The translations under genes were made by a program, and so were the position numbers. Positions 1 to 64,000 of a stretch of 64,000 bases of DNA are shown piece by piece. The stretch is from Rhodococcus oryzae (GTDB lineage: Bacteria; Actinomycetota; Actinomycetes; Mycobacteriales; Mycobacteriaceae), in assembly GCF_005049235.1 (NCBI RefSeq), contig NZ_SUMD01000014.1, positions 1-64,000 on the forward strand, read 5' to 3'. Position 1 is the first letter of the stretch. Each line of letters opens with the position of its first letter. Below the pieces are notes generated by a model. That model ran no database searches. It saw nothing but the letters and a program-made list of their open reading frames with translations, and was not told the DNA's origin.

Positions 1-134
1 CCACCGTCCCCGGCGGCAAGTCCATCGCCTGCTCCACCCCCGCCGCACTCGAGTGGGACCCGGAATTCGCCGCGATGGCCGACCCCTCCGGCCGCGCCGT
101 CCAGGGCGTGCACGAACAGGCACTCGCGCGATAG
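1..134 (+). CDS. C-terminal end of an unidentified protein (truncated by window edge)
   Basis: An open frame enters from the left edge and ends at the TAG at 132-134, giving 43 residues that end in HEQALAR. Codon use is typical of the neighbours, with G or C in almost every third position, and a strong terminator hairpin follows 17 bases later, so this is very probably the real end of a gene. I do not recognise the family from this fragment and propose no function. Confidence 0.6.
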   Translation, partial: TVPGGKSIACSTPAALEWDPEFAAMADPSGRAVQGVHEQALAR

Positions 135-151
135 CAGCCGGCCACAAGATC

Positions 152-192
152 AATGGACGGTTGATGTAGAAGATCTACATCAACCGTCCATT
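152..192 (+). terminator. Rho-independent terminator, 19-bp perfect stem
   Basis: The arms at 152-170 and 174-192 are perfectly complementary with a 3-base loop, and the stem runs into TTTTT at 191-195. It sits 17 bases after the first stop codon and separates that gene from the permease that starts at 238. Confidence 0.9.
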
Positions 193-237
193 TTTATTCG
201 ATTGTTCTGATGCTTTCGCTCGCTCACGATTAGCACC

Positions 238-1191
238 ATGACCAACCGTGACCGAGCCCTCGGATTGACCGTCGCGCTGCTGTGGGGACTGAACTTCCTC
301 GCGATCCGCGCCGGGCTCGACCACTTCCCGCCGTTCTTCTTCGCGGCGCTGCGGTTCCTGGTCATCGCGATCCCGGTGGTGCTGTTCGTGCCGCGGCCGA
401 ACGTGCCGGTGCGCTGGCTGCTGCTGTACGGGTTCGGATTCGGCGTGGCGCAGTTCGGGTTCCTGTTCTGGGCGATGAACACCGGCATGCCGACCGGACT
501 GGCCTCCCTCGTGCTGCAGGCCTCGGCGCCGTTCACCGTGCTGCTCGGCGCCCTGCTCTTGCGCGAGCACGTGAGCCGCCGCCAACTCCTGGGGATCGCG
601 GTCGCGGTGTGCGGGATGACGATGATCGGCTGGGACCGCGCCCAGCATGCGGCGCTGCTGCCGGTGCTGCTCACCCTGCTCGCCGCTCTCGGCTGGGCCT
701 TCGGCAACCTCGGCAACCGGCTCGCCCGGGCGGACAACCCGCTGCGGCTGACGCTGTGGATGACCGTCGTGGCGCCGCTTCCCATGCTGGCGCTCTCCGC
801 CGCGGTCGAGGGCCCCACCACCGGCTGGGCCGCCCTCGGCCACTCCTTCAGCGCCGACGGCTGGCCCGCCCTCGCCGGACTCGCGTACATCGTCCTGCTC
901 GGCACCATCGCCGGCTCCGGGCTGTGGTCCGCGTTGATGAGCCGCTACCCGGCGGGCGTCGTCGCGCCGTTCTCGCTGCTGGTCCCGGTCGTCGGGATCG
1001 GTGCGGCCTGGCTGGTGCTGGGCGAGCGGCCCAGCGCCCTGTCGCTGGTCGGCGCGGTGGTGGTGGTCGGCGGCTGCCTCGGCGGCATGGCGCGGGCGGG
1101 CGCACCGTCCGCCGCGCGTGAGCCCGCGTCGACGATGCCGGTGACGCCCGGTCCAGTGACGATGCCCACCCCGGAACCGGCACGAATCTGA
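238..1191 (+). CDS. EamA/DMT-superfamily membrane transporter
   Basis: A 317-residue polytopic membrane protein made of about ten hydrophobic segments in two similar halves, the usual size and plan of the EamA (DUF6) drug/metabolite transporter family. The first segment begins almost at the N-terminus (LTVALLWGLNFLAIR, a typical EamA opening), and the second half carries the family-like stretch ending LLVPVVGIGAAWLVLGE at roughly residues 245-261. The last 30 residues are Pro/Ala-rich and probably cytoplasmic. The ATG at 238 has no clear ribosome site but fits the first membrane segment. Members export amino acids or small metabolites; the substrate here cannot be read. It lies 12-30 bp before murT on the same strand. 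Confidence 0.85.
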   Translation: MTNRDRALGLTVALLWGLNFLAIRAGLDHFPPFFFAALRFLVIAIPVVLFVPRPNVPVRWLLLYGFGFGVAQFGFLFWAMNTGMPTGLASLVLQASAPFTVLLGALLLREHVSRRQLLGIAVAVCGMTMIGWDRAQHAALLPVLLTLLAALGWAFGNLGNRLARADNPLRLTLWMTVVAPLPMLALSAAVEGPTTGWAALGHSFSADGWPALAGLAYIVLLGTIAGSGLWSALMSRYPAGVVAPFSLLVPVVGIGAAWLVLGERPSALSLVGAVVVVGGCLGGMARAGAPSAAREPASTMPVTPGPVTMPTPEPARI

Positions 1192-1221
1192 CCATGGCCG
1201 CGGGTGTGGAAAACTCTGCCC

Positions 1222-2553
1222 GTGTCTACTCGTCATGATGGGGCCACCCGCCCGGGCAATTCCGGGGCGGCCGGCCCGGCCACCCGATTCTCCGTGCGCG
1301 GCCGCCTCGCGCTGCGCGCCGCGGCCGCGGCCTCCTGGGCCTCGCAGAAGGCGGGCCGGGGCAAGGGCTCGATGATCGGCGGCCTGATCGCCCTCAAGAT
1401 CGATCCCACCCTGATGACCCAGCTCGGCAGCGGCAAGCGCACCGTCGTGATCACCGGGACCAACGGCAAGTCGACGACCACGCGGATGACGGCGGCAGCG
1501 CTGGCCACCATCGGCGACGTCGCGACCCAGGCCGACGGCGCGAACATGGACGCGGGCATCGTGGCCGCGCTCAGCTCGCACGTGGACGCGTCGCTGGCCG
1601 CCATCGAGGTCGACGAGCTGCACGTCCCGCACGTCAGCGACGCCCTCCAGCCCCAGGCGATCGTGCTGCTCAACCTCAGCCGCGACCAGCTGGACCGGGT
1701 CGGCGAGATCAACATGATCGAGCGCAAGCTGCGGGCCGGCCTGGCCAGGCACCCCGACGCCGTGGTGATCGCGAACTGCGATGACGTTCTGGTTGCCTCC
1801 GCGGCCTACGACGCACCGAATGTCGTGTGGGTCGCGGCGGGCGGCGGCTGGGCGGGCGACTCGGTGAGCTGCCCGCGCAGCGGCGAGCCGATCGTCTGGG
1901 AGGAGCGCACGGGCGACGCGACGGGCATCGCCTACAACCACTGGCGCAGCACCGGCACCGACTTCGAGCGACCCACCCCCGACTGGTGGCTCGACGACGA
2001 CCACCTCTATGGCCCGGACGGCTCGAAGATCCCGATGTCGCTGACGCTGCCGGGAAAGGCGAACCGCGGCAACGCCGCCCAGGCCGTCGCGGCGGCGGTC
2101 ACGCTCGGCGCGCGCGCCGAGGACGCCGTCGCCGCGGCCGCCTCGGTCCGCGAGATCGCCGGTCGCTACAGCACCGTCCAGGTCGGCGCGCACACGCTGC
2201 GGATGCTCCTGGCCAAGAACCCGGCCGGCTGGCAGGAGGCGCTGTCGATGATCGACCACGACGTCGACGGGCTGGTCATCGCGGTCAACGGTCAGGTGCC
2301 CGACGGCGAGGACCTGTCCTGGCTGTGGGACGTTCGGTTCGAGCATTTCGAGGGCGTCAAGGTGGTGGCCTCCGGTGAGCGGGCGACGGACCTCGCGGTC
2401 CGCCTGACCTACGCCGGTGTCGAGCACACATTGGAGCCGAACCCACTGCGCGCCATCGCATCCTGTCCGCCCGGACGGGTCGAGGTGCTGGCCAACTACA
2501 CGGCGTTCCGTGACCTGAACACGGCCATCGCGAAGGAGAACAGGGATGCCTGA
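1222..2553 (+). CDS. murT: MurT, Mur-ligase-like subunit of lipid II isoglutaminyl synthase
   Basis: MurT with GatD amidates the alpha-carboxyl of D-Glu in lipid II, using ATP and glutamine-derived ammonia, on the cytoplasmic side of the membrane. The protein (443 residues from GTG 1222; GTG 1204 would add six) has the Mur-ligase P-loop GTNGKST at about 79-85 and the C-terminal DUF1727 domain (AKNPAGW motif). The MurT ribbon region, which in Firmicutes holds four zinc-binding cysteines, here shows CPRS at about 217 and YNHWRSTG near 239, so three of the four cysteines appear to be missing. The last 8 bases overlap gatD, implying translational coupling. The same gene pair opens the Rv3712-Rv3713 block of M. 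tuberculosis. Confidence 0.93.
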   Translation: MSTRHDGATRPGNSGAAGPATRFSVRGRLALRAAAAASWASQKAGRGKGSMIGGLIALKIDPTLMTQLGSGKRTVVITGTNGKSTTTRMTAAALATIGDVATQADGANMDAGIVAALSSHVDASLAAIEVDELHVPHVSDALQPQAIVLLNLSRDQLDRVGEINMIERKLRAGLARHPDAVVIANCDDVLVASAAYDAPNVVWVAAGGGWAGDSVSCPRSGEPIVWEERTGDATGIAYNHWRSTGTDFERPTPDWWLDDDHLYGPDGSKIPMSLTLPGKANRGNAAQAVAAAVTLGARAEDAVAAAASVREIAGRYSTVQVGAHTLRMLLAKNPAGWQEALSMIDHDVDGLVIAVNGQVPDGEDLSWLWDVRFEHFEGVKVVASGERATDLAVRLTYAGVEHTLEPNPLRAIASCPPGRVEVLANYTAFRDLNTAIAKENRDA

Positions 2554-3262
2554 GTCGACGGTCCGGATCGGGTTGGTGCTGCCCGACGTGATGGGAACCT
2601 ACGGCGACAGCGGCAATGCGCTGATCCTGCGCCAGAGGCTGCGGATGCGCGGCATCGACGCAGAGATCGTCGAGATCACGCTGTCCGATCCGGTGCCCGA
2701 GTCGCTGGACGTCTACACCCTCGGCGGTGCGGAGGATTCGGCGCAGCGCCTCGCGACCCGGCACCTGGCCCGTTACCCGGGACTGCAGAAGGCGGCCGGG
2801 CGGGGCGCCCCCGTGCTCGCGATCTGCGCGGCCATCCAGGTGCTGGGGCACTGGTACGAGACCTCGGCGGGCGAACGCGTCGAAGGCGTGTCGCTGCTCG
2901 ACGTCACCACCTCGCCTCAGGCCGAGCGCTCGATCGGCGAGGTGATCACCCGACCCCAGCTCGACGGGCTGACCCAGCCGCTCACCGGGTTCGAGAACCA
3001 TCGCGGCGGCACCAGCCTCGGCGCGGACGCGAAGCCGCTCGGCCGGGTCACGCACGGCGTCGGCAACGGCGTCGGCGACGGACTGGAGGGCGTGGTGCAG
3101 GGCTCGGTGATCAGCACCTACATGCACGGCCCCGCGCTGGCCCGCAACCCTGAGCTGGCGGACCTGCTGCTGGCCCGCGCGCTGGGTGTCGACGCCCTCG
3201 AGCCGCTGGAGCTCGAGGAGGTCGACCGGCTGCGCCGGGAACGCCTCGCGGTCGGCCGATAG
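2546..3262 (+). CDS. gatD: GatD, glutamine amidotransferase subunit of lipid II isoglutaminyl synthase
   Basis: A 238-residue CobB/CobQ-like class I glutaminase. The nucleophile is Cys94 in LAICAAIQ and the catalytic His is H194 in STYMHGP, matching the positions known for GatD of Staphylococcus (Cys94 and a His near 189). It hydrolyses glutamine and passes ammonia to MurT for amidation of peptidoglycan stem peptides, which is needed for efficient cross-linking. Its ATG lies inside the end of murT (8-bp overlap). Annotation pipelines often call it a cobyric acid synthase paralogue, but pairing with murT makes the peptidoglycan role much more likely. The gene ends 143 bp before the phosphatase, a gap that includes an A/T-rich stretch near 3290-3315 which may hold that gene's promoter. 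Confidence 0.94.
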   Translation: MPESTVRIGLVLPDVMGTYGDSGNALILRQRLRMRGIDAEIVEITLSDPVPESLDVYTLGGAEDSAQRLATRHLARYPGLQKAAGRGAPVLAICAAIQVLGHWYETSAGERVEGVSLLDVTTSPQAERSIGEVITRPQLDGLTQPLTGFENHRGGTSLGADAKPLGRVTHGVGNGVGDGLEGVVQGSVISTYMHGPALARNPELADLLLARALGVDALEPLELEEVDRLRRERLAVGR

Positions 3263-3405
3263 AACCCTCGTCCGGGTGACGGCTGCAATTACAATCCGTA
3301 TTTTAACGAAATAGCCCTCTCGCGATCCGGCACGGCGCTAGCCTCGGAGCCATTCGAGCTCGAGCACCATGCCAATGTCACTCGATCGAAAGAGGAGAAC
3401 CCTCC

Positions 3406-4221
3406 GTGTCCCACCGCACCCTCATCCGGACCAGGTCGGCGGCGGCTCTCGCCCTGACTGCCGGCCTCCTGCTCGCTCCCGTCCCGTCGATCGCCGCGGC
3501 CGCACCGACGACGGTCGTCGCGCCGGCCGCGGTCGACCACTCGCTGCACCTGACGGGTGCCCCGAACGCCCGCGACCTGGGCGGTTACACCACCTCCGAC
3601 GGGAAGACCGTCCGATCCGGGCTGGTGCTGCGCAGCGACGCGCTCAACGCCCTCACCGCGGACGACCTCGCCAAGCTCGTGCAGCTGAACGTCAAGACGG
3701 TCGAAGATCTGCGCACCTCCTACGAGCAGGCCCTCGAGCAGGACAAGATCCCCGCGGGCGCCACCGTGTACCACCGCGACGTGTTCGGCGGAGGCGGCGA
3801 TCCGCTCGCGATCGTGGATCTGGGGCGGGCCTACAAGTTCATGGCCAGCGATCCCGCCGCCTACGCCGCGTTCCGGGCCGTCCTGCTGGACATCAAGAAC
3901 TCCCCCGACCCCGTGCTCTACCACTGCACAAGCGGCAAGGACCGGACCGGCTTCCTGTCGGCTGTGCTGCTCACGATCCTCGGCGTCCCGCGCGAGACCG
4001 TGAACGAGGACTTCATGCTCAGCAACGACTACCTCGCCGGTGACGGCGGCGGGTCGAGCGTCACCGGGAGCATCCAGTCCAACACCGTGGAGCAGGCCTG
4101 GCTCGACTCCGCCTTCGCCACCGCGAACGAGAAGTTCGGCAGCTTCGACAACTACGTGAGCCAGGGGCTCGGTCTGACGAGCCAGGACATCGCCGACCTC
4201 AAGGCCAAACTGCTCAGCTGA
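3406..4221 (+). CDS. Secreted tyrosine/phosphoinositide-type phosphatase (PtpB/LipA-like)
   Basis: A 271-residue protein with an N-terminal signal peptide (basic start, hydrophobic core about residues 10-27, AAA-type cleavage near 32) followed by the MptpB-like fold. The signature HCTSGKDRTG at 173-182 is the CX5R phosphatase loop, with Cys174 and Arg180, and the upstream NARDLGGY at 54-61 is the conserved motif of this family. M. tuberculosis PtpB is a secreted triple-specificity phosphatase; an export role is inferred here from the signal peptide, while the substrate is unknown. GTG 3406 is chosen because AGGAG lies at 3392-3398 and because it places the signal peptide at the very start. 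It appears to be monocistronic. Confidence 0.9.
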   Translation: MSHRTLIRTRSAAALALTAGLLLAPVPSIAAAAPTTVVAPAAVDHSLHLTGAPNARDLGGYTTSDGKTVRSGLVLRSDALNALTADDLAKLVQLNVKTVEDLRTSYEQALEQDKIPAGATVYHRDVFGGGGDPLAIVDLGRAYKFMASDPAAYAAFRAVLLDIKNSPDPVLYHCTSGKDRTGFLSAVLLTILGVPRETVNEDFMLSNDYLAGDGGGSSVTGSIQSNTVEQAWLDSAFATANEKFGSFDNYVSQGLGLTSQDIADLKAKLLS

Positions 4222-4354
4222 TCGGGGCCAAGGTCTCGAACCTCCCCCAGACAGGGGTTCGGCCGGGGATGTAGCGACTAATCGCATCCTCGGCCGGATC
4301 TCTGCTTCTCAAGTTTCCGACCGTTACCGGCCTCTCTTCTTGATCCGCACTCTT

Positions 4355-4380
4355 GAGGGTACGCCCGGATCCGTACCCTC
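4355..4380. promoter_or_regulatory. Perfect 8-bp inverted repeat in the leader of the DinB-like gene
   Basis: GAGGGTAC at 4355-4362 is repeated in reverse complement at 4373-4380, ten bases apart. The repeat lies in the 294-bp gap between the phosphatase and the gene at 4516. That gap otherwise holds only an imperfect C/G-rich hairpin near 4239-4262, which may end the phosphatase transcript. It could be an operator or an RNA hairpin. Confidence 0.35.
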
Positions 4381-4515
4381 TGCAATAGTTCTGACCTGCG
4401 AATCAGGGGTTGTTTCCGTGGCGACGCGACCTGTCCGCGATTGCGAAATCGCTCGGCGTGGACGATCGTCAGAAGTACCGATACGACAGCGTCGGACGCC
4501 GTTCCGGGAGGCACC

Positions 4516-5142
4516 ATGGCAGCACCGAGCCCGTGGCCCACGATTCACGCCGAGCGGTCGGCCCTCGCCGACGACCTCGCCTCGCTCACCGAGGAGCAAT
4601 GGTCAACCCCGTCGCTGTGCGGGCAGTGGTCGGTGTGGGAGACGCTCGGTCACATGACCGCGACCGCGAAGATGACGCGCCCACGGTTCCTCCGCAAGAT
4701 GGCGGGGACCGGGTTCCGGTTCGAACCGATGTTCGCGAGGGAGATCGCACGGGAGACCGCGGGCACGCCCGCCGACACCCTCGCCGAGTTTCGCGCCGTC
4801 ATGGGTGCGTCCACCGGCCCACCCGGCCCGGTCGACACCTGGCTGGGCGAGACGATCGTGCATGCCGAAGACATCCGGCGTCCCCTCGGCATCACGCACG
4901 AGTACCCGCAGGACGCACTGATCCGCGTCGCGGACTTCTTCAAGGGCTCGAACCTGCTCATCGGCACGAAGACCCGCATTTCCGGACTCACCCTCCGTGC
5001 CGAGGACGCCGACTGGTCGACGGGGTCCGGGCCGGAGGTGACCGGACCGATGCTCTCCCTCGTCCTCGCGATGACGGGACGGCCCGCCGGACTGGGTGAC
5101 CTGTCCGGTGACGGCCTGGCCACGCTCACCGAACGGGTCTGA
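4516..5142 (+). CDS. DinB-like / mycothiol-dependent maleylpyruvate isomerase family protein
   Basis: A 208-residue protein whose first third carries the DinB/MDMPI N-terminal pattern: WSTPSLCGQW, then a helix with LGHM, where the conserved His is one of the usual metal ligands. Such proteins are four-helix bundles that bind a divalent metal and often use mycothiol or bacillithiol. The C-terminal part resembles the sterol-carrier-like half of MDMPI proteins but is not distinctive. ATG 4516 is preceded by GGGAGG at 4507-4512; an upstream in-frame extension lacks a ribosome site. A similar family member is encoded at 41748. The substrate is unknown. Confidence 0.8.
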   Translation: MAAPSPWPTIHAERSALADDLASLTEEQWSTPSLCGQWSVWETLGHMTATAKMTRPRFLRKMAGTGFRFEPMFAREIARETAGTPADTLAEFRAVMGASTGPPGPVDTWLGETIVHAEDIRRPLGITHEYPQDALIRVADFFKGSNLLIGTKTRISGLTLRAEDADWSTGSGPEVTGPMLSLVLAMTGRPAGLGDLSGDGLATLTERV

Positions 5143-5165
5143 CCCGGCGCGCCGTCCCTAGACCG

Positions 5166-5942
5166 CTACTGCTGCTGGATCGAGGAGATCTGGAAGTTCG
5201 CGCCCAGCGGATCGGCCACCGCCGCCAACCGGCCGAACGGCGTGTCCTCCGCGGGGCGGACGACCGTGCCCCCGAGTTCGATCACCTTCTCGAGCGCCAG
5301 ATCCGTGTCCTGCACCCCGACGTAGAACTGCCAGAACGACGGGACACCCTCGGGCAGGAACCCGGATGCGTCCATCGCGCCCGCCACCATCTCGTCGCCG
5401 ATCTTGGCCTGGGAGTAGCGGAACTCGTCGCCGTCGCCGATCGCGTCGTACCTCCAGCCGAACACGCTCTCGTAGAAAGGCAACGCGGCCGCGTAGTCGC
5501 GGGACATCGTCTCGAACCAGACCGGGGCGCCCGCCTCGTCCACCAGACCGAATCCACGGTGCTGATCGGCCTGCCAGACACCGACCACGGCGCCGGCCGG
5601 GTCACCGATGATCGCCATCGTGCCCTGGTCGCCGACCACCATCGCGGGCATCATCACCTGACCGCCCGCCGCCGCGGCCTTGTCCGCGGTCGCCGCCGCG
5701 TCCTCGGACGCGAGGTAGACGGTCCAGACGTTGCCGTACGGATTGCCCTCCTGCTGCGGCCCGAGGCCTGCGATGGGCTTGCCGTCCTTGCTGAAGATCG
5801 AGTAGCCGCCGTACTGCGGGTCCTCGTTGGTATCGGCCGCCCACCCGAAGAGACCGGAGTAGAAGGGGATGACGCGCTGCGGGTCCGAACTGGTCAGGTC
5901 CACCCAACACGGGGCACCGACGATGGATTTGGGTTCAGGCAC
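5166..5942 (-). CDS. Two-domain VOC (glyoxalase-fold) protein, Cfp30B-like
   Basis: A 258-residue protein with two VOC domains, about residues 8-122 and 132-255, each opening with a (P/A)xWxDLxxxD- or VWFETMSRD-type strand followed by a helix with FYxxxFGW. The tandem arrangement and length match the mycobacterial Cfp30B/Rv0577 group of glyoxalase-like proteins. VOC proteins include dioxygenases, lyases and antibiotic-binding proteins, so the reaction cannot be stated. The GTG start at 5942 has a strong AGGAG seven bases upstream. It lies 80 bp downstream of the secreted lipase gene on the same strand. Confidence 0.85.
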   Translation of the reverse strand: MPEPKSIVGAPCWVDLTSSDPQRVIPFYSGLFGWAADTNEDPQYGGYSIFSKDGKPIAGLGPQQEGNPYGNVWTVYLASEDAAATADKAAAAGGQVMMPAMVVGDQGTMAIIGDPAGAVVGVWQADQHRGFGLVDEAGAPVWFETMSRDYAAALPFYESVFGWRYDAIGDGDEFRYSQAKIGDEMVAGAMDASGFLPEGVPSFWQFYVGVQDTDLALEKVIELGGTVVRPAEDTPFGRLAAVADPLGANFQISSIQQQ

Positions 5943-6022
5943 TGCTGTCTCCTATGGCCGAGGTATGGCTGCTGACGGTGTGCGGTGCCGAACCTACGCT
6001 CCCGCACCGACATCCGCGCGGG

Positions 6023-7453
6023 TCATGCGGGCGGGCACTCGTCCGGCGCGGCGATCCCACGCAACCGCTCGTCGAGCCAATGGAGCGCGCCCGGGTAGCC
6101 GGTGACCGCGGCGATGAGGTGCTCGCCGAACACCTCCCGGTACACCGCGGGGACGCCGAGTCCGCACTGCTCCGCGTAGAGGGCCCGCGCCCCCGCGGCC
6201 GGGATCCAGAACTCCTGCGCGCCGTTGTAGATGTACAGCGGGGCGCCGGACGCGATGCCTGCCATCTTCATGTCGCGATAGAGCTCGCGGGCCTGCGGCG
6301 AGGCGAACGGGTTGTCGATGTCGGCCATCACCTCCATCGGCAGGAACGTCACACCCGCCGCGCCGAGCGTGACGACGCACTGGTCCTTGAGCGGGGAGGT
6401 GGCCAGCTGCTGCGCCAGGTTGTTGGCGAGGCCGAGGATCTCGGTCCGTTCCCTGGCGATCCCCAGGGTCGCGCCGTGGAACAACCCTGTCGCGAGGTTG
6501 CCGTTCATGCTCCGGGTGAGCATCTCGAAGTCGGCGGGAACCCCGCCGAGCGCGGCACCGACGATGTCGCCGGACAGGTCCGGGGCGTAAGAGTCGATCA
6601 GCTTGACCGCGCCGTGGGTGGCGATCGCCCCGCCCGAGTAGCCCGTCATCGCGATCCTGCTCGCGCCGAACTCGTCGGGTAGCGCGCGGCGCAGTCCGCG
6701 GATGATGTCCAGGACCGCGTGCCCGGCGACATACGGCTCGGCGTAGGCCATCCGCGGTCCCTCGTGGTCGGGGATGAGGACCGCGTAGCCGTGCAGGGTC
6801 GCCAACGCGGTCGTCGGCGGGACGACGTCGGCAACGTTGGTCGACAGGCTCAGGCCGTGCGCCAACGTGTAGCCGGGCGTGCAGGCGCGCCCGAGCGCAT
6901 CGATGGGCAGGTTGTTGACCACGACCGGACGGCCGCCCGGCCCCGTCCACGGTGTGGCGGGGATGACCACCGTCGCGGTCGCGAACGATGGCACGCCCGC
7001 CGAGTCGGTCGTCCGGACCTTGAGCTGCCGGACCTCGCGCACCGGTGCACCGACGAAGGGAGCCGCCGCAGCGGTCACGTCCCGCGTCGCGAGCACGTCA
7101 CCGTTCGCGCTGTCCCCCATCGAATCCGGCCACTCGTCGAAGAACGGGTCGCCCACGTCCGAGGGCATGACCGCGATCCGCAGCGCCTGGATGCCGGCGG
7201 GCTCGCCCGGAGCGGCCCCTATCGGCGGCACCTCGCCCGGCGGGGGGCCGAACGCCGGAGGCGGCACGATCGAATCGATGACTGCCGGGAGCCCGGCGCC
7301 GGGCGGCGACGGAACAACCTCCTGCCCACCAGCCGTCCCCTGTCCGGGAGACACCGCGAGCGCGATCGCACAGGAGCACACGAGCACCCCGATTCGGGTG
7401 TGCCACGCGAGGCCACCCGTGGTCGGGCATGACCCTGGTCCAGGGACCGGCAT
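6023..7453 (-). CDS. Secretory lipase (LIP family, triacylglycerol lipase type)
   Basis: A 476-residue exported alpha/beta hydrolase. A hydrophobic segment at about residues 21-36 is a signal peptide, followed by a Pro/Gly-rich linker to about 85. The nucleophile is S273 in GYSGGA, the usual motif of the secretory lipase family (PF03583), and a His candidate is H445 in GEHL. The expected acid motif (normally a D after NG/HG) reads NGAQEFWIP at 410-418, so Glu414 may act in place of Asp. It probably releases fatty acids from acylglycerols outside the cell. ATG 7453 is the only ATG that keeps the signal peptide, although its N-terminal extension is longer than usual and the start remains uncertain. 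Confidence 0.85.
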   Translation of the reverse strand: MPVPGPGSCPTTGGLAWHTRIGVLVCSCAIALAVSPGQGTAGGQEVVPSPPGAGLPAVIDSIVPPPAFGPPPGEVPPIGAAPGEPAGIQALRIAVMPSDVGDPFFDEWPDSMGDSANGDVLATRDVTAAAAPFVGAPVREVRQLKVRTTDSAGVPSFATATVVIPATPWTGPGGRPVVVNNLPIDALGRACTPGYTLAHGLSLSTNVADVVPPTTALATLHGYAVLIPDHEGPRMAYAEPYVAGHAVLDIIRGLRRALPDEFGASRIAMTGYSGGAIATHGAVKLIDSYAPDLSGDIVGAALGGVPADFEMLTRSMNGNLATGLFHGATLGIARERTEILGLANNLAQQLATSPLKDQCVVTLGAAGVTFLPMEVMADIDNPFASPQARELYRDMKMAGIASGAPLYIYNGAQEFWIPAAGARALYAEQCGLGVPAVYREVFGEHLIAAVTGYPGALHWLDERLRGIAAPDECPPA

Positions 7454-7519
7454 ACACCCACGCTAACACCGGAATCTGCCGTCACGACGCAGCCGAACCG
7501 GGTCGACCAACCGGTCGAG

Positions 7520-8128
7520 TCAGAGGGTCCGGCGCCCCGAGAGAGCCCGCCCGAGGGTGAGTTCGTCGGCGAACTCCAGGTCTCCGCCCATCGGCAGACC
7601 CGAGGCCAGCCGGGAGACCGTCAGGCCGGGGAAGTCGCGCAGCATCCGCACCAGATACGTCGCGGTGGCCTCGCCCTCGGTGTTCGGATCGGTCGCGATG
7701 ATCACCTCCGAGACGTCGACGCCGTCCTCCTGATTGCCGATGCGCGCCAACAGCTCCCGAATACGGAGCTGGTCCGGGCCGACACCGCTGAGCGGGTCGA
7801 GCGCGCCGCCGAGCACGTGGTACCGGCCACGGAACTCCCGCGTCCGTTCCACCGCCTGGACGTCCTTCGGCTCCTCGACGACACAGATGACGGTGCGGTC
7901 GCGGCGGGCGTCCGCGCAGATCCGGCACTTCTCCTTGTCGGACACCGTCCCGCACACGACGCAGAACTGCACCCCGTCGCGGACCCGCTGCAGCGCGTTC
8001 TGCAGCCGGTCGATGTCCGGCGGCTCCACACTGAGCAGGTGGAAGGCGATGCGCTGCGCGCTCTTGGGCCCGATGCCCGGCAGCTTGCCGAGCTCGTCGA
8101 TCAGATCCTGTACCGGACCCTCGTACAC
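7520..8128 (-). CDS. recR: RecR recombination mediator
   Basis: A 202-residue protein, the normal RecR length. It has the helix-hairpin-helix [17 protein letters not shown] near residues 16-32, the zinc finger C56/C59/C68/C71 (CVVC...CRIC), and a TOPRIM domain from about 79 with the acidic VVEEPKD loop. RecR works with RecF/RecO to load RecA on gapped DNA. It starts with GTG, eight bases after the stop of ybaB, and the two are very likely cotranscribed, as in most bacteria. Confidence 0.97.
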
Positions 8129-8136
8129 CGCGGCCT

Positions 8137-8460
8137 CTAGAAGGGGAGCCCGGGCAGGCCGCCCGCGAGGGGGCCGAGCTTGCCCGCCGCGATCTCCTGC
8201 GCCTTGCCCGATGCGTCCGCGATCGCACCGATCACCAGGTCTTGCAGGGTCTCGACGTCGTCGGGATCGACGACCTTCGGGTCGATCGTCAACGCGACGA
8301 CCTCGCCGGTCCCCTTGACCGTGGCGGTCACGAGTCCACCGCCGGCCTGGCCGGTGACCTCCGCCTCGGCGATCTCTGCCTGCGCGGCCATCAGGTGCTG
8401 CTGCATCTGCTGGGCCTGCGCGAGGAGCTGCTGCATATCGGGTTGTCCACCGGGCTGCAC
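8137..8460 (-). CDS. ybaB: YbaB/EbfC nucleoid-associated protein
   Basis: A 107-residue YbaB-family DNA-binding protein. The N-terminal helix ([15 protein letters not shown]) and the central [15 protein letters not shown] and [10 protein letters not shown] stretches are typical of actinobacterial members. It forms dimers that bind DNA and affect nucleoid structure; its usual partner gene recR follows eight bases later. GTG 8460 is chosen because GAAAGGA lies just upstream and because the resulting N-terminus matches the family. A much longer in-frame extension toward 9018 lies antisense to the amidase and is rejected. Confidence 0.95.
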
Positions 8461-8508
8461 GTCGATGTCCTTTCTGCGTGTTGCCCCGTCAGCGTAGCCG
8501 CATCCGGA

Positions 8509-8514
8509 TAGCGT
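8509..8514 (+). promoter_or_regulatory. -10 element TAGCGT of a leaderless transcript
   Basis: TAGCGT fits the actinobacterial TANNNT -10 hexamer and ends six bases before GTG 8521, which would put transcription start on the first base of the amidase start codon. There is no ribosome site in between. The same hexamer at the same spacing precedes the FAD oxidoreductase at 10041. Confidence 0.6.
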
Positions 8515-8520
8515 GGGTCC

Positions 8521-9321
8521 GTGCGTGCGAAGTCGGCCGGGTACCGGAGCGTCCTGCTCGCGGCCGCCGCTGCCTCGGCGCTGGCGCTGTCCGGCTGCAC
8601 GATCCCAACCGAGACCGCCGCGGGCGTGACCGCGGCCCCCACCACCACCGCCGTCGAGCTGGTGCGATCGGCCTCGCTCCAGGGCAAGACGGTGTTCCTC
8701 GATCCCGGCCACAACGGTGCCAACGACGCGGGCATGAGCGCGCAGGTCCCGACCGGGCGCGGCGGCACCAAGGAATGCCAGACCACCGGCACCAGCACCG
8801 ACGGCGGCTTCCCCGAGCACTCGCTCAACTGGGAGGTCGTCGCCCAGATGCGCACCGAGCTCGAGAATCTCGGCGCCCGGGTGCTGCTGAGCCGCGCCGA
8901 CGACACCTCCGTCGCCGCGTGCGTGGACCGGCGGGCCGCCGACGCCAATGCATCCGGTGCCGACGTGGTCGTCGCGATCCACGCCGACGGCGCCGCACCG
9001 GACCAGCACGGATTCCACGTCTGTTTCTCGGCGCCGTCACTGAATACGGTTCAGGCCGGCGCCTCGGTCGCGTTCGCCAAGTCCATGCGCGACGCACTCC
9101 AGACGTCCGGCCTCATCCCATCCACCTACGTCGGCACCGGCGGACTGATGCCCCGCGACGACCTCAGCGGACTCAACCTGTCCGAGCGGCCGTCGATCCT
9201 GGTCGAGCTGGGCAACATGCGCAACGCGGACGAGGCGCGCGCCATGACCAGCGAGGAGGGCCGGACCCGGTACGCGCAGGCGGTGGTGTTCGGCATCGTC
9301 CGCTATCTCGACGGCCGCTGA
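8521..9321 (+). CDS. N-acetylmuramoyl-L-alanine amidase, Rv3717-like, lipoprotein
   Basis: A 266-residue zinc amidase of the Amidase_3 family. It cuts the bond between N-acetylmuramic acid and L-Ala of peptidoglycan fragments. Zinc ligands are H64 (DPGHNG), E99 (FPEHSLN) and H154 (AIHADG); the catalytic Glu is E229 (LVELGN). The N-terminus is an export signal with a lipobox-like LSGC ending at Cys26, so it may be membrane-anchored, whereas M. tuberculosis Rv3717 is described as soluble in the periplasm. There is no cell-wall-binding domain. The gene sits between ybaB and the SRPBCC gene exactly as Rv3717 does, and appears to be leaderless. Confidence 0.92.
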
Positions 9322-9357
9322 CCGAACGCATCGGTCAGCGACCGCGGCGGGGCCGCG

Positions 9358-9792
9358 TCAGGCCAGCTCGCGGGCCAGGTTCGCCAGCACGGCCGCCTGG
9401 ATCTTCCGCAGCCCGCCCGGCGCGAAGGTGCGCTCGAAGAAGCCGCCGATGCCGCCCGCGCCCTTCCACTCGGTGGTCGTGGTGACCGTGGACCCGGCAC
9501 CGGACGGGGCGACGGTCCAGGTGGTGACGAGGGTGGAGTTGGCATCCTTCTCGGTGACGGTGTTGCCGTCGACGGTCACGGTGGCCTTGATGTCACGCGA
9601 ACGCTTCTCGGTCGCCTTCAGCGTCCACTGCGCGACCGTGCCCGCACCCTGGCCGCCCTCGAGGACCCGGTAATCCAGGTACTGCTCGGTGAGGATGCGG
9701 GGTCGCACCGTCTCGTAGTCGGTGAGCGCCGCGAGCGCCCGCTCCGGTGCCGCCGCGACCTCGACCGAACTGCTGGCGCTGACCTGTCCCAC
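9358..9792 (-). CDS. SRPBCC-fold protein (Rv3718c-like)
   Basis: A 144-residue START/SRPBCC-type ligand-binding protein: an N-terminal strand SSSVEVAAAPERALAAL, a middle with the strand pair around WTLKATE and ATVTVDG, and a long C-terminal amphipathic helix with LRKIQAAVLANLA. Such proteins hold hydrophobic ligands in a deep pocket; no enzymatic residues are evident. GTG 9792 is preceded by AAGGAG at good spacing; a longer in-frame extension to 9870 has no ribosome site. It occupies the Rv3718c position in the conserved block and faces the divergent FAD oxidoreductase. Confidence 0.82.
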   Translation of the reverse strand: MGQVSASSSVEVAAAPERALAALTDYETVRPRILTEQYLDYRVLEGGQGAGTVAQWTLKATEKRSRDIKATVTVDGNTVTEKDANSTLVTTWTVAPSGAGSTVTTTTEWKGAGGIGGFFERTFAPGGLRKIQAAVLANLARELA

Positions 9793-10028
9793 TGTGGATC
9801 TCCTTGGCTCTGCTCGCCGGACCCCGGAGGACCCGTCCGACTCGACGCTGTGTGTGGCCGACCCCGTCATCGTGCCCGCTCCGAGAACCGACGGGCCAGC
9901 CCGCTCGGCCCTGTGTGTGTCGGATCACAGCGGAGCCACGAACCCCGGATCGCGACCGGTTCGCAACATTTGCGTGACGTTTCGCCGCACCGACTTCCAC
10001 TTGGGTGGCCGGTGTCGCACCCAGGCGA

Positions 10029-10034
10029 TAGCGT
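10029..10034 (+). promoter_or_regulatory. -10 element TAGCGT of a second leaderless transcript
   Basis: TAGCGT followed by six bases and then GTG 10041, the same arrangement as at 8509-8514. The six G-rich bases before the start are not needed as a ribosome site if transcription begins at the GTG. Confidence 0.55.
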
Positions 10035-10040
10035 CGGGGG

Positions 10041-11486
10041 GTGGCTGCCTCTCAGAGTGCGTTGCAACGACTGGGTCGACGAACATCCACGCCGGGTCTC
10101 ACCGGCGCGGCGGCCCATCGTGCCGGTGTCCAGCGTCTGCTCGCCAGTTACCACGCGATCCCGCCCTCCGCGACGGTGCGCCTGGCGAAGAAGACCTCAA
10201 ACCTGTTCCGGGCGCGGGCAAAGACGAATGCGCCCGGCCTGGACGTATCCGGACTCGGCGGGGTGATCTCGGTCGACCCCACCGCCCGCACCGCCGACGT
10301 CGCGGGCATGTGCACCTACGAGGACCTTGTCGCCGCGACCCTGCCATACGGCCTGGCGCCGCTGGTGGTCCCCCAACTCAAGACCATCACCCTCGGGGGC
10401 GCCGTCACCGGCCTCGGCATCGAGTCGACCTCGTTCCGGAACGGGCTGCCGCACGAGTCGGTGCTCGAGATCGACGTGCTGACCGGCAGCGGGGAGATCA
10501 TCACCGCTACCCCTGACGGCGAGCACTCCGACCTGTTCTGGGGGTTCCCCAATTCGTATGGAACCCTCGGCTACTCCACCCGGCTCCGCATCGAACTCGA
10601 ACCGGTGAAACCGTTTGTCGCGCTGAGGCACCTGCGCTTCGACGACCTCACCGACCTGCAGAACGCGATGGACCGCATCGGCACCGATCGTAGCCACGAC
10701 GGCATCGCGGTGGACTACCTCGACGGCGTGGTCTTCTCCGCGACCGAGGCCTATCTGACCCTCGGCACGCAGACCGACGAGGGCGGCCCGGTCAGCGACT
10801 ACACGGGTCAACAGATCTACTACCGCTCGCTGCAGCAGCGATCCACGGATCGGCTCACGATCGCGGACTACCTGTGGCGCTGGGACACCGACTGGTTCTG
10901 GTGCTCGCGGGCATTCGGCGCGCAGAATCCGCGGATCAGGCGCGTGTGGCCGAAGCGCTACCGGCGCAGCAGTTTCTACTGGAAGCTGATCGCCCTCGAC
11001 CAGAAGTACGACATCGGCGACCGGCTCGAACGCCGCAAGGGCAATCCTCCGCGCGAGCGGGTCGTGCAGGACGTCGAGGTACCGATCGAGCACACCGCGG
11101 ACTTCGTGTCCTGGTTCCTGCGCGAGATCCCCATCGAGCCGTTGTGGCTGTGCCCGCTGCGGTTGCGCGAGCCGGGGCCCGCGGGCGCGTCCGCCCTGCG
11201 GCCGTGGCCGCTGTATCCGCTCGAGCCCAAGCGCACCTATGTCAACGTCGGCTTCTGGTCGTCGGTGCCGATCACGCCGGGCGCCCCCGAGGGCGCGGCA
11301 AACCGGCTGATCGAGGACACCGTCGGACGGTTCGAAGGGCACAAGTCCCTGTACTCGGACTCCTACTACGACGCCGACGACTTCGCCCGCCTCTACGGCG
11401 GCGACAACTACTCCATCCTGAAGCAGAAGTACGACCCCGATTCGCGACTATTGGACCTGTATTCGAAGGCGGTGCAACGCAAGTGA
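10041..11486 (+). CDS. FAD-linked oxidase family protein (Rv3719-like)
   Basis: A 481-residue protein with an FAD-binding type 4 (VAO/PCMH) domain in the N-terminal half, including the region around VVPQLKTITLGGAVTGLGIES that carries the usual flavin-contacting Gly-rich loop. The C-terminal half is the cap domain. It overlaps the following methyltransferase by four bases (GTGA). Related flavoprotein plus CFA-type methyltransferase pairs in mycobacteria make 10-methyl branched stearate, where the methyltransferase forms a 10-methylene intermediate and the flavoprotein reduces it. That role is inferred by analogy and not proven for this orthologous pair. No signal peptide or membrane segment is seen. 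Confidence 0.85.
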   Translation: MAASQSALQRLGRRTSTPGLTGAAAHRAGVQRLLASYHAIPPSATVRLAKKTSNLFRARAKTNAPGLDVSGLGGVISVDPTARTADVAGMCTYEDLVAATLPYGLAPLVVPQLKTITLGGAVTGLGIESTSFRNGLPHESVLEIDVLTGSGEIITATPDGEHSDLFWGFPNSYGTLGYSTRLRIELEPVKPFVALRHLRFDDLTDLQNAMDRIGTDRSHDGIAVDYLDGVVFSATEAYLTLGTQTDEGGPVSDYTGQQIYYRSLQQRSTDRLTIADYLWRWDTDWFWCSRAFGAQNPRIRRVWPKRYRRSSFYWKLIALDQKYDIGDRLERRKGNPPRERVVQDVEVPIEHTADFVSWFLREIPIEPLWLCPLRLREPGPAGASALRPWPLYPLEPKRTYVNVGFWSSVPITPGAPEGAANRLIEDTVGRFEGHKSLYSDSYYDADDFARLYGGDNYSILKQKYDPDSRLLDLYSKAVQRK

Positions 11487-12799
11487 CCACGTTCAAAGAC
11501 GCCAGTACCCAGACCCGCAACGGCCACCACAAGCTCTCGATCGCCGAGATCCTCGAGACCGTCGCGGACGGTGACATCCCGGTCCGCTTCACGGCATACG
11601 ACGGCAGCGCCGCGGGCCCGGAGGACGCCGAATACGGCCTGACGCTCAAGTCCCCGCGAGGCACCACCTACCTGGCGACCGCGCCCGGCGACCTCGGCAT
11701 GGCACGCGCCTACGTCGCGGGCGATCTCGAGGCGACCGGCGTCCACCCCGGGGACCCGTACGAGGTCCTCCGGGTGATGGGCGACGACCTGCACTTCCGG
11801 CGGCCGTCGGCGCTGACGATCGCGAGCATCACCCGCTCGCTCGGCTGGGACCTGCTGCGGCCCATCGCCCCTCCGCCGCAGGAGGCCCTCCCCCGCTGGC
11901 GCCGGCTCGCAGAAGGCATGCGCCACTCCAAGACCCGCGACGCCGAGGTCATCCACCATCACTACGACGTGTCGAACACCTTCTACGAGCACGTGCTCGG
12001 CCCCTCGATGACCTACACCTGCGCGGCCTACAAGTCTCCGAACCAGAGTCTCGAGGACGCACAGGAGAACAAGTACCGGCTGGTGTTCGACAAGCTCGGG
12101 CTCAAGGCCGGCGACCGACTGCTCGACATCGGCTGCGGCTGGGGCTCGATGGTCCGTTTCGCCGCCCGCCGCGGCGTCAAGGTGATCGGGGTGACGCTGT
12201 CCGCCGAGCAGGCCGCGTGGGCGCAGAAGGCCATCGCCGACGAGGACCTCTCGGATCTCGCCGAGGTCCGGCACTCCGACTACCGGGACATCACCGAGAC
12301 CGGCTTCGACGCGGTGTCCTCGATCGGGCTGACCGAGCACATCGGGGTGCACAACTACCCCGCCTACTTCGGTTTCATCCAGTCCAAGCTGCGCGACGGC
12401 GGCCGGCTGCTCAACCACTGCATCACCCGCCCGGACAACCGGCACCAGGCGCGCGCAGGCGGGTTCATCGACCGTTACGTGTTCCCGGACGGCGAGCTGA
12501 CCGGGTCGGGCCGGATCATCACCGAGATCCAGAACATCGGCCTCGAGGTCCGACACGAGGAGAACCTGCGCGAGCACTACGCGCTGACCCTCAAGGCCTG
12601 GTGCCAGAACCTGGTGGACAACTGGGACGCCTGCGTCGCGGAGGTCGGCGAGGGCACGGCGCGGGTGTGGGGGCTCTACATGGCCGGTTCGCGGCTGGGG
12701 TTCGAACGCAATGTGGTGCAGCTGCACCAGGTGCTGGCCGTCAAGCTCGGCCCGAAGGGCCAGGCCGAGGTGCCACTGCGCCCGTGGTGGAAGGGCTGA
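11483..12799 (+). CDS. CFA-synthase-family SAM-dependent fatty acyl methyltransferase (Rv3720-like)
   Basis: A 438-residue methyltransferase of the cyclopropane fatty acid synthase class. The SAM-binding motif DIGCGWGS is at 215-222 and the family motif HHYDVSNTFY at 159-168; LTEHIG near 293 and the long C-terminal domain also fit. An N-terminal domain of about 150 residues makes it longer than the mycolic acid cyclopropane synthases (about 290). It probably adds a methylene to a double bond of phospholipid-bound oleoyl or similar chains, giving either a cyclopropane or a 10-methylene product for the flavoprotein encoded just upstream. GTG 11483 overlaps the preceding stop by four bases, which argues for obligate co-expression. 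Confidence 0.9.
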   Translation: MTTFKDASTQTRNGHHKLSIAEILETVADGDIPVRFTAYDGSAAGPEDAEYGLTLKSPRGTTYLATAPGDLGMARAYVAGDLEATGVHPGDPYEVLRVMGDDLHFRRPSALTIASITRSLGWDLLRPIAPPPQEALPRWRRLAEGMRHSKTRDAEVIHHHYDVSNTFYEHVLGPSMTYTCAAYKSPNQSLEDAQENKYRLVFDKLGLKAGDRLLDIGCGWGSMVRFAARRGVKVIGVTLSAEQAAWAQKAIADEDLSDLAEVRHSDYRDITETGFDAVSSIGLTEHIGVHNYPAYFGFIQSKLRDGGRLLNHCITRPDNRHQARAGGFIDRYVFPDGELTGSGRIITEIQNIGLEVRHEENLREHYALTLKAWCQNLVDNWDACVAEVGEGTARVWGLYMAGSRLGFERNVVQLHQVLAVKLGPKGQAEVPLRPWWKG

Positions 12800-12814
12800 T
12801 CGCACTCCCCATCG

Positions 12815-12863
12815 ACTGACGGTGCCCGTCGTCCGGACCGACCGGACGACGGGCACCGTCAGT
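12815..12863. terminator. 22-bp perfect hairpin between convergent genes
   Basis: The arms at 12815-12836 and 12842-12863 are perfectly complementary with a 5-base loop. It lies 15 bp after the methyltransferase stop and 22 bp before the stop of the convergent IclR gene. No T-tract follows on either strand, so it is a terminator by position and stem strength. Confidence 0.75.
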
Positions 12864-12885
12864 CTGGGTGGCGATCGCCGGCGAC

Positions 12886-13656
12886 TCACTCGGCCGGGGC
12901 ACCCTGCCGGACGCCACGGGCGATCTCGGCGGCGGCGCTCTGCACCGCCGCACTCATCCTGCGGTCCGTGGTGATTCGGCTGAGCGGTCCGCAGATCGAG
13001 AGGGCCGCTGGTGTCGGGTGCCCGTGCGCGATCGGCGCGGCGACGCACCCGAGGCCGGGCAACGCCTCACCGCGGTCGTATGCGACCCCCTCGACGGCGA
13101 CCCGATCGAGCTCGTCCTCCAGCTCGCGCCTGCCGCCTGACCGCTGCACGTCCCGCCGGTTCAGCCGACCGAACACCGGCTGGTCGAGCGCCTCCCGCGG
13201 GAGGGAGCTCAGCAGCGCCTTGCCCACCGCCGACCGGTTCGCCGGGTACCGGCCACCGATGCGCGACGGGATCTTGGCGCCGAACGAGCCGGAGATCTTC
13301 TCCCAGTAGACGCCGTCGGCCCCGTCGAGGAAGGCCAGGTGGACCACGGCCCCCGTGGTTCGGTGCAGCTCCTGCATCATCGGCAGGGCGGTCCGGTGGA
13401 ACCAGTGGTTGCGCACCGCCCTCGATCCCAGCTCGAACAATCGGACGCCGATCTCGTACCGCGTCCCGACCCGGGTGAGCCACCGCCTCTGCACCATCTT
13501 CTCGAGCAGTCGATGCGCCGATGACGTCGGGATCCCCGTGAGTCGAGACGTCTCACTGAGGGTGAGGTGCCCGCAGTCGTCAAGTGCCTGCAGCACCAGC
13601 TCGATCCTGTCGAACATCGCCATGGATTGCGTCTGCTCATGTTCGTTCACCGCCAC
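12886..13656 (-). CDS. IclR-family transcriptional regulator
   Basis: A 256-residue regulator: an N-terminal winged helix at about 13-75 (LTLSETSRLTGIPTSSAHRLL is the helix-turn-helix) and a C-terminal IclR effector-binding domain (YPANRSAVGKALLS and RGEALPGLGCVAAPI segments are family-typical). IclR proteins bind small aromatic or aliphatic acids and often control the adjacent catabolic gene. It lies 24 bp downstream of the SDR gene on the same strand, so the two are probably one transcript. The likely start is GTG 13656 after AGAGGG, with GTG 13650 as an alternative. Confidence 0.92.
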   Translation of the reverse strand: MAVNEHEQTQSMAMFDRIELVLQALDDCGHLTLSETSRLTGIPTSSAHRLLEKMVQRRWLTRVGTRYEIGVRLFELGSRAVRNHWFHRTALPMMQELHRTTGAVVHLAFLDGADGVYWEKISGSFGAKIPSRIGGRYPANRSAVGKALLSSLPREALDQPVFGRLNRRDVQRSGGRRELEDELDRVAVEGVAYDRGEALPGLGCVAAPIAHGHPTPAALSICGPLSRITTDRRMSAAVQSAAAEIARGVRQGAPAE

Positions 13657-13680
13657 GACGCCCTCTCTCGCCCGAATCGG

Positions 13681-14454
13681 CTAGACGCCGAATCCACCGG
13701 ACACCGAGATCTGTTGCCCGGTGATGTAATTGGCCTCGTTCGACGCCAGGAACACGCAGGCCGCCCCGATGTCGGCGGGCTTGCCCCAGCGCTTGAGCGG
13801 CACCAGCTTGTGGACCTCTCGTTCCCACTCCTCATCGAAGACGCCCTGCGCCTTGAGCTCGAGGAACATGCCCGCCTCGATGACACCGACCAGCACCGAG
13901 TTGGCCCGGATATTGTGCGCGCCTTCCTCCTTCGCGATGCCGCGGATCAGCGATTCGTTCGCTGCCTTCGGGATCACCGACAAACCGTCGAGCGCCGGGA
14001 ACCAGTGGTCACCCGCGGACCCGAGGTGGACGAACGAGCCCCCGCCGTGCTCGCGAAAGTGCGGCAGCACGGCGTGTGCGGCGGTGAACAGTCCGAGGGT
14101 CTCGATCTCGATCGACCGCCGGTACTGCGCGGGGGTGGTCTCGGCGACGGTGATCTGGTCGACGACCGGGCCCGCTCCCCACACCACGGTATGGATCCGC
14201 GAGTGTTCGCCGACCACCTCCCCGAGCACCCGCGAGACGTCCTCGTCGGCGCGGACGTCGACCTGGTGCGCGCTCGCCTTCACTCCCAGCGCCCGCAGCT
14301 CGGTCACCGTTTCCTCGGCCACCTCACGCTTGGAGTTGTAGCAGACAGCGACGGCACTGCCTGCGCGGGCGAACTCCCGGGCGACCCCGCGCCCGATGCC
14401 GCCGCTGCCACCGAACACCAGGGCGGCGCCCTCCGGAAGGCTCAATGTCAGCAT
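13681..14454 (-). CDS. Short-chain dehydrogenase/reductase lacking the catalytic Tyr
   Basis: A 257-residue SDR with the cofactor-binding loop GGSGGIG at 15-21 and the C-terminal YITGQQISVSGGFGV ending typical of classical SDRs. The catalytic Ser is present (S146 in HLGSAGD) and so is Lys163, but the residue 13 after S146, where SDRs have Tyr, is Ser159 (SVIPK instead of YxxxK). The NNAG motif is also changed to VWGAG. It may therefore have an altered mechanism or be a non-redox family member. ATG 14454 follows GAAGGGG. Its probable operon partner is the IclR regulator. Confidence 0.88.
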   Translation of the reverse strand: MLTLSLPEGAALVFGGSGGIGRGVAREFARAGSAVAVCYNSKREVAEETVTELRALGVKASAHQVDVRADEDVSRVLGEVVGEHSRIHTVVWGAGPVVDQITVAETTPAQYRRSIEIETLGLFTAAHAVLPHFREHGGGSFVHLGSAGDHWFPALDGLSVIPKAANESLIRGIAKEEGAHNIRANSVLVGVIEAGMFLELKAQGVFDEEWEREVHKLVPLKRWGKPADIGAACVFLASNEANYITGQQISVSGGFGV

Positions 14455-14781
14455 GTTCGTGCCCCTTCGTGTCCGATACCGCTCCGCCGCTGAAGGCTTC
14501 GCGATGTGAATGTGGCCAGGAAATGTGCTCCAGGCCACACCGGCTGAACGTAGCGGCCGCACCCACCGGCGAACATACGGTTTCCCTCGTCGCGGGAAAC
14601 CACAGGTCACCGTGCTGATCGGCGCCATCGAATCCCCGTGAGCGGGCGGTCTCCGCGGCTACCGTGGCCCAATGGGTACCTCCATGCCGTCCACCTGTGT
14701 CATCGCCAGCTTCGCCGTCCTCCCCATGCCCGCCACGGCACCTTCGACGCACGCCGGTAGCCCAGGTGATGAGATGACACG
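14455..14781. promoter_or_regulatory. 327-bp divergent intergenic region with an 8-7-8 inverted repeat
   Basis: This gap separates the SDR-IclR operon (minus) from the AraC gene (plus). It contains GGTTTCCC at 14579-14586 and its reverse complement GGGAAACC at 14594-14601, seven bases apart, a plausible operator for IclR or AraC. No convincing open frame or RNA gene was seen in the rest. Confidence 0.4.
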
Positions 14782-15180
14782 GTGAGCCGCGCACAGGAGG
14801 ACACCAACCGGCGGATGCTTCGCGCCCGCGACGCGATGGACCGCATGTACGCGGATCCGCTCGACATCCCGACTCTCGCCCGAATCGCCCACGTGTCCGA
14901 GGCGCATTTCATCCGGACCTTCCGTTCCACCTTCGGGGAAACCCCGCATCGCTACCTTCAACGGCGGCGGGTCGAGCGGGCGATGTTCCTGCTGCGTGAA
15001 ACCGATCGGAGCGTCACCGACATCTGTTTCGAGGTCGGCTTCTCGAGTCTCGGAACATTCAGCAGGACGTTCCGAGACATCGTCAAGGAACCCGCCACCG
15101 ACTACCGCAAGCGCAACCACGAGATGCCCGTCCCCACGTGCTTCGTGCGGTCGTGGACGCGACCGAGCAGTTTTGGATAA
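14782..15180 (+). CDS. Short AraC-family regulator (HTH domain only)
   Basis: A 132-residue protein that is almost entirely an AraC/XylS DNA-binding domain. Two helix-turn-helix units lie at about 30-52 (IPTLARIAHVSEAHFIRTF) and 78-101 (VTDICFEVGFSSLGTFSRTF), joined by FGETPHRYLQRRRVERA. There is no effector domain, so the signal is unclear. GTG 14782 has no strong ribosome site. Its stop is 35 bp before the VOC gene; short AraC plus VOC pairs recur in actinobacteria and proteobacteria, which suggests that it controls that gene. Confidence 0.88.
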   Translation: MSRAQEDTNRRMLRARDAMDRMYADPLDIPTLARIAHVSEAHFIRTFRSTFGETPHRYLQRRRVERAMFLLRETDRSVTDICFEVGFSSLGTFSRTFRDIVKEPATDYRKRNHEMPVPTCFVRSWTRPSSFG

Positions 15181-15202
15181 GCACGCGAATCCGCTTACTG
15201 CT

Positions 15203-15208
15203 TACAGT
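15203..15208 (+). promoter_or_regulatory. -10 element TACAGT, probable leaderless start of the VOC gene
   Basis: TACAGT fits TANNNT and ends seven bases before ATG 15216. No ribosome site lies between them. The gene may thus have its own promoter besides read-through from the AraC gene. Confidence 0.5.
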
Positions 15209-15215
15209 GATTGGC

Positions 15216-15632
15216 ATGTACAAGGCAATCACGCAATCGCAGATTTTCGTCCTCGACCAAGATGAGGCGCTCGACTTCTACGTCAACAAGCTGGGCCTCG
15301 AGTTGCACACGGATCAAGACCTCGGCTTCATGCGCTGGCTGACGGTCAACGTGCCGGGCGATCCGGGCCGCCAGATCCTGCTGGAGAAGCCGGGCCCTCC
15401 CGCGATGAACGAGGCCATGGCGGCGCAGGTCCGCGACATGGTGACCAAGGGCGCGATGGGCGGGTGGCTGTGCATCAGCACCGATGACGCTCACAAGACC
15501 TACGAGACACTGAAGGCCCGGGGTGTCGAGCTCACCGACGAGCCGACGGAGCGACCGTATGGCGTCGACTTCGGAATCCGTGACCCGTTCGGCAACGCCA
15601 TCCGAATCGGGCAGATGAACACGCCTGCATAG
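15216..15632 (+). CDS. VOC-family (glyoxalase-like) protein
   Basis: A 138-residue single VOC domain. The pattern SQIFVLDQDEALDFYVNKLG opens the first beta-alpha-beta unit, and GVDFGIRDPFGNAIRIGQ closes the second, where VOC enzymes carry a metal ligand. It is probably a homodimeric enzyme or binding protein. ATG 15216 gives the standard N-terminus; in-frame extension upstream to 15138 overlaps the AraC gene and is not needed. Regulation by the adjacent AraC protein is inferred from context only. Confidence 0.85.
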   Translation: MYKAITQSQIFVLDQDEALDFYVNKLGLELHTDQDLGFMRWLTVNVPGDPGRQILLEKPGPPAMNEAMAAQVRDMVTKGAMGGWLCISTDDAHKTYETLKARGVELTDEPTERPYGVDFGIRDPFGNAIRIGQMNTPA

Positions 15633-15816
15633 CGCAAAACACCTGTCGTCCCATCGAATTCACAATCCGCACCCGCTAGACCAAGAAAGGCACGGCAGCC
15701 CGCCCGATCGCTGCAAGGTGATCGAGCGGGAATTCGGCGATCCCACAGCACCTTGCTCGACTTCATCAGCGACGGCCGGGAACGGCCCTGCATCGAACCA
15801 ATCAGGAGTGGACGCC

Positions 15817-16764
15817 ATGAAAACGATCACCAGGTCGCTGCAAGTTGTGGCTGCCTTTGCTATTTCCGCCGCGCTCATGACGGGATGCACCACTGGCAAC
15901 GCGGAGGGCATCGGCACCACGGAAACCACAAGTACCGGCAATCAAGGTCCCGTTGCAGACAGGGCAAGCGACGACGGCGAAGGCCACTACGCCGCGATCA
16001 ACGGCCTCGAGTTGTACTACGAGATCCACGGCACCGGCCGACCCCTCGTCCTGATCCACGGGGGCCTGGACACCATCGACTCCGCGTTCGGAACACTACT
16101 GCCGGAGCTCGCGAAGACCAGGCAGGTCATCGCCGTCGAACTCCAGGCCCACGGGCACACGGCCGACATCGATCGCCCACTGCGCTACGAGCTGATGGCC
16201 GACGACATCGCCGGTCTCGTCTCGCACCTCGGACTCGAGAAGGTCGACGTCCTCGGATATTCGCTGGGCGGCGGCGTCGCCCTGCAGCTGGGAAGCCGAA
16301 ACCCGGACCTGGTGAACAAGCTGGTGGTCACGTCGGCCCCCTATAGAAGTGATGGGTGGTATCCCGAGGTTCGGGCCGGAATGGCGGCGATGAACCCCGA
16401 CGCCATGATCGAGACCCCCATGCACGAGATCTACGCCCGGACCGCACCGAAACCGAACGAGTGGCCCGCACTGGTGACCAAGACGAGGCAACTGCTCGCC
16501 GAGGACTACGACTGGACGGCTTCCGTCGCCTCGATCACGGCGCCAACACTCGTCGTGGTCGCCGACGGCGACAGCGTTCGCCTCACCCACGCGGTCGAGC
16601 TGTTCGGCCTGCTCGGCGGTGGAAAGGCCGATGGCGCAATGGGCGGCCCCCCGAGCTCCCGGCTGGCAGTCGTCCCCGGGTCGCTGCACTACAACATCCT
16701 GAGCCGGGCCGACCTACTGCTGCCGATCATCACCCCGTTCCTCGACGGGCCCACCCCGCCGTGA
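15817..16764 (+). CDS. Lipoprotein alpha/beta hydrolase
   Basis: A 315-residue exported hydrolase. The N-terminus is a lipoprotein signal with lipobox LMTGC ending at Cys24, followed by a Thr/Ser-rich linker to about residue 55. The alpha/beta-hydrolase core has the oxyanion region LIHGG (79-83), nucleophile S149 in GYSLGG, an Asp candidate D250/D252 in VVADGDS, and H291 near the end. The surface-anchored location suggests an esterase acting on external or envelope substrates. ATG 15817 is preceded by CAGGAG. It lies 184 bp after the VOC gene, and a long hairpin follows its stop. Confidence 0.87.
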   Translation: MKTITRSLQVVAAFAISAALMTGCTTGNAEGIGTTETTSTGNQGPVADRASDDGEGHYAAINGLELYYEIHGTGRPLVLIHGGLDTIDSAFGTLLPELAKTRQVIAVELQAHGHTADIDRPLRYELMADDIAGLVSHLGLEKVDVLGYSLGGGVALQLGSRNPDLVNKLVVTSAPYRSDGWYPEVRAGMAAMNPDAMIETPMHEIYARTAPKPNEWPALVTKTRQLLAEDYDWTASVASITAPTLVVVADGDSVRLTHAVELFGLLGGGKADGAMGGPPSSRLAVVPGSLHYNILSRADLLLPIITPFLDGPTPP

Positions 16765-16784
16765 CCTCGACGTCGGCATGAACG

Positions 16785-16830
16785 CCGAAGGCCCCTTTCG
16801 TTCGACACTCCGAACGAAAGGGGCCTTCGG
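16785..16830. terminator. 20-bp perfect bidirectional terminator
   Basis: The arms 16785-16804 and 16811-16830 match perfectly around a 6-base loop, between the convergent hydrolase and fadB genes. The stem is strong and starts 21 bp after the hydrolase stop and 12 bp after the fadB stop. Confidence 0.85.
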
Positions 16831-16841
16831 GCTATCGGCGC

Positions 16842-18983
16842 CTAGGCCTTCAGCGAGGCGGGCGGGGTGAAGCGCTCGCCGTACTTGGCGGCGAGCTCCT
16901 CCGCGCGCTTGACGAAGCCGGCCTTGCCGCCCTCGTAGCCGAGGACGTACTGGTGAACGCCACCGGTCCAGGCCGGGAAGCCGATGCCCATGATCGAGCC
17001 GATGTTGGCGTCGGCGCTGGTCATCAGGACGCCCTCGTCGAAGCACTTCTGCGTCTCGATGGCCTCGATGAACAGCATCCGCTCGATGAGGTCCTGGATC
17101 GGGGCCTGGTTCGAGCCCGAGTTGAACTGCTCGCGCAGGCCCGCCCACAGGCCGGTGCGCTTGCCGTCGACGTAGTCGTAGAAGCCCGCACCGCCGAGGC
17201 GGCCCTTGCGGTCGTTGCCCTCGACGAGGAAGTTGATGACGTCGCCTGCCGGATCGGCGGGCAGTTCCTTGCCCTCGGCCAGCGCCGCGGCCTTGGACTC
17301 CGCGCGGATCTTCTGCATCAGCGTCAGGTTCAGCTCGTCCGAGAGCTGCAGCGGCGCCGCCGGGTAACCGGCCTGCATGCCCGCCTGCTCGATGGTGGCC
17401 GGCTCGATGCCCTCGGCGACCATGCCGATGGCCTCGTTGATGAAGGTGCCGATGACGCGCGAGGTGAAGAAGCCACGCGAGTCGTTGACCACGATCGGGG
17501 TCTTGCGGATGGCCTGGACGAAGTCGAACACCCGGGCCAGCGCCTCGTCGGAGGTCTTCTCACCGCGGATGATCTCCACAAGCGGCATCTTGTCGACGGG
17601 CGAGAAGAAGTGGATGCCGATGAAGTCTTCCTGGCGCTTGACGCCGGTCGCGAGACCGGTGATCGGCAGCGTCGAGGTGTTGGACCCGAGCAGCGCGTTC
17701 GGCTCGACGATGTCCTCGATCTCCTGGAACACCTTGTGCTTGAGGTCCTGCGACTCGAACACGGCCTCGACGACGAAGTCGACGCCCGCGAAGTCCGCCG
17801 CGTCCGCGGACGGGGTGATGCGCGCCAGCAGGGCGTCCGACTTCTCCTGCGTGGTCTTGCCGCGCGAGAGGGCCTTGGCCTCGATCTTCTCGGAGTACGC
17901 CTTGCCCTTGGTCGCCGCCTCGATGGTGACGTCCTTGAGCACGACCTCGAAGCCGGCCTTCGCCGAGACGTACGCGATGCCCGCGCCCATCATGCCGGCG
18001 CCGAGCACACCGATCTTCTTGATCTCGGTCTTCGCGACGCCCTCGGGGCGCGAGCCGCCGCCGTTGATCGACTGCAGGTCGAAGAAGAACGCCTGGATCA
18101 TGTTCTTCGCGACCTGGCCGGTGACCAGCGAGGTGAAGTAACGCGACTCGATGGTCAGCGCGTTGTCGATGTCGACCTGCGAGCCCTCGACGGCCGCGGC
18201 CATGATCGCGCGCGGGGCCGGCATGGGCGCGCCCTTGAGGGTCTTGCGCAGGTTCGCCGGGAACGCGGGCAGGTTCGCCGCGAATGCCGGGGTGGCGGGG
18301 GTGCCGCCGGGGATCTTGTAGCCCTTGACATCCCACGGCTGCACGCCGGACTCGGGGTTGGCCTTGATCCACGCCTTGGCGGCGGGGACGAGCTCCTCGA
18401 CGGAGGAGACGACCTCGTCGACCAGGCCGACCTCCTTGGCCTGCACCGGTCCACGCTGCTGGCCCTGCAGCAGCATCTGGGTCAGCGCGGTCATCAGGCC
18501 GAACATACGGACGGTGCGGACGACGCCGCCGCCGCCGGGGAGCAGGCCGAGGGTGACCTCGGGCAGGCCGATCTTGACGCCCTTGACGTCCGCGGCGATG
18601 CGGTGGTGGGTGGCCAGCGCGATCTCGAGTCCGCCACCGAGCGCGGCACCGTTGATGCAGGTGACGACCGGCTTGCCGAGGGTCTCGAGGCGACGCAGGT
18701 CAGCCTTCAGCGTGATGCTGTGGTTGAAGATCTCCTCGGCGTTCTCGGGGCCGACCTTGATCATGTTCTTGAGGTCGCCGCCGGCGAAGAAGGTCTTCTT
18801 GCCGGAGGTCAGCACGACGCCGGTGATGGCGTCCTTCTCCGCGTACAGCCGGTCCACGGTGGCCTTCATCGAGGCGATGTAGGCCGCGTTCATGGTGTTC
18901 GCGCCCTGGTTGGGGTCGTCGATGGTGAGCACGACGATTCCGTCGGCGTCCTGCTCCCAGTTGATGATGTTCTGCTCGCTCAC
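16842..18983 (-). CDS. fadB: FadB, multifunctional enoyl-CoA hydratase / 3-hydroxyacyl-CoA dehydrogenase
   Basis: A 713-residue beta-oxidation protein, the usual length of the trifunctional alpha subunit. The N-terminal crotonase domain (about 1-190) has the acid pair E120 (GGGLE) and E142 (LPEV) and the oxyanion segment FFAGGDL. The NAD-binding domain begins near 322 with GVLGAGMMGAG, and the dehydrogenase domain has GIHFFSPVDKMPLVE with its catalytic His. It hydrates 2-enoyl-CoA and oxidises L-3-hydroxyacyl-CoA. It starts 31 bp downstream of fadA in the same operon, so the complex resembles the mycobacterial FadA-FadB (Rv0859-Rv0860) trifunctional enzyme. Confidence 0.96.
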   Translation of the reverse strand: MSEQNIINWEQDADGIVVLTIDDPNQGANTMNAAYIASMKATVDRLYAEKDAITGVVLTSGKKTFFAGGDLKNMIKVGPENAEEIFNHSITLKADLRRLETLGKPVVTCINGAALGGGLEIALATHHRIAADVKGVKIGLPEVTLGLLPGGGGVVRTVRMFGLMTALTQMLLQGQQRGPVQAKEVGLVDEVVSSVEELVPAAKAWIKANPESGVQPWDVKGYKIPGGTPATPAFAANLPAFPANLRKTLKGAPMPAPRAIMAAAVEGSQVDIDNALTIESRYFTSLVTGQVAKNMIQAFFFDLQSINGGGSRPEGVAKTEIKKIGVLGAGMMGAGIAYVSAKAGFEVVLKDVTIEAATKGKAYSEKIEAKALSRGKTTQEKSDALLARITPSADAADFAGVDFVVEAVFESQDLKHKVFQEIEDIVEPNALLGSNTSTLPITGLATGVKRQEDFIGIHFFSPVDKMPLVEIIRGEKTSDEALARVFDFVQAIRKTPIVVNDSRGFFTSRVIGTFINEAIGMVAEGIEPATIEQAGMQAGYPAAPLQLSDELNLTLMQKIRAESKAAALAEGKELPADPAGDVINFLVEGNDRKGRLGGAGFYDYVDGKRTGLWAGLREQFNSGSNQAPIQDLIERMLFIEAIETQKCFDEGVLMTSADANIGSIMGIGFPAWTGGVHQYVLGYEGGKAGFVKRAEELAAKYGERFTPPASLKA

Positions 18984-19014
18984 TGCTTCAGTTCTCCTGG
19001 TAGTCCGGGCCGCG

Positions 19015-20229
19015 TCAGACGCGCTCGATGATGGTGGCCACGCCCATGCCGCCGCCGATGCACAGCGTGATGAGCGCGTAGCGGGCGTTGCGCCGCTCGA
19101 GCTCGTCGACCATGGTTCCGGTGATCATGGCGCCGGTGGCTCCGAGCGGGTGGCCCATCGCGATGGCGCCGCCGTTGACGTTCAGCTTCTCGTCCGGGAC
19201 GTTCATGTCCTTCTGGAACTTGAGCACCACGGAGGCGAACGCCTCGTTGATCTCGACGAGGTCCATGTCCTCGATCGTCAGACCCGCGGCGGCCAGCGCC
19301 TTCTTGGCGGCGGGCGTCGGGCCGGTCAGCATGATGGTCGAGTCGGCGCCGGAGGTGGCGGTGGCCACGACGCGGGCGCGCGGGGTCAGGCCCATGTCCT
19401 TGCCGGCCTGCTCGGAGCCGACGAGCACCAGCGCGGCGCCGTCGACGATGCCGGAGCTGTTGCCGCCGTGGTGGACGTGGTTGATCTTCTCGACGAAGTG
19501 GTACTTCTGCAGCGAGACGGCGTCGAAGCCGCCCATCTCGCCGACCGTCGCGAACGCGGGGGCGAGGGTGCCCAGCGACTCCGCCGTGGTGCCGGGGCGC
19601 ATGTGCTCGTCGTTGTCGAGGATGGTGATGCCGTTGAGGTCCTTGACCGGCACGACGGACTTGGCGAAGTAGCCGCCCGCCCACGCCTTGGCGGCCAGGT
19701 CCTGCGAGCGCACCGCGTAGGCGTCGACGATGTCGCGGGTGAAGCCCTCGATGGTGGCGATCAGGTCGGCACCCACGCCCTGCGGCACGAAGTAGTTGTC
19801 GTAGTTGGTGGCCGGGTCCAGCGCCCACGGGCCGCCGTCGGAGCCCATCGGGACGCGGGACATCGACTCGACGCCGCCGGCGATGACCAGCTCGTCCCAG
19901 CCGGAGCGGACCTTCTGCGCGGCGATGTTGACGGCCTCGAGGCCGGAGGCACAGAAACGGTTGAGCTGCACGCCGCCGACGGTGTCGGGCAGGCCGGCGT
20001 CGTTGACCGCGATGCGCGCGATGTCCATGCCCTGGTCGCCGACCGGGGTGACGACACCGAGGACCAGATCCGAGATGCGGTTCTCGTCGAGGTCGGGGAA
20101 GCGCACGCGCAGCTCGTCGATCAGGCCGGTGACCAGCGAGATCGGCTTGACCGAGTGAAGCGAACCGGTCTTCTTTCCTCGGCCACGTGGGGTTCGGATG
20201 GCTTCATAAATGAATGCCTCTGTGGTCAC
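19015..20229 (-). CDS. fadA: FadA, acetyl-CoA C-acyltransferase (thiolase)
   Basis: A 404-residue thiolase II-type enzyme that cleaves 3-ketoacyl-CoA with CoA. The catalytic residues are all visible: nucleophile C93 ([10 protein letters not shown]), H360 (GHPLGATG) and C390 (CIGGGMG). The GTG at 20229 is chosen because it gives the usual [16 protein letters not shown]-like start and follows AGGAAGGA; a longer in-frame frame begins at 20292 without support. It is the first gene of the fadA-fadB operon, and a KstR-type palindrome lies 131 bp upstream. Confidence 0.96.
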
Positions 20230-20609
20230 TGTGAGGTGTTCCTTCCTGTGCACGGCTCCGCCGCGTGCGTGGTGTTCGCAATGGCAGTTCAAACGTCATC
20301 GCCGGGCGCCGACTCGAGCGGCGCCTGACCCGAGGCATAGACCTCGACGCAAGCCATACTAGAACTCGTTTCAAAATTGGGTCTAGGACCGAACCGAGCG
20401 GGCTCTGTGACCGTTGCGATCGTCACGACGGGCCGGGGTCCGGGTCGGTTCTAGGCACACGGCTCAGCCGAGGCCTGTCTGCCGCCACCGAATCTGCCGC
20501 TTTCCTGGAAGTGTCGCGACTCGCGGTGTTCAATAGGCCCTGGACAACCGCGGGCATCGCCGCGGGCAAGGTGCTGGTTCTCGAGGTTCTTCCTTCCCAA
20601 GGAGTTCTC
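20230..20609. promoter_or_regulatory. 380-bp divergent control region of fadA and the acyl-ACP desaturase
   Basis: This gap separates fadA (minus) from the desaturase gene (plus) and contains no convincing gene. It includes the operator-like palindrome at 20360-20373 and AAGGAG at 20599-20604, the ribosome site of the desaturase. The region near 20350-20380 is the most A/T-rich part and probably holds a promoter. Confidence 0.5.
20360..20373. promoter_or_regulatory. KstR-type operator TAGAACTCGTTTCA
   Basis: The 14-mer fits TnnAACnnGTTnnA, the published palindrome bound by KstR, the TetR-family repressor of steroid and cholesterol catabolism in mycobacteria and rhodococci. It lies upstream of both fadA and the desaturase. 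Which gene it controls, and whether KstR or another TetR protein binds, cannot be decided from the sequence. Confidence 0.55.
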
Positions 20610-21548
20610 ATGACCATGACGTTCACCCAGCTCGACCTGCTCAGGGAGCTCGAGCCGACGGTCGAAGCCAATCTCAACCGGCACCTGTCGATGACCAAGA
20701 ACTGGAATCCGCACGACTACGTGCCCTGGGACGAGGGCAGGAACTTCGCGGAAATGGGTGGGGTGGACTGGGACCCGGACCAGTCGCGGCTCTCCGAGCT
20801 GGCCAAGGTCGCCATGATCACGAACCTGCTGACCGAGGACAACCTGCCCTCGTATCACCGCGAGATCGCCGCCAGCTTCTCCCTCGACGGGGCGTGGGGC
20901 ACCTGGGTCAACCGGTGGACGGCGGAGGAGAACCGGCACGGGATCGTCATGCGCGACTACCTGGTGGTCACCCGGGCCGTCGACCCTGTCCAGCTCGAGC
21001 AGTACCGGATGGAACACCTGACCAACGGCCTCGACTCACCGCTGAACGCCGCGTTCCTGCCGTCGGTGGCCTACGTGACGTTCCAGGAGCTCGCCACCCG
21101 GCTGTCGCACCGCAACACCGGGCATGCCTGCGCGGACGACGTCGCGGAGCGGATGCTGGACCGGATCGCGGCGGATGAGAACCTGCACATGGTCTTCTAC
21201 CGAACCCTCGCAGGCGCCGCCATGGATCTCGTGCCCGACGCGGCGCTCGAGGCGATCACCGACGTGCTGCTCAATTTCCAGATGCCCGGCCAGTCCATGC
21301 CCGGCTTCCGGCGGAACGCGGTGCTCCTCGCCAAATACGGCATCTACGATCTCCGGCAGCATCTCGACGACGTCGTCATGCCGGTGCTCCGCATCTGGAA
21401 CGTGTTCGAGCGCAACGACTTCACCGATGCGGGCGAGCGGGCGCGGGACCGGCTGGCGGCCCACCTCGACGATCTCCGCCGCGCTGCCGAGCGGTTCGAG
21501 GAATCGCGGGATCGGATGCTCGCCCGCGAGGCCGCGCGCGCGGAATAG
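20610..21548 (+). CDS. Acyl-[ACP] desaturase (DesA family, di-iron)
   Basis: A 312-residue soluble stearoyl-ACP-desaturase-type enzyme that introduces a cis double bond into an acyl-ACP chain using O2 and ferredoxin electrons. The di-iron ligands can be placed: E76 (LLTEDN), E107 and H110 (EENRH), E160 (TFQEL), E190 and H193 (DENLH). The length and ENLP-like context match mycobacterial DesA1/DesA2. ATG 20610 has AAGGAG at ideal spacing. It could supply the unsaturated chains used by the methyltransferase pair at 10041-12799 or mycolic acid precursors; that link is inference. Confidence 0.93.
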   Translation: MTMTFTQLDLLRELEPTVEANLNRHLSMTKNWNPHDYVPWDEGRNFAEMGGVDWDPDQSRLSELAKVAMITNLLTEDNLPSYHREIAASFSLDGAWGTWVNRWTAEENRHGIVMRDYLVVTRAVDPVQLEQYRMEHLTNGLDSPLNAAFLPSVAYVTFQELATRLSHRNTGHACADDVAERMLDRIAADENLHMVFYRTLAGAAMDLVPDAALEAITDVLLNFQMPGQSMPGFRRNAVLLAKYGIYDLRQHLDDVVMPVLRIWNVFERNDFTDAGERARDRLAAHLDDLRRAAERFEESRDRMLAREAARAE

Positions 21549-21648
21549 TCGTCACGCGCCGGGCTGGCGACGGCAACGCTGGTCGGCAGCACCTCGCCGC
21601 CCTATCGTGATGGAACCGAAACCGGCACGAACGAGGGGCAGCAAGCCG

Positions 21649-22614
21649 ATGCAGGGATCCATTGTGTGGCACTGGAACGTCAGTCTTCGAGCACGGCTGG
21701 TGTTCTGGTTCGCGAGAATCTTCATCAAACCGCTGTTCACGGTGTGGCCGATGTCCGATCGCGGCATCCTCGCGCTCGGGAAGCTCGATGAGTGGTCCGA
21801 TCGGACGCCTGCCCCGAAGGGCGTGAGCATCGAGGCGGTGACACTGGGCGGGGTGCGGTGCGAGAAGGTCACCCATCCGAGGCGCGCAACCGACGCTCTG
21901 CAGGGCGCGACCATCCTCTACTTCCACGGCGGCGGATTCGTCTTCTGCGGGCTGGCCACCCATCGCGCCGCCTGCGGGGCACTCGCTGCCCGCTCGGGTG
22001 TCCCGGTGATCTCGGTCGAGTACCGGCAGCTGCCGTACGGCGGCATCGGCACCTCCCTGTTTGACGCGATGGCGGCCTACACCGCGCTGCTGGAGACCTG
22101 TGAGGACCCGACGCGGATCATCGTCGCCGGCGATTCCGCGGGCGGCTATCTCGCGATGAAGGTTGCCGAGATCACCGCGCTGCAGGGCATCACGCCGCCG
22201 GCAGCGGTCATCGGTTACTCGCCGCTGCTCAATGTCGACCTAGAGTCACACGACCCGGAATACATGAAGCGCGACGCCTACCTGCCGATGCGTCAGGTGC
22301 GCAAGCTCAAGGACCGCTGGCTCGCGGGTCCGGACCTGATCGTCGGGGCGCAGTCGCCGGTGGCGGCCGACCCGGCGCTGTTCCCGCCGGTGTTCCTCTC
22401 CGCCGCCGAGTACGAGTTGATGCGGCCCGACGTCGAGGTCATGACCGACCGTCTCGAGCGGGCGGGCCGGCCGGTGGAGACCCACCTGTGGAGCGGTCAG
22501 ATCCACGCGTTCCCGGTGCTCGGCATCATGCTCGAGGAGAGCAAGACCCTCATCGCGCTCAGCATCGATTTCGCCAGGCGAAACGTGGCGTCGCGCGAGC
22601 GTCGTTCGGCCTAG
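21649..22614 (+). CDS. HSL-family esterase/lipase (alpha/beta hydrolase fold-3)
   Basis: A 321-residue hydrolase with the hormone-sensitive-lipase oxyanion motif HGGG at 93-96, nucleophile S163 in GDSAGG, an Asp in the YELMRPDVEV region, and the C-terminal catalytic His in GQIHAF. The first 35 residues include a hydrophobic, Arg-flanked segment (ARLVFWFARIFIKPLF) that could associate with the membrane. ATG 21649 is favoured because GAGGGG lies upstream; ATG 21610 is a possible earlier start. It hydrolyses short to medium acyl esters by family; the natural substrate is unknown. The gene lies 100 bp after the desaturase. Confidence 0.88.
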   Translation: MQGSIVWHWNVSLRARLVFWFARIFIKPLFTVWPMSDRGILALGKLDEWSDRTPAPKGVSIEAVTLGGVRCEKVTHPRRATDALQGATILYFHGGGFVFCGLATHRAACGALAARSGVPVISVEYRQLPYGGIGTSLFDAMAAYTALLETCEDPTRIIVAGDSAGGYLAMKVAEITALQGITPPAAVIGYSPLLNVDLESHDPEYMKRDAYLPMRQVRKLKDRWLAGPDLIVGAQSPVAADPALFPPVFLSAAEYELMRPDVEVMTDRLERAGRPVETHLWSGQIHAFPVLGIMLEESKTLIALSIDFARRNVASRERRSA

Positions 22615-22666
22615 TCCCTGCCCAACGACCCTGCGCGACCTCCCTTGCGTTCCAACGCTTGCGCCG

Positions 22667-22711
22667 ATCCGCTCGGCGACGGCAGAACCATGTCGCCGTC
22701 GCCGAGCGGAT
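22667..22711. terminator. 16-bp perfect hairpin between convergent genes
   Basis: The arms 22667-22682 and 22696-22711 pair perfectly with a 13-base loop. It lies between the esterase and the convergent mIHF gene and probably ends both transcripts. Confidence 0.7.
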
Positions 22712-22720
22712 GGGGTGCGT

Positions 22721-23032
22721 TCAGCCGAGTTTCGCGAGTAGGTCAGCGCGCTGGCGCGAACCCAGGCCGGACACCCGCCGTGTCTCGGCGATCCCGACGG
22801 ACTCGGCGATGTCGCGAGCCTTGATCTTCCCGAAATGCGGAAGGGACTCGAGCAGGTAGAGCACCTTCGTTTTTCCGACGATCTCGTCCGACTCTGCTCG
22901 GTCCAGGATCTCGGTGAAGGTGAGTTTCCCCGACTTGAGGCCCTCACGAAGTTCCGACCGTGCCTTGCGGGACGCCGCTGCCTTCTCCAGGGCCGCGGCA
23001 CGTTGTTCGGGAGTCAAGGTGGGCAGTGCCAT
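22721..23032 (-). CDS. mihF: Mycobacterial-type integration host factor (mIHF) paralogue
   Basis: A 103-residue protein that clearly resembles mIHF (Rv1388): it opens MALPTLTPEQRAAALEKAA, has the S13/H2TH-like segment LPHFGKIKARDIAESVGI at about 65-82, and ends in the basic DNA-binding motif TRRVSGLGSRQR. mIHF is a nucleoid-associated protein of actinobacteria needed for phage L5 integration and for global gene control. ATG 23032 is used because GAGAGGA lies nine bases upstream; the ATG at 23041 overlaps that site. The usual mihF lies next to gmk (established for the family), which is not seen here, so this looks like a second, stand-alone copy. Confidence 0.9.
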   Translation of the reverse strand: MALPTLTPEQRAAALEKAAASRKARSELREGLKSGKLTFTEILDRAESDEIVGKTKVLYLLESLPHFGKIKARDIAESVGIAETRRVSGLGSRQRADLLAKLG

Positions 23033-23161
23033 GATGGGCATCCTCTCGCTTGGTTACCGACGAACCCAGGCTAGAACGGTGCCGTCGTTCGGCCGTTCAT
23101 TGCTGAACTCGCGTGTCGGATCCAAATGGCGAATAACTCAAAGGCGACTGCGGAGCCTCGG

Positions 23162-23245
23162 TCAGGAGGCGATCAGCTCGTCGATCTGGTTGATCGCCGA
23201 CGAGGCCCCCTCGACCACACCCATGTCCAGCACCTGCTGCAGCGC
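23162..23245 (-). pseudogene. Possible C-terminal remnant of an SRPBCC/AHSA1-type gene
   Basis: On the minus strand a short open stretch ending at 23162 reads QQVLDMGVVEGASSAINQ then IDELIAS and stops. This resembles the C-terminal helix of AHSA1-like SRPBCC proteins (GMxxGxxxxxxxLDELL). Upstream the frame runs straight into low-complexity sequence and the dnaX end, so only about 27 residues are left. The rest of the 23033-23357 gap (325 bp) holds one hairpin and no recognisable gene. Confidence 0.35.
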
Positions 23246-23257
23246 CCCGCCGCTTCC

Positions 23258-23318
23258 GCCGAGTGTGCACCTGTCGGGGCAAAGGCCCAGGACAGGCGAC
23301 GACAGCTGCACACTCGGC
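23258..23318 (-). terminator. Inverted repeat downstream of dnaX
   Basis: GCCGAGTGTGCA at 23258-23269 and its reverse complement at 23307-23318 form a 12-bp stem, and an inner CCTGTC/GACAGG pair can extend it. It begins about 40 bp after the dnaX stop on the minus strand. There is no U-tract, so the terminator call rests on position. Confidence 0.5.
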
Positions 23319-23357
23319 GAGGCGGGCGCGGGAGGGTGAGCGAACGAGACGGGCTTG

Positions 23358-25700
23358 TCAGCCGTCGATTCGCTTGGCCCCGAGGTGGGTCTCCAGCAAC
23401 TGGAGCGCGATCTCCTCGGGATCGCGGCGGACGGATGGATCGGCCGGCTCGGCGGCCTGCGCCATCATCTCTTCCTCGTCCTCCGGGGTGACCGACTCGG
23501 GCGTGGCGGGCGGCGGGCCCGGATCGTCCGGATAGTCGGGTTCCTCGGGCGGCGGGATGTCGTCCGCGCCGGACCCCGACGTCGCCTCGGTCCGCGGGGC
23601 GGGGGCGGATGCCGCCTGCTCCTGGCTCGGACGCGAGAATCGCGGCGCGCCCGCCGGTTTCGCCTGCTGTTGCCGGGCTGGCTGAGCACGTGGAGGAGCA
23701 TCGGCGGGCGCGGCGGTACCGACCTCGCAGTCGATCGCCCAGTCCACTCCGAACACTTCCCGCAGCGCGTCGCGGATCACGTCGGCATTGCGCGGCTCCA
23801 CCAGACGCTTGGCCAGCGGCGCGGAGGCATGGATGAGGATGAGGCGGTCGTTCTCCACCGCCCTGACGGTGGCGCCCGAGAGCATCACCTCGACGGTGCG
23901 GCTCCGGTCTCGCACCTTCGCCCTGACCTCGGACCACACGGCGCGGACCGCGGTGGCGTCGGGCTGACCGGCCGCTGCGGGCGCGGACACCGGCGGCGCG
24001 ACCGGCTCGGATGGCGCCGGCTCGGGTTCCGCGACGGCCGCCGGTTCCGGTTCACGCGCAGGCACCTGCTCGACGGGGGGCGCAACGGATTCGGGCGTGA
24101 CCGCTTCCCGGACAACAGGTTCCGAGACTACGGGCTCGGGGGCGACAGGCTCGGGTACGACGGGCTCCGGGACCGAAGGGGCCGGGGCAAGCGGTTCCGA
24201 GGCCGCGAGGGCGGGCTCCGGCGACTGCGGGACGGGCTCCGACGCCGCGGCGGACGCCTCGACCGGAGCGTCGGCCTGCTCCGCGGGTTGCGCCGCACTC
24301 GGCTCCGGTGCACCACGTTCGGCCGCCACGGGGGCGACGACCTCCGGCTGGACCGGCTCGGACCGAACCGGCGGCGCCGGTTCCGGCGACGCCGATTGAA
24401 CGGGTTCCGGGTGCCGCTGCTGCGCCGCCGCGCGCTGCGACGGACGCTGGTAGATCGGCTCGGGCTCCGGGGTACTCGGGCGCGCCGCGGGCTCCGCGGG
24501 CGCGCTCGATCGTGTTCCGGCGACCGGCTCCGCCACCGGCAGGCCACCCTCGGCCCGCCGTTCGAGCCGCTCCAGCCGTTGCAGCACAGCCGATTCCGCA
24601 TCCGTTGCGGACGGCAGGAGCATCCGGGCGCACATCACCTCGAGCAGCAGCCTGGGTGCCGTGGCCCCTCGCATCTCTCCCAGTCCTGCGTGCAGGACCT
24701 CGGCGTAGCGGGCCAGGGTCGCGGGACCGATCCGTTCCGCCTCCTCGCGGATCCGCTCGAGCACGTCCCCGGGCGCGTCGACCAGGCCGCGCTCACCCGC
24801 GTCGGGGACCGCCCGCATCAGGATCAGGTCGCGGATCCGCTCGAGCAGATCCACCGCGAATCGTCGCGGATCGTGGCCGGCGTCCATCACCTTGTCCACG
24901 GTGCCGAAGAGCGCGGCGCCGTCACCGGCGGCGAGCGCATCAACAGCGTCGTCGATGAGCGCGACGTCGGTGACGCCGAGCAGGGACAGCGCGCGCTGAT
25001 AGGTGACGCCCTCGTCGCCCGCACCGGCCAGCAGCTGGTCGAGCACGCTGAGCGAGTCGCGCGGCGACCCGCCGCCCGCGCGGATCACCAGCGGATAGAC
25101 CGGGGCCTCGACGGCGACGTTCTCCTGCGCGCAGATCTTCTCCAGCAGTCCGCGCATGGTCGACGGCGCCAGCAGCCGGAACGGGTAGTGGTGGGTGCGC
25201 GACCGGATCGTCGGCAGCACCTTCTCCGGCTCGGTGGTCGCGAAGACGAAGATCAGGTGCTCCGGCGGCTCCTCGACGATCTTGAGCAGTGCGTTGAAGC
25301 CCGCGGTGGTGACCATGTGGGCCTCGTCCACGATGAAGATGCGGTACCGGGACTCCGCGGGCGCGTAGAACGCCCGGTCACGCAGCTCGCGGGTGTCGTC
25401 GACGCCGCCGTGGCTTGCCGCGTCCAGCTCGATCACGTCGAGGTTGCCCGGGCCGCCGGGGGCGAGCGCCACGCACGACGAGCACACCCCGCACGGGGTG
25501 GAGGTCGGACCCTCCACACAGTTCAGCGACCGGGCCAGGATCCGGGCGGACGACGTCTTGCCGCAGCCGCGCGGGCCCGAGAACAGGTACGCGTGGTTGA
25601 TGCGCCCCGCGTCGAGGGCGATGCTCAGGGGGTCGGTGACGTGCTCCTGCCCCACCACCTCCGCGAAGGTTGCCGGTCGATATTTCCGGTAGAGGGCCAC
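23358..25700 (-). CDS. dnaX: DnaX, DNA polymerase III gamma/tau clamp-loader subunit
   Basis: A 780-residue clamp-loader ATPase. The AAA+ domain has Walker A GPRGCGKT (42-49), a zinc module C61/C70/C73/C76, and DEAH-type Walker B (125-128), followed by sensor residues in FATTEPEKVLPTIRSR. After about residue 390 comes a roughly 240-residue Pro/Glu/Ala-rich linker with many PEP-type repeats, then a tau-like C-terminal domain (VRAVWSEVRAKVRDRSRTVEVML) and an acidic tail. No slippery A/T run is obvious, so a frameshift product is not predicted. GTG 25700 gives the universal ALYRKYRPATF start; an upstream extension is rejected. Position matches Rv3721c. Confidence 0.96.
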   Translation of the reverse strand: MALYRKYRPATFAEVVGQEHVTDPLSIALDAGRINHAYLFSGPRGCGKTSSARILARSLNCVEGPTSTPCGVCSSCVALAPGGPGNLDVIELDAASHGGVDDTRELRDRAFYAPAESRYRIFIVDEAHMVTTAGFNALLKIVEEPPEHLIFVFATTEPEKVLPTIRSRTHHYPFRLLAPSTMRGLLEKICAQENVAVEAPVYPLVIRAGGGSPRDSLSVLDQLLAGAGDEGVTYQRALSLLGVTDVALIDDAVDALAAGDGAALFGTVDKVMDAGHDPRRFAVDLLERIRDLILMRAVPDAGERGLVDAPGDVLERIREEAERIGPATLARYAEVLHAGLGEMRGATAPRLLLEVMCARMLLPSATDAESAVLQRLERLERRAEGGLPVAEPVAGTRSSAPAEPAARPSTPEPEPIYQRPSQRAAAQQRHPEPVQSASPEPAPPVRSEPVQPEVVAPVAAERGAPEPSAAQPAEQADAPVEASAAASEPVPQSPEPALAASEPLAPAPSVPEPVVPEPVAPEPVVSEPVVREAVTPESVAPPVEQVPAREPEPAAVAEPEPAPSEPVAPPVSAPAAAGQPDATAVRAVWSEVRAKVRDRSRTVEVMLSGATVRAVENDRLILIHASAPLAKRLVEPRNADVIRDALREVFGVDWAIDCEVGTAAPADAPPRAQPARQQQAKPAGAPRFSRPSQEQAASAPAPRTEATSGSGADDIPPPEEPDYPDDPGPPPATPESVTPEDEEEMMAQAAEPADPSVRRDPEEIALQLLETHLGAKRIDG

Positions 25701-25907
25701 GCGGAGAGGGTACCGGCGAAGGGCGACACCGCGTCGGCGGACCGCCGCCCCCGGGCTGCCGGCGCCGGATCCCGCACCTGCGCGACGGCCAGGGTGAGCG
25801 GATTCCGAAACACAGCCGCAACACATTGGCAGCGCGGGCGAAACCGTGACAGACCATCGTCACCACTCGCGTGCGGCCGAGGCCCACACGCGTGAGGAGA
25901 AACCGAC

Positions 25908-27245
<1,338 letters not shown>

Positions 27246-27354
27246 ACCGGGACGCCCTGCCTGCGGGTTCGGTACGATCCGCCCGGTCCGGATAGGTAGG
27301 ACCTTCAGCAGCGACCTCCGCCCGGAGGCGCCCGCGACCGGACCAGGAACGACG

Positions 27355-29052
27355 ATGACGATGACGCTCCCCACGGCCGGGCCACGCCCGGCCGACGCCC
27401 CGAACACCGACGGGTTCGCCGATCGCGCACGCCGCTACGGCCGGTCGCTGCATCCCGTCGGGCTCGCCGTCGCGCTGCTCTTCTTCTGCTGGTCGATGAC
27501 GCCCTCCCTGCTGCCGCGCCTGTGGTACCTGCAGGGCGTCGCCACCGGCATCAGCATCGCGACGGGTTACGGGATCGGCTGCCTGGCGGCCTGGCTCGTG
27601 CGTAAATGCGGTGTCTCGCCTCGATACTCCGAGCGGACCAAGCGAATCGGCCGATGGACCCTGCTCGGGTTCACCGTGGTTCTCGTCCCGACCTTCGCGA
27701 TCCTCGGCGCGGTGTCGCAGCAGGTGGTGCGCGATCTCGTCGGCGTCGAGGAGGAGCACGAGGCGAACTACCTTCTGGTGCTGGTGATCTCGCTCGGCAT
27801 CGCGGCGTTGCTGCTCTGGATTGCCCGCGCCTCCCGGAGCGCCACCAACCGGATGGCGGCATTCGGCCGCCGCTATGTGCCCGCACCGGTGGCCAGGATC
27901 GCGAGCCTGGTCGTCGTGATCGCCGTCGGCCTGATGATCGTCAACGGCGTCGTCTACCAGGGACTCATCGGCCTCGCGAACCGGTCGGCCGCCGCGGCCG
28001 ATCACAGCACCGCCGACAACGTGGTCCGACCCGAGATGCCCGAACGCTCGGGATCTCCGGCGTCCGCCGAGCCGTGGGAGAGCCTCGGGCGCGAGGGCCG
28101 CACCTTCGTCGCGGGCGGCCCGAGCGCAGAGCAGATCACCGCGGCCACCGGCAGGCCGGCGCTGACCCCGATCCGGGTGTACGTGGGACGCGAGTCCGCG
28201 GAGTCGATTTCGGACGCGGCCGATCTGGTGGTCGCGGAACTGGTGCGAACCGGGGCCTTCGACCGCGCGGTGCTTGCCGTCGCCACCGGCACCGGCCGCG
28301 GCTGGGTCAACGCCTCGGTGGCGGGCGCCCTCGAGTACACGGCCGACGGCGACTCCGCCATCGCGTCCATGCAGTACTCCTTCCTGCCCAGCGCGTTGTC
28401 GTTCATCGCGGACCGGGAGTCACCGAAGGAGGCGGGGCGGGCGCTGTTCGAGGCGGTCTACGCGGAATGGGAGTCGCGGCCCGCGGAGAGCCGCCCGAAG
28501 CTGCTGGCGTTCGGCGAGAGCCTCGGCTCCTTCGGCGGCCAGTCCGCGTTCGCGGGCGCCCAGGACATGCAAGCCCGAACCGACGGCGCGCTGTGGGTGG
28601 GTACCCCGAACTTCTCCCCGCAGTGGTCGGGCATCACCGAGGGCCGCGACCCCGGTTCGCCCGAACGACTTCCGGTGATCGACGGCGGTGCCAACGTCCG
28701 GTTCGCCTCGGCCGCACAGGATCTCGAACTCGACAGCCCCTGGGGCATGCCCCGGATCGTCTATTGGCAGCACGCGAGCGACCCGATCACCTGGTGGTCG
28801 TTCGACCTGCTGCTGAACCGTCCGGACTGGCTGCGCGAGCCGCTGGGCCCGGACGTCAATCCCGACATGCGCTGGATCCCGTTCGTCACCTTCTGGCAGG
28901 TGACCATGGACATGGTCTTCTCGGCGGACGTGCCGGACGGCCACGGGCACACCTTCCAGGCGGACGCCGTGAACATCTGGGCGGACATCCTCGCGCCCGA
29001 CGGCTGGACGGCCGCGGACACCGAGAAGGTGCGGGCCGCAATGGCCGAGTAG
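27355..29052 (+). CDS. Membrane alpha/beta-hydrolase (Abhydrolase_9 family)
   Basis: A 565-residue protein with four or five N-terminal membrane segments (about residues 35-210, including LFFCWSMTPSLLPR) and an extracytoplasmic alpha/beta-hydrolase domain from about 235. The nucleophile is S389 in FGESLGSFGG, and the family segments GTGRGWVN, LWVGTPNFSP and YWQHASDPITWW are recognisable. This matches the actinobacterial Abhydrolase_9 family of unknown substrate, thought to act at the cell envelope. ATG 27355 is preceded by CAGGAA. It lies 109 bp after amt and has a convergent hairpin behind it. Confidence 0.88.
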   Translation: MTMTLPTAGPRPADAPNTDGFADRARRYGRSLHPVGLAVALLFFCWSMTPSLLPRLWYLQGVATGISIATGYGIGCLAAWLVRKCGVSPRYSERTKRIGRWTLLGFTVVLVPTFAILGAVSQQVVRDLVGVEEEHEANYLLVLVISLGIAALLLWIARASRSATNRMAAFGRRYVPAPVARIASLVVVIAVGLMIVNGVVYQGLIGLANRSAAAADHSTADNVVRPEMPERSGSPASAEPWESLGREGRTFVAGGPSAEQITAATGRPALTPIRVYVGRESAESISDAADLVVAELVRTGAFDRAVLAVATGTGRGWVNASVAGALEYTADGDSAIASMQYSFLPSALSFIADRESPKEAGRALFEAVYAEWESRPAESRPKLLAFGESLGSFGGQSAFAGAQDMQARTDGALWVGTPNFSPQWSGITEGRDPGSPERLPVIDGGANVRFASAAQDLELDSPWGMPRIVYWQHASDPITWWSFDLLLNRPDWLREPLGPDVNPDMRWIPFVTFWQVTMDMVFSADVPDGHGHTFQADAVNIWADILAPDGWTAADTEKVRAAMAE

Positions 29053-29060
29053 GCGTGACG

Positions 29061-29110
29061 CGCCTGTGAGTGCTTGTGGCCCCCCTCGTGGCCACAAATG
29101 CTCACAGGCG
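29061..29110. terminator. 21-bp hairpin between convergent genes
   Basis: CGCCTGTGAG... at 29061-29081 pairs with 29090-29110 with only two adjacent mismatched positions and an 8-base loop. It lies directly behind the hydrolase stop and just before the end of the exported-protein gene. Confidence 0.75.
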
Positions 29111-29122
29111 GCGCAGCCGCCC

Positions 29123-29608
29123 TTACGGGTGCATGGTGATGGTGTAGCCGGCGTTGAGATTCGGGAAGCCGGTGTCCATGGTGCTCGCGATGCCGTAGTA
29201 GACCCCGTCATTGCCCGTCATCCGGGTCCCGTCGAGGCTCGCGTCGCCCTGGTAGTTGTTGGCCATGAACACGGCCTGGGCGTCGCCGGGCAGCCCATAG
29301 GTGACATCGACGCCGATCCCCCGCGGATCGTTGTTCGTCGCGGTGACGATCTCCGAGCTCCACGGCGCGAGAACCGCACGCGGCCCCTGGATCCACTCGC
29401 CGTACGGATTGTCCGAGCCCTTCAGCACCATGGGCTGACCGGTGTTGTTGGTGATCGTCATCGCGATCGTCGGGCCGGTCATCGGGAGCGTCCCGGCGGA
29501 CGCCGCCGCGCCGGTGAAGCCGAGGGCCGTCGCGGCGAAGGCCAGGGCAAGCGGGGGCAGGGTGGCGATGCGGGCGAGGCGACGGCGGCGAACGGTGGCA
29601 ATGCTCAT
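29123..29608 (-). CDS. Small exported protein of unknown function
   Basis: A 161-residue protein with a clear Sec signal (RRRRLAR basic start, hydrophobic segment about 17-36, cleavage near ASA). The mature part is a compact, probably all-beta domain: TIAMTITNNTG near the start, an Asn/Gly-rich middle and a final YTITMHP. It contains no cysteines and no catalytic motif that I recognise. ATG 29608 follows AGGATC. The TITNN(T/S)G beginning recalls beta-sandwich proteins such as aegerolysins, but this is not enough for a call. Confidence 0.75.
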   Translation of the reverse strand: MSIATVRRRRLARIATLPPLALAFAATALGFTGAAASAGTLPMTGPTIAMTITNNTGQPMVLKGSDNPYGEWIQGPRAVLAPWSSEIVTATNNDPRGIGVDVTYGLPGDAQAVFMANNYQGDASLDGTRMTGNDGVYYGIASTMDTGFPNLNAGYTITMHP

Positions 29609-29732
29609 GATGAATGATCCTGTCCGGGTGGATGTTTGATATCTCGAGCCGGACCATTCCGGCGCTGAGACAACTATCACCCGTTTCCGCCTCGGGCTCC
29701 GTCCACCGGACGGGCCCCACAGGGGATGAATC

Positions 29733-29758
29733 CGTTGTCCCCCGATCGGGGGACAACG
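29733..29758. promoter_or_regulatory. Perfect 26-bp palindrome between the TetR gene and the exported-protein gene
   Basis: The 13 bases CGTTGTCCCCCGA at 29733-29745 are followed at once by their exact reverse complement to 29758. It lies 29 bp behind the TetR stop and 125 bp ahead of ATG 29608, both on the minus strand. It may be a dimer-binding operator or, as RNA, the terminator of the TetR transcript. Confidence 0.5.
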
Positions 29759-29786
29759 CGTTCGGCAGGCACCGCGCCGGGAGGCG

Positions 29787-30455
29787 CTACGACGCGGCGG
29801 GGGCCGTCAACGCAGGGAACCAGATGTCCGTCAGGACCTCCGCGGCCTCCTCGGCGGAGACATCGATCGTCCCCAGCATCGCCCACCGGGTGAAGAACCG
29901 TTCGAGTTGCGTCACGAGGAGTTCGACGCGCAACCGGGCCTCGTCGCGCCGGTCTTCCGGCCAGCGCGCGAGGTAGCTCGTCATCGAGTTCGGGAGGGCG
30001 AGGATCCCATCCCGGGCGACGGCTTGGAAGTCGGACTCCAGGGCCGTCGCCTCGTCCCAAGCCGGGAGCATCTCCTTGTACTGGTGGAACCACTCGATGG
30101 CCCGGGTGATCCAGTCCGTGAACTCGGCGCGCGATCCGGTGTCGAGTACACGGTCCAGGTCTTGATAGAAGGCAAGAGCGCTCGGCGCCATGCCGTCCCC
30201 TGCCACTGCCAGCAGGATGTCCACCTTGCCGGGGAAATGCAGGTAAAAGGTCGCCCGGCTGCAGCCGACCTCGGCGGCGATGTCATCGACCGTCACGGCC
30301 GCGTAGCCCCTGGCAGCGAAGAGCCCCCGAGCCGATTCCAACAGCCGGGCGCGGGTCGCGCGCTTCTGCTCGGCTCGAAGCGTGCCACGCCTGCCGCTCG
30401 TGCTCGTCGCATTGCCCACAGCATCCACCACCAATCGGAGTTTACTCACGGCCAC
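29787..30455 (-). CDS. TetR-family regulator of the adjacent catabolic operon (inferred)
   Basis: A 222-residue TetR protein. After a 30-residue basic N-terminal tail comes the DNA-binding domain with the helix-turn-helix VTVDDIAAEVGCSRATFYLHFPGKVDILLA at about 55-84; the remaining 135 residues are the ligand-binding dimer domain. It is divergent from the monooxygenase gene at 30652, with a palindrome over the probable -35 box, the classic layout for a local repressor. The start is GTG 30455, or GTG 30449 six bases later. Confidence 0.92.
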   Translation of the reverse strand: MAVSKLRLVVDAVGNATSTSGRRGTLRAEQKRATRARLLESARGLFAARGYAAVTVDDIAAEVGCSRATFYLHFPGKVDILLAVAGDGMAPSALAFYQDLDRVLDTGSRAEFTDWITRAIEWFHQYKEMLPAWDEATALESDFQAVARDGILALPNSMTSYLARWPEDRRDEARLRVELLVTQLERFFTRWAMLGTIDVSAEEAAEVLTDIWFPALTAPAAS

Positions 30456-30497
30456 TCAGCCGCCGCATCGCCAGCAAAGCAACTTTACGTCATTCAC

Positions 30498-30526
30498 TTG
30501 ACAGACCGTCAGCCAACGCTAGTGTA
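30498..30526 (+). promoter_or_regulatory. Promoter of the catabolic operon with overlapping TetR-type palindrome
   Basis: TTGACA at 30498-30503 is a consensus -35 box; 17 bases later comes AGTGTA at 30521-30526 as a weak -10. The -35 is embedded in TTGACAGACCGTCAGCCAA (30498-30516), an imperfect palindrome in which eight of ten positions of the two halves match. A repressor bound here would block transcription of 30652-38534. Confidence 0.6.
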
Positions 30527-30651
30527 TGTCGCAGGTCACATCGAGTCGTACTTGCCGCAGTCATCACATTCGCGTTTCCGCCGGTGCCGCACCCGCACCG
30601 GAGGGAAAGGGACGAAGACGCGGACCGCGACCCCGGCAGAAAGAGAACTCC

Positions 30652-32019
30652 ATGCACTCCCCGAACTTGCCCCGCGTCTGCATCATCGGCGCCGGTCCGT
30701 CAGGAATCACGACCGCCAAGCGCCTCAACGACTACGGCATCCCGTTCGATTGCTTCGAGGCCTCCGACGAGGTGGGCGGCAACTGGTACTTCAAGAACCC
30801 GAACGGGATGTCGGCCTGTTACCAGAGTCTGCACATCGACACCTCGAAGTGGCGCCTGGCCTTCGAGGACTTCCCGGTTCCCGCCGAATGGCCCGACTTC
30901 CCGCACCACTCGCAGCTGTTCCAGTACTTCAAGGACTACGTCGACCACTTCGGCCTGCGGGAGAAGATCACGTTCAACACCTCAGTCGAGCGGGCCGAGC
31001 GGGCCGACGACGGCCTGTGGACGGTCACGCTGTCCAACGGCGAGGCGCGCACCTACGACGCGCTGATCGTGTGCAACGGCCACCACTGGGATCCGCGGAC
31101 CCCGGACTACCCCGGCGAGTTCGACGGCACGCTCATCCACAGCCATGCATACAACGACCCGTTCGACCCGATCGACATGCGCGGCAAAAACGTCGTGGTG
31201 GTCGGGATGGGCAACTCCGGCCTCGACATCGCCTCCGAGCTCTCGCAGCGCTTCCTGGCCAAGACGCTCACCGTCTCCGCCCGCCGCGGCGTCTGGGTGC
31301 TGCCGAAGTACCTCAGGGGCACGGCAGGCGACAAGATGTCGATGCCTGCCTGGATACCGCGCCCCCTCTCCCTTGCGCTCAAACGACGCTTCCTGAACAA
31401 GAACCTCGGCTCCATGGAGGGCTACGGTCTGCCCAAGCCCGACCACCTGCCCTTCGAGGCGCACCCGTCCGCGAGCGGCGAGTTCCTCGGCAAGGCGGGC
31501 TCGGGCGACATCGCGTTCAAGCCGGCCATCACCGCACTGGAGGGCAAGCAGGTGCGCTTCGCCGACGGCAGCACCCTGGACGTCGACGTGATCGTCTGCG
31601 CCACCGGCTACCACATCAGCTTCCCGTTCTTCAGCGATCCGAACCTGTTGCCCGACAGCGAGAACCGCTTCCCGCTGTTCAAGCGGATGATGAAGCCCGA
31701 CATCGACAATCTGTTCTTCATGGGCCTCGCGCAGCCGATGCCGACCCTGGTGAACTTTGCCGAGCAGCAGAGCAAGCTCGTCGCCGCCTACCTCGCGGGC
31801 AAGTACCTCCCGCCGGCCCCCAGCGAGATGGGCGCCGTCCTCGCCGCCGACGAGGAGTACTACCTCAAGCCGTACTACAAGTCCCCGAGGCACACCATCC
31901 AGTGCGAGTTCGACCCGTACGTGCGCAACCTGAAGAAGGAGATCGTCAGCGGCGGCAAGCGCGCCCAGGCCGCAGGCAACACCCTGCCCGTGCCTGCCCG
32001 TGCCATGCAGAACGCGTGA
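30652..32019 (+). CDS. Flavin-containing monooxygenase (FMO / Baeyer-Villiger class B)
   Basis: A 455-residue class B flavoprotein monooxygenase. The FAD fold is GAGPSG at 13-18, the FMO fingerprint FDGTLIHSHAY is at 157-167 (FxGxxxHxxxY), and the NADPH fold GMGNSG at 185-190. Such enzymes insert oxygen into N- or S-containing substrates or into ketones; because a serine esterase and alcohol dehydrogenase follow, a Baeyer-Villiger role is attractive but unproven. ATG 30652 has a short GAGA ribosome site. It is the first gene of a six-gene operon; the next starts 13 bp later. Confidence 0.93.
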   Translation: MHSPNLPRVCIIGAGPSGITTAKRLNDYGIPFDCFEASDEVGGNWYFKNPNGMSACYQSLHIDTSKWRLAFEDFPVPAEWPDFPHHSQLFQYFKDYVDHFGLREKITFNTSVERAERADDGLWTVTLSNGEARTYDALIVCNGHHWDPRTPDYPGEFDGTLIHSHAYNDPFDPIDMRGKNVVVVGMGNSGLDIASELSQRFLAKTLTVSARRGVWVLPKYLRGTAGDKMSMPAWIPRPLSLALKRRFLNKNLGSMEGYGLPKPDHLPFEAHPSASGEFLGKAGSGDIAFKPAITALEGKQVRFADGSTLDVDVIVCATGYHISFPFFSDPNLLPDSENRFPLFKRMMKPDIDNLFFMGLAQPMPTLVNFAEQQSKLVAAYLAGKYLPPAPSEMGAVLAADEEYYLKPYYKSPRHTIQCEFDPYVRNLKKEIVSGGKRAQAAGNTLPVPARAMQNA

Positions 32020-32032
32020 GGAGGACAACGAC

Positions 32033-33196
32033 ATGACACTGACACAGGGTTTCTGTGCGGCGGGCTTCGAGCCGGTCCGCGATGCGCTCGAACAGCAGCT
32101 CACGTCGGGCGAGGAGCTCGGCGCGTCGGTCTGCGTGACCCTCGACGGGCAGCCGGTCGTCGACGTCTGGGGCGGCTACGCCGACGCGGAACGGACGACG
32201 CCCTGGGCGGAGGACACCATTGTCAACGTCTTCTCCCTCACCAAGACGATGACGGCGCTGTCCGCGCTGCTCCTGGTCGACCGCGGCGAGCTCGACGTCT
32301 ACCAGAAGGTCGCGCACTACTGGCCCGAGTTCGCGGCGAACGGCAAGGCGGACATCGAGGTTCGGCACCTGCTCTCACACACCTCCGGCGTGTCCGGCTG
32401 GGAGCGGCCGATCGAACTCGAGGACATCTACGACACCGAGGCCGCAAGCGCCCGGCTGGCCACGCAGGCGCCCTGGTGGGAGCCGGGCACCGCGTCGGGC
32501 TACCAGGCGCTGAACTACGGGCACCTCGTCGGCGAGGTGATCCGGCGGGTGGACGGCCGCAGCCTCGGCCGCTTCTTCGCCGAGGAGCTGGCCGGGCCGC
32601 TGGGCGCCGACTTCCACATCGGCACCGGCCCCGAGCACTTCGGCCGGATCGCACCGATGATCCCGGCGCCTGCCATCAACTTCGACATGTCCACGCTCGA
32701 CCAGGACAGCATCCTGGTCAAGTCGGTGACCTGCCCGTGGCTCGACCTGGAGAAGGTCAACACCGCCGAATGGCGACAGACGGAGCTCGGCGCCATGAAC
32801 GGTCACGGCAACGCGCGATCGGTCGCCCGCCTGCAGTCGCTGATCTCCTGCGGCGGCGAACTGGACGGCACCCGCCTGCTCTCCCAGGCCACCATCGACC
32901 TGATCTTCGAGCAGCAGGCCGACGGCATCGACCTGGCCATCCTCACCCCGCTGCGGTTCGGCATCGGCTACGGCCTCCCCCACCCGGACACCGCCCCGCT
33001 GGTGCGCGACGGCCGGGTGTGCTGGTGGGCCGGCTTCGGCGGCTCGATGCTCGTCAACGACCTCGACAACCGGGTCACCTTCGCCTACACGATGAACAAG
33101 ATGGCGCCGGGACTGATCGGCTCCGACCGCAGCGACGCCTACCTGCACGCCACCAACGAAGCCGTTCGATCGGCACGAAGCGAGGTCTCCCTGTGA
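32033..33196 (+). CDS. Serine hydrolase of the beta-lactamase/EstB (class C-like) family
   Basis: A 387-residue penicillin-binding-protein-fold esterase. The SxxK motif is S68-L-T-K71, and the second catalytic residue is probably Y156 in GYQALNYG. The HLLSHTSG segment at 111-118 is typical of this family (beta-lactamase PF00144). There is no signal peptide, so it acts in the cytoplasm and is unlikely to be a real beta-lactamase. In the operon it could cleave the ester formed by the monooxygenase. ATG 32033 follows GGAGGA; the stop overlaps the next GTG by four bases. Confidence 0.9.
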   Translation: MTLTQGFCAAGFEPVRDALEQQLTSGEELGASVCVTLDGQPVVDVWGGYADAERTTPWAEDTIVNVFSLTKTMTALSALLLVDRGELDVYQKVAHYWPEFAANGKADIEVRHLLSHTSGVSGWERPIELEDIYDTEAASARLATQAPWWEPGTASGYQALNYGHLVGEVIRRVDGRSLGRFFAEELAGPLGADFHIGTGPEHFGRIAPMIPAPAINFDMSTLDQDSILVKSVTCPWLDLEKVNTAEWRQTELGAMNGHGNARSVARLQSLISCGGELDGTRLLSQATIDLIFEQQADGIDLAILTPLRFGIGYGLPHPDTAPLVRDGRVCWWAGFGGSMLVNDLDNRVTFAYTMNKMAPGLIGSDRSDAYLHATNEAVRSARSEVSL

Positions 33197-34233
33197 GGGC
33201 ACTACAGCTCACCGATCCGGGTGTCATCGAGATCCGGGACGTCCCGGTGCCGGAGATCGGCCCGTCCGACCTGCTGATCCGCGTCGGCGCGGCCGGCATC
33301 TGCCACTCCGACCTGCACCTGCTGCACTTCCCGGTGAAGATGCGGGAGGAACCGCTCACCATCGGGCACGAGATCGCGGGCACCATCGAGGCCGTCGGCA
33401 GCGAGGTCGACGTGCGGCAGGTCGGCGAGCGCGGGCTCGTCTACCTGTGCTGGTCGTGCGGCGTGTGTCGGGAGTGCATCAGCGGCAACGAGAACGTCTG
33501 CCTGGCCGCGGGCCGGACCGCCATGCCGCCGTGCCCCGGGCTCGGCCCGGACGGCGGCATGGCCGAGTACGTCCGGATCCCGGCCCGGTCGTTCGTCCCC
33601 ATCGGCGACCTGGACTTCCTCCAGGCGGCGCCGATGGCCGACGCCGCGCTGACCAGCTACCACGCAATCCGGGGCGCCAAGGAGCACCTGCGCCCCGGCT
33701 CGACGGCCGTGGTGATCGGCATCGGCGGCCTCGGGCACGTCGCCGTGCAGATCCTGCGTGCACTCAGCGCGACCCGGATCGTCGCGGTGGACCTCGGCCA
33801 GGACCAGCTGGACCTGGCGAAGCGCTGCGGCGCCGACATCACCCTCGAATCCGGTCCCGACACCGCACGCCAGATCCTCGAGCTGACCGGCGGCCGTGGC
33901 GCGGAAGCGGTGTTCGATTTCGTCGGCGTCGACCCCACCGCCCAGATGGCGGTCCAGTCCGTGGCGCCCAACGGCGCGTACCGGATGGTCGGGCTCGGCG
34001 GCGGTGTCCCCGGCGTGACGGCCGACCCGGCGGGTGGCCCGGGCTGGCCGTGGGGCGCATCGGTGCGGAAGTCGTACGGCGGCACCAGGAGTGACCTCGT
34101 CGACTCGATCGCCCTCGCCCAGGCCGGGCGACTGACCGTTGAGGTGGACCGGTTCGACCTGAACGACGCCCGAGAGGCGTTCGACCGTCTCGAAGCAGGC
34201 AAGATCCGCGGACGAGCGGTGCTGGTTCCGTGA
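33193..34233 (+). CDS. Zinc-dependent NAD(P) alcohol dehydrogenase (MDR family)
   Basis: A 346-residue medium-chain dehydrogenase. Catalytic zinc ligands are C37 (GICHSD), H59 and E60 (GHE); the structural zinc site is the C89/C92/C95/C103 cluster. The nucleotide fold GIGGLG is near 175. It oxidises an alcohol to an aldehyde or ketone. GTG 33193 overlaps the preceding stop (GTGA), so it is translationally coupled to the esterase gene, as would suit a pathway in which the alcohol released by ester hydrolysis is oxidised further. Confidence 0.94.
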
Positions 34234-34264
34234 CCGGGTACAACACGATCCGAAAGGAAATGCA

Positions 34265-35926
34265 GTGACGAAGTCTGTTGACCCCCAGGCGTACATCGCC
34301 TCCGTGATGGCAGGACTGACAGGCCCGGGCGGACGCTTCGAACTCGGCGTCGAGAGCGTGCTCGGGGCCGAGATCCCGGTCATGCTGGGCCGCGACCGGG
34401 CGCTCGGCGACGTCCTGAGGGCCTCGCTCTCCTATGGTGACCGCGACTACCTGGTCACCGAGGACACCCGGATGAGCTACACCCAGCACGGGGCTGCCGT
34501 GGCCGCCCTCGCCACCGCACTCCGGGATCGGTACGGCGTCGGCAAGGGCGACCGGATCGGCATCCTCGCCGCGAACACCCCCGAGTGGCTGGTCACCTTC
34601 TGGGCGGCCCAGGCCCTGGGCGCGATCGCGGTCGGCTTCAACGCCTGGTGGGCGCCGCGGGAGGTCGAGTACGGCATCGGCCACACCACGCCAACCGTCG
34701 TGATCGCCGACGCCAAGCGCGCCGCGGTGCTCGCCGGGCTCGGCGCTGAAGTCCCGGTGCTCACCATGGAAGAGGACCTGCCCCGACTGTTCACCGAGTT
34801 CGCAGGCGCCGAGCTGCCGAACACCGAGGTGGCCGAGGACGATCCGGCGGTGATCCTCTACACCAGCGGGACGAGCGGCCGCCCCAAGGGCGCCGTGCAC
34901 TCGCACCGGAACGTTCTCGCGACCATCGACTATCACCGGTTCAGCGACGCGCTCGCCGCCGCGTTCACCGGCGGCGACCCGAACTCGGATGCCCCGAGCG
35001 ACCGGCGGTACCTGCTCACCTCGCCGCTGTTCCACATCGCCAGCCTGCACAACCTGGCCGTCCCCCGGCTGGCCACGGGTGGCGCGGTGGTGATCTACCA
35101 GGGCTCGTTCGACGTTGACCGGATGCTCCGACTCGTCGAACGCGAGCGCGTGACCAACTGGGCCGCCGTCCCCACCATGGCGAATCGCCTTCTCGAGCAC
35201 GAGGACCTATCGCGCTACGACCTCTCCTCGGTCACCGCGTTCGCGCTGTCGGCGGCGCCGTCATCGGCGGCGTTCCAGGACCGACTGCGCGAGAAGGTGC
35301 CGTTCGCGCGCAACTCCCTTGTCGACAGCTACGGCCAGACCGAGAGTGCCACCGCGATCTCCGTGGCCACTCCCCTCGACCTCGCGCACTTCCCCGGCAC
35401 CCTCGGCCGGCCCATCATCGGCGTCGCCGTCGAAGTCCGGGATCCGTTCGGGGAGAAGGTCCCCGACGGGGTGGAGGGCGAGATCTGCGCGCGCAGCCCC
35501 TACGTGATGCTCGGCTACTGGGACAACCCCGAGGCCACCGCCGCGGCGATCACCGAGGACCGCTGGCTGCGCACCGGCGACTTCGGTGTGATCGAGAACG
35601 GCATGGTCCGGCTCACCGGACGACGGTCGGACCTGATCCTGCGCGGCGGCGAGAACGTGTACCCGATGGAGATCGAGCAGTGCCTGGACGAGCACCCCGA
35701 GATCCTCGAGTGCGTGGTGATCGGCGTCGACCACCCCGACTTGGGCCAGGAGGTGGCCGCGGTGGTCGTCACACGGTCGGAGGACGCCGTCACGGAAGAG
35801 GAACTGCGGGCCTTCGCCGGCGAACGCCTCGCGTATTTTAAGGTCCCGGCCCGGTGGCGGATCACCACCTCGCCGTTGCCGCGCAACGCGACCGGCAAGA
35901 CGATGCGCACCCAGGTGGTCGTCTGA
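34265..35926 (+). CDS. Acyl-CoA synthetase (AMP-forming, class I adenylate-forming)
   Basis: A 553-residue ligase that activates a carboxylic acid as acyl-AMP and then acyl-CoA. The P-loop [12 protein letters not shown] is at 199-210, the A5-type motif SYGQTES lies near 360, and the hinge and A8 loop ([19 protein letters not shown]) are clear. The catalytic Lys is K545 in NATGKT. The GTG start at 34265 is preceded by AAAGGA. It lies 31 bp after the dehydrogenase and probably activates the acid made by this operon for beta-oxidation. Substrate chain length cannot be told. Confidence 0.95.
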
Positions 35927-35972
35927 TGGCCCGCCGGTCAGGAACCGATGTTCGAGAATGGAGTGGTCTGCG

Positions 35973-37721
35973 ATGAGCTACGACGTGATCATCAAGAACG
36001 GCCGGTGGTTCGACGGCACCGGCGCACGGTCCGAGACCAGGAACCTCGGCATCCGTGACGGGCGGGTGGCCGCCGTGTCGGTCGGTGCACTCGACGAGGC
36101 GGACTGCCCGCAGGTGGTCGACGCCACCGGGAAGTGGGTCATCCCGGGCATCGTCGACATCCACACCCACTACGACGTCGAGGTCATCCTGAGTCCGGGG
36201 CTCAAGGAGTCGGTGCGGCACGGCGTCACCTCGATCTTCCTGGGGTCGTGCTCGCTGTCGGCGGTCCACGCCGGCCCCTCCGACGCGGGCGACCTTTTCG
36301 GCCGGGTCGAGGCCATCCCCCGCAAACACGTGGTCGACACGCTCACCGAGTCCAAGACCTGGACCTCGGCGCACGAGTACGTCGAGGCGATCGAGGCGCT
36401 GCCCTTGGGCCCGAACGTGGCCTCCTTCATCGGCCATTCGGACATCCGTGCCGCGCAGATGGGCCTGGACCGGGCGACCCGCAAGGACGTCAAGCCCACC
36501 CCGGCCGAACTCGACGCGATGGCGGCCAAACTCGAGGAGGCGCTCGACGCGGGCTTCATCGGCATGTCCTCGCAGGAACTGCTGTTCGACAAGCTCGACG
36601 GCGAGGTCTGCCGGTCCCGGACCCTGCCCTCGACGTACTCGACCCGGCAGGAACGCCGCAGGCTCAGTGGGATCCTGCGGCGCCGGGGCCGGGCCTTGCA
36701 GGCCGGACCGGACGTCGGCCGCCCGCAGTCCATGGTCGCGTTGGCGCTGAGCAGCGTGGGGCTCTTCCGCCGCCCCCTGAAGGTGAGCCTGCTCTCGGCC
36801 GCCGACGTCAAGGCGATTCCGGCTGTGGCGCACGTCTTCCCGGCGATGGCACGGGCCGTCAACGGGATGCGCGGCGACTTCCGGTGGCAGCACCTACCCG
36901 TCCCGTTCGAGGTGTACTCCGACGGCATCGACCTGCCGGTCTTCGAGGAATTCGGCTCCGGCGCCGCGGCGTTGGACCTGTCCAACCAGCTCGAGGCGCG
37001 GAGCGCGCTGCTGGCCGACGAGTCCTACCGCCGCCGGTTCCGCAAGGACTACGACAAGAAGTACGGGCCGCGGGTCTGGCACCGCGACTTCTTCGACGCC
37101 GAGATCGTCGAGTGCCCGGACGAATCCGTGATCGGCAAGACCTTCGGACAGGTCGGAGTCGACCGGGGCGGAGTGCACCCGGTGGACGCCTTCCTGGACC
37201 TGGTGGTCGAGCACGGCACCAAGGTCCGGTGGCGCACCACGATCTCGAACCACCGCCCCGAGGTACTCAACAAATTCGCTTCCGATCCCGGTGTCCAGCT
37301 GGGCTTCTCCGATGCCGGCGCGCACTTGCGCAACATGGCGTTCTACAACTTCGGCCTCCGCCTGCTGCGTCGCGTCCGCGACGCCGAGCAGGCCGGGACT
37401 CCGTTCATGTCCGTGGAGCAGGCCGTGCACCGGCTCACCGGCGAGCTCGCCGACTGGTATCAACTCGACGCCGGGCACCTGCGCGAGGGTGACCGGGCCG
37501 ATGTGGTGGTGATCGACCCGGCGCATCTCGACGCCTCGCTCGACGCCTATGCCGAATGCCCGGTCCCGGAGTACGACGGACTCTCCAGGATGGTCAACCG
37601 GAACGACGACGCGGTGTCCGCGGTGTTCGTCGGCGGCGAATGCGTGGTCCGAGAAGGGGAACCGACGCCCGTGCTCGGGACCCGGCGCACGGGGCGGTTC
37701 CTGCGAGCGGGCGAAAGGTGA
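35973..37721 (+). CDS. D-aminoacylase / N-acyl-D-amino-acid deacylase-like amidohydrolase
   Basis: A 582-residue amidohydrolase of the Amidohydro_3 type. The metal-binding HTH is at H64/H66 (VDIHTHYD), later His and Asp ligands lie in SFIGHSDIRA and LGFSDAGAH, and the flanking beta-sandwich begins MSYDVIIKNGRWFDGTG and ends with the usual GRFLR. The expected catalytic chemistry is hydrolysis of an amide or cyclic amide bond. It is larger than typical D-aminoacylases (about 480-530). Its presence in an otherwise oxidative ketone/alcohol operon suggests that the substrate carries an amide or that a side group is removed. ATG 35973 follows GGAG. Confidence 0.88.
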   Translation: MSYDVIIKNGRWFDGTGARSETRNLGIRDGRVAAVSVGALDEADCPQVVDATGKWVIPGIVDIHTHYDVEVILSPGLKESVRHGVTSIFLGSCSLSAVHAGPSDAGDLFGRVEAIPRKHVVDTLTESKTWTSAHEYVEAIEALPLGPNVASFIGHSDIRAAQMGLDRATRKDVKPTPAELDAMAAKLEEALDAGFIGMSSQELLFDKLDGEVCRSRTLPSTYSTRQERRRLSGILRRRGRALQAGPDVGRPQSMVALALSSVGLFRRPLKVSLLSAADVKAIPAVAHVFPAMARAVNGMRGDFRWQHLPVPFEVYSDGIDLPVFEEFGSGAAALDLSNQLEARSALLADESYRRRFRKDYDKKYGPRVWHRDFFDAEIVECPDESVIGKTFGQVGVDRGGVHPVDAFLDLVVEHGTKVRWRTTISNHRPEVLNKFASDPGVQLGFSDAGAHLRNMAFYNFGLRLLRRVRDAEQAGTPFMSVEQAVHRLTGELADWYQLDAGHLREGDRADVVVIDPAHLDASLDAYAECPVPEYDGLSRMVNRNDDAVSAVFVGGECVVREGEPTPVLGTRRTGRFLRAGER

Positions 37722-37751
37722 CCCACACCCCGATGAACGGAAGTAGCACGG

Positions 37752-38534
37752 ATGAGTGAGAACAGGTTTGCCGGCAAGACGGCGGCGGTGACCGGAGCGG
37801 CGTCCGGCATCGGCGAGGCCATCGCGATCCGCCTGATGGCCGAGGGCGCCAATGTCATCGGGATCGACCTGGCCGGAGATGCGCTCGGCGCCATGGCCAC
37901 CGAGTTCGGCAAGGCGTTTCTGCCCGTCACCGCCGACGTGACCAAGGAGGAGGAGGTCGCGGCGGCCCTGGACGCCGGGGTGACCCGGTTCGGGGCACTG
38001 GACCTGGCCTTCAATGTGGCTGGCGCGTCCCGCGTCGGCGCGATCGTCGATCTCGACGAAGCCGACTGGGACTTCACCATCGACCTGGTGCAGAAGGGCG
38101 TCTTCCTCTGCACCAAGCACGAGGCACGGCGCATGAATGCCGGCGGGCGTGGCGGGGCGATCGTCAACGTCTCCTCGCTGAACGCCCATGTGCCGATGCC
38201 GGGGGGCAGCCCGTACGCGACCGGCAAGGCGGGTGTCGAGATGTTCAGCAAGAACGCCGCTCTCGAGCTCGCATCGTCGGGCATCCGGGTCAACTCCGTG
38301 CTGCCGGGACTGGTCGACACCCCGCTGGTCGCCCCGGTGCTGGCCTACGAGCCCGCGCAGGCGATGTTCCTCGAACGCATCCCGATGGCGCGAGCGGCCA
38401 CGCCCGACGAGGTCGCCGGGCCGTGCCTGTACCTGGCCAGCGACGACGCGGGCTACATCACCGGCGCGAGCCTGGTCGTCGACGGCGGCTGGGAACTGTC
38501 CAACTTCCCGAACTTCAGCAAGCTCGCTGGTTGA
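37752..38534 (+). CDS. Classical short-chain dehydrogenase/reductase
   Basis: A 260-residue SDR with a full set of motifs: TGAASGIG (14-21), NVAG (88-91), Ser142 and the YxxxK pair Y155/K159 (PYATGKAG). Asp39 after the second strand favours NAD(H) over NADP(H). It is the last gene of the operon, 30 bp after the amidohydrolase, and could oxidise the starting alcohol to the ketone used by the monooxygenase. Unlike the SDR at 13681, its catalytic tetrad is intact. Confidence 0.94.
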   Translation: MSENRFAGKTAAVTGAASGIGEAIAIRLMAEGANVIGIDLAGDALGAMATEFGKAFLPVTADVTKEEEVAAALDAGVTRFGALDLAFNVAGASRVGAIVDLDEADWDFTIDLVQKGVFLCTKHEARRMNAGGRGGAIVNVSSLNAHVPMPGGSPYATGKAGVEMFSKNAALELASSGIRVNSVLPGLVDTPLVAPVLAYEPAQAMFLERIPMARAATPDEVAGPCLYLASDDAGYITGASLVVDGGWELSNFPNFSKLAG

Positions 38535-38584
38535 GATCGGGAACGAGCGGCCGCGGTAGCTCGAGATCGAGCGGCGGCTGATCG

Positions 38585-38635
38585 GACGTGCACTGTTCCC
38601 GCCCTCCCCTCCAGGGGCCGGGAACAGTGCACGTC
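38585..38635. terminator. 17-bp perfect stem ending the catabolic operon
   Basis: GACGTGCACTGTTCCCG at 38585-38601 pairs exactly with 38619-38635 around a 17-base loop that itself contains CCCCT/AGGGG. It follows the operon by 50 bp and overlaps the first bases of the stop codon of the convergent HhH-GPD gene. Confidence 0.75.
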
Positions 38636-39218
38636 ATTTCGCTTTCGCTGCCTTCGCCGCCGCCTTCGCGGACTTCTTGAACTCGCGGACCTCACCGAGG
38701 GTGCGGTCGTCGACGACGTCGGCGATGGACCGGCGCGAGCCGTCGTCGCCGTACGCCCCTGCCGCCTCCCGCCAGCCCTGCGGCGCGACGCCGATCTGCT
38801 TGCCCAGCAACGCGAGAAAGATCCTGGCCTTCTGATCCCCGTAGCCCGGCAGCGCCTTGAGCCGCTTCAGAACCTCGCGGCCGTCGGGATCACCCTCGGT
38901 CCAGATGGCCTCGGTCCGGCCGTCGTAGTGCTCGACGAGGTAGATGCACAGGTCCTGGATTCGCTTGCCCATCGACCCGGGGAACCGGTGCACGGCGGGC
39001 GGAGTCGCGCAGAGCGCGAGGAACGCGTCCGGATCCATCTCCGCGATCTTGTGCACGTCCAGGCCGGACAGCCGATCGTCGAGCTTCTTCGGCCCGGCGA
39101 AGGCCACTTCCATCGGGATCTGCTGATCGAGCAGCATCCCGATCAGCAGGGCGAGTGGATCCGCGGCGAGCAGCGCGTCCGCATCAGCGTCTCCGGCGAG
39201 GTGCAGCGTGAGTGCCAT
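38634..39218 (-). CDS. HhH-GPD-type base-excision repair family protein
   Basis: A 194-residue protein of the actinobacterial HhH-GPD family. The N-terminal helix LLIGMLLDQQIPMEVAFAGP corresponds to the first helices of the glycosylase fold, and the hairpin LPGYGDQKARIFLALLGKQ lies at about 133-151. There is no clear catalytic Asp or Lys after the hairpin and no iron-sulfur cluster, so glycosylase activity is not assured. The tail is Lys/Ala-rich (KKSAKAAAKAAKAK), suited to binding DNA. ATG 39218 follows AGGATCGGG. It converges on the catabolic operon. Confidence 0.85.
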   Translation of the reverse strand: MALTLHLAGDADADALLAADPLALLIGMLLDQQIPMEVAFAGPKKLDDRLSGLDVHKIAEMDPDAFLALCATPPAVHRFPGSMGKRIQDLCIYLVEHYDGRTEAIWTEGDPDGREVLKRLKALPGYGDQKARIFLALLGKQIGVAPQGWREAAGAYGDDGSRRSIADVVDDRTLGEVREFKKSAKAAAKAAKAK

Positions 39219-39328
39219 GGCCCGATCCTGCCATTTCCGGCGGCGAACTTTCGACCCTCCCGGCGTCCGGGAACAATCTCGCGGTGCCGCCCGTTGAGTT
39301 CGGTACACCGTACGGAAGCGAGGGATCC

Positions 39329-39982
39329 TTGACCGCAACCCCGACCGACATCGAGTTCGACCGCCAGATCCGCGCACTCACCGAGGCGGGCCACCCCGGC
39401 CTGACCGGGCTGTCCGACGACGACTTCGCGGCCGCGCTGGAACCGCTCCGCGCGGTGGTGCTCGCGCACCCGGAGAGCGCCGCCGACCACGGCGAGGATC
39501 ACATTCCGTTCGTCCTGGTCGTCACGCGTACCGCGCAGGGCGCCTCCATCGACGCGCACGAGGCGATGTCGCGCACCGCCCTCGGGACCCAACGGGGGTT
39601 CGCCGACTTCGAGCCCGCCGAGCTCGCCCGATTCCGGCCCATCGAATCCGTCGAGGTACCGGACGGGATCGGCTACGCGCTACTGAACGTCGACACCGGG
39701 ACGGAGTACCTGAACGTCACGCCGGCGACGGCACTGACGTCGCTGACCGAATTGGGACGCACCGGGCTCACCGTGGCGGAGGGCGTCGCGCTGATCACCG
39801 TGCGCCCCGACATGCTCCGCAAGAACAAGTGCTTCTCGCTGCTGTCGTCACGGTGCGGCGACAAGCGGGTGCCCGCGCTGTGGATCAGCCAGCGCCGACC
39901 GAAACTGGGCTGGTGCTGGAACGGCAACCCGCACACCTGGCTGGGATCGGCGTCGACAGCGGGCAGAGTGCCGCTGCCCTGA
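39329..39982 (+). CDS. DUF5701-like protein
   Basis: A 217-residue protein with the strongly conserved C-terminal block of this actinobacterial family: LTVAEGVALITVRPDMLRKNKCF, then RVPALWISQRRPKLGWCWNGNPHTWLG. The N-terminus EFDRQIRALTEAG also fits. No catalytic or binding motif is known. TTG 39329 is chosen because GAGGGA lies six bases upstream and the protein then starts close to the conserved region; GTG 39284 and a longer frame from 39212, which overlaps the divergent HhH-GPD start, are alternatives. No neighbour suggests a role. Confidence 0.75.
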   Translation: MTATPTDIEFDRQIRALTEAGHPGLTGLSDDDFAAALEPLRAVVLAHPESAADHGEDHIPFVLVVTRTAQGASIDAHEAMSRTALGTQRGFADFEPAELARFRPIESVEVPDGIGYALLNVDTGTEYLNVTPATALTSLTELGRTGLTVAEGVALITVRPDMLRKNKCFSLLSSRCGDKRVPALWISQRRPKLGWCWNGNPHTWLGSASTAGRVPLP

Positions 39983-40016
39983 CGGCGGGCAGGCGTGCCG
40001 GGCCGGCCGGGCCCGG

Positions 40017-41516
<1,500 letters not shown>

Positions 41517-41552
41517 TCATTTCGGGGTGGGTTAGCCGGTATGCTCGCCCAC

Positions 41553-41640
41553 GGAGGATTCGCCTAGTGGCCTATGGCGCTCGCCTGGAACGCGGGTTGG
41601 GTTAACGCCCTCAGGGGTTCAAATCCCCTATCCTCCGCCA
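41553..41640 (+). tRNA. tRNA-Ser (anticodon GGA)
   Basis: An 88-base class II tRNA. Acceptor arms GGAGGAT and ATCCTCC pair perfectly, the anticodon loop is CTGGAAC (anticodon GGA), an extra stem of serine type (TTGGGTTAACGCCCTCA) follows, and the T arm holds GGTTCAAATCC. The discriminator G and the CCA end are encoded. The gene is followed by a strong terminator and lies near ffs as in related genomes. Confidence 0.95.
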
Positions 41641-41641
41641 C

Positions 41642-41677
41642 ACGATGGCCCCCGATCTCCGGATCGGGGGCCATCGT
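41642..41677 (+). terminator. 16-bp perfect terminator behind tRNA-Ser
   Basis: ACGATGGCCCCCGATC at 41642-41657 pairs exactly with 41662-41677 across a TCCG loop, then TTGT follows. It starts two bases after the tRNA CCA. Confidence 0.9.
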
Positions 41678-41747
41678 TGTATCCAGGGCCTGGTCGAATG
41701 TCGTGAATCTTCAAGACCGCCTCGTCGCCGGGTCGCACCATGGAGCC

Positions 41748-42305
41748 ATGACCACCACGACCAGCAACGCCGATCTCTACCGGCGGCTCGCCGCCGAACT
41801 GACCCGCCGCGCCGAAGCCGTACCCGCCGATCACTGGGACAACCCCTCCCCCTGCGAGGGCTGGACCGCAAGGGACGTGCTCCGGCACGTCATCGAGACC
41901 CAGTCCTTCCCGGTCAACGCGGCGGGCATGACGCTCCCGCCGGTCCCCGACGTCGCTGCCGATCCCGTCGGGGCCTGGACGCAGACCCGCGACGCCGTGC
42001 AGGAGATCCTCGACGATCCCGAGCGCGCCGATCGTGAATACGAGGGGCAGATGGGCACGGCGAAGGTCGCCGACACCTTCGGCTCCTTCTACACCTTCGA
42101 CCTGGTGGTGCACGGCTGGGACATCGCGAAGGCGACCGGCGCCGACACGGCCATCGCTCCCGCGGACCTGGCGATGCTCGCCCGTTTCGCCGAGCGGATG
42201 GGCGAGGCCCTGCACGGACCCGGGGTCTGCGGCCCCGCAATCGCGGTTCCCGCCGACGCGGACGAGCAGACGCGGGTCCTCGGTCTGCTCGGCAGGCGCG
42301 CCTGA
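41748..42305 (+). CDS. DinB-like / MDMPI N-terminal domain protein (TIGR03086 type)
   Basis: A 185-residue protein with the sequence PSPCEGWTARDVLRHVIETQ at about 34-53, whose Trp and His are diagnostic of the maleylpyruvate-isomerase-like family; a second metal-site His lies in FDLVVHGWDIAKATG. Four helices are expected, with a bound divalent metal. It has no C-terminal sterol-carrier domain, unlike the relative at 4516. ATG 41748 follows TGGAGCC. Function unknown; detoxification using mycothiol is the usual guess for the family. Confidence 0.85.
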   Translation: MTTTTSNADLYRRLAAELTRRAEAVPADHWDNPSPCEGWTARDVLRHVIETQSFPVNAAGMTLPPVPDVAADPVGAWTQTRDAVQEILDDPERADREYEGQMGTAKVADTFGSFYTFDLVVHGWDIAKATGADTAIAPADLAMLARFAERMGEALHGPGVCGPAIAVPADADEQTRVLGLLGRRA

Positions 42306-42427
42306 GTCACCCCGGGGCCCTGTGACGGTCGACACTCTGTGAAGGACGCCGCCCGGGCCGGAACCCGCGTGACCACGGCGATCGATCCAACCCCGGACGC
42401 ACGCAGTCGATGACCGCTTCGCTCGCA

Positions 42428-42465
42428 CTGCGCGGCGCAGGACCCTTCATTACCGTCCGCGATGC
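42428..42465 (+). promoter_or_regulatory. Promoter copy 1 of the tandem micro-genes
   Basis: TACCGT at 42451-42456 is a probable -10 box; TACCGTCCGCGATGC (42451-42465) matches 14 of 15 bases of the region in front of the second micro-gene, and the preceding TGCGCG-CGCAG-ACC-pattern (from about 42429) is also shared. The start codon is 40 bases downstream, leaving a short leader with a strong ribosome site. Confidence 0.65.
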
Positions 42466-42504
42466 GTCGGCCGTCGGCGCACAGTCCACTCGGGAGGAAC
42501 CACC

Positions 42505-42627
42505 ATGGCAGACACCGGCAGCTCCGTACTCGACACCGGCGCCGCGACCGCCGTCGACATCGAGGGCATCCTCGGCACCACGATCAAGGCCGTGCTCGAC
42601 ACGTTGAACAACGTGACCATCAGCTGA
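42505..42627 (+). CDS. 40-residue acidic amphipathic micro-protein, PorA/PorH-like candidate (copy 1)
   Basis: A 40-residue protein read from ATG 42505, behind GGGAGGA at ideal spacing and with its own promoter and terminator. It has no signal peptide, five acidic residues and one Lys. Apolar residues at 19, 22, 23, 27, 30, 31, 34 and 37 would form one face of a helix. These traits (size, acidity, no signal, amphipathic helix, many Ser/Thr) are those of corynebacterial cell-wall channel peptides such as CjPorA (40 residues), PorA and PorH, which are exported without a signal peptide and mycoloylated. Residues 2-7 (ADTGSS) recur in the next micro-protein. The channel role is inference. Confidence 0.7.
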   Translation: MADTGSSVLDTGAATAVDIEGILGTTIKAVLDTLNNVTIS

Positions 42628-42646
42628 CGTTCACTCACCCAAGATA

Positions 42647-42676
42647 GGCCCCGCCCAACAGTTTTCGGGCGGGGCC
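42647..42676 (+). terminator. Terminator of micro-gene 1
   Basis: GGCCCCGCCC at 42647-42656 pairs exactly with GGGCGGGGCC at 42667-42676 and is followed by CTTTCGCTT. It begins 20 bases after the stop, so the micro-gene is transcribed alone. Confidence 0.85.
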
Positions 42677-42816
42677 CTTTCGCTTCCGAGCCAGAAGCGA
42701 CGAACAACAGTGCCCATCAACTGATTTCAGCTTCCATGACGCACCGCCGAAATTCACCCGGACGGCGGGGGCGGATGCCATCTCCGACTACCGGCGACCA
42801 TTCGGACCCGCTTCTA

Positions 42817-42831
42817 CATGAACTGTTCATG
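42817..42831. promoter_or_regulatory. Palindrome CATGAAC-T-GTTCATG upstream of micro-gene 2
   Basis: A perfect 7-1-7 palindrome in the 356-bp gap between the two micro-genes, about 105 bp before the second promoter. It looks like a dimeric regulator site. The remainder of the gap (42677-42913) holds no convincing gene; a longer open frame there overlaps the micro-gene out of frame and is rejected. Confidence 0.5.
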
Positions 42832-42913
42832 CTCCGGAAGAGTTGCAGCACAGGTTGTTTCCCACAGCTTTGGCCGACGTTAACCGAACAGAAACCCTGC
42901 GATTTCAAGGGAT

Positions 42914-42949
42914 GCGCGCGCGCAGAACCTCCGATACAGTCCGCGATGC
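42914..42949 (+). promoter_or_regulatory. Promoter copy 2 of the tandem micro-genes
   Basis: TACAGT at 42935-42940 is the probable -10 box, and TACAGTCCGCGATGC repeats copy 1 with one mismatch. The similarity reaches back to about 42915 (TGCGCG...GCAG.ACC) and forward to a shared CACAGAC/CACAGTC and GGAGGA before the ATG at 42984, so the whole control region was duplicated. Confidence 0.65.
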
Positions 42950-42983
42950 AGATCGAACGACACAGACTTCCTGGAGGAATCCC

Positions 42984-43112
42984 ATGGCAAACTTCACCCC
43001 CATCGCAGACGCGGGCGCCGACACCGGCAGCAGCGGAATCGACGTCATCTCCGAGGTCCTCTCCGGCGCGGGCGGCATCTTCGGCAGCCTGGTCGGTGCC
43101 TTCAGCAGCTGA
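42984..43112 (+). CDS. 42-residue acidic amphipathic micro-protein, PorA/PorH-like candidate (copy 2)
   Basis: A 42-residue protein from ATG 42984 behind TGGAGGAAT. It contains four acidic and no basic residues, no signal peptide, and ends in AFSS; corynebacterial PorH also ends in FSS, where Ser is mycoloylated. Apolar residues at 22, 25, 26, 29, 32, 33, 36, 37 and 40 follow the i, i+3, i+4, i+7 pattern of an amphipathic helix. Residues 12-17 (ADTGSS) repeat residues 2-7 of copy 1. Two different micro-proteins side by side would fit a hetero-oligomeric channel such as PorA/PorH, but the rest of the sequences differ, and the role is a hypothesis. Confidence 0.7.
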   Translation: MANFTPIADAGADTGSSGIDVISEVLSGAGGIFGSLVGAFSS

Positions 43113-43132
43113 GCCCCCTCAGTTGCGCGGCC

Positions 43133-43162
43133 TCGGCCCCCGTCCATCCGGGCGGGGGCCGA
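43133..43162 (+). terminator. Hairpin behind micro-gene 2
   Basis: TCGGCCCCCG at 43133-43142 pairs exactly with CGGGGGCCGA at 43153-43162, 20 bases after the stop. It lacks a T-tract but mirrors the arrangement behind micro-gene 1. Confidence 0.65.
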
Positions 43163-43202
43163 CGGCGCACCCGGACCCGTCCGGGCGGGCGTCCCCACTC
43201 GT

Positions 43203-43208
43203 TAGGCT
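43203..43208 (+). promoter_or_regulatory. -10 element TAGGCT, probable leaderless start of gluQ
   Basis: TAGGCT is followed by exactly six bases and then ATG 43215, the same spacing as at 8509 and 10029. No ribosome site is present. Confidence 0.5.
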
Positions 43209-43214
43209 GACGTC

Positions 43215-44141
43215 ATGCCACAGTCGGCCCCGAGCGGTGCAGGTTCAAGTGGGGCCGGACGGTTCGCCCCGAGCCCGTCCGGCGACCTGCACCTCGGCAA
43301 CCTCCGAACCGCGATGCTGGCGTGGCTGTTCGCCCGCTCCACCGGCCGGAGATTCCTGATGCGAATCGAGGACCTCGACCGGGTGCGGGCAGGCGCCGAA
43401 ACGCGACAGCTCGACGACCTCGCGGCCCTGGGGCTGGACTGGGACGGTCCGATCGTCCGGCAGTCGGAGCGCTTGGCGCGCTACGACGCCGCCATCGACG
43501 AACTCACCGCCGCCGGCAGCACCTACGAATGTTTCTGCACCAGAAGAGAAATCCAGCAGGCCGTCTCGGCGCCGCACGGACCGGACGGTCACTACCCCGG
43601 TACCTGCCGCGACCTGAGCGCCGCGGAGATCGCGACCAAGCACGACTCGGGCAGGCCCCCGGCCATCCGGCTGCGCGCGGAGATCACCGAGTTCGCGATC
43701 GAGGACGAGCTGCACGGCCGCTACACCGGCGCCATCGACGACGTGGTGCTCCGGCGCGGCGACGGCATCCCGGCCTACAACCTGGCTGTGGTGGTCGACG
43801 ACGCAGAGCAGGGCGTCGACCAGGTGGTGCGCGGGGACGACCTGCTCTCCTCCGCGCCGCGACAGGCCTACCTGGCATCGCTGCTCTCACTGATCGTGCC
43901 GCGCTACGCGCATGTCCCACTGGCACTCAATTCGGACGGTAAGCGGTTGGCCAAACGCGACGGCGCCGTCACGCTGGCCGACCAGCGGGCCCTGGGTCGC
44001 ACCCCCGACGAGGTGCGGGGAATCCTGGCCGCCTCCCTCGGAATGGCCGAAGCAGGCGACAAGCCCGGACTGGACGAGTTACTTCGAGGTTTCGATCCCG
44101 TCGCGCTCCCGCGAACCCCCTGGGTATTCGCGGATCTTTAA
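43215..44141 (+). CDS. gluQ: Glutamyl-Q tRNA(Asp) synthetase
   Basis: A 308-residue truncated glutamyl-tRNA synthetase without an anticodon-binding domain. Class I motifs are HLGN (26-29) and KRLAK (243-247), and the zinc site is C106/C108/Y127/C131 (CFC...HYPGTC), the GluQRS pattern. The enzyme attaches glutamate to the cyclopentene ring of queuosine in the wobble position of tRNA-Asp. It therefore needs Q-modified tRNA, and a queuosine-precursor transporter (46032) and tgt (48333) occur close by. The alternative role as a general GluRS is excluded by the missing C-terminal half. Confidence 0.93.
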   Translation: MPQSAPSGAGSSGAGRFAPSPSGDLHLGNLRTAMLAWLFARSTGRRFLMRIEDLDRVRAGAETRQLDDLAALGLDWDGPIVRQSERLARYDAAIDELTAAGSTYECFCTRREIQQAVSAPHGPDGHYPGTCRDLSAAEIATKHDSGRPPAIRLRAEITEFAIEDELHGRYTGAIDDVVLRRGDGIPAYNLAVVVDDAEQGVDQVVRGDDLLSSAPRQAYLASLLSLIVPRYAHVPLALNSDGKRLAKRDGAVTLADQRALGRTPDEVRGILAASLGMAEAGDKPGLDELLRGFDPVALPRTPWVFADL

Positions 44142-44278
44142 TGGATGTTTGCGCAATCGAAACGTATTCGGCGAACGGCAGGGTACCGGGCAATGGGGAT
44201 CGCACGTAGGGTCACTAAGCACTGTGTATGACGAGCACCGTTGAATGGCAGCAATCAGACCGTATCCGAGGGGAAAAC

Positions 44279-44800
44279 ATGACCACCGGTGGATTTGATC
44301 AGAACCAGAACCAACCAGGCGAGCCGTCCTACCCGACTCCGCCACAATTCAATGACCAGGTGGCGGGCGGCGCATTCCCTGGCGGCGCCGAACCCGGCAG
44401 CCTCGGGGTTCGGTTCGGCGCGCGGCTCGTCGACTACATCCTGGTCGGAGTCGTCACCTGGATCCTGCTGATCGCTTTCGGCGTCACCGACAACATCGCC
44501 ATCAGCGGATTGGTCTCGGGCATCCTGACGTTCGCGTATTTCGTGGTCTTCGACATCAGGGGCTGGACCCCGGGCAAGAAGATGCTCGGACTGAGCGTGC
44601 GCGGTCCCGGCGGCGGCAACCCGACCCCGCAGCAGGCCTCCATCCGTGAGGCGTTCAACCTGCTCAACATCATCCCGTTCATCGGCGGGTTGCTGAGCCT
44701 GATCGCGGTCATCGTGATCGCGGTGACCATCAATTCGAGCCCCACCAAGCAGGGCAAGCACGACGAACTGGCAGGCGGAACCCAGGTCGTCAGGGGCTGA
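44279..44800 (+). CDS. RDD-family membrane protein
   Basis: A 173-residue protein. The first 45 residues are a Gln/Pro/Gly-rich cytoplasmic tail. The RDD domain follows: GVRFGARLVDYILVGVVTWI holds the characteristic R..D, then two more membrane segments and GWTPGKKMLGLSVR, a conserved RDD stretch. Its role is unknown; transport is sometimes suggested. ATG 44279 has GAGGGG at good spacing; ATG 44228 further upstream lacks one. It is 91 bp ahead of another Pro-rich membrane protein gene of similar design. Confidence 0.88.
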   Translation: MTTGGFDQNQNQPGEPSYPTPPQFNDQVAGGAFPGGAEPGSLGVRFGARLVDYILVGVVTWILLIAFGVTDNIAISGLVSGILTFAYFVVFDIRGWTPGKKMLGLSVRGPGGGNPTPQQASIREAFNLLNIIPFIGGLLSLIAVIVIAVTINSSPTKQGKHDELAGGTQVVRG

Positions 44801-44890
44801 TCGATCACCGCACGACCCATTTTCACCCGAATCCGCCGTTGTTCGAGTTCGGGACGCACCACAACTCAACCGCACAAAAGAAGGAAGACT

Positions 44891-45931
44891 GTGAGCGAAA
44901 ACCCACCGACCGGCCGGCCTGGCAACGAGGGCACCCCGGACAATCCGATTCCGCCGCAGAATCCGCCTGCCGGCGGGTACCCGCCGCCGCCCGGATACCC
45001 GCAGCCCGGCGCCACCCCGCCTCCCGGCGGCTACCCGCCCCCGCCCGGTGGCTATCCCCCGCCGCCCGGATACCCGCAGCAGGGCGCGCCGCAGCCCGGT
45101 TACCCGCAGCAGGGCGCGCCGCAGCCCGGCGGTTACCCGCCCCCGCCCGGATACCAGCAGGGCGGCACCCCCAACATGCCCGGCGGCTACCCGCCGCCCC
45201 CCGGATACGGCGCGGGCGAAGGCGGCTATCCCCCGCCGCCCGGGTACGGCGCGGACGCGTTCTCGGCCCCCGGTTTCGGCGGCCCCGGCGGCACCCCGCA
45301 GCTCACGGTCGGTGACGCGCTCGGCTACTCCTGGAACAAGTTCAAGGCCAACGCCGGGATCTGGATCGGCATCGTGCTGATCGCCGCCGTCATCGAGGTG
45401 GTGCTCAGCCTGATCTTCAACACCGGGAACACCTCGGGCGACTTCTCCTCGGCCTTCACGGTGTGGGGCATCTTCGGCACCATCGTCACCACCGTCGTGG
45501 GATACCTCATCCAGGCCGCCATGATCCGCGGCGCCCTGCACGAGGTGGACGGCAACAAGCCGGCGATCGGCTCGTTCTTCCAGTTCAACAACGTCGGCGC
45601 GATCATCCTCGCCAGCGTCATCGTCGGTGTGCTGTCCGCGATCGGCTTCGTGCTGCTGATCATCCCGGGCCTGATCATCGTGTTCCTGACCTGGTGGACG
45701 CTGCAGTTCGTGATCGACCAGAACCAGGACGCGATCACCGCGATCAAGTCGAGCTTCAGCGCCATCTCGCAGAACGTCGGAGCCCTGCTGCTCCTCGCGC
45801 TGGCGTTGGTCGGCATCAACATCGTGGGCGCGCTGCTGTGCGGCCTCGGCCTCCTGGTGACCATCCCGCTGACCGTCATCGCCTCCACGTACGCCTACCG
45901 CGTGGTGGTCAGGGGCCCGATCGCACCCTGA
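44891..45931 (+). CDS. Pro/Gly-repeat membrane protein
   Basis: A 346-residue protein in two parts. Residues 15-140 are a cytoplasmic tail built of GGYPPPPGYPQ-type repeats (about ten units). Residues 145-335 form five or six membrane segments starting with LGYSWNKFKANAGIWIGIVLIAAV, like the actinobacterial DUF-type membrane domain related to glycerophosphodiester phosphodiesterase membrane regions. Such Pro-rich tails bind SH3-like or GYF partners or are phosphorylated by Ser/Thr kinases in mycobacteria; neither is shown here. GTG 44891 follows AAGGAAG. A hairpin at 45959 ends the transcript. Confidence 0.85.
   Translation: MSENPPTGRPGNEGTPDNPIPPQNPPAGGYPPPPGYPQPGATPPPGGYPPPPGGYPPPPGYPQQGAPQPGYPQQGAPQPGGYPPPPGYQQGGTPNMPGGYPPPPGYGAGEGGYPPPPGYGADAFSAPGFGGPGGTPQLTVGDALGYSWNKFKANAGIWIGIVLIAAVIEVVLSLIFNTGNTSGDFSSAFTVWGIFGTIVTTVVGYLIQAAMIRGALHEVDGNKPAIGSFFQFNNVGAIILASVIVGVLSAIGFVLLIIPGLIIVFLTWWTLQFVIDQNQDAITAIKSSFSAISQNVGALLLLALALVGINIVGALLCGLGLLVTIPLTVIASTYAYRVVVRGPIAP
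44970..45255 (+). repeat. In-frame Pro/Gly-coding tandem repeats
   Basis: Degenerate units of about 24-33 bases encoding (G)GYPPPPGYPQQGAPQP. Several units, such as TACCCGCAGCAGGGCGCGCC, occur twice exactly (near 45071 and 45104), pointing to recent unit duplication. The repeat is coding, and its copy number could vary between strains. Confidence 0.85.
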
Positions 45932-45958
45932 TCCGGACAATCGGACAAACCGCGCACC

Positions 45959-46010
45959 CGCCGCAGGGCGCGAGCTCCTCCCACCAGGGTCGAGGTCGCG
46001 CCCTGCGGCG
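45959..46010 (+). terminator. 15-bp perfect hairpin
   Basis: CGCCGCAGGGCGCGA at 45959-45973 pairs exactly with 45996-46010 around a 22-base loop. It lies 27 bases after the Pro/Gly-repeat gene and 21 before the transporter start. Confidence 0.7.
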
Positions 46011-46031
46011 TTGTGATGCTTGGATGGCGTC

Positions 46032-46766
46032 GTGACAGTGTCAGAGCACGCCGAGAAGAACCCCGAGCACGCGACCTTCGCGCACGTCAGTCGCGGCTAC
46101 TACCCCACGATCGTGGCGCTCTTCACCGCCGTGTTGCTGATCTCGAATATCTGCGCCACCAAGGGGGTGGCCTTCTTCGCGGGTGAAGAACTCAGCGTCG
46201 GCCCGCTGCAGATCCTGCCGATCATCACCGACGGCGGGTTCTTCCTCTTCCCGATGGCATACATCCTCGGCGACGTGCTCAGTGAGGTGTACGGCTTCAA
46301 GGCCACTCGGCGGGCCATCTACCTGGGCTTCGGCGCCATGATCCTGGCTTCCGCCTGCTTCTGGCTGCTGCTGGAGCTGCCGTCCGCGGACTTCTATGTC
46401 AACCAGGCGTCCCTCGAGGCAGTGGTGGGGGTGTACCCCCGGCTGCTGCTGGCAGGCCTGGCCGGGTACCTCGTCGGCCAGTTGCTGAACTCGCTGGTGA
46501 TGGTGACCATCAAGGAGCGCACCAAGGAGAAGCACCTGTGGGCGCGGCTGATCGGGTCGACCGTGGTCGGCGAATTCGCCGACACCCTGATCTTCTGCGC
46601 CATCGCGGCGGGCGCGATCGGGATCAGCACGTGGGGCGACTTCTTCAACTACCTGATCGTCGGCTTCCTGTGGAAGACGCTGGTCGAGGTGCTGGTCATG
46701 CCGATCACCTACCGCGCGATCGCCTACGTCAAGAAGCACGAACCGACCTACGTGATCGCGAGCTGA
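46032..46766 (+). CDS. yhhQ: Queuosine-precursor transporter (YhhQ/QPTR, VUT family)
   Basis: A 244-residue membrane protein with six to seven segments and the COG1738 motifs: LLISNICATKGVAFF near the start, FPMAYILGDVLSEVYGFKATRRAIYLGF at about 75-102 and KTLVEVLVMPITYRAIAYVKK at the end. The E. coli homologue imports preQ0/preQ1, and others import queuine or queuosine bases. With tgt at 48333 and gluQ at 43215 it suggests that this bacterium salvages a queuosine precursor. The start is GTG 46032, with GTG 46038 or TTG 46020 as alternatives. Confidence 0.92.
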   Translation: MTVSEHAEKNPEHATFAHVSRGYYPTIVALFTAVLLISNICATKGVAFFAGEELSVGPLQILPIITDGGFFLFPMAYILGDVLSEVYGFKATRRAIYLGFGAMILASACFWLLLELPSADFYVNQASLEAVVGVYPRLLLAGLAGYLVGQLLNSLVMVTIKERTKEKHLWARLIGSTVVGEFADTLIFCAIAAGAIGISTWGDFFNYLIVGFLWKTLVEVLVMPITYRAIAYVKKHEPTYVIAS

Positions 46767-46770
46767 CCGC

Positions 46771-47613
46771 TCACCGGAAGGCGTCGACGTTGCGCGCCGC
46801 CCACTCGGCGAAGGTGCGCGGCGGGCGGCCGAGGAGCCCCTCGAGGTCCCGGCTGACCTGCTGTTCGACCGGCATCGGCGCGCCGAGGACGTCGAGGGTG
46901 CCGTCCACCACCGGCTCCGGCATGAACTGCAGCATCTGCGCCCTCGCCTCGTCGCGGCTCTGCGCGGCGAATCCGACCGGCTCGCCGAGCGCCTGACCGA
47001 TCGCCGCGGACCGCTGACGCGGCGAGACCGGCGCCGGCCCGGTGAGTACGTAGGTGCGGCCTGCGTGGCCCGCCTCGCGCAGGACCGCGGCGGCGGCCTC
47101 CGCGAGGTCGGCCGGGTCGACGTCCGGCAGTCCGACGTCGCCGAACGGCGCGGCGACCCGACGGTGCGAACGGACCGCCTCGGCCCACGCGAACGCGTTG
47201 GAGGCAAAGCCTGCCGGCCGTAGGACCGTCCACTCCATGCCCGACCCCTGGACCGCGGTCTCGAATGCCCGGAGTCCCGCATGCGAGGGCGCATCCGGCC
47301 GGGTCCCCGCAACCTGTGAAGACAACAGGACCACTCGGCGAACCCCGCCCGCATGCGCGACGTCGAGGATCCGGCTCGGGTTCACGCCGGCCGCGAGGAC
47401 CTCCCCGGAAACGAGCAGGAACAGCGCGTCCGCTCCCTCGACCGCGGCCCCGAGACTGTCCGGTTCGGTGAGATCCGCCTGCCGGTGCCGGACCCCGATG
47501 GGGACCGCGTCCGCCGACCCCCGAGAGACCGCGGTGACCCGCTCACCCGCCGCGGCCAGGGCCCCCACCAGCGGCACGCCCACGTTCCCCGTCGCTCCCG
47601 TTACCACGATCAT
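46771..47613 (-). CDS. NAD(P)-binding NmrA/atypical SDR protein
   Basis: A 280-residue atypical SDR: MIVVTGATGNVG gives the GxxGxxG cofactor loop, and LLSSQVAG, WTVLRPAGFASN and the C-terminal LEGLLGRPPRTFAEW are typical of the NmrA/QOR2-like group. These act as NADPH-dependent quinone reductases or redox sensors. It is divergent from a TetR gene, with two related palindromes in between, the usual arrangement for a TetR-regulated oxidoreductase. ATG 47613 follows AGGGGAG. It converges on yhhQ with a 4-bp gap between the stops. Confidence 0.92.
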   Translation of the reverse strand: MIVVTGATGNVGVPLVGALAAAGERVTAVSRGSADAVPIGVRHRQADLTEPDSLGAAVEGADALFLLVSGEVLAAGVNPSRILDVAHAGGVRRVVLLSSQVAGTRPDAPSHAGLRAFETAVQGSGMEWTVLRPAGFASNAFAWAEAVRSHRRVAAPFGDVGLPDVDPADLAEAAAAVLREAGHAGRTYVLTGPAPVSPRQRSAAIGQALGEPVGFAAQSRDEARAQMLQFMPEPVVDGTLDVLGAPMPVEQQVSRDLEGLLGRPPRTFAEWAARNVDAFR

Positions 47614-47672
47614 GTACCGCTCCCCTTCGTCGTTTCCCGAGGTCACACGCGTCGGACGACGCCCCTCGCGAG

Positions 47673-47692
47673 TTAGTTAGTTGACTAACTAA
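47673..47692. promoter_or_regulatory. TetR-type operator 1, TTAGTTAG-TTGA-CTAACTAA
   Basis: A perfect 8-bp inverted repeat with a 4-base centre, 60 bp ahead of the NmrA-like gene. It shares the GTTAG core with operator 2. Confidence 0.7.
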
Positions 47693-47723
47693 TCTGAAGA
47701 TAGCTGTTGGTGACGCGGCTGTC

Positions 47724-47736
47724 TATAGTTAGTCAG

Positions 47737-47746
<10 letters not shown>
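47724..47746 (+). promoter_or_regulatory. -10 box and TetR-type operator 2 over the start codon of the TetR gene
   Basis: TATAGT at 47724-47729 is a good -10 box and ends seven bases before GTG 47737, so the message is probably leaderless. The palindrome AGTTAGTCAGGTGACTGACT (47727-47746, one mismatch pair) overlaps both the -10 box and the start codon, which fits tight self-repression. Confidence 0.65.
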
Positions 47747-49577
<1,831 letters not shown>

Positions 49578-49586
49578 TCAGCCCGT

Positions 49587-51512
49587 TCACACGGCCGCCT
49601 CGGCCGGTCCGACGAACTGGCTGTTGTAGAGCTCGAAGTACGCCCCGCGCCGGGCGAGCAGTTCCTCGTGGGTGCCCTGCTCGACGATATGGCCCTCCTC
49701 CATCACCACGATCAGGTGCGCATCGCGGATGGTCGAGAGTCGGTGCGCGATGACGAAACTCGTCCGGTCGCTGCGCAGCGCCGCGGTCGCGTGCTGGACG
49801 AGAAGCTCGGTGCGGGTGTCCACCGAGCTGGTGGCCTCGTCGAGGATCAGGATCGACGGTTGCGACAGGAACGCCCGCGCGATCGTGATGAGCTGCTTCT
49901 CGCCCGCGCTGACATTGCCGCCCTCCTCGTCGATGACGGTGTCGTATCCCGCGGGCAGCGAGTGCACGAAACGGTCCACGTAGCTCATCCGGGCCGCCTC
50001 GCGAATCTGCGCCTCGGTGGCGTCGGGGTGGCCGTAGGCGATGTTCTCCCGGATGGTGCCGCCGAACAACCAGGTGTCCTGCAGCACCATCCCGATGCGG
50101 GACCGCAGGTCGTCGCGCGACATGGTGGTGATGTCGGTGCCGTCCAACCTGATTCGCCCCGAGTCCACCTCGTAGAACCGCATGATCAGGTTCACCAGGG
50201 TGGTCTTGCCTGCCCCGGTCGGACCCACGATCGCCACCATGTGTCCCGGCTCGGCGGTCAGCGACAGGTTCTCGATGAGCGGCTGCTCCTCCTTGTAGCG
50301 GAACGACACGTTCTCGAACTCGACGTGGCCACGGCGGACCAGCGGCGTCGCGGGCGACGCGGGGTCCGGCGACTGCTCGTCCTCGTCGAGAAGCGCGAAG
50401 ACCCGCTCGGCGGACGCGACGCCGGACTGCATCAGGTTGGTCATGGCGCCGATCTGGGTGAGCGGCTGGGTGAACTGACGCGAGTACTGGATGAAGGCCT
50501 GCACGTCGCCGAGGCTCATCGACCCGGACGCCACCCGCATGCCGCCGACGACCGCGACGGCCACGTAGTTGAGGTTGCCGAGGAAGTTGATCGCGGGCAT
50601 CACCATGCCCGAGATGAACTGGGCCTGGAAACCGGACTGGTAGAGCTGCTCGTTCCGCTCGTCGAAGGCTGCCCCGACCTCGCGCTGGCGGCCGAACGCG
50701 GTCACCAGCTCGTGCCCGGTGAAGGACTCCTCGATCTGCGCGTTCAGCGCGCCCGTGGTGGTCCACTGCGCGACGAAGTGCTTCTGCGACCGCTTCGCGA
50801 TCAGCGTGGTCGCCAGCACCGACAGCGGCACGGTTGCCACCGCGACCATCGCCAGCAGCGGCGAGATCCACAGCATCATGGCCAGGATGCCGATCACCGA
50901 GAGCACGGACGTCAACAGCTGGCTGATCGTCTGCTGGACGGTCTGGGCGATGTTGTCGATGTCGTTGGTGACGCGGCTGAGCAGGTCGCCGCGGGGGTTG
51001 GTGTCGAAGTAGCGCAACGGCAGCCGGTGGATCTTCTCCTCGACGTCCGCGCGCAGCCGCATGATGGTGCGCTGCACCACGATGTTGAGCACGTAGCCCT
51101 GCACCCAGCTGAACAGCGAGGCCGCCAGGTAGATCACGAGCACGACGGCGAGCACCCGGCCGAGCGCGCCGAAGTCGATCCCGGTGCCGGGCACCACGTC
51201 CATCGAGGACACCATGTCCGCGAAGGTGTTCTGCCCCTGTGCCCGCAGCTCGTCGACGGCCTGGTCCTTGGTGAGGCCAGCGGGCAGCTGCCTGCCGACG
51301 ACGCCGTCGAAGATGATGTTGGTGGCGTGCCCGAGGATCTTCGGGGCCACCACGCTGAGCACCACGCTCATCGCCGCCAGCACGAGGACCAGCCCGACCG
51401 CGAACTTGTCCGGGGACAGGCGCTTGAGCAGACGCCGGGCGGACGGACCGAAGTCCATCGGCTTCTTCGACGGCGGGCCCGCGGCGGCCATCGGGCCGCG
51501 CATCGCGCTCAC
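49587..51512 (-). CDS. ABC exporter subunit B (canonical ATP site half), Rv1272c-like
   Basis: A 641-residue half-transporter: an N-terminal basic region, six membrane segments (about 40-330) and a nucleotide-binding domain from about 385 with Walker [10 protein letters not shown]-loop, signature VSAGEKQ (a variant of LSGGQ), Walker [13 protein letters not shown] with the catalytic Glu, and switch His in AHRLST. A 50-residue loop after the first segment is outside the membrane. With the product of 51509 it forms a heterodimeric exporter. GTG 51512 overlaps the stop of its partner by four bases. Confidence 0.93.
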
Positions 51513-53242
51513 GACGCCGCCTGCGCGGCGAGCTGGGACGCGACGATCTCCGCGTAGGTCTGACAACGGTCCACGAGCTCGGCGTGGGTGCCGATCCCCA
51601 CGATGGCACCGTCCTCGAGCACGATGATCTGGTCGGCCTCGATGATCGTCGAGACCCGCTGCGCGACGATGATCACGCAGGCGTCCCGGGTGACCGGCGC
51701 CAACGCGGCCCGCAGCCGGGCGTCGGTGCTCAGGTCCAGCGCGGAGAACGAGTCGTCGAACAGGTAGATCTCCGGTTCCCGGACCAGGGCCCTCGCGATC
51801 GCCAGCCGCTGCCGCTGCCCGCCGGAGACGGTGGCGCCGCCCTGCGCGATCGGGGACTCGAGGCCCCCCGGCATGGCCCGGACGAAGTCGGCGGCCTGCG
51901 CGATCTCCAGACATCGCCACAGCTGGGCGTCCGTCGCGTCCGGCCTGCCGTACCGCAGGTTGCTGGCCACCGTTCCGGAGAACAGGTACGGCTTCTGCGG
52001 GACCAGGCCGATCGAGGAACGCAGCTGGTCGGGGTCGATGACCCGGACGTCGGCGGCCCCGACGCGGACCTCACCGCCGGAGACGTCGATCAGCCGCGGG
52101 ATCAGGTTGAGCAGGGTGGACTTGCCGGATCCGGTGCCACCGATGATGGCGGTGGTCATCCCGGGTTCGGCCAGGAAGCTGACGTTCCGCAGCACCGGCG
52201 CCTCGGCGCCGGGGAAGGCGAAGGTCGCGCCGCGCATCTCGACGATGCCGCGCTCGCGCCAGCTGGTGAGCGGCTTCGGCGAGGCCTGCACCGACGGCTC
52301 GGTGTCGAGGACCTCGGTGAGCCGCTCGGCACACACCGAGGCGCGCGGCAGGATCACGGCGATGACGGTCACCATCATCACCGCCATCAGGATCTGCATG
52401 ATGTAGGCGAGCACCGCGGTGAGCGAGCCGATCTGCATGGAGCCCTGGTCGATGAGGTGGCCGCCGAGCCAGAGCACCGCGACGCTGGTGATGTTCGCGA
52501 TGAGCATCACCATCGGGAGCATCAGCGCCATCAGCTTGCCGACCCGCAACGCGGTGCCTGCCAGATCCTCGTTGGCCGCGCCGAAACGCCGCATCTCGTG
52601 CGATTCGCGGACGAATGCCCGGACCACCCGGATGCCGGTGATCTGTTCGCGCAGGACCCGGTTGATGGCGTCGATCCGCGACTGCATCAGCCGGAACTGC
52701 GGGACCATCTTCGAGATCACCAGGTACATCGCCAGGCCCAGCAGCGGGACCGCGACGGCGAGCACCCAGGCCAGGCCCTGCGACTGACGGATCGACATGA
52801 CGATGCCGCCGATGCCCATGATCGGCGCCGCCACCAGGATGGTGCAGCTGATCACCACCACCATCTGAATCTGCTGGACGTCGTTCGTGCTGCGGGTGAT
52901 CAGCGACGGCGCCCCGAAGTAGCCGACCTCGCGCGCGGAGAACCGGCCGACCTGGTGCACGACCGCGCCGCGCAGGTCACGACCCATGCCCATCGCGGCG
53001 CGGGCGCCGAAGTACACGGCGCCGATGCTGCACGCGACCTGCAGGCAGGTGATGAGCAGCATCGTGCCGCCTGTGGAGAGCACCACACCGGTATCGCCCT
53101 TGGCGACGCCGTTGTCGATGATCTCGGCGTTGAGGCTCGGCAGATACAGCGTGGTCAGGGTCGAGATCAACTGGAGCGCAACGACACCCGCCAGGTCACC
53201 ACCGTAGGGGCGCAGGTAGGTGCGCAGCAGTGAGTACAACAT
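51509..53242 (-). CDS. ABC exporter subunit A (degenerate ATP site half), Rv1273c-like
   Basis: A 577-residue half-transporter with six membrane segments and a nucleotide-binding domain from about 335. Walker A is GGTGSGKS and the signature SGGQRQR is canonical, but Walker B reads [11 protein letters not shown], with Asp in place of the catalytic Glu, and the switch position is AQRVST, lacking His. This is the standard layout of heterodimeric exporters (BmrC/BmrD, Rv1272c/Rv1273c): one active and one inactive ATP site. Substrates are often drugs or lipids. ATG 53242 is chosen as the first Met before [13 protein letters not shown]. The adjacent Rrf2 gene ends 62 bp upstream on the same strand. 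Confidence 0.93.
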
Positions 53243-53303
53243 AGGCTTCGAGGCTACCAATCGGCCGCCGCGATCGGCGGTATACGCCGGGCGAACCCGC
53301 AGC

Positions 53304-53759
53304 TCAGCGCCTCCGCCACGCCTCCGGGTCGGCGGTGAGCCGCTCGACGAATCCGGGCAGCCGGCCGCAGGCGATGTCCGCGACGGTGACGCCCTCCAGG
53401 ACGACCCGCAGGTTCACCCGCACGGCGATCCACACGTCGAGCAGCGGGGCGGCGGGCCCGTCGTAGTGCACCTCCTCGGGGCGCTGGCCCCGCACCGAGG
53501 CCAGCGGGCCCTCCACGGCCCGGATCACGTCGGCGACGGTGATCTCGGCGGCGGGCCGGGCCAGCCAGTACCCGCCGTCCGGACCCCGTCTGCTGTGCAC
53601 CATGCCCGCCCGGCGCAGGTCGCCGAGGACGGCCTCGAGGAACTTGTGCGGGATCGTCTGCGCGTTCGCGAGGTACTCCGCCTTCGCGGGCGCCTCCCCC
53701 GCCGCAGCCAGTTCGACCAGGGTGCGCACGGCGTAGTCGACCTTCGCGGTGATGTGCAC
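53304..53759 (-). CDS. Rrf2-family regulator lacking an iron-sulfur cluster motif
   Basis: A 151-residue Rrf2 protein. The N-terminal winged helix (MHITAKVDYAVRTLVELA...IPHKFLEAVLGDLRRAGMVHSRRG) is typical. The cluster-binding region between about residues 90 and 110, which in IscR and NsrR has three cysteines, has none; the only Cys is C131. It therefore resembles CymR-type cysteine-metabolism regulators more than iron-sulfur sensors, and it is divergent from the ssuD leader. GTG 53759 follows GAGGGGGAA. Confidence 0.92.
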   Translation of the reverse strand: MHITAKVDYAVRTLVELAAAGEAPAKAEYLANAQTIPHKFLEAVLGDLRRAGMVHSRRGPDGGYWLARPAAEITVADVIRAVEGPLASVRGQRPEEVHYDGPAAPLLDVWIAVRVNLRVVLEGVTVADIACGRLPGFVERLTADPEAWRRR

Positions 53760-53801
53760 GGCTTCCCCCTCGCCTCACCGGTCCGTCCGGCGGTTGATTC
53801 C

Positions 53802-53814
53802 TACCATCGCGGTA
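53802..53814. promoter_or_regulatory. Palindrome TACC-N5-GGTA between Rrf2 and the ssuD leader
   Basis: TACC at 53802-53805 and GGTA at 53811-53814 flank ATCGC, in the 110-bp region that separates the Rrf2 gene from the leader peptide. It is a candidate Rrf2 site controlling sulfonate use. The evidence is position and symmetry only. Confidence 0.4.
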
Positions 53815-53869
53815 TGAAATCGGGCAAGCGCAGTTGACAGGCCACGCACGCCACTGCCAGCCTGGACGC

Positions 53870-53944
53870 ATGTCCGGCAACCCTGCGCTCACGGTGCGAC
53901 GCCACGTCGACCTCCTGCGCGTTGCCGCCGCGCTCTGTCAGTAG
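53870..53944 (+). CDS. 24-residue leader peptide for sulfur genes (cysteine-type attenuator)
   Basis: A short frame from ATG 53870 to TAG 53944 whose product contains VRRHVDLLRVAAALCQ at its end. This agrees with the actinobacterial sulfur leader peptide pattern (RRHVDLxRVxxALCx) found ahead of cysteine and sulfonate genes, where Cys is the second-last residue. Translation through the Cys codon (TGT) is thought to sense cysteine-tRNA levels and to affect the downstream gene. It lies 93 bases ahead of ssuD on the same strand. It is too short for routine gene finding. Confidence 0.85.
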   Translation: MSGNPALTVRRHVDLLRVAAALCQ

Positions 53945-54037
53945 CGATCCGCCCCACTCCCCCTCCCGCGACCGGGCCCCAACGGCTCGTCGACCGGCGC
54001 GCGCACGCCCGCCGCACTGACATCTCGGAGCACCTTC

Positions 54038-55156
54038 ATGAGCATCGACCTGCACTGGTTCCTGCCCACCGCCGGCGACGGCCGCGGCATCGTGGACAAC
54101 TCGAACTCCTCCACCGCCGATCCCAGGACCGCCGGGAACCGGGCCCCGACCCTCGAGTACCTGACCCAGGTCGCCCGCGCCGCCGAGCAGGCCGGGTTCA
54201 CCGGCGTGCTCACCCCAACCGGGACGCACTGCGAGGACGCCTGGCTGACCACGGCCGCCCTGATCCCGCTGACCGAGCGGCTCAAGTTCCTTGTCGCGTT
54301 CCGGCCCGGGGTCATCTCGCCGACGCTGGCCGCGCAGATGGCCGCCAGCTACCAGCGCCTGTCCGGCGGGCGACTGCTGCTCAACGTGGTGACCGGGGGC
54401 GACTCGCAGGAGCAGCGGAGTTACGGCGACTGGCTGACCAAGGACCAGCGCTACGCCCGCACCGCCGAGTTCCTGCAGGCCCTGCGCGGGACGTGGGGCG
54501 AGGCCCCGTTCGACTTCGACGGCGAGCACTACAAGCTGGTCGGCGCGACCACCTCGGCACCGCCGAACCCGGTGCCGCCCATCTATTTCGGCGGTTCCTC
54601 CGCGGCGGCGCTGCCGGTGGCGGCCGGTCACGCCGATGTGTACCTCACCTGGGGCGAGCCGCCTGCACAGGTGGCCGCGAAGATCGCCGCGGTCCGCGAG
54701 CACGCCGAACGGGCCGGCCGCACCATCCGGTTCGGCATCAGGCTGCACGTGATCACCCGCGACACCTCGAGGCAGGCATGGGATGTCGCCGACACGATGC
54801 TCGCCGGCCTCGACCCCACCGCGGTCGCCGAGGCCAGCGCCCGGTTCGCACGGTCCGAGTCGGAGGGACAGCGGCGGATGGCGGCCCTGCACGGCGGCAG
54901 CACCGCGTCGCTGGAGATCTCACCGAACCTGTGGGCCGGCGTCGGGCTGGTCCGCGGCGGGGCGGGCACCGCGCTGGTCGGCAGCCACGAGGAGGTTGCG
55001 GACCGGATCGAGGAGTACCACTCGCTTGGGCTGGACGAGTTCGTGCTCTCCGGGTACCCGCACCTGGAGGAGGCGTACTGGTTCGGCGAGGGGGTGCGGC
55101 CGATCCTGGCGCGCCGGGGCCTGCTGGCGGATGAGCGGGCGCTGATCCCGGCGTGA
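54038..55156 (+). CDS. ssuD: SsuD, FMNH2-dependent alkanesulfonate monooxygenase
   Basis: A 372-residue luciferase-like (LLM) monooxygenase that releases sulfite from C2-C10 alkanesulfonates using reduced flavin. The family segments LHWFLPTAGDGRGI, FTGVLTPTGTHCEDAW (with the Cys of SsuD), RPGVISPTLAAQMAASYQRLSGGRLLLNVVTGGD and YLTWGEPP are clear. ATG 54038 follows CGGAG. The preceding leader peptide and divergent Rrf2 gene suggest control by cysteine status. No ssuABC transporter or ssuE reductase gene adjoins it here. Confidence 0.95.
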   Translation: MSIDLHWFLPTAGDGRGIVDNSNSSTADPRTAGNRAPTLEYLTQVARAAEQAGFTGVLTPTGTHCEDAWLTTAALIPLTERLKFLVAFRPGVISPTLAAQMAASYQRLSGGRLLLNVVTGGDSQEQRSYGDWLTKDQRYARTAEFLQALRGTWGEAPFDFDGEHYKLVGATTSAPPNPVPPIYFGGSSAAALPVAAGHADVYLTWGEPPAQVAAKIAAVREHAERAGRTIRFGIRLHVITRDTSRQAWDVADTMLAGLDPTAVAEASARFARSESEGQRRMAALHGGSTASLEISPNLWAGVGLVRGGAGTALVGSHEEVADRIEEYHSLGLDEFVLSGYPHLEEAYWFGEGVRPILARRGLLADERALIPA

Positions 55157-55185
55157 GCCGGGCGGGGCGTCTGCGGCCGACCGGA

Positions 55186-55737
55186 CTACAGCCGCAGCAC
55201 GCCCATCGCCGCGTCGAGCAGCACCCGCAAGAGCTCCTCGTCGTCGGCCTGCGGCACCGCCGCGTTCGCCGACAGCGCCGTGTTGAGCACCTCCAGCGCC
55301 GCGACCGCGCGGATCGTGGACTCCGTTGGGGCGTCCGGGCCCGCCAACCAGATGTTGATCCGCCGGTTGATCTCGATCAGCTCGGGCAGGATCGGGCCGA
55401 GGGTGGCGGTCATCGCGGAGGCGTCCCGGACGAACAGCGACCCCTCCGCGCGGTGGTTGAGCAGCCCGATCAGATAGCGGCGCAACACCTCCCGGATGCC
55501 GTCCGCGGTGTGCGGCGCCTGATCGAGCACGTCGGCGACGTCACGCATGACGAACAGGATCGGGGTCACGATGGCCAGCAGCAGGTCGGCCTTGGAGGCG
55601 TAGTGGTAGTAGAGCGAGGCCTTGGTGATGCCGACCTCGTCGGCGATCTCCCTCAGGCTGGTCTGCTCGACGCCCTTGGCGATGAACTGCCGGAGCGCCG
55701 CCTCCCTGATGGCCGACCTGGTATCTCGCGCGCCCAT
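55186..55737 (-). CDS. TetR-family regulator of the MmpL-type gene (inferred)
   Basis: A 183-residue TetR protein with the helix-turn-helix SLREIADEVGITKASLYYHYASKADLL at about 27-53. The ligand domain is rich in Leu and Ala and not distinctive. ATG 55737 follows AGAGAGG. It is divergent from the RND gene, with a perfect 7-2-7 palindrome just ahead of that gene, so repression of RND-mediated export is likely. ssuD ends 29 bp beyond its stop on the other strand. Confidence 0.92.
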   Translation of the reverse strand: MGARDTRSAIREAALRQFIAKGVEQTSLREIADEVGITKASLYYHYASKADLLLAIVTPILFVMRDVADVLDQAPHTADGIREVLRRYLIGLLNHRAEGSLFVRDASAMTATLGPILPELIEINRRINIWLAGPDAPTESTIRAVAALEVLNTALSANAAVPQADDEELLRVLLDAAMGVLRL

Positions 55738-55852
55738 CGTCGACCACCTCTCTTCCTCCGGTCCGGTCCGAACACACCGGCACCTTAAGGCCCCGCGCAG
55801 CGCGGCGACGAATCATTCCAGTTGTCGGCCACCCGAATGGGTGCGTAGTCTA

Positions 55853-55868
55853 CCTACCGCACGGTAGG
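55853..55868. promoter_or_regulatory. Perfect operator CCTACCG-CA-CGGTAGG
   Basis: A 7-2-7 perfect palindrome 31 bp before ATG 55900 of the MmpL-type gene and 115 bp from the divergent TetR start. Size and position are those of a TetR dimer site. Confidence 0.8.
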
Positions 55869-55899
55869 CAAACTTGCAGAACGCGGTGTGGAGGGGCAC

Positions 55900-58062
55900 A
55901 TGTTCGGGAAACTTGCTCGATTCGTTGTACACAATCCATGGAAAATCATTGCGGCGTGGATCATCGCCGCCGTCGCGGTCGTGGCGCTCGCGCCCACGCT
56001 GACCGACGTGCTCAACAAGGAGCAGTCCGGCTTCCTGCCGGACACCTACGAGTCCATTCAGGCACAGCACCTCGCCGAGGAGCAGTTCGGGAAATCCGAG
56101 GACGCCACGGCGACCATCGTGATCAAGCGCGAGGACGGGCAGCCGCTCTCCGCGGAGGACCAGGCCAAGGTGGAGGGCCTGGCCGGTTCGATCAACGCGA
56201 CCGGTATCGATCGGGTCGTCGTCGCCGAGACCGGACCTCAGGCACTCGCCGAGAACAAGGAAGTCCAGCTGGTCAGCGTCGGACTCCAGGGCATGCCCGA
56301 CGAGAAGCCGGTCGGCGAGGCGGTCAAGGAGATCCGCAAGATCGGCGGCGAGACACTCGCGGACAGCGGCCTGCGGATGTCCGTCACCGGTGATGCCGCC
56401 CTCATGGTCGACAACGAGGAGGCGTTCAAGAACGCCGAGGCGATCATCGGCATCGTCACGGTCCTGCTGATCATCGGGCTGCTGCTGGTCATCTACCGCA
56501 GCCCCGTCGCGGCCCTGCTGCCGATCGTCTCGGTCGGCATCGTCTCGTCCATCGCGCCCGGGATCATCGCCCTGGTCGCGAAGGGCACCGGTCTGCAGGT
56601 CGACCAGTCGCTGCAGATCATCCTGACCGTCGTGCTGTTCGGCGTCGGCACCGACTACATCCTGTTCCTGTTGTTCCGCTTCCGTGAACGGCTGCGGGCG
56701 GGCGAGGAGAAGACCACCGCACTGATCCATGCGGTGGAGCGGGTCGGCGAGGTCATCGCCTCCGCGGCTGGCGCGATCATCGTGGCGTTCTGCGCGCTGC
56801 TGCTCGCGATCTTCGGTGCGTTCCGCAGCCTCGGCCCCGGCCTGGCCATCGGCGTCGGCATCATGGCGCTCGCGTCGCTGACGCTGATCCCCGCGATCGT
56901 GTCGCTGATCGGCACCAAGGTGTTCTGGCCGTCGAAGTCCTGGCAGAAGGAGCCCAAGGGCACCGTCTTCGCCAAGCTCGGCGCGTTCACCGGCCGCCGC
57001 CCCGGCGTGGTCGCACTCGTCTCCGGCGGACTGCTCGTCGTGATGGCGCTGGGCATGCTCGGCTTCAAGACGGACTACGACCAGCTCGGTCAGCTGCCGT
57101 CCACCACGGAGTCGGCACGCGGCATCAAGGACCTGCAGTCCGGGTTCCCCGCGGGCGCACTCAACCCGACGCTGGTGTACCTGCACTCCACGGACGGCTC
57201 CCCGCTTGACCCGGCCGAGGTGGAGCGGGTGGCGAAGGAACTGACCACCTCCACCGGCATCGGCGGCGCCATGCCCGCGAACGAACAGGGCGACCTCGGA
57301 CTGATCTCCAAGGACGGCAGCACCGCGCAGATCAACCTGCTGCTGGAGTACAGCCCGCAATCCAACGAGGCGCTCGACGCGGTCGACCCGCTGCGCGAGG
57401 CAGCGCACGCCGCCGCACCGGAGGGCACCGAGGTGCTGGTCGGCGGGCCCACCGCGGCGTTCACGGACATCCGCGACGCGAACAACCGCGACCTGTCGGT
57501 GATCTTCCCGGTCGCAGGCGTGCTGATCGCGCTGATCCTGGCGCTGCTGCTGCGTTCGCTGGTGGCGCCGCTCTACCTGATGGCCTCGGTGGTGCTGGTG
57601 TTCTTCTCCACCATGGGTGCGACGGCGTTCCTGTTCAGCGTGGTCGGTGATCGGCCGGGCATCTCGTTCTCGCTGCCGATCATGCTGTATCTGTTCGTGG
57701 TGGCGATCGGAACGGACTACAACATCCTGATGATCGCCCGACTCCGCGAGGAGGCACGCGAGGGCCGAAGCCCCAGGGAGGCAGCCCGATTGGCCATCGA
57801 GCACGGCGGGCCCTCGGTCGGTGCGGCGGGCATCATCCTCGCAGGCACCTTCGGGTCGATGATGCTGTCCGGCATCGCCATGATGACCGAGATGGGCTTC
57901 GCGGTGGCGCTGGGCATCCTGCTCTCGTCGTTCGTGATGTCGATGTTCCTGGTGCCCTCGATCACCGCGCTGCTGGGCCACAAGGCCTGGTGGCCCGGCC
58001 ACGGTGACGCCGTCACCGAACACGGCCGTCCCGAGGAGGACCTGGAGCCCGCGCGGGTCTGA
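55900..58062 (+). CDS. MmpL/RND-superfamily transporter
   Basis: A 720-residue protein with twelve membrane segments in two halves (one N-terminal plus five, then one plus five) and two periplasmic loops (about 35-175 and 385-535), the actinobacterial MmpL/HpnN-like design. The proton-relay Asp-Tyr pairs are D252/Y253 (GVGTDYILF) and D606/Y607 (AIGTDYNIL). It exports a lipid or drug using the proton gradient. It is shorter than lipid-exporting MmpL proteins (900 or more residues) and has a short C-terminal tail, so a drug/small-lipid role is possible. ATG 55900 follows GGAGGGG. Confidence 0.93.
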   Translation: MFGKLARFVVHNPWKIIAAWIIAAVAVVALAPTLTDVLNKEQSGFLPDTYESIQAQHLAEEQFGKSEDATATIVIKREDGQPLSAEDQAKVEGLAGSINATGIDRVVVAETGPQALAENKEVQLVSVGLQGMPDEKPVGEAVKEIRKIGGETLADSGLRMSVTGDAALMVDNEEAFKNAEAIIGIVTVLLIIGLLLVIYRSPVAALLPIVSVGIVSSIAPGIIALVAKGTGLQVDQSLQIILTVVLFGVGTDYILFLLFRFRERLRAGEEKTTALIHAVERVGEVIASAAGAIIVAFCALLLAIFGAFRSLGPGLAIGVGIMALASLTLIPAIVSLIGTKVFWPSKSWQKEPKGTVFAKLGAFTGRRPGVVALVSGGLLVVMALGMLGFKTDYDQLGQLPSTTESARGIKDLQSGFPAGALNPTLVYLHSTDGSPLDPAEVERVAKELTTSTGIGGAMPANEQGDLGLISKDGSTAQINLLLEYSPQSNEALDAVDPLREAAHAAAPEGTEVLVGGPTAAFTDIRDANNRDLSVIFPVAGVLIALILALLLRSLVAPLYLMASVVLVFFSTMGATAFLFSVVGDRPGISFSLPIMLYLFVVAIGTDYNILMIARLREEAREGRSPREAARLAIEHGGPSVGAAGIILAGTFGSMMLSGIAMMTEMGFAVALGILLSSFVMSMFLVPSITALLGHKAWWPGHGDAVTEHGRPEEDLEPARV

Positions 58063-58084
58063 CCCCGCCGAGCCGAAAACGACA

Positions 58085-58126
58085 CAGGGCCCGCCCTTTC
58101 CGTCATCACGGAAAGGGCGGGCCCTG
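58085..58126. terminator. 19-bp perfect bidirectional terminator
   Basis: CAGGGCCCGCCCTTTCCGT at 58085-58103 pairs exactly with 58108-58126 around a 4-base loop, between the convergent MmpL-type and lipoprotein genes. Confidence 0.9.
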
Positions 58127-58142
58127 CTCGTTGTCGAAGGGA

Positions 58143-58607
58143 CTAGCTGGCCCAGGCGGCCCGGTGGCTGTCGGCCGGCTGTGCCGGATCCCAGTTCTCG
58201 GCCTGGAAGTTGGTCGTGTGGACGGAGTCGCCGCCGACCTCCGTGACGGTCAGCACCCCGATCATGGAACCGAGCAGCGACGGCTTCGCGGTCACGGCGA
58301 TCGCGGAGGCGGTGTCCTTGAGCGCATCGCCGTCGAGGTCGCTCGCGCAGACCCGGACCGTGAGATCCACGGTCGACGGGGTCTGTCCGCTGTTCAGCTT
58401 GGTGACGGCACCGTCGACGGTGACGCCGGAGGGCAACGTCGCGGACTTCGCGATCACGGTCGCGGTGGGATCGTCGGCGCTGGCGTCGCCGGGGCAGGTT
58501 GCGGTGGGAGCGGCGGAGGCCTCGGCCGCGGACGAGGTGTCCTCGGAGCTGCAGCCGGCAAGAAGGAGAGTGGCCCCGAGTGCGAGGGCGGTCACAGTGC
58601 GTTTCAC
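58143..58607 (-). CDS. Small lipoprotein of unknown function
   Basis: A 154-residue protein with a lipoprotein signal: KR at the start, a hydrophobic core and lipobox LLAGC ending at Cys19. An Ala/Ser/Thr linker follows to about residue 37, then a domain with a beta-rich pattern and two cysteines (TCPGD and RVCASD) that could form a disulfide. The last residues include NFQAENWDPAQ. I do not recognise the family. GTG 58607 is chosen because it places the signal first; a longer frame runs into the divergent gene. Confidence 0.75.
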   Translation of the reverse strand: MKRTVTALALGATLLLAGCSSEDTSSAAEASAAPTATCPGDASADDPTATVIAKSATLPSGVTVDGAVTKLNSGQTPSTVDLTVRVCASDLDGDALKDTASAIAVTAKPSLLGSMIGVLTVTEVGGDSVHTTNFQAENWDPAQPADSHRAAWAS

Positions 58608-58698
58608 CCGGTCATTGTGGATGCAAATGTCGGCGCCCGCATCACGGGGGGTGAACATTCGGTGACAGCGTCCCGTATCGCAGGTCACACTGCTCTTC

Positions 58699-59598
58699 AT
58701 GTGGGAATCCCTGCCGGAATGGTGGAACTCGCTGCCGGCGCCGCTGCGCGACCCGGTCGCCTTCGCCATCCCCTTCTTCGTCCTGTTCCTCGCCCTGGAA
58801 TGGGCAGCGGCCCGGTACCTCGCCGCTCCTGAGATGAGTGCGGACGGGCGGGCTCATCCCCCGCGCGGCGGCTACGACGCAACGGACGCGCGGACCAGCA
58901 TCTCGATGGGCGCGGTGTCGGTGCTGACCAGCGCGGCATGGAAGGCGCTCGCCCTGGTCGGGTACGCCGCGATCTACGCGTACCTGGCGCCGTGGCACCT
59001 GCCTGCGGACGCCTGGTACACCTGGGTGATCCTGATCGTCGGCGTCGACCTGTTGTTCTACTGGTATCACCGGATCGCCCACCGCACCCGGATCGTGTGG
59101 GCCACCCATCAGGCGCACCATTCCAGTGAGTACTTCAACTTCGCGACCGCACTGCGCCAGAAGTGGAACAACAGCGGCGAGATCCTGATGTGGATCCCGT
59201 TGCCGCTCATCGGAATCCCGCCGTGGATGGTCTTCGTCGGGTTCTCGATCAACCTGGTGTACCAGTTCTTCGTGCACACCGAGCGGGTTGACCGGCTACC
59301 CCGACCGTTCGAGTTGGTGTTCAATACGCCGTCGCACCACCGGGTTCATCACGGCTGCGACCCCGCGTATCTCGACAAGAACTACGCGGGCATCCTGATC
59401 ATCTGGGACCGCATGTTCGGCACCTTCACTCCCGAGACGCATCGGCCCACCTACGGGCTGACCACACCGGTGCGCACCCACAACATCCTCACGCTGCAGG
59501 GACACGAGTACGCCGCCATCGGCCGCGACGTGCGTGCCGCCAGGTCGTGGCGGGAGCGATTGGGGTACGTGTTCGGCCCGCCGGGATGGACCCCCTGA
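58699..59598 (+). CDS. Fatty acid hydroxylase / sterol desaturase superfamily protein
   Basis: A 299-residue membrane di-iron protein with the eight-His signature: HRIAH at 124-128, HQAHH at 137-141, H193 in FFVHTER, and HHRVHH at 213-218. Four hydrophobic segments surround these boxes. Members hydroxylate or desaturate sterols, carotenoids or lipid chains, or cleave alkylglycerol ethers; the WHxxH-free pattern and length resemble the alkylglycerol-monooxygenase-like branch. Its exact substrate is open. ATG 58699 is the first residue; the ribosome site is weak. Confidence 0.92.
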   Translation: MWESLPEWWNSLPAPLRDPVAFAIPFFVLFLALEWAAARYLAAPEMSADGRAHPPRGGYDATDARTSISMGAVSVLTSAAWKALALVGYAAIYAYLAPWHLPADAWYTWVILIVGVDLLFYWYHRIAHRTRIVWATHQAHHSSEYFNFATALRQKWNNSGEILMWIPLPLIGIPPWMVFVGFSINLVYQFFVHTERVDRLPRPFELVFNTPSHHRVHHGCDPAYLDKNYAGILIIWDRMFGTFTPETHRPTYGLTTPVRTHNILTLQGHEYAAIGRDVRAARSWRERLGYVFGPPGWTP

Positions 59599-59641
59599 CA
59601 CCACCGCCCGGGGATGGCCCGCGTCACACTTCACGTGTTAA

Positions 59642-59657
59642 CTTACTCAAAAGTAAG
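59642..59657. promoter_or_regulatory. Palindrome CTTACT-CAAA-AGTAAG upstream of the secreted lipase
   Basis: A perfect 6-4-6 palindrome 23 bp before ATG 59681, in the most A/T-rich stretch of the region. It probably overlaps the promoter and could bind a TetR-type regulator. Confidence 0.55.
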
Positions 59658-59680
59658 AACGCGCGGCGACGGGGGAACCG

Positions 59681-60643
59681 ATGGCAATCCGAGATCGAGG
59701 TCTGCGGGCGGGCATGGCGCTGATCGGCCTACTGGCCGCCGTCACAGCCGGGACCGGCGCCGCGGCAGCCGAACCGGCGAGCGGTCCGCTTCCCGTCCCC
59801 TTCGACCTCGGCGCCGGGCTCCGAGCCCTGCCCTTCCCCGAGGTGGTGCCGCCGGGCGCGAACGATCCGACCTGCCGCCCGTCCGCCGCCCACCCGAACC
59901 CGGTGGTCCTGGTGAACCCGACCTTCGCGACGCAGGCGACCGCGTGGCAGGCAGGCGCGCCCTACCTGCGCAACAACGGCTACTGCGTCTACACGTTCAA
60001 CTTCGGCAACCCCGTCTGGGTGTCGGAGATCCCCGTCCAGGCGCTCGGCGACATCCGCGAATCGGCGCGAGTGCTGTCCGGCACCGTCGATCGGGTGCTC
60101 GCGGCCACCGGCGCAACGAAGGTGGACCTCGTCGGCCACTCCCAGGGCGGCGGGGTGCTCTCGCACTACTACCTCAACGCCCTCGGCGGAGATCAGAAGG
60201 TGGACAAGCAGATCGGGATCTCGCCGAGCGCCCACGGCACCACGCTCAGCGGGGGCGTCTATGTCCGCAGCCTCGTCCCGCCGGTGGGCCGCACCCTCTA
60301 CGACGTGGTCACCGGACTCACCCCGGCCCTCACCCAGCAGGCATCGGGTTCCGAGCTGATGGCGCAGACCTACGGCAACGGTGACACCAGGCCAGGTGTC
60401 CGGTACACGACGATCGTGACCGAGTACGACGAGGTGGTGACCCCGTACACCGAGCAGTTCCTCACGGGCTCGAACGTCACGAACATCCTGCTGCAGGACG
60501 GCTGCGAGGCGGACAGGTCCGAACACCTCTCGTCGCTCTACAGCGAAAGGGCCTGGCGGTTCGTGCTCAATGCCCTCGATCCGGATCACCAGACTCCGGT
60601 GCCGTGCTTCCCCGTCGACCCGTTCTTCCCGAACGTGAAGTAG
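59681..60643 (+). CDS. Secreted class 2-type lipase
   Basis: A 320-residue exported lipase. The signal peptide covers about 1-31 (RAGMALIGLLAAVTAGTGAAAA). The mature part has VVLVNPTFA as the oxyanion region, nucleophile S154 in VGHSQGGG, an Asp in TEYDEVVTPY and a His in SEHLSSL, as in the Bacillus-type lipase class 2 family found in Streptomyces and Nocardia. Two Cys pairs (C65/C102 and near 276/303) could form disulfides. ATG 59681 follows GGGGG. It has a palindrome at its promoter, so regulated expression is likely. It probably releases fatty acids from external lipids. Confidence 0.9.
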   Translation: MAIRDRGLRAGMALIGLLAAVTAGTGAAAAEPASGPLPVPFDLGAGLRALPFPEVVPPGANDPTCRPSAAHPNPVVLVNPTFATQATAWQAGAPYLRNNGYCVYTFNFGNPVWVSEIPVQALGDIRESARVLSGTVDRVLAATGATKVDLVGHSQGGGVLSHYYLNALGGDQKVDKQIGISPSAHGTTLSGGVYVRSLVPPVGRTLYDVVTGLTPALTQQASGSELMAQTYGNGDTRPGVRYTTIVTEYDEVVTPYTEQFLTGSNVTNILLQDGCEADRSEHLSSLYSERAWRFVLNALDPDHQTPVPCFPVDPFFPNVK

Positions 60644-60648
60644 GAGGT

Positions 60649-61434
60649 TCAGCCGCCGCCCTCGACCGCGATCGCGGCCCCGCCGCCGAGCAGCGTGGTC
60701 GCCGTCAGACCGAACATCCGATGGAACGCGTCGCTGAAATGCGAGGGGCTCGCGAAGCCGGCGTCGACGGCGGCGCGGGTGAGGTCCGAGCCCTTCGACA
60801 CCGCCGTCGCAACGTGCAGCATCCGGGCCCACAACCGGTAGCGCCGGAAGCTGGTCCCGGTCTCCGCGGCGAACAGCCGGAGGAAGTACGGCGTCGACAG
60901 GTGCGTGTCGCGGGCGAACTCCGAAGCGGTGACCGGCGCGCCTGGCTGCGCGCGGATCGTCCGGATCACCCCGTCGATCCGCTCGTCGACGGGCCCTTGG
61001 ACCGGGCCGGACGCCGCGTTCAGGATGCGGCCTGCGTCGAGGGCCGGGCCTCCGCAGAGCCCGACCAGCTCCGCTTCGGCCCGGTGCCCGCTCCCGAACC
61101 CGCTCTCCGCCGCGGCCATCCGCTCTAGGCACCCGTCCGCCCGCGCGGAGCCGGGGTCGAAGTAGCAGAACAACATTCGCTCCCCCGTCGCGACGATCTG
61201 GTGCGTCGTCCGCGGCGGGACGAGCACCGATCGGTGCAGCACATCGGCGCTCCCGTCCACCCGCAGGATCAGCGGCGCGTCCACGCCGACCGCCAGGCAG
61301 TACACCGCCGTCGAGTGCGGGTCCAGCCGCAGCGAGGGGCCGAGATAGACAGCGTGCCCGTAACCGACCCACAGCGCGGGCGCCGGGGTGACAGCGCACG
61401 TTTCTGGAAGCGGCGACCGGTCCACAACCGCCAT
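60649..61434 (-). CDS. AraC-family regulator
   Basis: A 261-residue protein with an N-terminal cupin-like sensing domain (PHSTAVYCLAVGVDAPLILRVDG, LVPPRTTHQI) and a C-terminal AraC DNA-binding domain from about 165 with two helix-turn-helix units (VTASEFARDTHLSTPYFLRLF and LTRAAVDAGFASPSHFSDAFHRMFG). ATG 61434 is the likely start. It is divergent from the small membrane protein gene at 61468, 33 bp away, which is the most probable target. It converges on the lipase gene with a 5-bp gap. Confidence 0.9.
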   Translation of the reverse strand: MAVVDRSPLPETCAVTPAPALWVGYGHAVYLGPSLRLDPHSTAVYCLAVGVDAPLILRVDGSADVLHRSVLVPPRTTHQIVATGERMLFCYFDPGSARADGCLERMAAAESGFGSGHRAEAELVGLCGGPALDAGRILNAASGPVQGPVDERIDGVIRTIRAQPGAPVTASEFARDTHLSTPYFLRLFAAETGTSFRRYRLWARMLHVATAVSKGSDLTRAAVDAGFASPSHFSDAFHRMFGLTATTLLGGGAAIAVEGGG

Positions 61435-61467
61435 GCTGACACAACAACCACCACGGAAGGGGCAGCC

Positions 61468-61860
61468 ATGTGGGCCGATCGGATCGCACGGGCATTGTTG
61501 GTCGGGGTCGGACTGGTCAACCTGGCACCCGGGGCCGCGGCGCTGTCGGCGTCGCGGGTCGAGTCCCTCTACGGAGTGCGGGTGGGCGACGCCGACCTGG
61601 AGCTGCTGCTGCGCCACCGCGCCGCGCTGCTGGCGATCGTCGGCGGCGGGCTGCTGGCGGGCACGTTCGTGCCGTCGATCCGGGTCCCCACCGTCGCCGC
61701 CGCCGCGACGAGCATGGGCAGCTACGTCGCGCTGACCGCGGCGGTGGGACCGACGAACCCGCAGTCGTCGCGGGTGCGCGCGGTGGACGTGGGCGCACTG
61801 GCGGCGCTGGCCGTCGCGGTTGGTCTCGGGTCCCGTTCGCTCAGGCCCGCCGCAGGCTGA
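61468..61860 (+). CDS. Small four-segment membrane protein
   Basis: A 130-residue hydrophobic protein with four predicted membrane segments (about 6-25, 48-67, 72-92 and 105-123) and the conserved-looking RVESLYGVRVGDADLELLLRHRA between the first two. It resembles DUF4345-type phosphopantetheine-adenylyltransferase-misnamed membrane proteins of actinobacteria; no role is known. ATG 61468 follows GGAAGGGG. It is divergent from the AraC gene, and its last 20 bases overlap the end of the YceI gene on the other strand. Confidence 0.8.
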   Translation: MWADRIARALLVGVGLVNLAPGAAALSASRVESLYGVRVGDADLELLLRHRAALLAIVGGGLLAGTFVPSIRVPTVAAAATSMGSYVALTAAVGPTNPQSSRVRAVDVGALAALAVAVGLGSRSLRPAAG

Positions 61861-62527
61861 CCAGGAAGTCGACGGTCCCGGACCCGTCGACCGTGACGAA
61901 CCCCAGCGACGGGGGCTGCACGCCGAAGTCGGTCCACGTGACCGGGATGCTGCCCGAGGCCACCAGCGCATCGCCCGACCGGAGCACCTCGACGTCGACG
62001 GTGACCGGCCGGGCGACCCCCTTGATCGTGAGGGTTCCTGTCGCGGTGACGGTTCCGCTGGTGCCGTCGACCGGAAGGCCGGACAGGTCCACCGGTCCGT
62101 CGAGGACGAAGGTGGCGGTGGGGAATTCGTCGGTCGACATCACTCGTCCGTCGAACTGCCCGTCACGGCGGGAGTCGTCGGTGGCGATGGACGCGACCTG
62201 CACGGTGATCTCGCCCGCGGTCAGCTTCTCGGCCTCGACGGTCGCCGAGCCGCTCACCTCCCCGGTGGAGCCGACCACGGTGACGCTGGCGCCGTTGAGG
62301 ATCTCGTGCACCGTGTAGCCGGCGGCGGTCTCGTTCGGCGGGAGGCCCGCGTAGACCACCCACTGCCCGTTCACATCCCCGGTGGCGGGCTCGGCGCCGG
62401 AGGTGGACACCGAGGCGGCGGGCGCGTCGTCCTCGGCGATCCAGGTGCCGTACACCCACGGCCCCACGACGAGCGCGAGCACCGCGACGACCGCGATCCC
62501 ACCGAGTACCCACCAGCGTCTGCTCAT
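61841..62527 (-). CDS. Membrane-anchored YceI-family protein
   Basis: A 228-residue protein with an N-terminal membrane anchor (about 5-27) and a YceI lipocalin-like domain from about 52: YTVHEIL near the start, FPTATFVLDGPVDLSGL, and TLTIKGVARPVTVDVEV at about 166-182 are the family's usual signatures. YceI domains bind isoprenoid or other lipids in a beta-barrel. The anchor places it outside the cytoplasmic membrane. ATG 62527 is the natural start. It overlaps the convergent gene by 20 bp. Confidence 0.92.
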   Translation of the reverse strand: MSRRWWVLGGIAVVAVLALVVGPWVYGTWIAEDDAPAASVSTSGAEPATGDVNGQWVVYAGLPPNETAAGYTVHEILNGASVTVVGSTGEVSGSATVEAEKLTAGEITVQVASIATDDSRRDGQFDGRVMSTDEFPTATFVLDGPVDLSGLPVDGTSGTVTATGTLTIKGVARPVTVDVEVLRSGDALVASGSIPVTWTDFGVQPPSLGFVTVDGSGTVDFLVSLRRA

Positions 62528-62567
62528 GTCGGGGACAGTACTGACCTCCCGCGCGCTCCGCAGGGTG

Positions 62568-63059
62568 TCAGTTCACCGCGCCGAAGCGCTTGCGGGTGTC
62601 CCGGACGAAGCTCGCGAACAGCGCCTTGTTGACCGGCAGCGCGAGCCGGACCGGCAGCCCGAAGCCGCGACGCGGGGTGAACGCGAAGGTCCAGACGAAG
62701 CGGCAGCCCGTCGGCGTCGGCTCGACCCGGTAGTCCTCGGCAAACGATCGGAACAGCGGGACGTTGGCCTGTTTCACGTAGAACGCGTGCCGCCGTTGCT
62801 CCTCGTCCCAGACGAAGAACTGCTCGCGCAGCTGCATGAAGCCGCCTGCCGCCTTGGCGACCCTGGTGGTCGCCGTGCTGTGTGGGGCCGCCGAGGTGTA
62901 GTGCACGTCGAGCAGCCGGCACCACGACAGCGGCTCGGCGCCGGTCAACCCCCGCCACACCTCGTCCGCCCCGGCGCGCAGATCCATCCCGTAGGTGTAG
63001 ACGAAATCCGCGGTCTCGAAATAGGAATCGTCGATCGGATCGAGGTCGAACCAGTGCAT
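62568..63059 (-). CDS. SRPBCC/polyketide-cyclase-like protein
   Basis: A 163-residue protein with an SRPBCC-like layout: an N-terminal strand (YTYGMDLRAGADEVWRGL), then alternating strands including RRHAFYVKQ and GCRFVWTFAF, and a long C-terminal helix (NKALFASFVRDTRKRFG). Such domains bind hydrophobic ligands. ATG 63059 gives a compact N-terminus; a longer frame to 63176 runs into the divergent TetR gene. It may be regulated by that TetR, with which it shares a 110-bp promoter region. Confidence 0.8.
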   Translation of the reverse strand: MHWFDLDPIDDSYFETADFVYTYGMDLRAGADEVWRGLTGAEPLSWCRLLDVHYTSAAPHSTATTRVAKAAGGFMQLREQFFVWDEEQRRHAFYVKQANVPLFRSFAEDYRVEPTPTGCRFVWTFAFTPRRGFGLPVRLALPVNKALFASFVRDTRKRFGAVN

Positions 63060-63093
63060 GGTCGCTCGCTTTCGCTCGAGGGCCCGCCGATTG

Positions 63094-63105
63094 TGTCGCG
63101 CGACA
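63094..63105. promoter_or_regulatory. Perfect 12-bp palindrome TGTCGCGCGACA between SRPBCC and TetR genes
   Basis: It is centred in the 110-bp divergent region. A direct repeat CTCGAGGGCC flanks it (63075-63084 and 63109-63118). Either element may be the binding site of the TetR protein encoded at 63170. Confidence 0.45.
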
Positions 63106-63169
63106 TGTCTCGAGGGCCGACAGTACCGAACTATGATGACCGACATAGGCAGCAAGGGAGAACAAGCAC

Positions 63170-63754
63170 GTGACACAACGCCCCACGGCCCGCGACCGGA
63201 TGCTCACGAGCGCCATCGCCCTCTTCCGCGAGCGGGGCATCGACGCAACCTCCTTCGCCGATGTCATCGAGCGCGCCGAGGCCCCGCGCGGGTCGATCTA
63301 CCACCACTTCCCCGGCGGGAAGACCCAGCTGGCCGAGGAGGCCACCCGCACGGCGGGCGGCCTGATGGAGACGCTGATCGAGTCGAGCCTCGCGCAGGGC
63401 GGTCCGTCCGAGACCCTGGCGCGGCTCATCGGCATGTTCCGTCGGCAGCTGCTGGACTCGGACTTCCGGTCGGGTTGCCCGGTGGCCGCGGGCGCACTGG
63501 AGAGCGGGGACTTCGCGGCCGTGCGGGAGATCGCAGGCGAGAGCTTCACCGCCTGGGAGGACGCCATCGCGGCCGCCCTCGTCGAGCGTGGCGTGCCCTC
63601 GGCCCGCGCCGAGTCCCTGGCGACCACCGCCGTCACCGCCATCGAGGGGGCGCTGCTCGTGGCAAGGGCGCAGCGCAGCGTGGCGGCCCTCGACCGCGTC
63701 GGCGCCGAGCTGTCCGGGTTGATCGACACGGCGGTGGACACGGCCCGGCGGTGA
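63170..63754 (+). CDS. TetR-family regulator (LmrA/YxaF type)
   Basis: A 194-residue TetR protein. The helix-turn-helix is TSFADVIERAEAPRGSIYHHFPGGKTQLAEEA at about 27-58; the PRGSIYHHFPGGK stretch is the mark of the LmrA/YxaF subgroup, whose members often sense flavonoids or drugs. The C-terminal domain includes FRSGCPVAAGALES, also typical. GTG 63170 follows AAGGGAGAA. It is divergent from the SRPBCC gene and probably controls it and itself. Confidence 0.93.
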   Translation: MTQRPTARDRMLTSAIALFRERGIDATSFADVIERAEAPRGSIYHHFPGGKTQLAEEATRTAGGLMETLIESSLAQGGPSETLARLIGMFRRQLLDSDFRSGCPVAAGALESGDFAAVREIAGESFTAWEDAIAAALVERGVPSARAESLATTAVTAIEGALLVARAQRSVAALDRVGAELSGLIDTAVDTARR

Positions 63755-63761
63755 GAACCCG

Positions 63762-64000
63762 CTAGCTGGAGCCCTGCCCGTTCCCATTCTTGACGGGGAA
63801 CAGACTTCGTGCGATGACCAGCAGGATGCCGATGACCTCCACGACCGAAGCAGTCAGCCACGCGATCATCACCTGGGAATTGGGGTTCTCCCGGTTGACG
63901 AAGAGATACACCCCGAAGAACACATTCGACATGAGGAGTTGCGCTCCGACAAAGATGGTCGACCAGAGTGCAAGGCGCTTCCGAAGCTTGATGTCCTGTT
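63762..64000 (-). CDS. C-terminal part of a small membrane protein (truncated by window edge)
   Basis: On the minus strand an open frame enters from the right edge and stops at 63762-63764, giving 79 residues. It shows two membrane segments (LALWSTIFVGAQLLMSNVFF and AWLTASVVEVIGILLVIARS) joined by a short NRENPNSQ loop, and a polar Gly/Asn/Ser tail. Its base use is less G/C-rich than its neighbours. I do not recognise the family. Confidence 0.6.
   Translation of the reverse strand, partial: QDIKLRKRLALWSTIFVGAQLLMSNVFFGVYLFVNRENPNSQVMIAWLTASVVEVIGILLVIARSLFPVKNGNGQGSS

Follow-up and report, generated by a model that had tools for sequence, protein, structure and literature searches.

The question raised by this locus is whether two micro-proteins encoded by neighbouring genes of Rhodococcus oryzae, hereafter abbreviated as P1 and P2, are counterparts of the corynebacterial channel peptides PorA and PorH, as proposed in the first-pass annotation of the DNA. 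The window, that is, the whole stretch of 64,000 nucleotides that was analyzed, belongs to a genome of 5.37 Mb. It carries both genes on the plus strand, P1 at 42505-42627 (40 codons) and P2 at 42984-43112 (42 codons, with FSS at the C-terminus), and each of these open reading frames is preceded, as read from the sequence, by a GGAGGA ribosome-binding site (plus strand; 42493-42498 for P1 and 42973-42978 for P2), as the annotation had described. The pair lies between a gene for an MDMPI_N protein (mycothiol maleylpyruvate isomerase N-terminal domain, Pfam PF11716; 41748-42305, plus strand) and a gene for a protein with a class I tRNA synthetase fold (Pfam PF00749; 43215-44141, plus strand), which begins 102 bases after the end of P2 and which we presume to be GluQRS, hence GluQRS-like in the following. 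Left of the MDMPI_N gene are a small SRP RNA and the tRNA-Ser(GGA) that forms the left anchor of the locus (41553-41640, plus strand). Elsewhere in the window, at 20928-20995 on the minus strand, the sRNA family ASdes of mycobacteria (RF01781) is matched over its full length, with 78 bits.

P1 and P2 are real micro-genes, conserved and paired. P1 is 95.9% and P2 95.3% identical to its counterpart in Rhodococcus maanshanensis, in both cases without gaps, whereas the remainder of the spacer shows 74.8% identity and 37 gap columns out of 302 (Fisher test on gap columns, 1e-10). Seven of the 11 substitutions between the window genes and those of R. maanshanensis are synonymous, with 2.8 expected (p 0.009); taken apart, P1, in which four of five substitutions are synonymous, gives p 0.018 and P2 gives p 0.17. 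The GGAGGA of P2 is present in all four species considered here, while that of P1 is retained in R. maanshanensis and R. tukisamuensis and takes the weaker form GAGAGG in R. spelaei. Broken frames in relatives had been named at the outset as grounds for abandoning the proposal; they were looked for, and the frames proved unbroken. Between the window and R. tukisamuensis the pN/pS ratio is 2.25 for P1 and 1.28 for P2, indicating fast residue change between the more distant species, yet this ratio is hard to interpret since synonymous sites are probably held by the high GC, and dN/dS between distant species (P1 of R. spelaei left out) is uninformative. The high expression attributed to the two genes is not reflected in their codon usage, which is ordinary.

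The view that P1 and P2 are spurious open reading frames, or chance frames within non-coding RNA genes, could appeal to their very short length and to their having no family in Pfam, NCBIfam or PHROGs. It is rendered scarcely credible by R. tukisamuensis and R. spelaei, where frame, start, ribosome site and stop are kept at 38-55% protein identity and length changes are by whole codons only, and there is no Rfam match at the P1/P2 pair. A mobile or phage origin was also considered and rejected, given no plasmid match (E up to 1), no viral-contig relative of P2 and no PHROG.

R. maanshanensis, R. tukisamuensis and R. spelaei are the closest named relatives by P2 (three loci from 86 pattern matches), and together with the genome of the window they make up the four of six genomes of the Rhodococcus genus in which P1 and P2 occur together. 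In the other two genomes (G002 and G004) neither peptide was found beyond chance-level matches (E 0.134 and 0.653 in G002; E 0.225 and 2.32 in G004). Single-sequence searches of 301 genomes of the family retrieved P2 in five and P1 in three; the fifth P2 match lies within a frame of 358 residues (E 0.008) and was taken as chance, and the P1 of R. spelaei, missed by these searches, was found by a profile built without that member (E 1.7e-6). With the P2 profile, 309 of 401 genomes had matches with E no greater than 1, but among the matches listed only the four sequences that make up the profile stand out strongly (E 3.2e-22 or lower), the next having E 0.0026. The genome of the window appears to hold no near paralogs: of the 31 places conforming to the pattern GGAGGA-N(4-8)-ATGGC, which would miss genes with another start context, 30 were read by eye, and apart from P1 and P2 themselves none resembles these peptides.

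By the arrangement of the locus, the clade falls into two pairs of species. In the window and in R. maanshanensis the order is tRNA-Ser, MDMPI, P1, P2, and the partners are direct neighbours; R. tukisamuensis and R. spelaei have the order tRNA-Ser, P1, MDMPI, P2, so that the MDMPI gene intervenes and P1 and P2 are not strictly adjacent. The MDMPI_N gene and P1 thus stand in swapped order between the two pairs of species. The tRNA-Ser anchor is common to these four genomes and to G002, in which tRNA-Ser, MDMPI and GluQRS lie close together with no peptide gene in between; G004, also without the pair, has no MDMPI match at the threshold used. Downstream of P2 in R. spelaei, no GluQRS-like gene was seen in the roughly 800 bases read. 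Since gene order varies and G002 has the neighbours without the peptides, neither P1 nor P2 is a leader tied to one particular gene downstream.

Around TACNGTCCGCGATGC, the upstream regions of P1 and P2 have 20 of 25 bases in common, a level reached by none of 200 single-base shuffles. The exact sequence TACNGTCCGCGATGC occurs twice in the whole 5.37-Mb genome, only before P1 and P2, where it stands 54 and 49 bases before the respective ATG; if one mismatch is allowed, two further places are found, but the control pattern read backward likewise has four at that setting. The promoter block of P1 (42441-42465, plus strand) contains TACCGTCCGCGATGC (42451-42465) and that of P2 (42925-42949, plus strand) contains TACAGTCCGCGATGC (42935-42949). 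In comparison with R. maanshanensis, the promoter/5'UTR block of P1 is 93.2% identical as against 80% for the preceding stretch, and the promoter block of P2 is 95.9% identical as against 75% for the spacer. The promoter is therefore duplicated in the window; a duplication taken alone is not significant for R. tukisamuensis or for R. spelaei (43 and 59 of 200 shuffles). The earlier claim that each gene has its own promoter is supported by the duplicated motif before each gene, but not by a sigma-70 consensus, of which the scan of the window found none.

Another element of 18 bases, GTTAACCGAACAGAAACC (42879-42896, plus strand), is a putative regulatory site upstream of P2. The identical sequence is found before P2 in R. 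maanshanensis and before P1 in R. spelaei, and in the genome of the window it has a single copy within three mismatches, which suggests that it is a movable control element common to both genes. In form the site recalls a direct repeat with imperfect copies, TAACC and AAACC, 11 bases apart. Because the upstream motif is duplicated and the 18-base site may precede either gene, P1 and P2 are probably served, judging from the sequence, by a single regulator, or a single type of promoter, dedicated to them.

Downstream, all eight genes of the four species have a hairpin just 3' of the stop (z -3.07 to -5.02), those of the window being placed at 42647-42676 for P1 (plus strand; MFE -25 kcal/mol, z -3.77) and at 43133-43162 for P2 (plus strand; MFE -39.9 kcal/mol for 60 bases folded, z -3.42). 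Neither of the two was listed in the terminator scan of the window, because they lack a T run. The hairpin terminators claimed for each gene are thus borne out by the folded stems, but not by that scan.

The two peptides have several features in common in spite of the lack of demonstrable homology between them, which was tried and rejected since profile comparison yields only the DTGSS stretch (E 0.0013, five columns, probability 19%). The longer motif ADTGSS, said to be shared, is indeed common to P1 and P2 of the window, yet the orthologs from the more distant species lack it, its counterpart in P1 being ADLGSS in R. tukisamuensis and ANLGSS in R. spelaei, and in P2 GSGSSG and TGSTG, respectively. 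Similarly, the acidic character holds for both window peptides (net charge -4 each, pI about 4) and for six of the eight orthologs, but not for the two R. spelaei peptides, which have net charge 0, so that the overall range is 0 to -4. The calculated masses, initiator Met included, are 3949 and 3947 Da for the two window peptides and 3935 and 3883 Da for those of R. maanshanensis. All eight orthologs are of 40-42 residues, begin with MAD or MAN and lack a basic and hydrophobic leader when judged by eye, without a signal-peptide program, in agreement with the earlier statement that signal peptides are absent.

The amphipathic helices that had been predicted were recovered by two approaches. The hydrophobic moment of the aligned helical columns, which were hand-chosen, peaks at 100 degrees (none of 5000 shuffles for P2; p 0.0008 for P1), and single sequences alone give p values from 0.001 to 0.055. 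AlphaFold2, run with alignments of four sequences each, models P1 as a single helix spanning residues 2-39 (pLDDT 89) and P2, with moderate confidence, as a flexible head rich in Ser, Gly and Thr followed by a helix at residues 16-41 (mean pLDDT 65; 75-76 in the helix blocks). The C-terminus of P2, IFGxLVGxFSS, is invariant in all four orthologs, which therefore all have the FSS ending noted before. Against PDB, the P2 profile, the only one compared, had a best E of 0.33, taken as no match.

How do these features compare with those of PorA and PorH? According to PMC12632848, PorH and PorA of Corynebacterium glutamicum are small peptides of 57 and 45 residues, respectively, predicted to be helical, and PorH assembles at the surface only when PorA is present and one partner or both are mycoloylated; the mycoloylated serine of PorH is S56 of 57, followed by S57. 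The sites of O-mycoloylation are mostly serines amid Ser, Gly and Ala, without a strict motif (PMC11066868). In PMC3792995, PorH and PorA have no presequence, corynebacterial porH and porA are co-transcribed, the porin locus is placed between groEL2 and ppk2, and PorACj, with 40 residues, makes a channel alone.

P1 and P2 resemble the C. glutamicum type of PorH/PorA (NF033938, NF033937, NF033925) in being encoded by two neighbouring genes for signal-less peptides, in small size (34-67 residues in nine tabulated peptides of PorH/PorA loci), in net charge that is 0 or negative, in the amphipathic helix and in having few R, W, C, H or Y residues (0-3). The PorH-like partner has serine pairs near its C-terminus, as P2 does (PMC12632848); the four PorH-like peptides read by eye, from three of four fetched loci, have such a pair but no fixed FSS. 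PorACj of C. jeikeium is likewise a peptide of 40 residues with its own terminator and no presequence, but it forms a homo-oligomeric anion channel from a single gene between groEL2 and ppk2, whereas P1 and P2 are two genes situated elsewhere (PMC3792995). Besides their genus, Rhodococcus, P1 and P2 differ from PorH/PorA in having a promoter for each gene, in the lack of a sequence match and in the locus, the neighbours being tRNA-Ser, MDMPI_N and the GluQRS-like gene rather than groEL2 and ppk2. One genome of Corynebacterium type (G057) displays two successive PorH/PorA-like pairs (L095 766-1608, minus strand), as though the porin cassette had been duplicated in tandem.

Homology of P1 and P2 with PorH/PorA was found neither by models nor by hhalign. 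The NCBIfam PorA/PorH models gave no matches with P1 and P2 of the window; NCBIfam as a whole matched the four P2 members only once, with a citrate synthase model (E 0.46), and the P1 of R. tukisamuensis and R. spelaei matched no porin model. As positive controls in the same test, sequences of C. glutamicum scored 39.5 bits for PorH (cut-off 30) and 83.5 for PorA (cut-off 50), and a PorH-like peptide from a Corynebacterium-type locus scored 34.6 (cut-off 30), its PorA-like neighbour reaching only 22.7 (cut-off 50). NF033938 matches four of 251 genomes of the family (three above cut-off), all of one genus, and, of 14 control genomes, that of C. glutamicum. The P2 profile scores 9.3 to 16.3 against seven peptides of corynebacterial PorH/PorA loci, the two best (14.8 and 16.3) exceeding the 95% level of the shuffles (14.0) without attaining the highest shuffle score, and 8.4 and 8.8 against the two C. 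glutamicum peptides. P1 and P2 therefore fit PorA/PorH by design, not by descent: of the original proposal, pairing, size, the lack of an evident signal peptide, the helix and the C-terminal serines stand; a sequence match to PorA/PorH and the groEL2-ppk2 locus are lacking. Since the design is shared and the models are unmatched, P1 and P2 plausibly work like PorH/PorA, while membership of that family is not demonstrated.

A similar pair is encoded in one genome (G058) of a second genus of the family (GC 70.4%), where tandem genes of 53 and 52 codons lie on the minus strand at 9630-9791 and 9092-9250 of the fetched locus L107 (G058:C3:139000-158000). The genes are 379 bases apart, each with its own ribosome site, and their upstream regions have 25 of 31 bases in common (none of 200 shuffles), that is, a duplicated promoter. 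The P2 profile scores 22.0 and 26.5 with this pair, in each case above all 300 shuffles, whereas the P1 profile is borderline (reached by one and two of 150 shuffles). Taken by itself, the match that revealed the locus (E 0.0074, one genome out of 401) lacks significance; independent support comes from the adjoining 52-residue peptide because it was not picked by the search. Weak P2-profile matches were read by eye at six loci, and ten further stretches (nine new places) were filtered for ribosome-site-led open reading frames of 30-75 codons with at most 6% R, W, C and H; among those stretches only G058 (L072/L107) has such genes. The G058 peptides, which share with P1 and P2 the tandem arrangement, the own ribosome sites, the duplicated promoter and the profile similarity to P2, are likely relatives of P2, but they are longer, lack the terminal FSS, have other neighbours and are known from one genome only.

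The unusual composition of these peptides can be expressed as a design filter, set after seeing them: a ribosome site, 30-75 codons and at most one residue of R, W, C, H or Y. In the window, two of 39 ribosome-site-led starts pass, namely P1 and P2. In the fetched loci 16 distinct peptides pass, from 276 starts in 383,510 bases, a number that includes repeats as the loci overlap and are enriched for such genes; seven are P1/P2 forms, two are those of G058 and seven come from three PorH loci of Corynebacterium type. The filter misses P1 of R. spelaei, which has the weaker ribosome site, and two of the nine tabulated corynebacterial peptides. It suggests a possible route to finding such genes.

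The genomes considered here have other candidates for outer membrane channels, the MspA porins. Matches to MspA (PF09203), counted with fragments included and thus not equal to gene numbers, amount to 19, 19, 11 and 10 in the four pair-bearing genomes, as against one each in the two that have no pair; this difference, seen in six genomes only, may reflect either kinship or a functional link. The Rhodococcus cell-wall channels characterised in PMC9233653, namely PorARc, PorARr and PorBRr, belong to this family, with genes of 540-702 bp, and MspA-family porins are far larger than P1 and P2, with Sec signal peptides and an unrelated fold. P1 and P2 have no Pfam match, and their 40-42 residues compare with 179 positions in the MspA model. 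With 10-19 MspA matches in each genome bearing the pair, P1 and P2 are unlikely to be the sole general porin, which argues for an accessory or specialised channel, or for no channel.

On balance, a PorA/PorH-like function is the best single reading of P1 and P2, held with middling confidence: they would be envelope peptides lacking a signal sequence, paired in the manner of PorA/PorH and either diverged from these or convergent with them. From their features we infer that these small helical peptides most likely leave the cell without a signal sequence and would be located within the mycolic-acid outer membrane or at its surface. There they would work like corynebacterial PorH-PorA, with amphipathic helices packing into a hetero-oligomer that is probably a channel, and the serine-rich ends (the FSS terminus of P2 and the GSS segments) would be plausible anchor sites for mycolate. 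The near-identical promoter of each gene in the window would allow the two subunits to be made together.

Next in order, though rather unlikely, is that P1 and P2 are envelope or surface peptides without a pore, anchored in the mycomembrane in a structural, adhesive or surface-active role, a view that may hold for other small mycoloylated proteins as well. It is backed by the same sequence evidence as the pore, and it can also draw on the many matches to MspA-type porins already in these species and on the flexible, Ser/Gly/Thr-rich head of P2; pairing and linked control suggest instead one complex of two parts, as in PorA/PorH. Release of P1 and P2 as amphipathic peptides acting on other cells, in the manner of leaderless bacteriocins or phenol-soluble modulins, or as signals, would suit leaderless, amphipathic products of 40-42 residues encoded within 3.7 kb of a Vut_1 transporter (46020) and an RDD membrane protein (44273). 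The resemblance of one G058 peptide to delta-lysin-type modulin models (E 0.03-0.04 over 11 residues) amounts to noise. Leaderless bacteriocins are usually cationic, but all eight orthologs are net negative or neutral; moreover, six scanned neighbours (that at 44891 without family) include no recognised bacteriocin exporter or immunity protein, and P1 and P2 have no PHROG or PADLOC match, so we regard such release as improbable.

Equally low in our estimate is that P1 and P2 are small regulators of the cytoplasm or inner membrane, or leader peptides for a downstream gene. The short distance between P2 and the GluQRS-like gene in the window would favour a leader; however, a hairpin of its own ends each gene, P1 precedes and P2 follows MDMPI in two species, and the downstream gene fails to accompany P2 in the stretch read in R. 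spelaei, while G002 has the closely spaced neighbours without any peptide.

Somewhat more tentatively, P1 and P2 could represent a separate family of paired leaderless micro-channels without detectable sequence kinship to PorA/PorH, in mycolata outside Corynebacterium. Among the matches listed in open-access full texts there was no report of these peptides. Such a family, if true, would span no less than the present Rhodococcus clade plus another genus, and would imply that peptide-built pores of the mycomembrane either had more than one origin or have diverged too far to be recognised, and that they were missed because their genes are so short. In the papers cited, the open question of how signal-less proteins get to the mycolic-acid outer membrane depends on peptides of corynebacteria. 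With another lineage of the same anatomy, at a defined locus in four species and absent from certain relatives, export, mycoloylation and pore assembly could be put to comparative tests.
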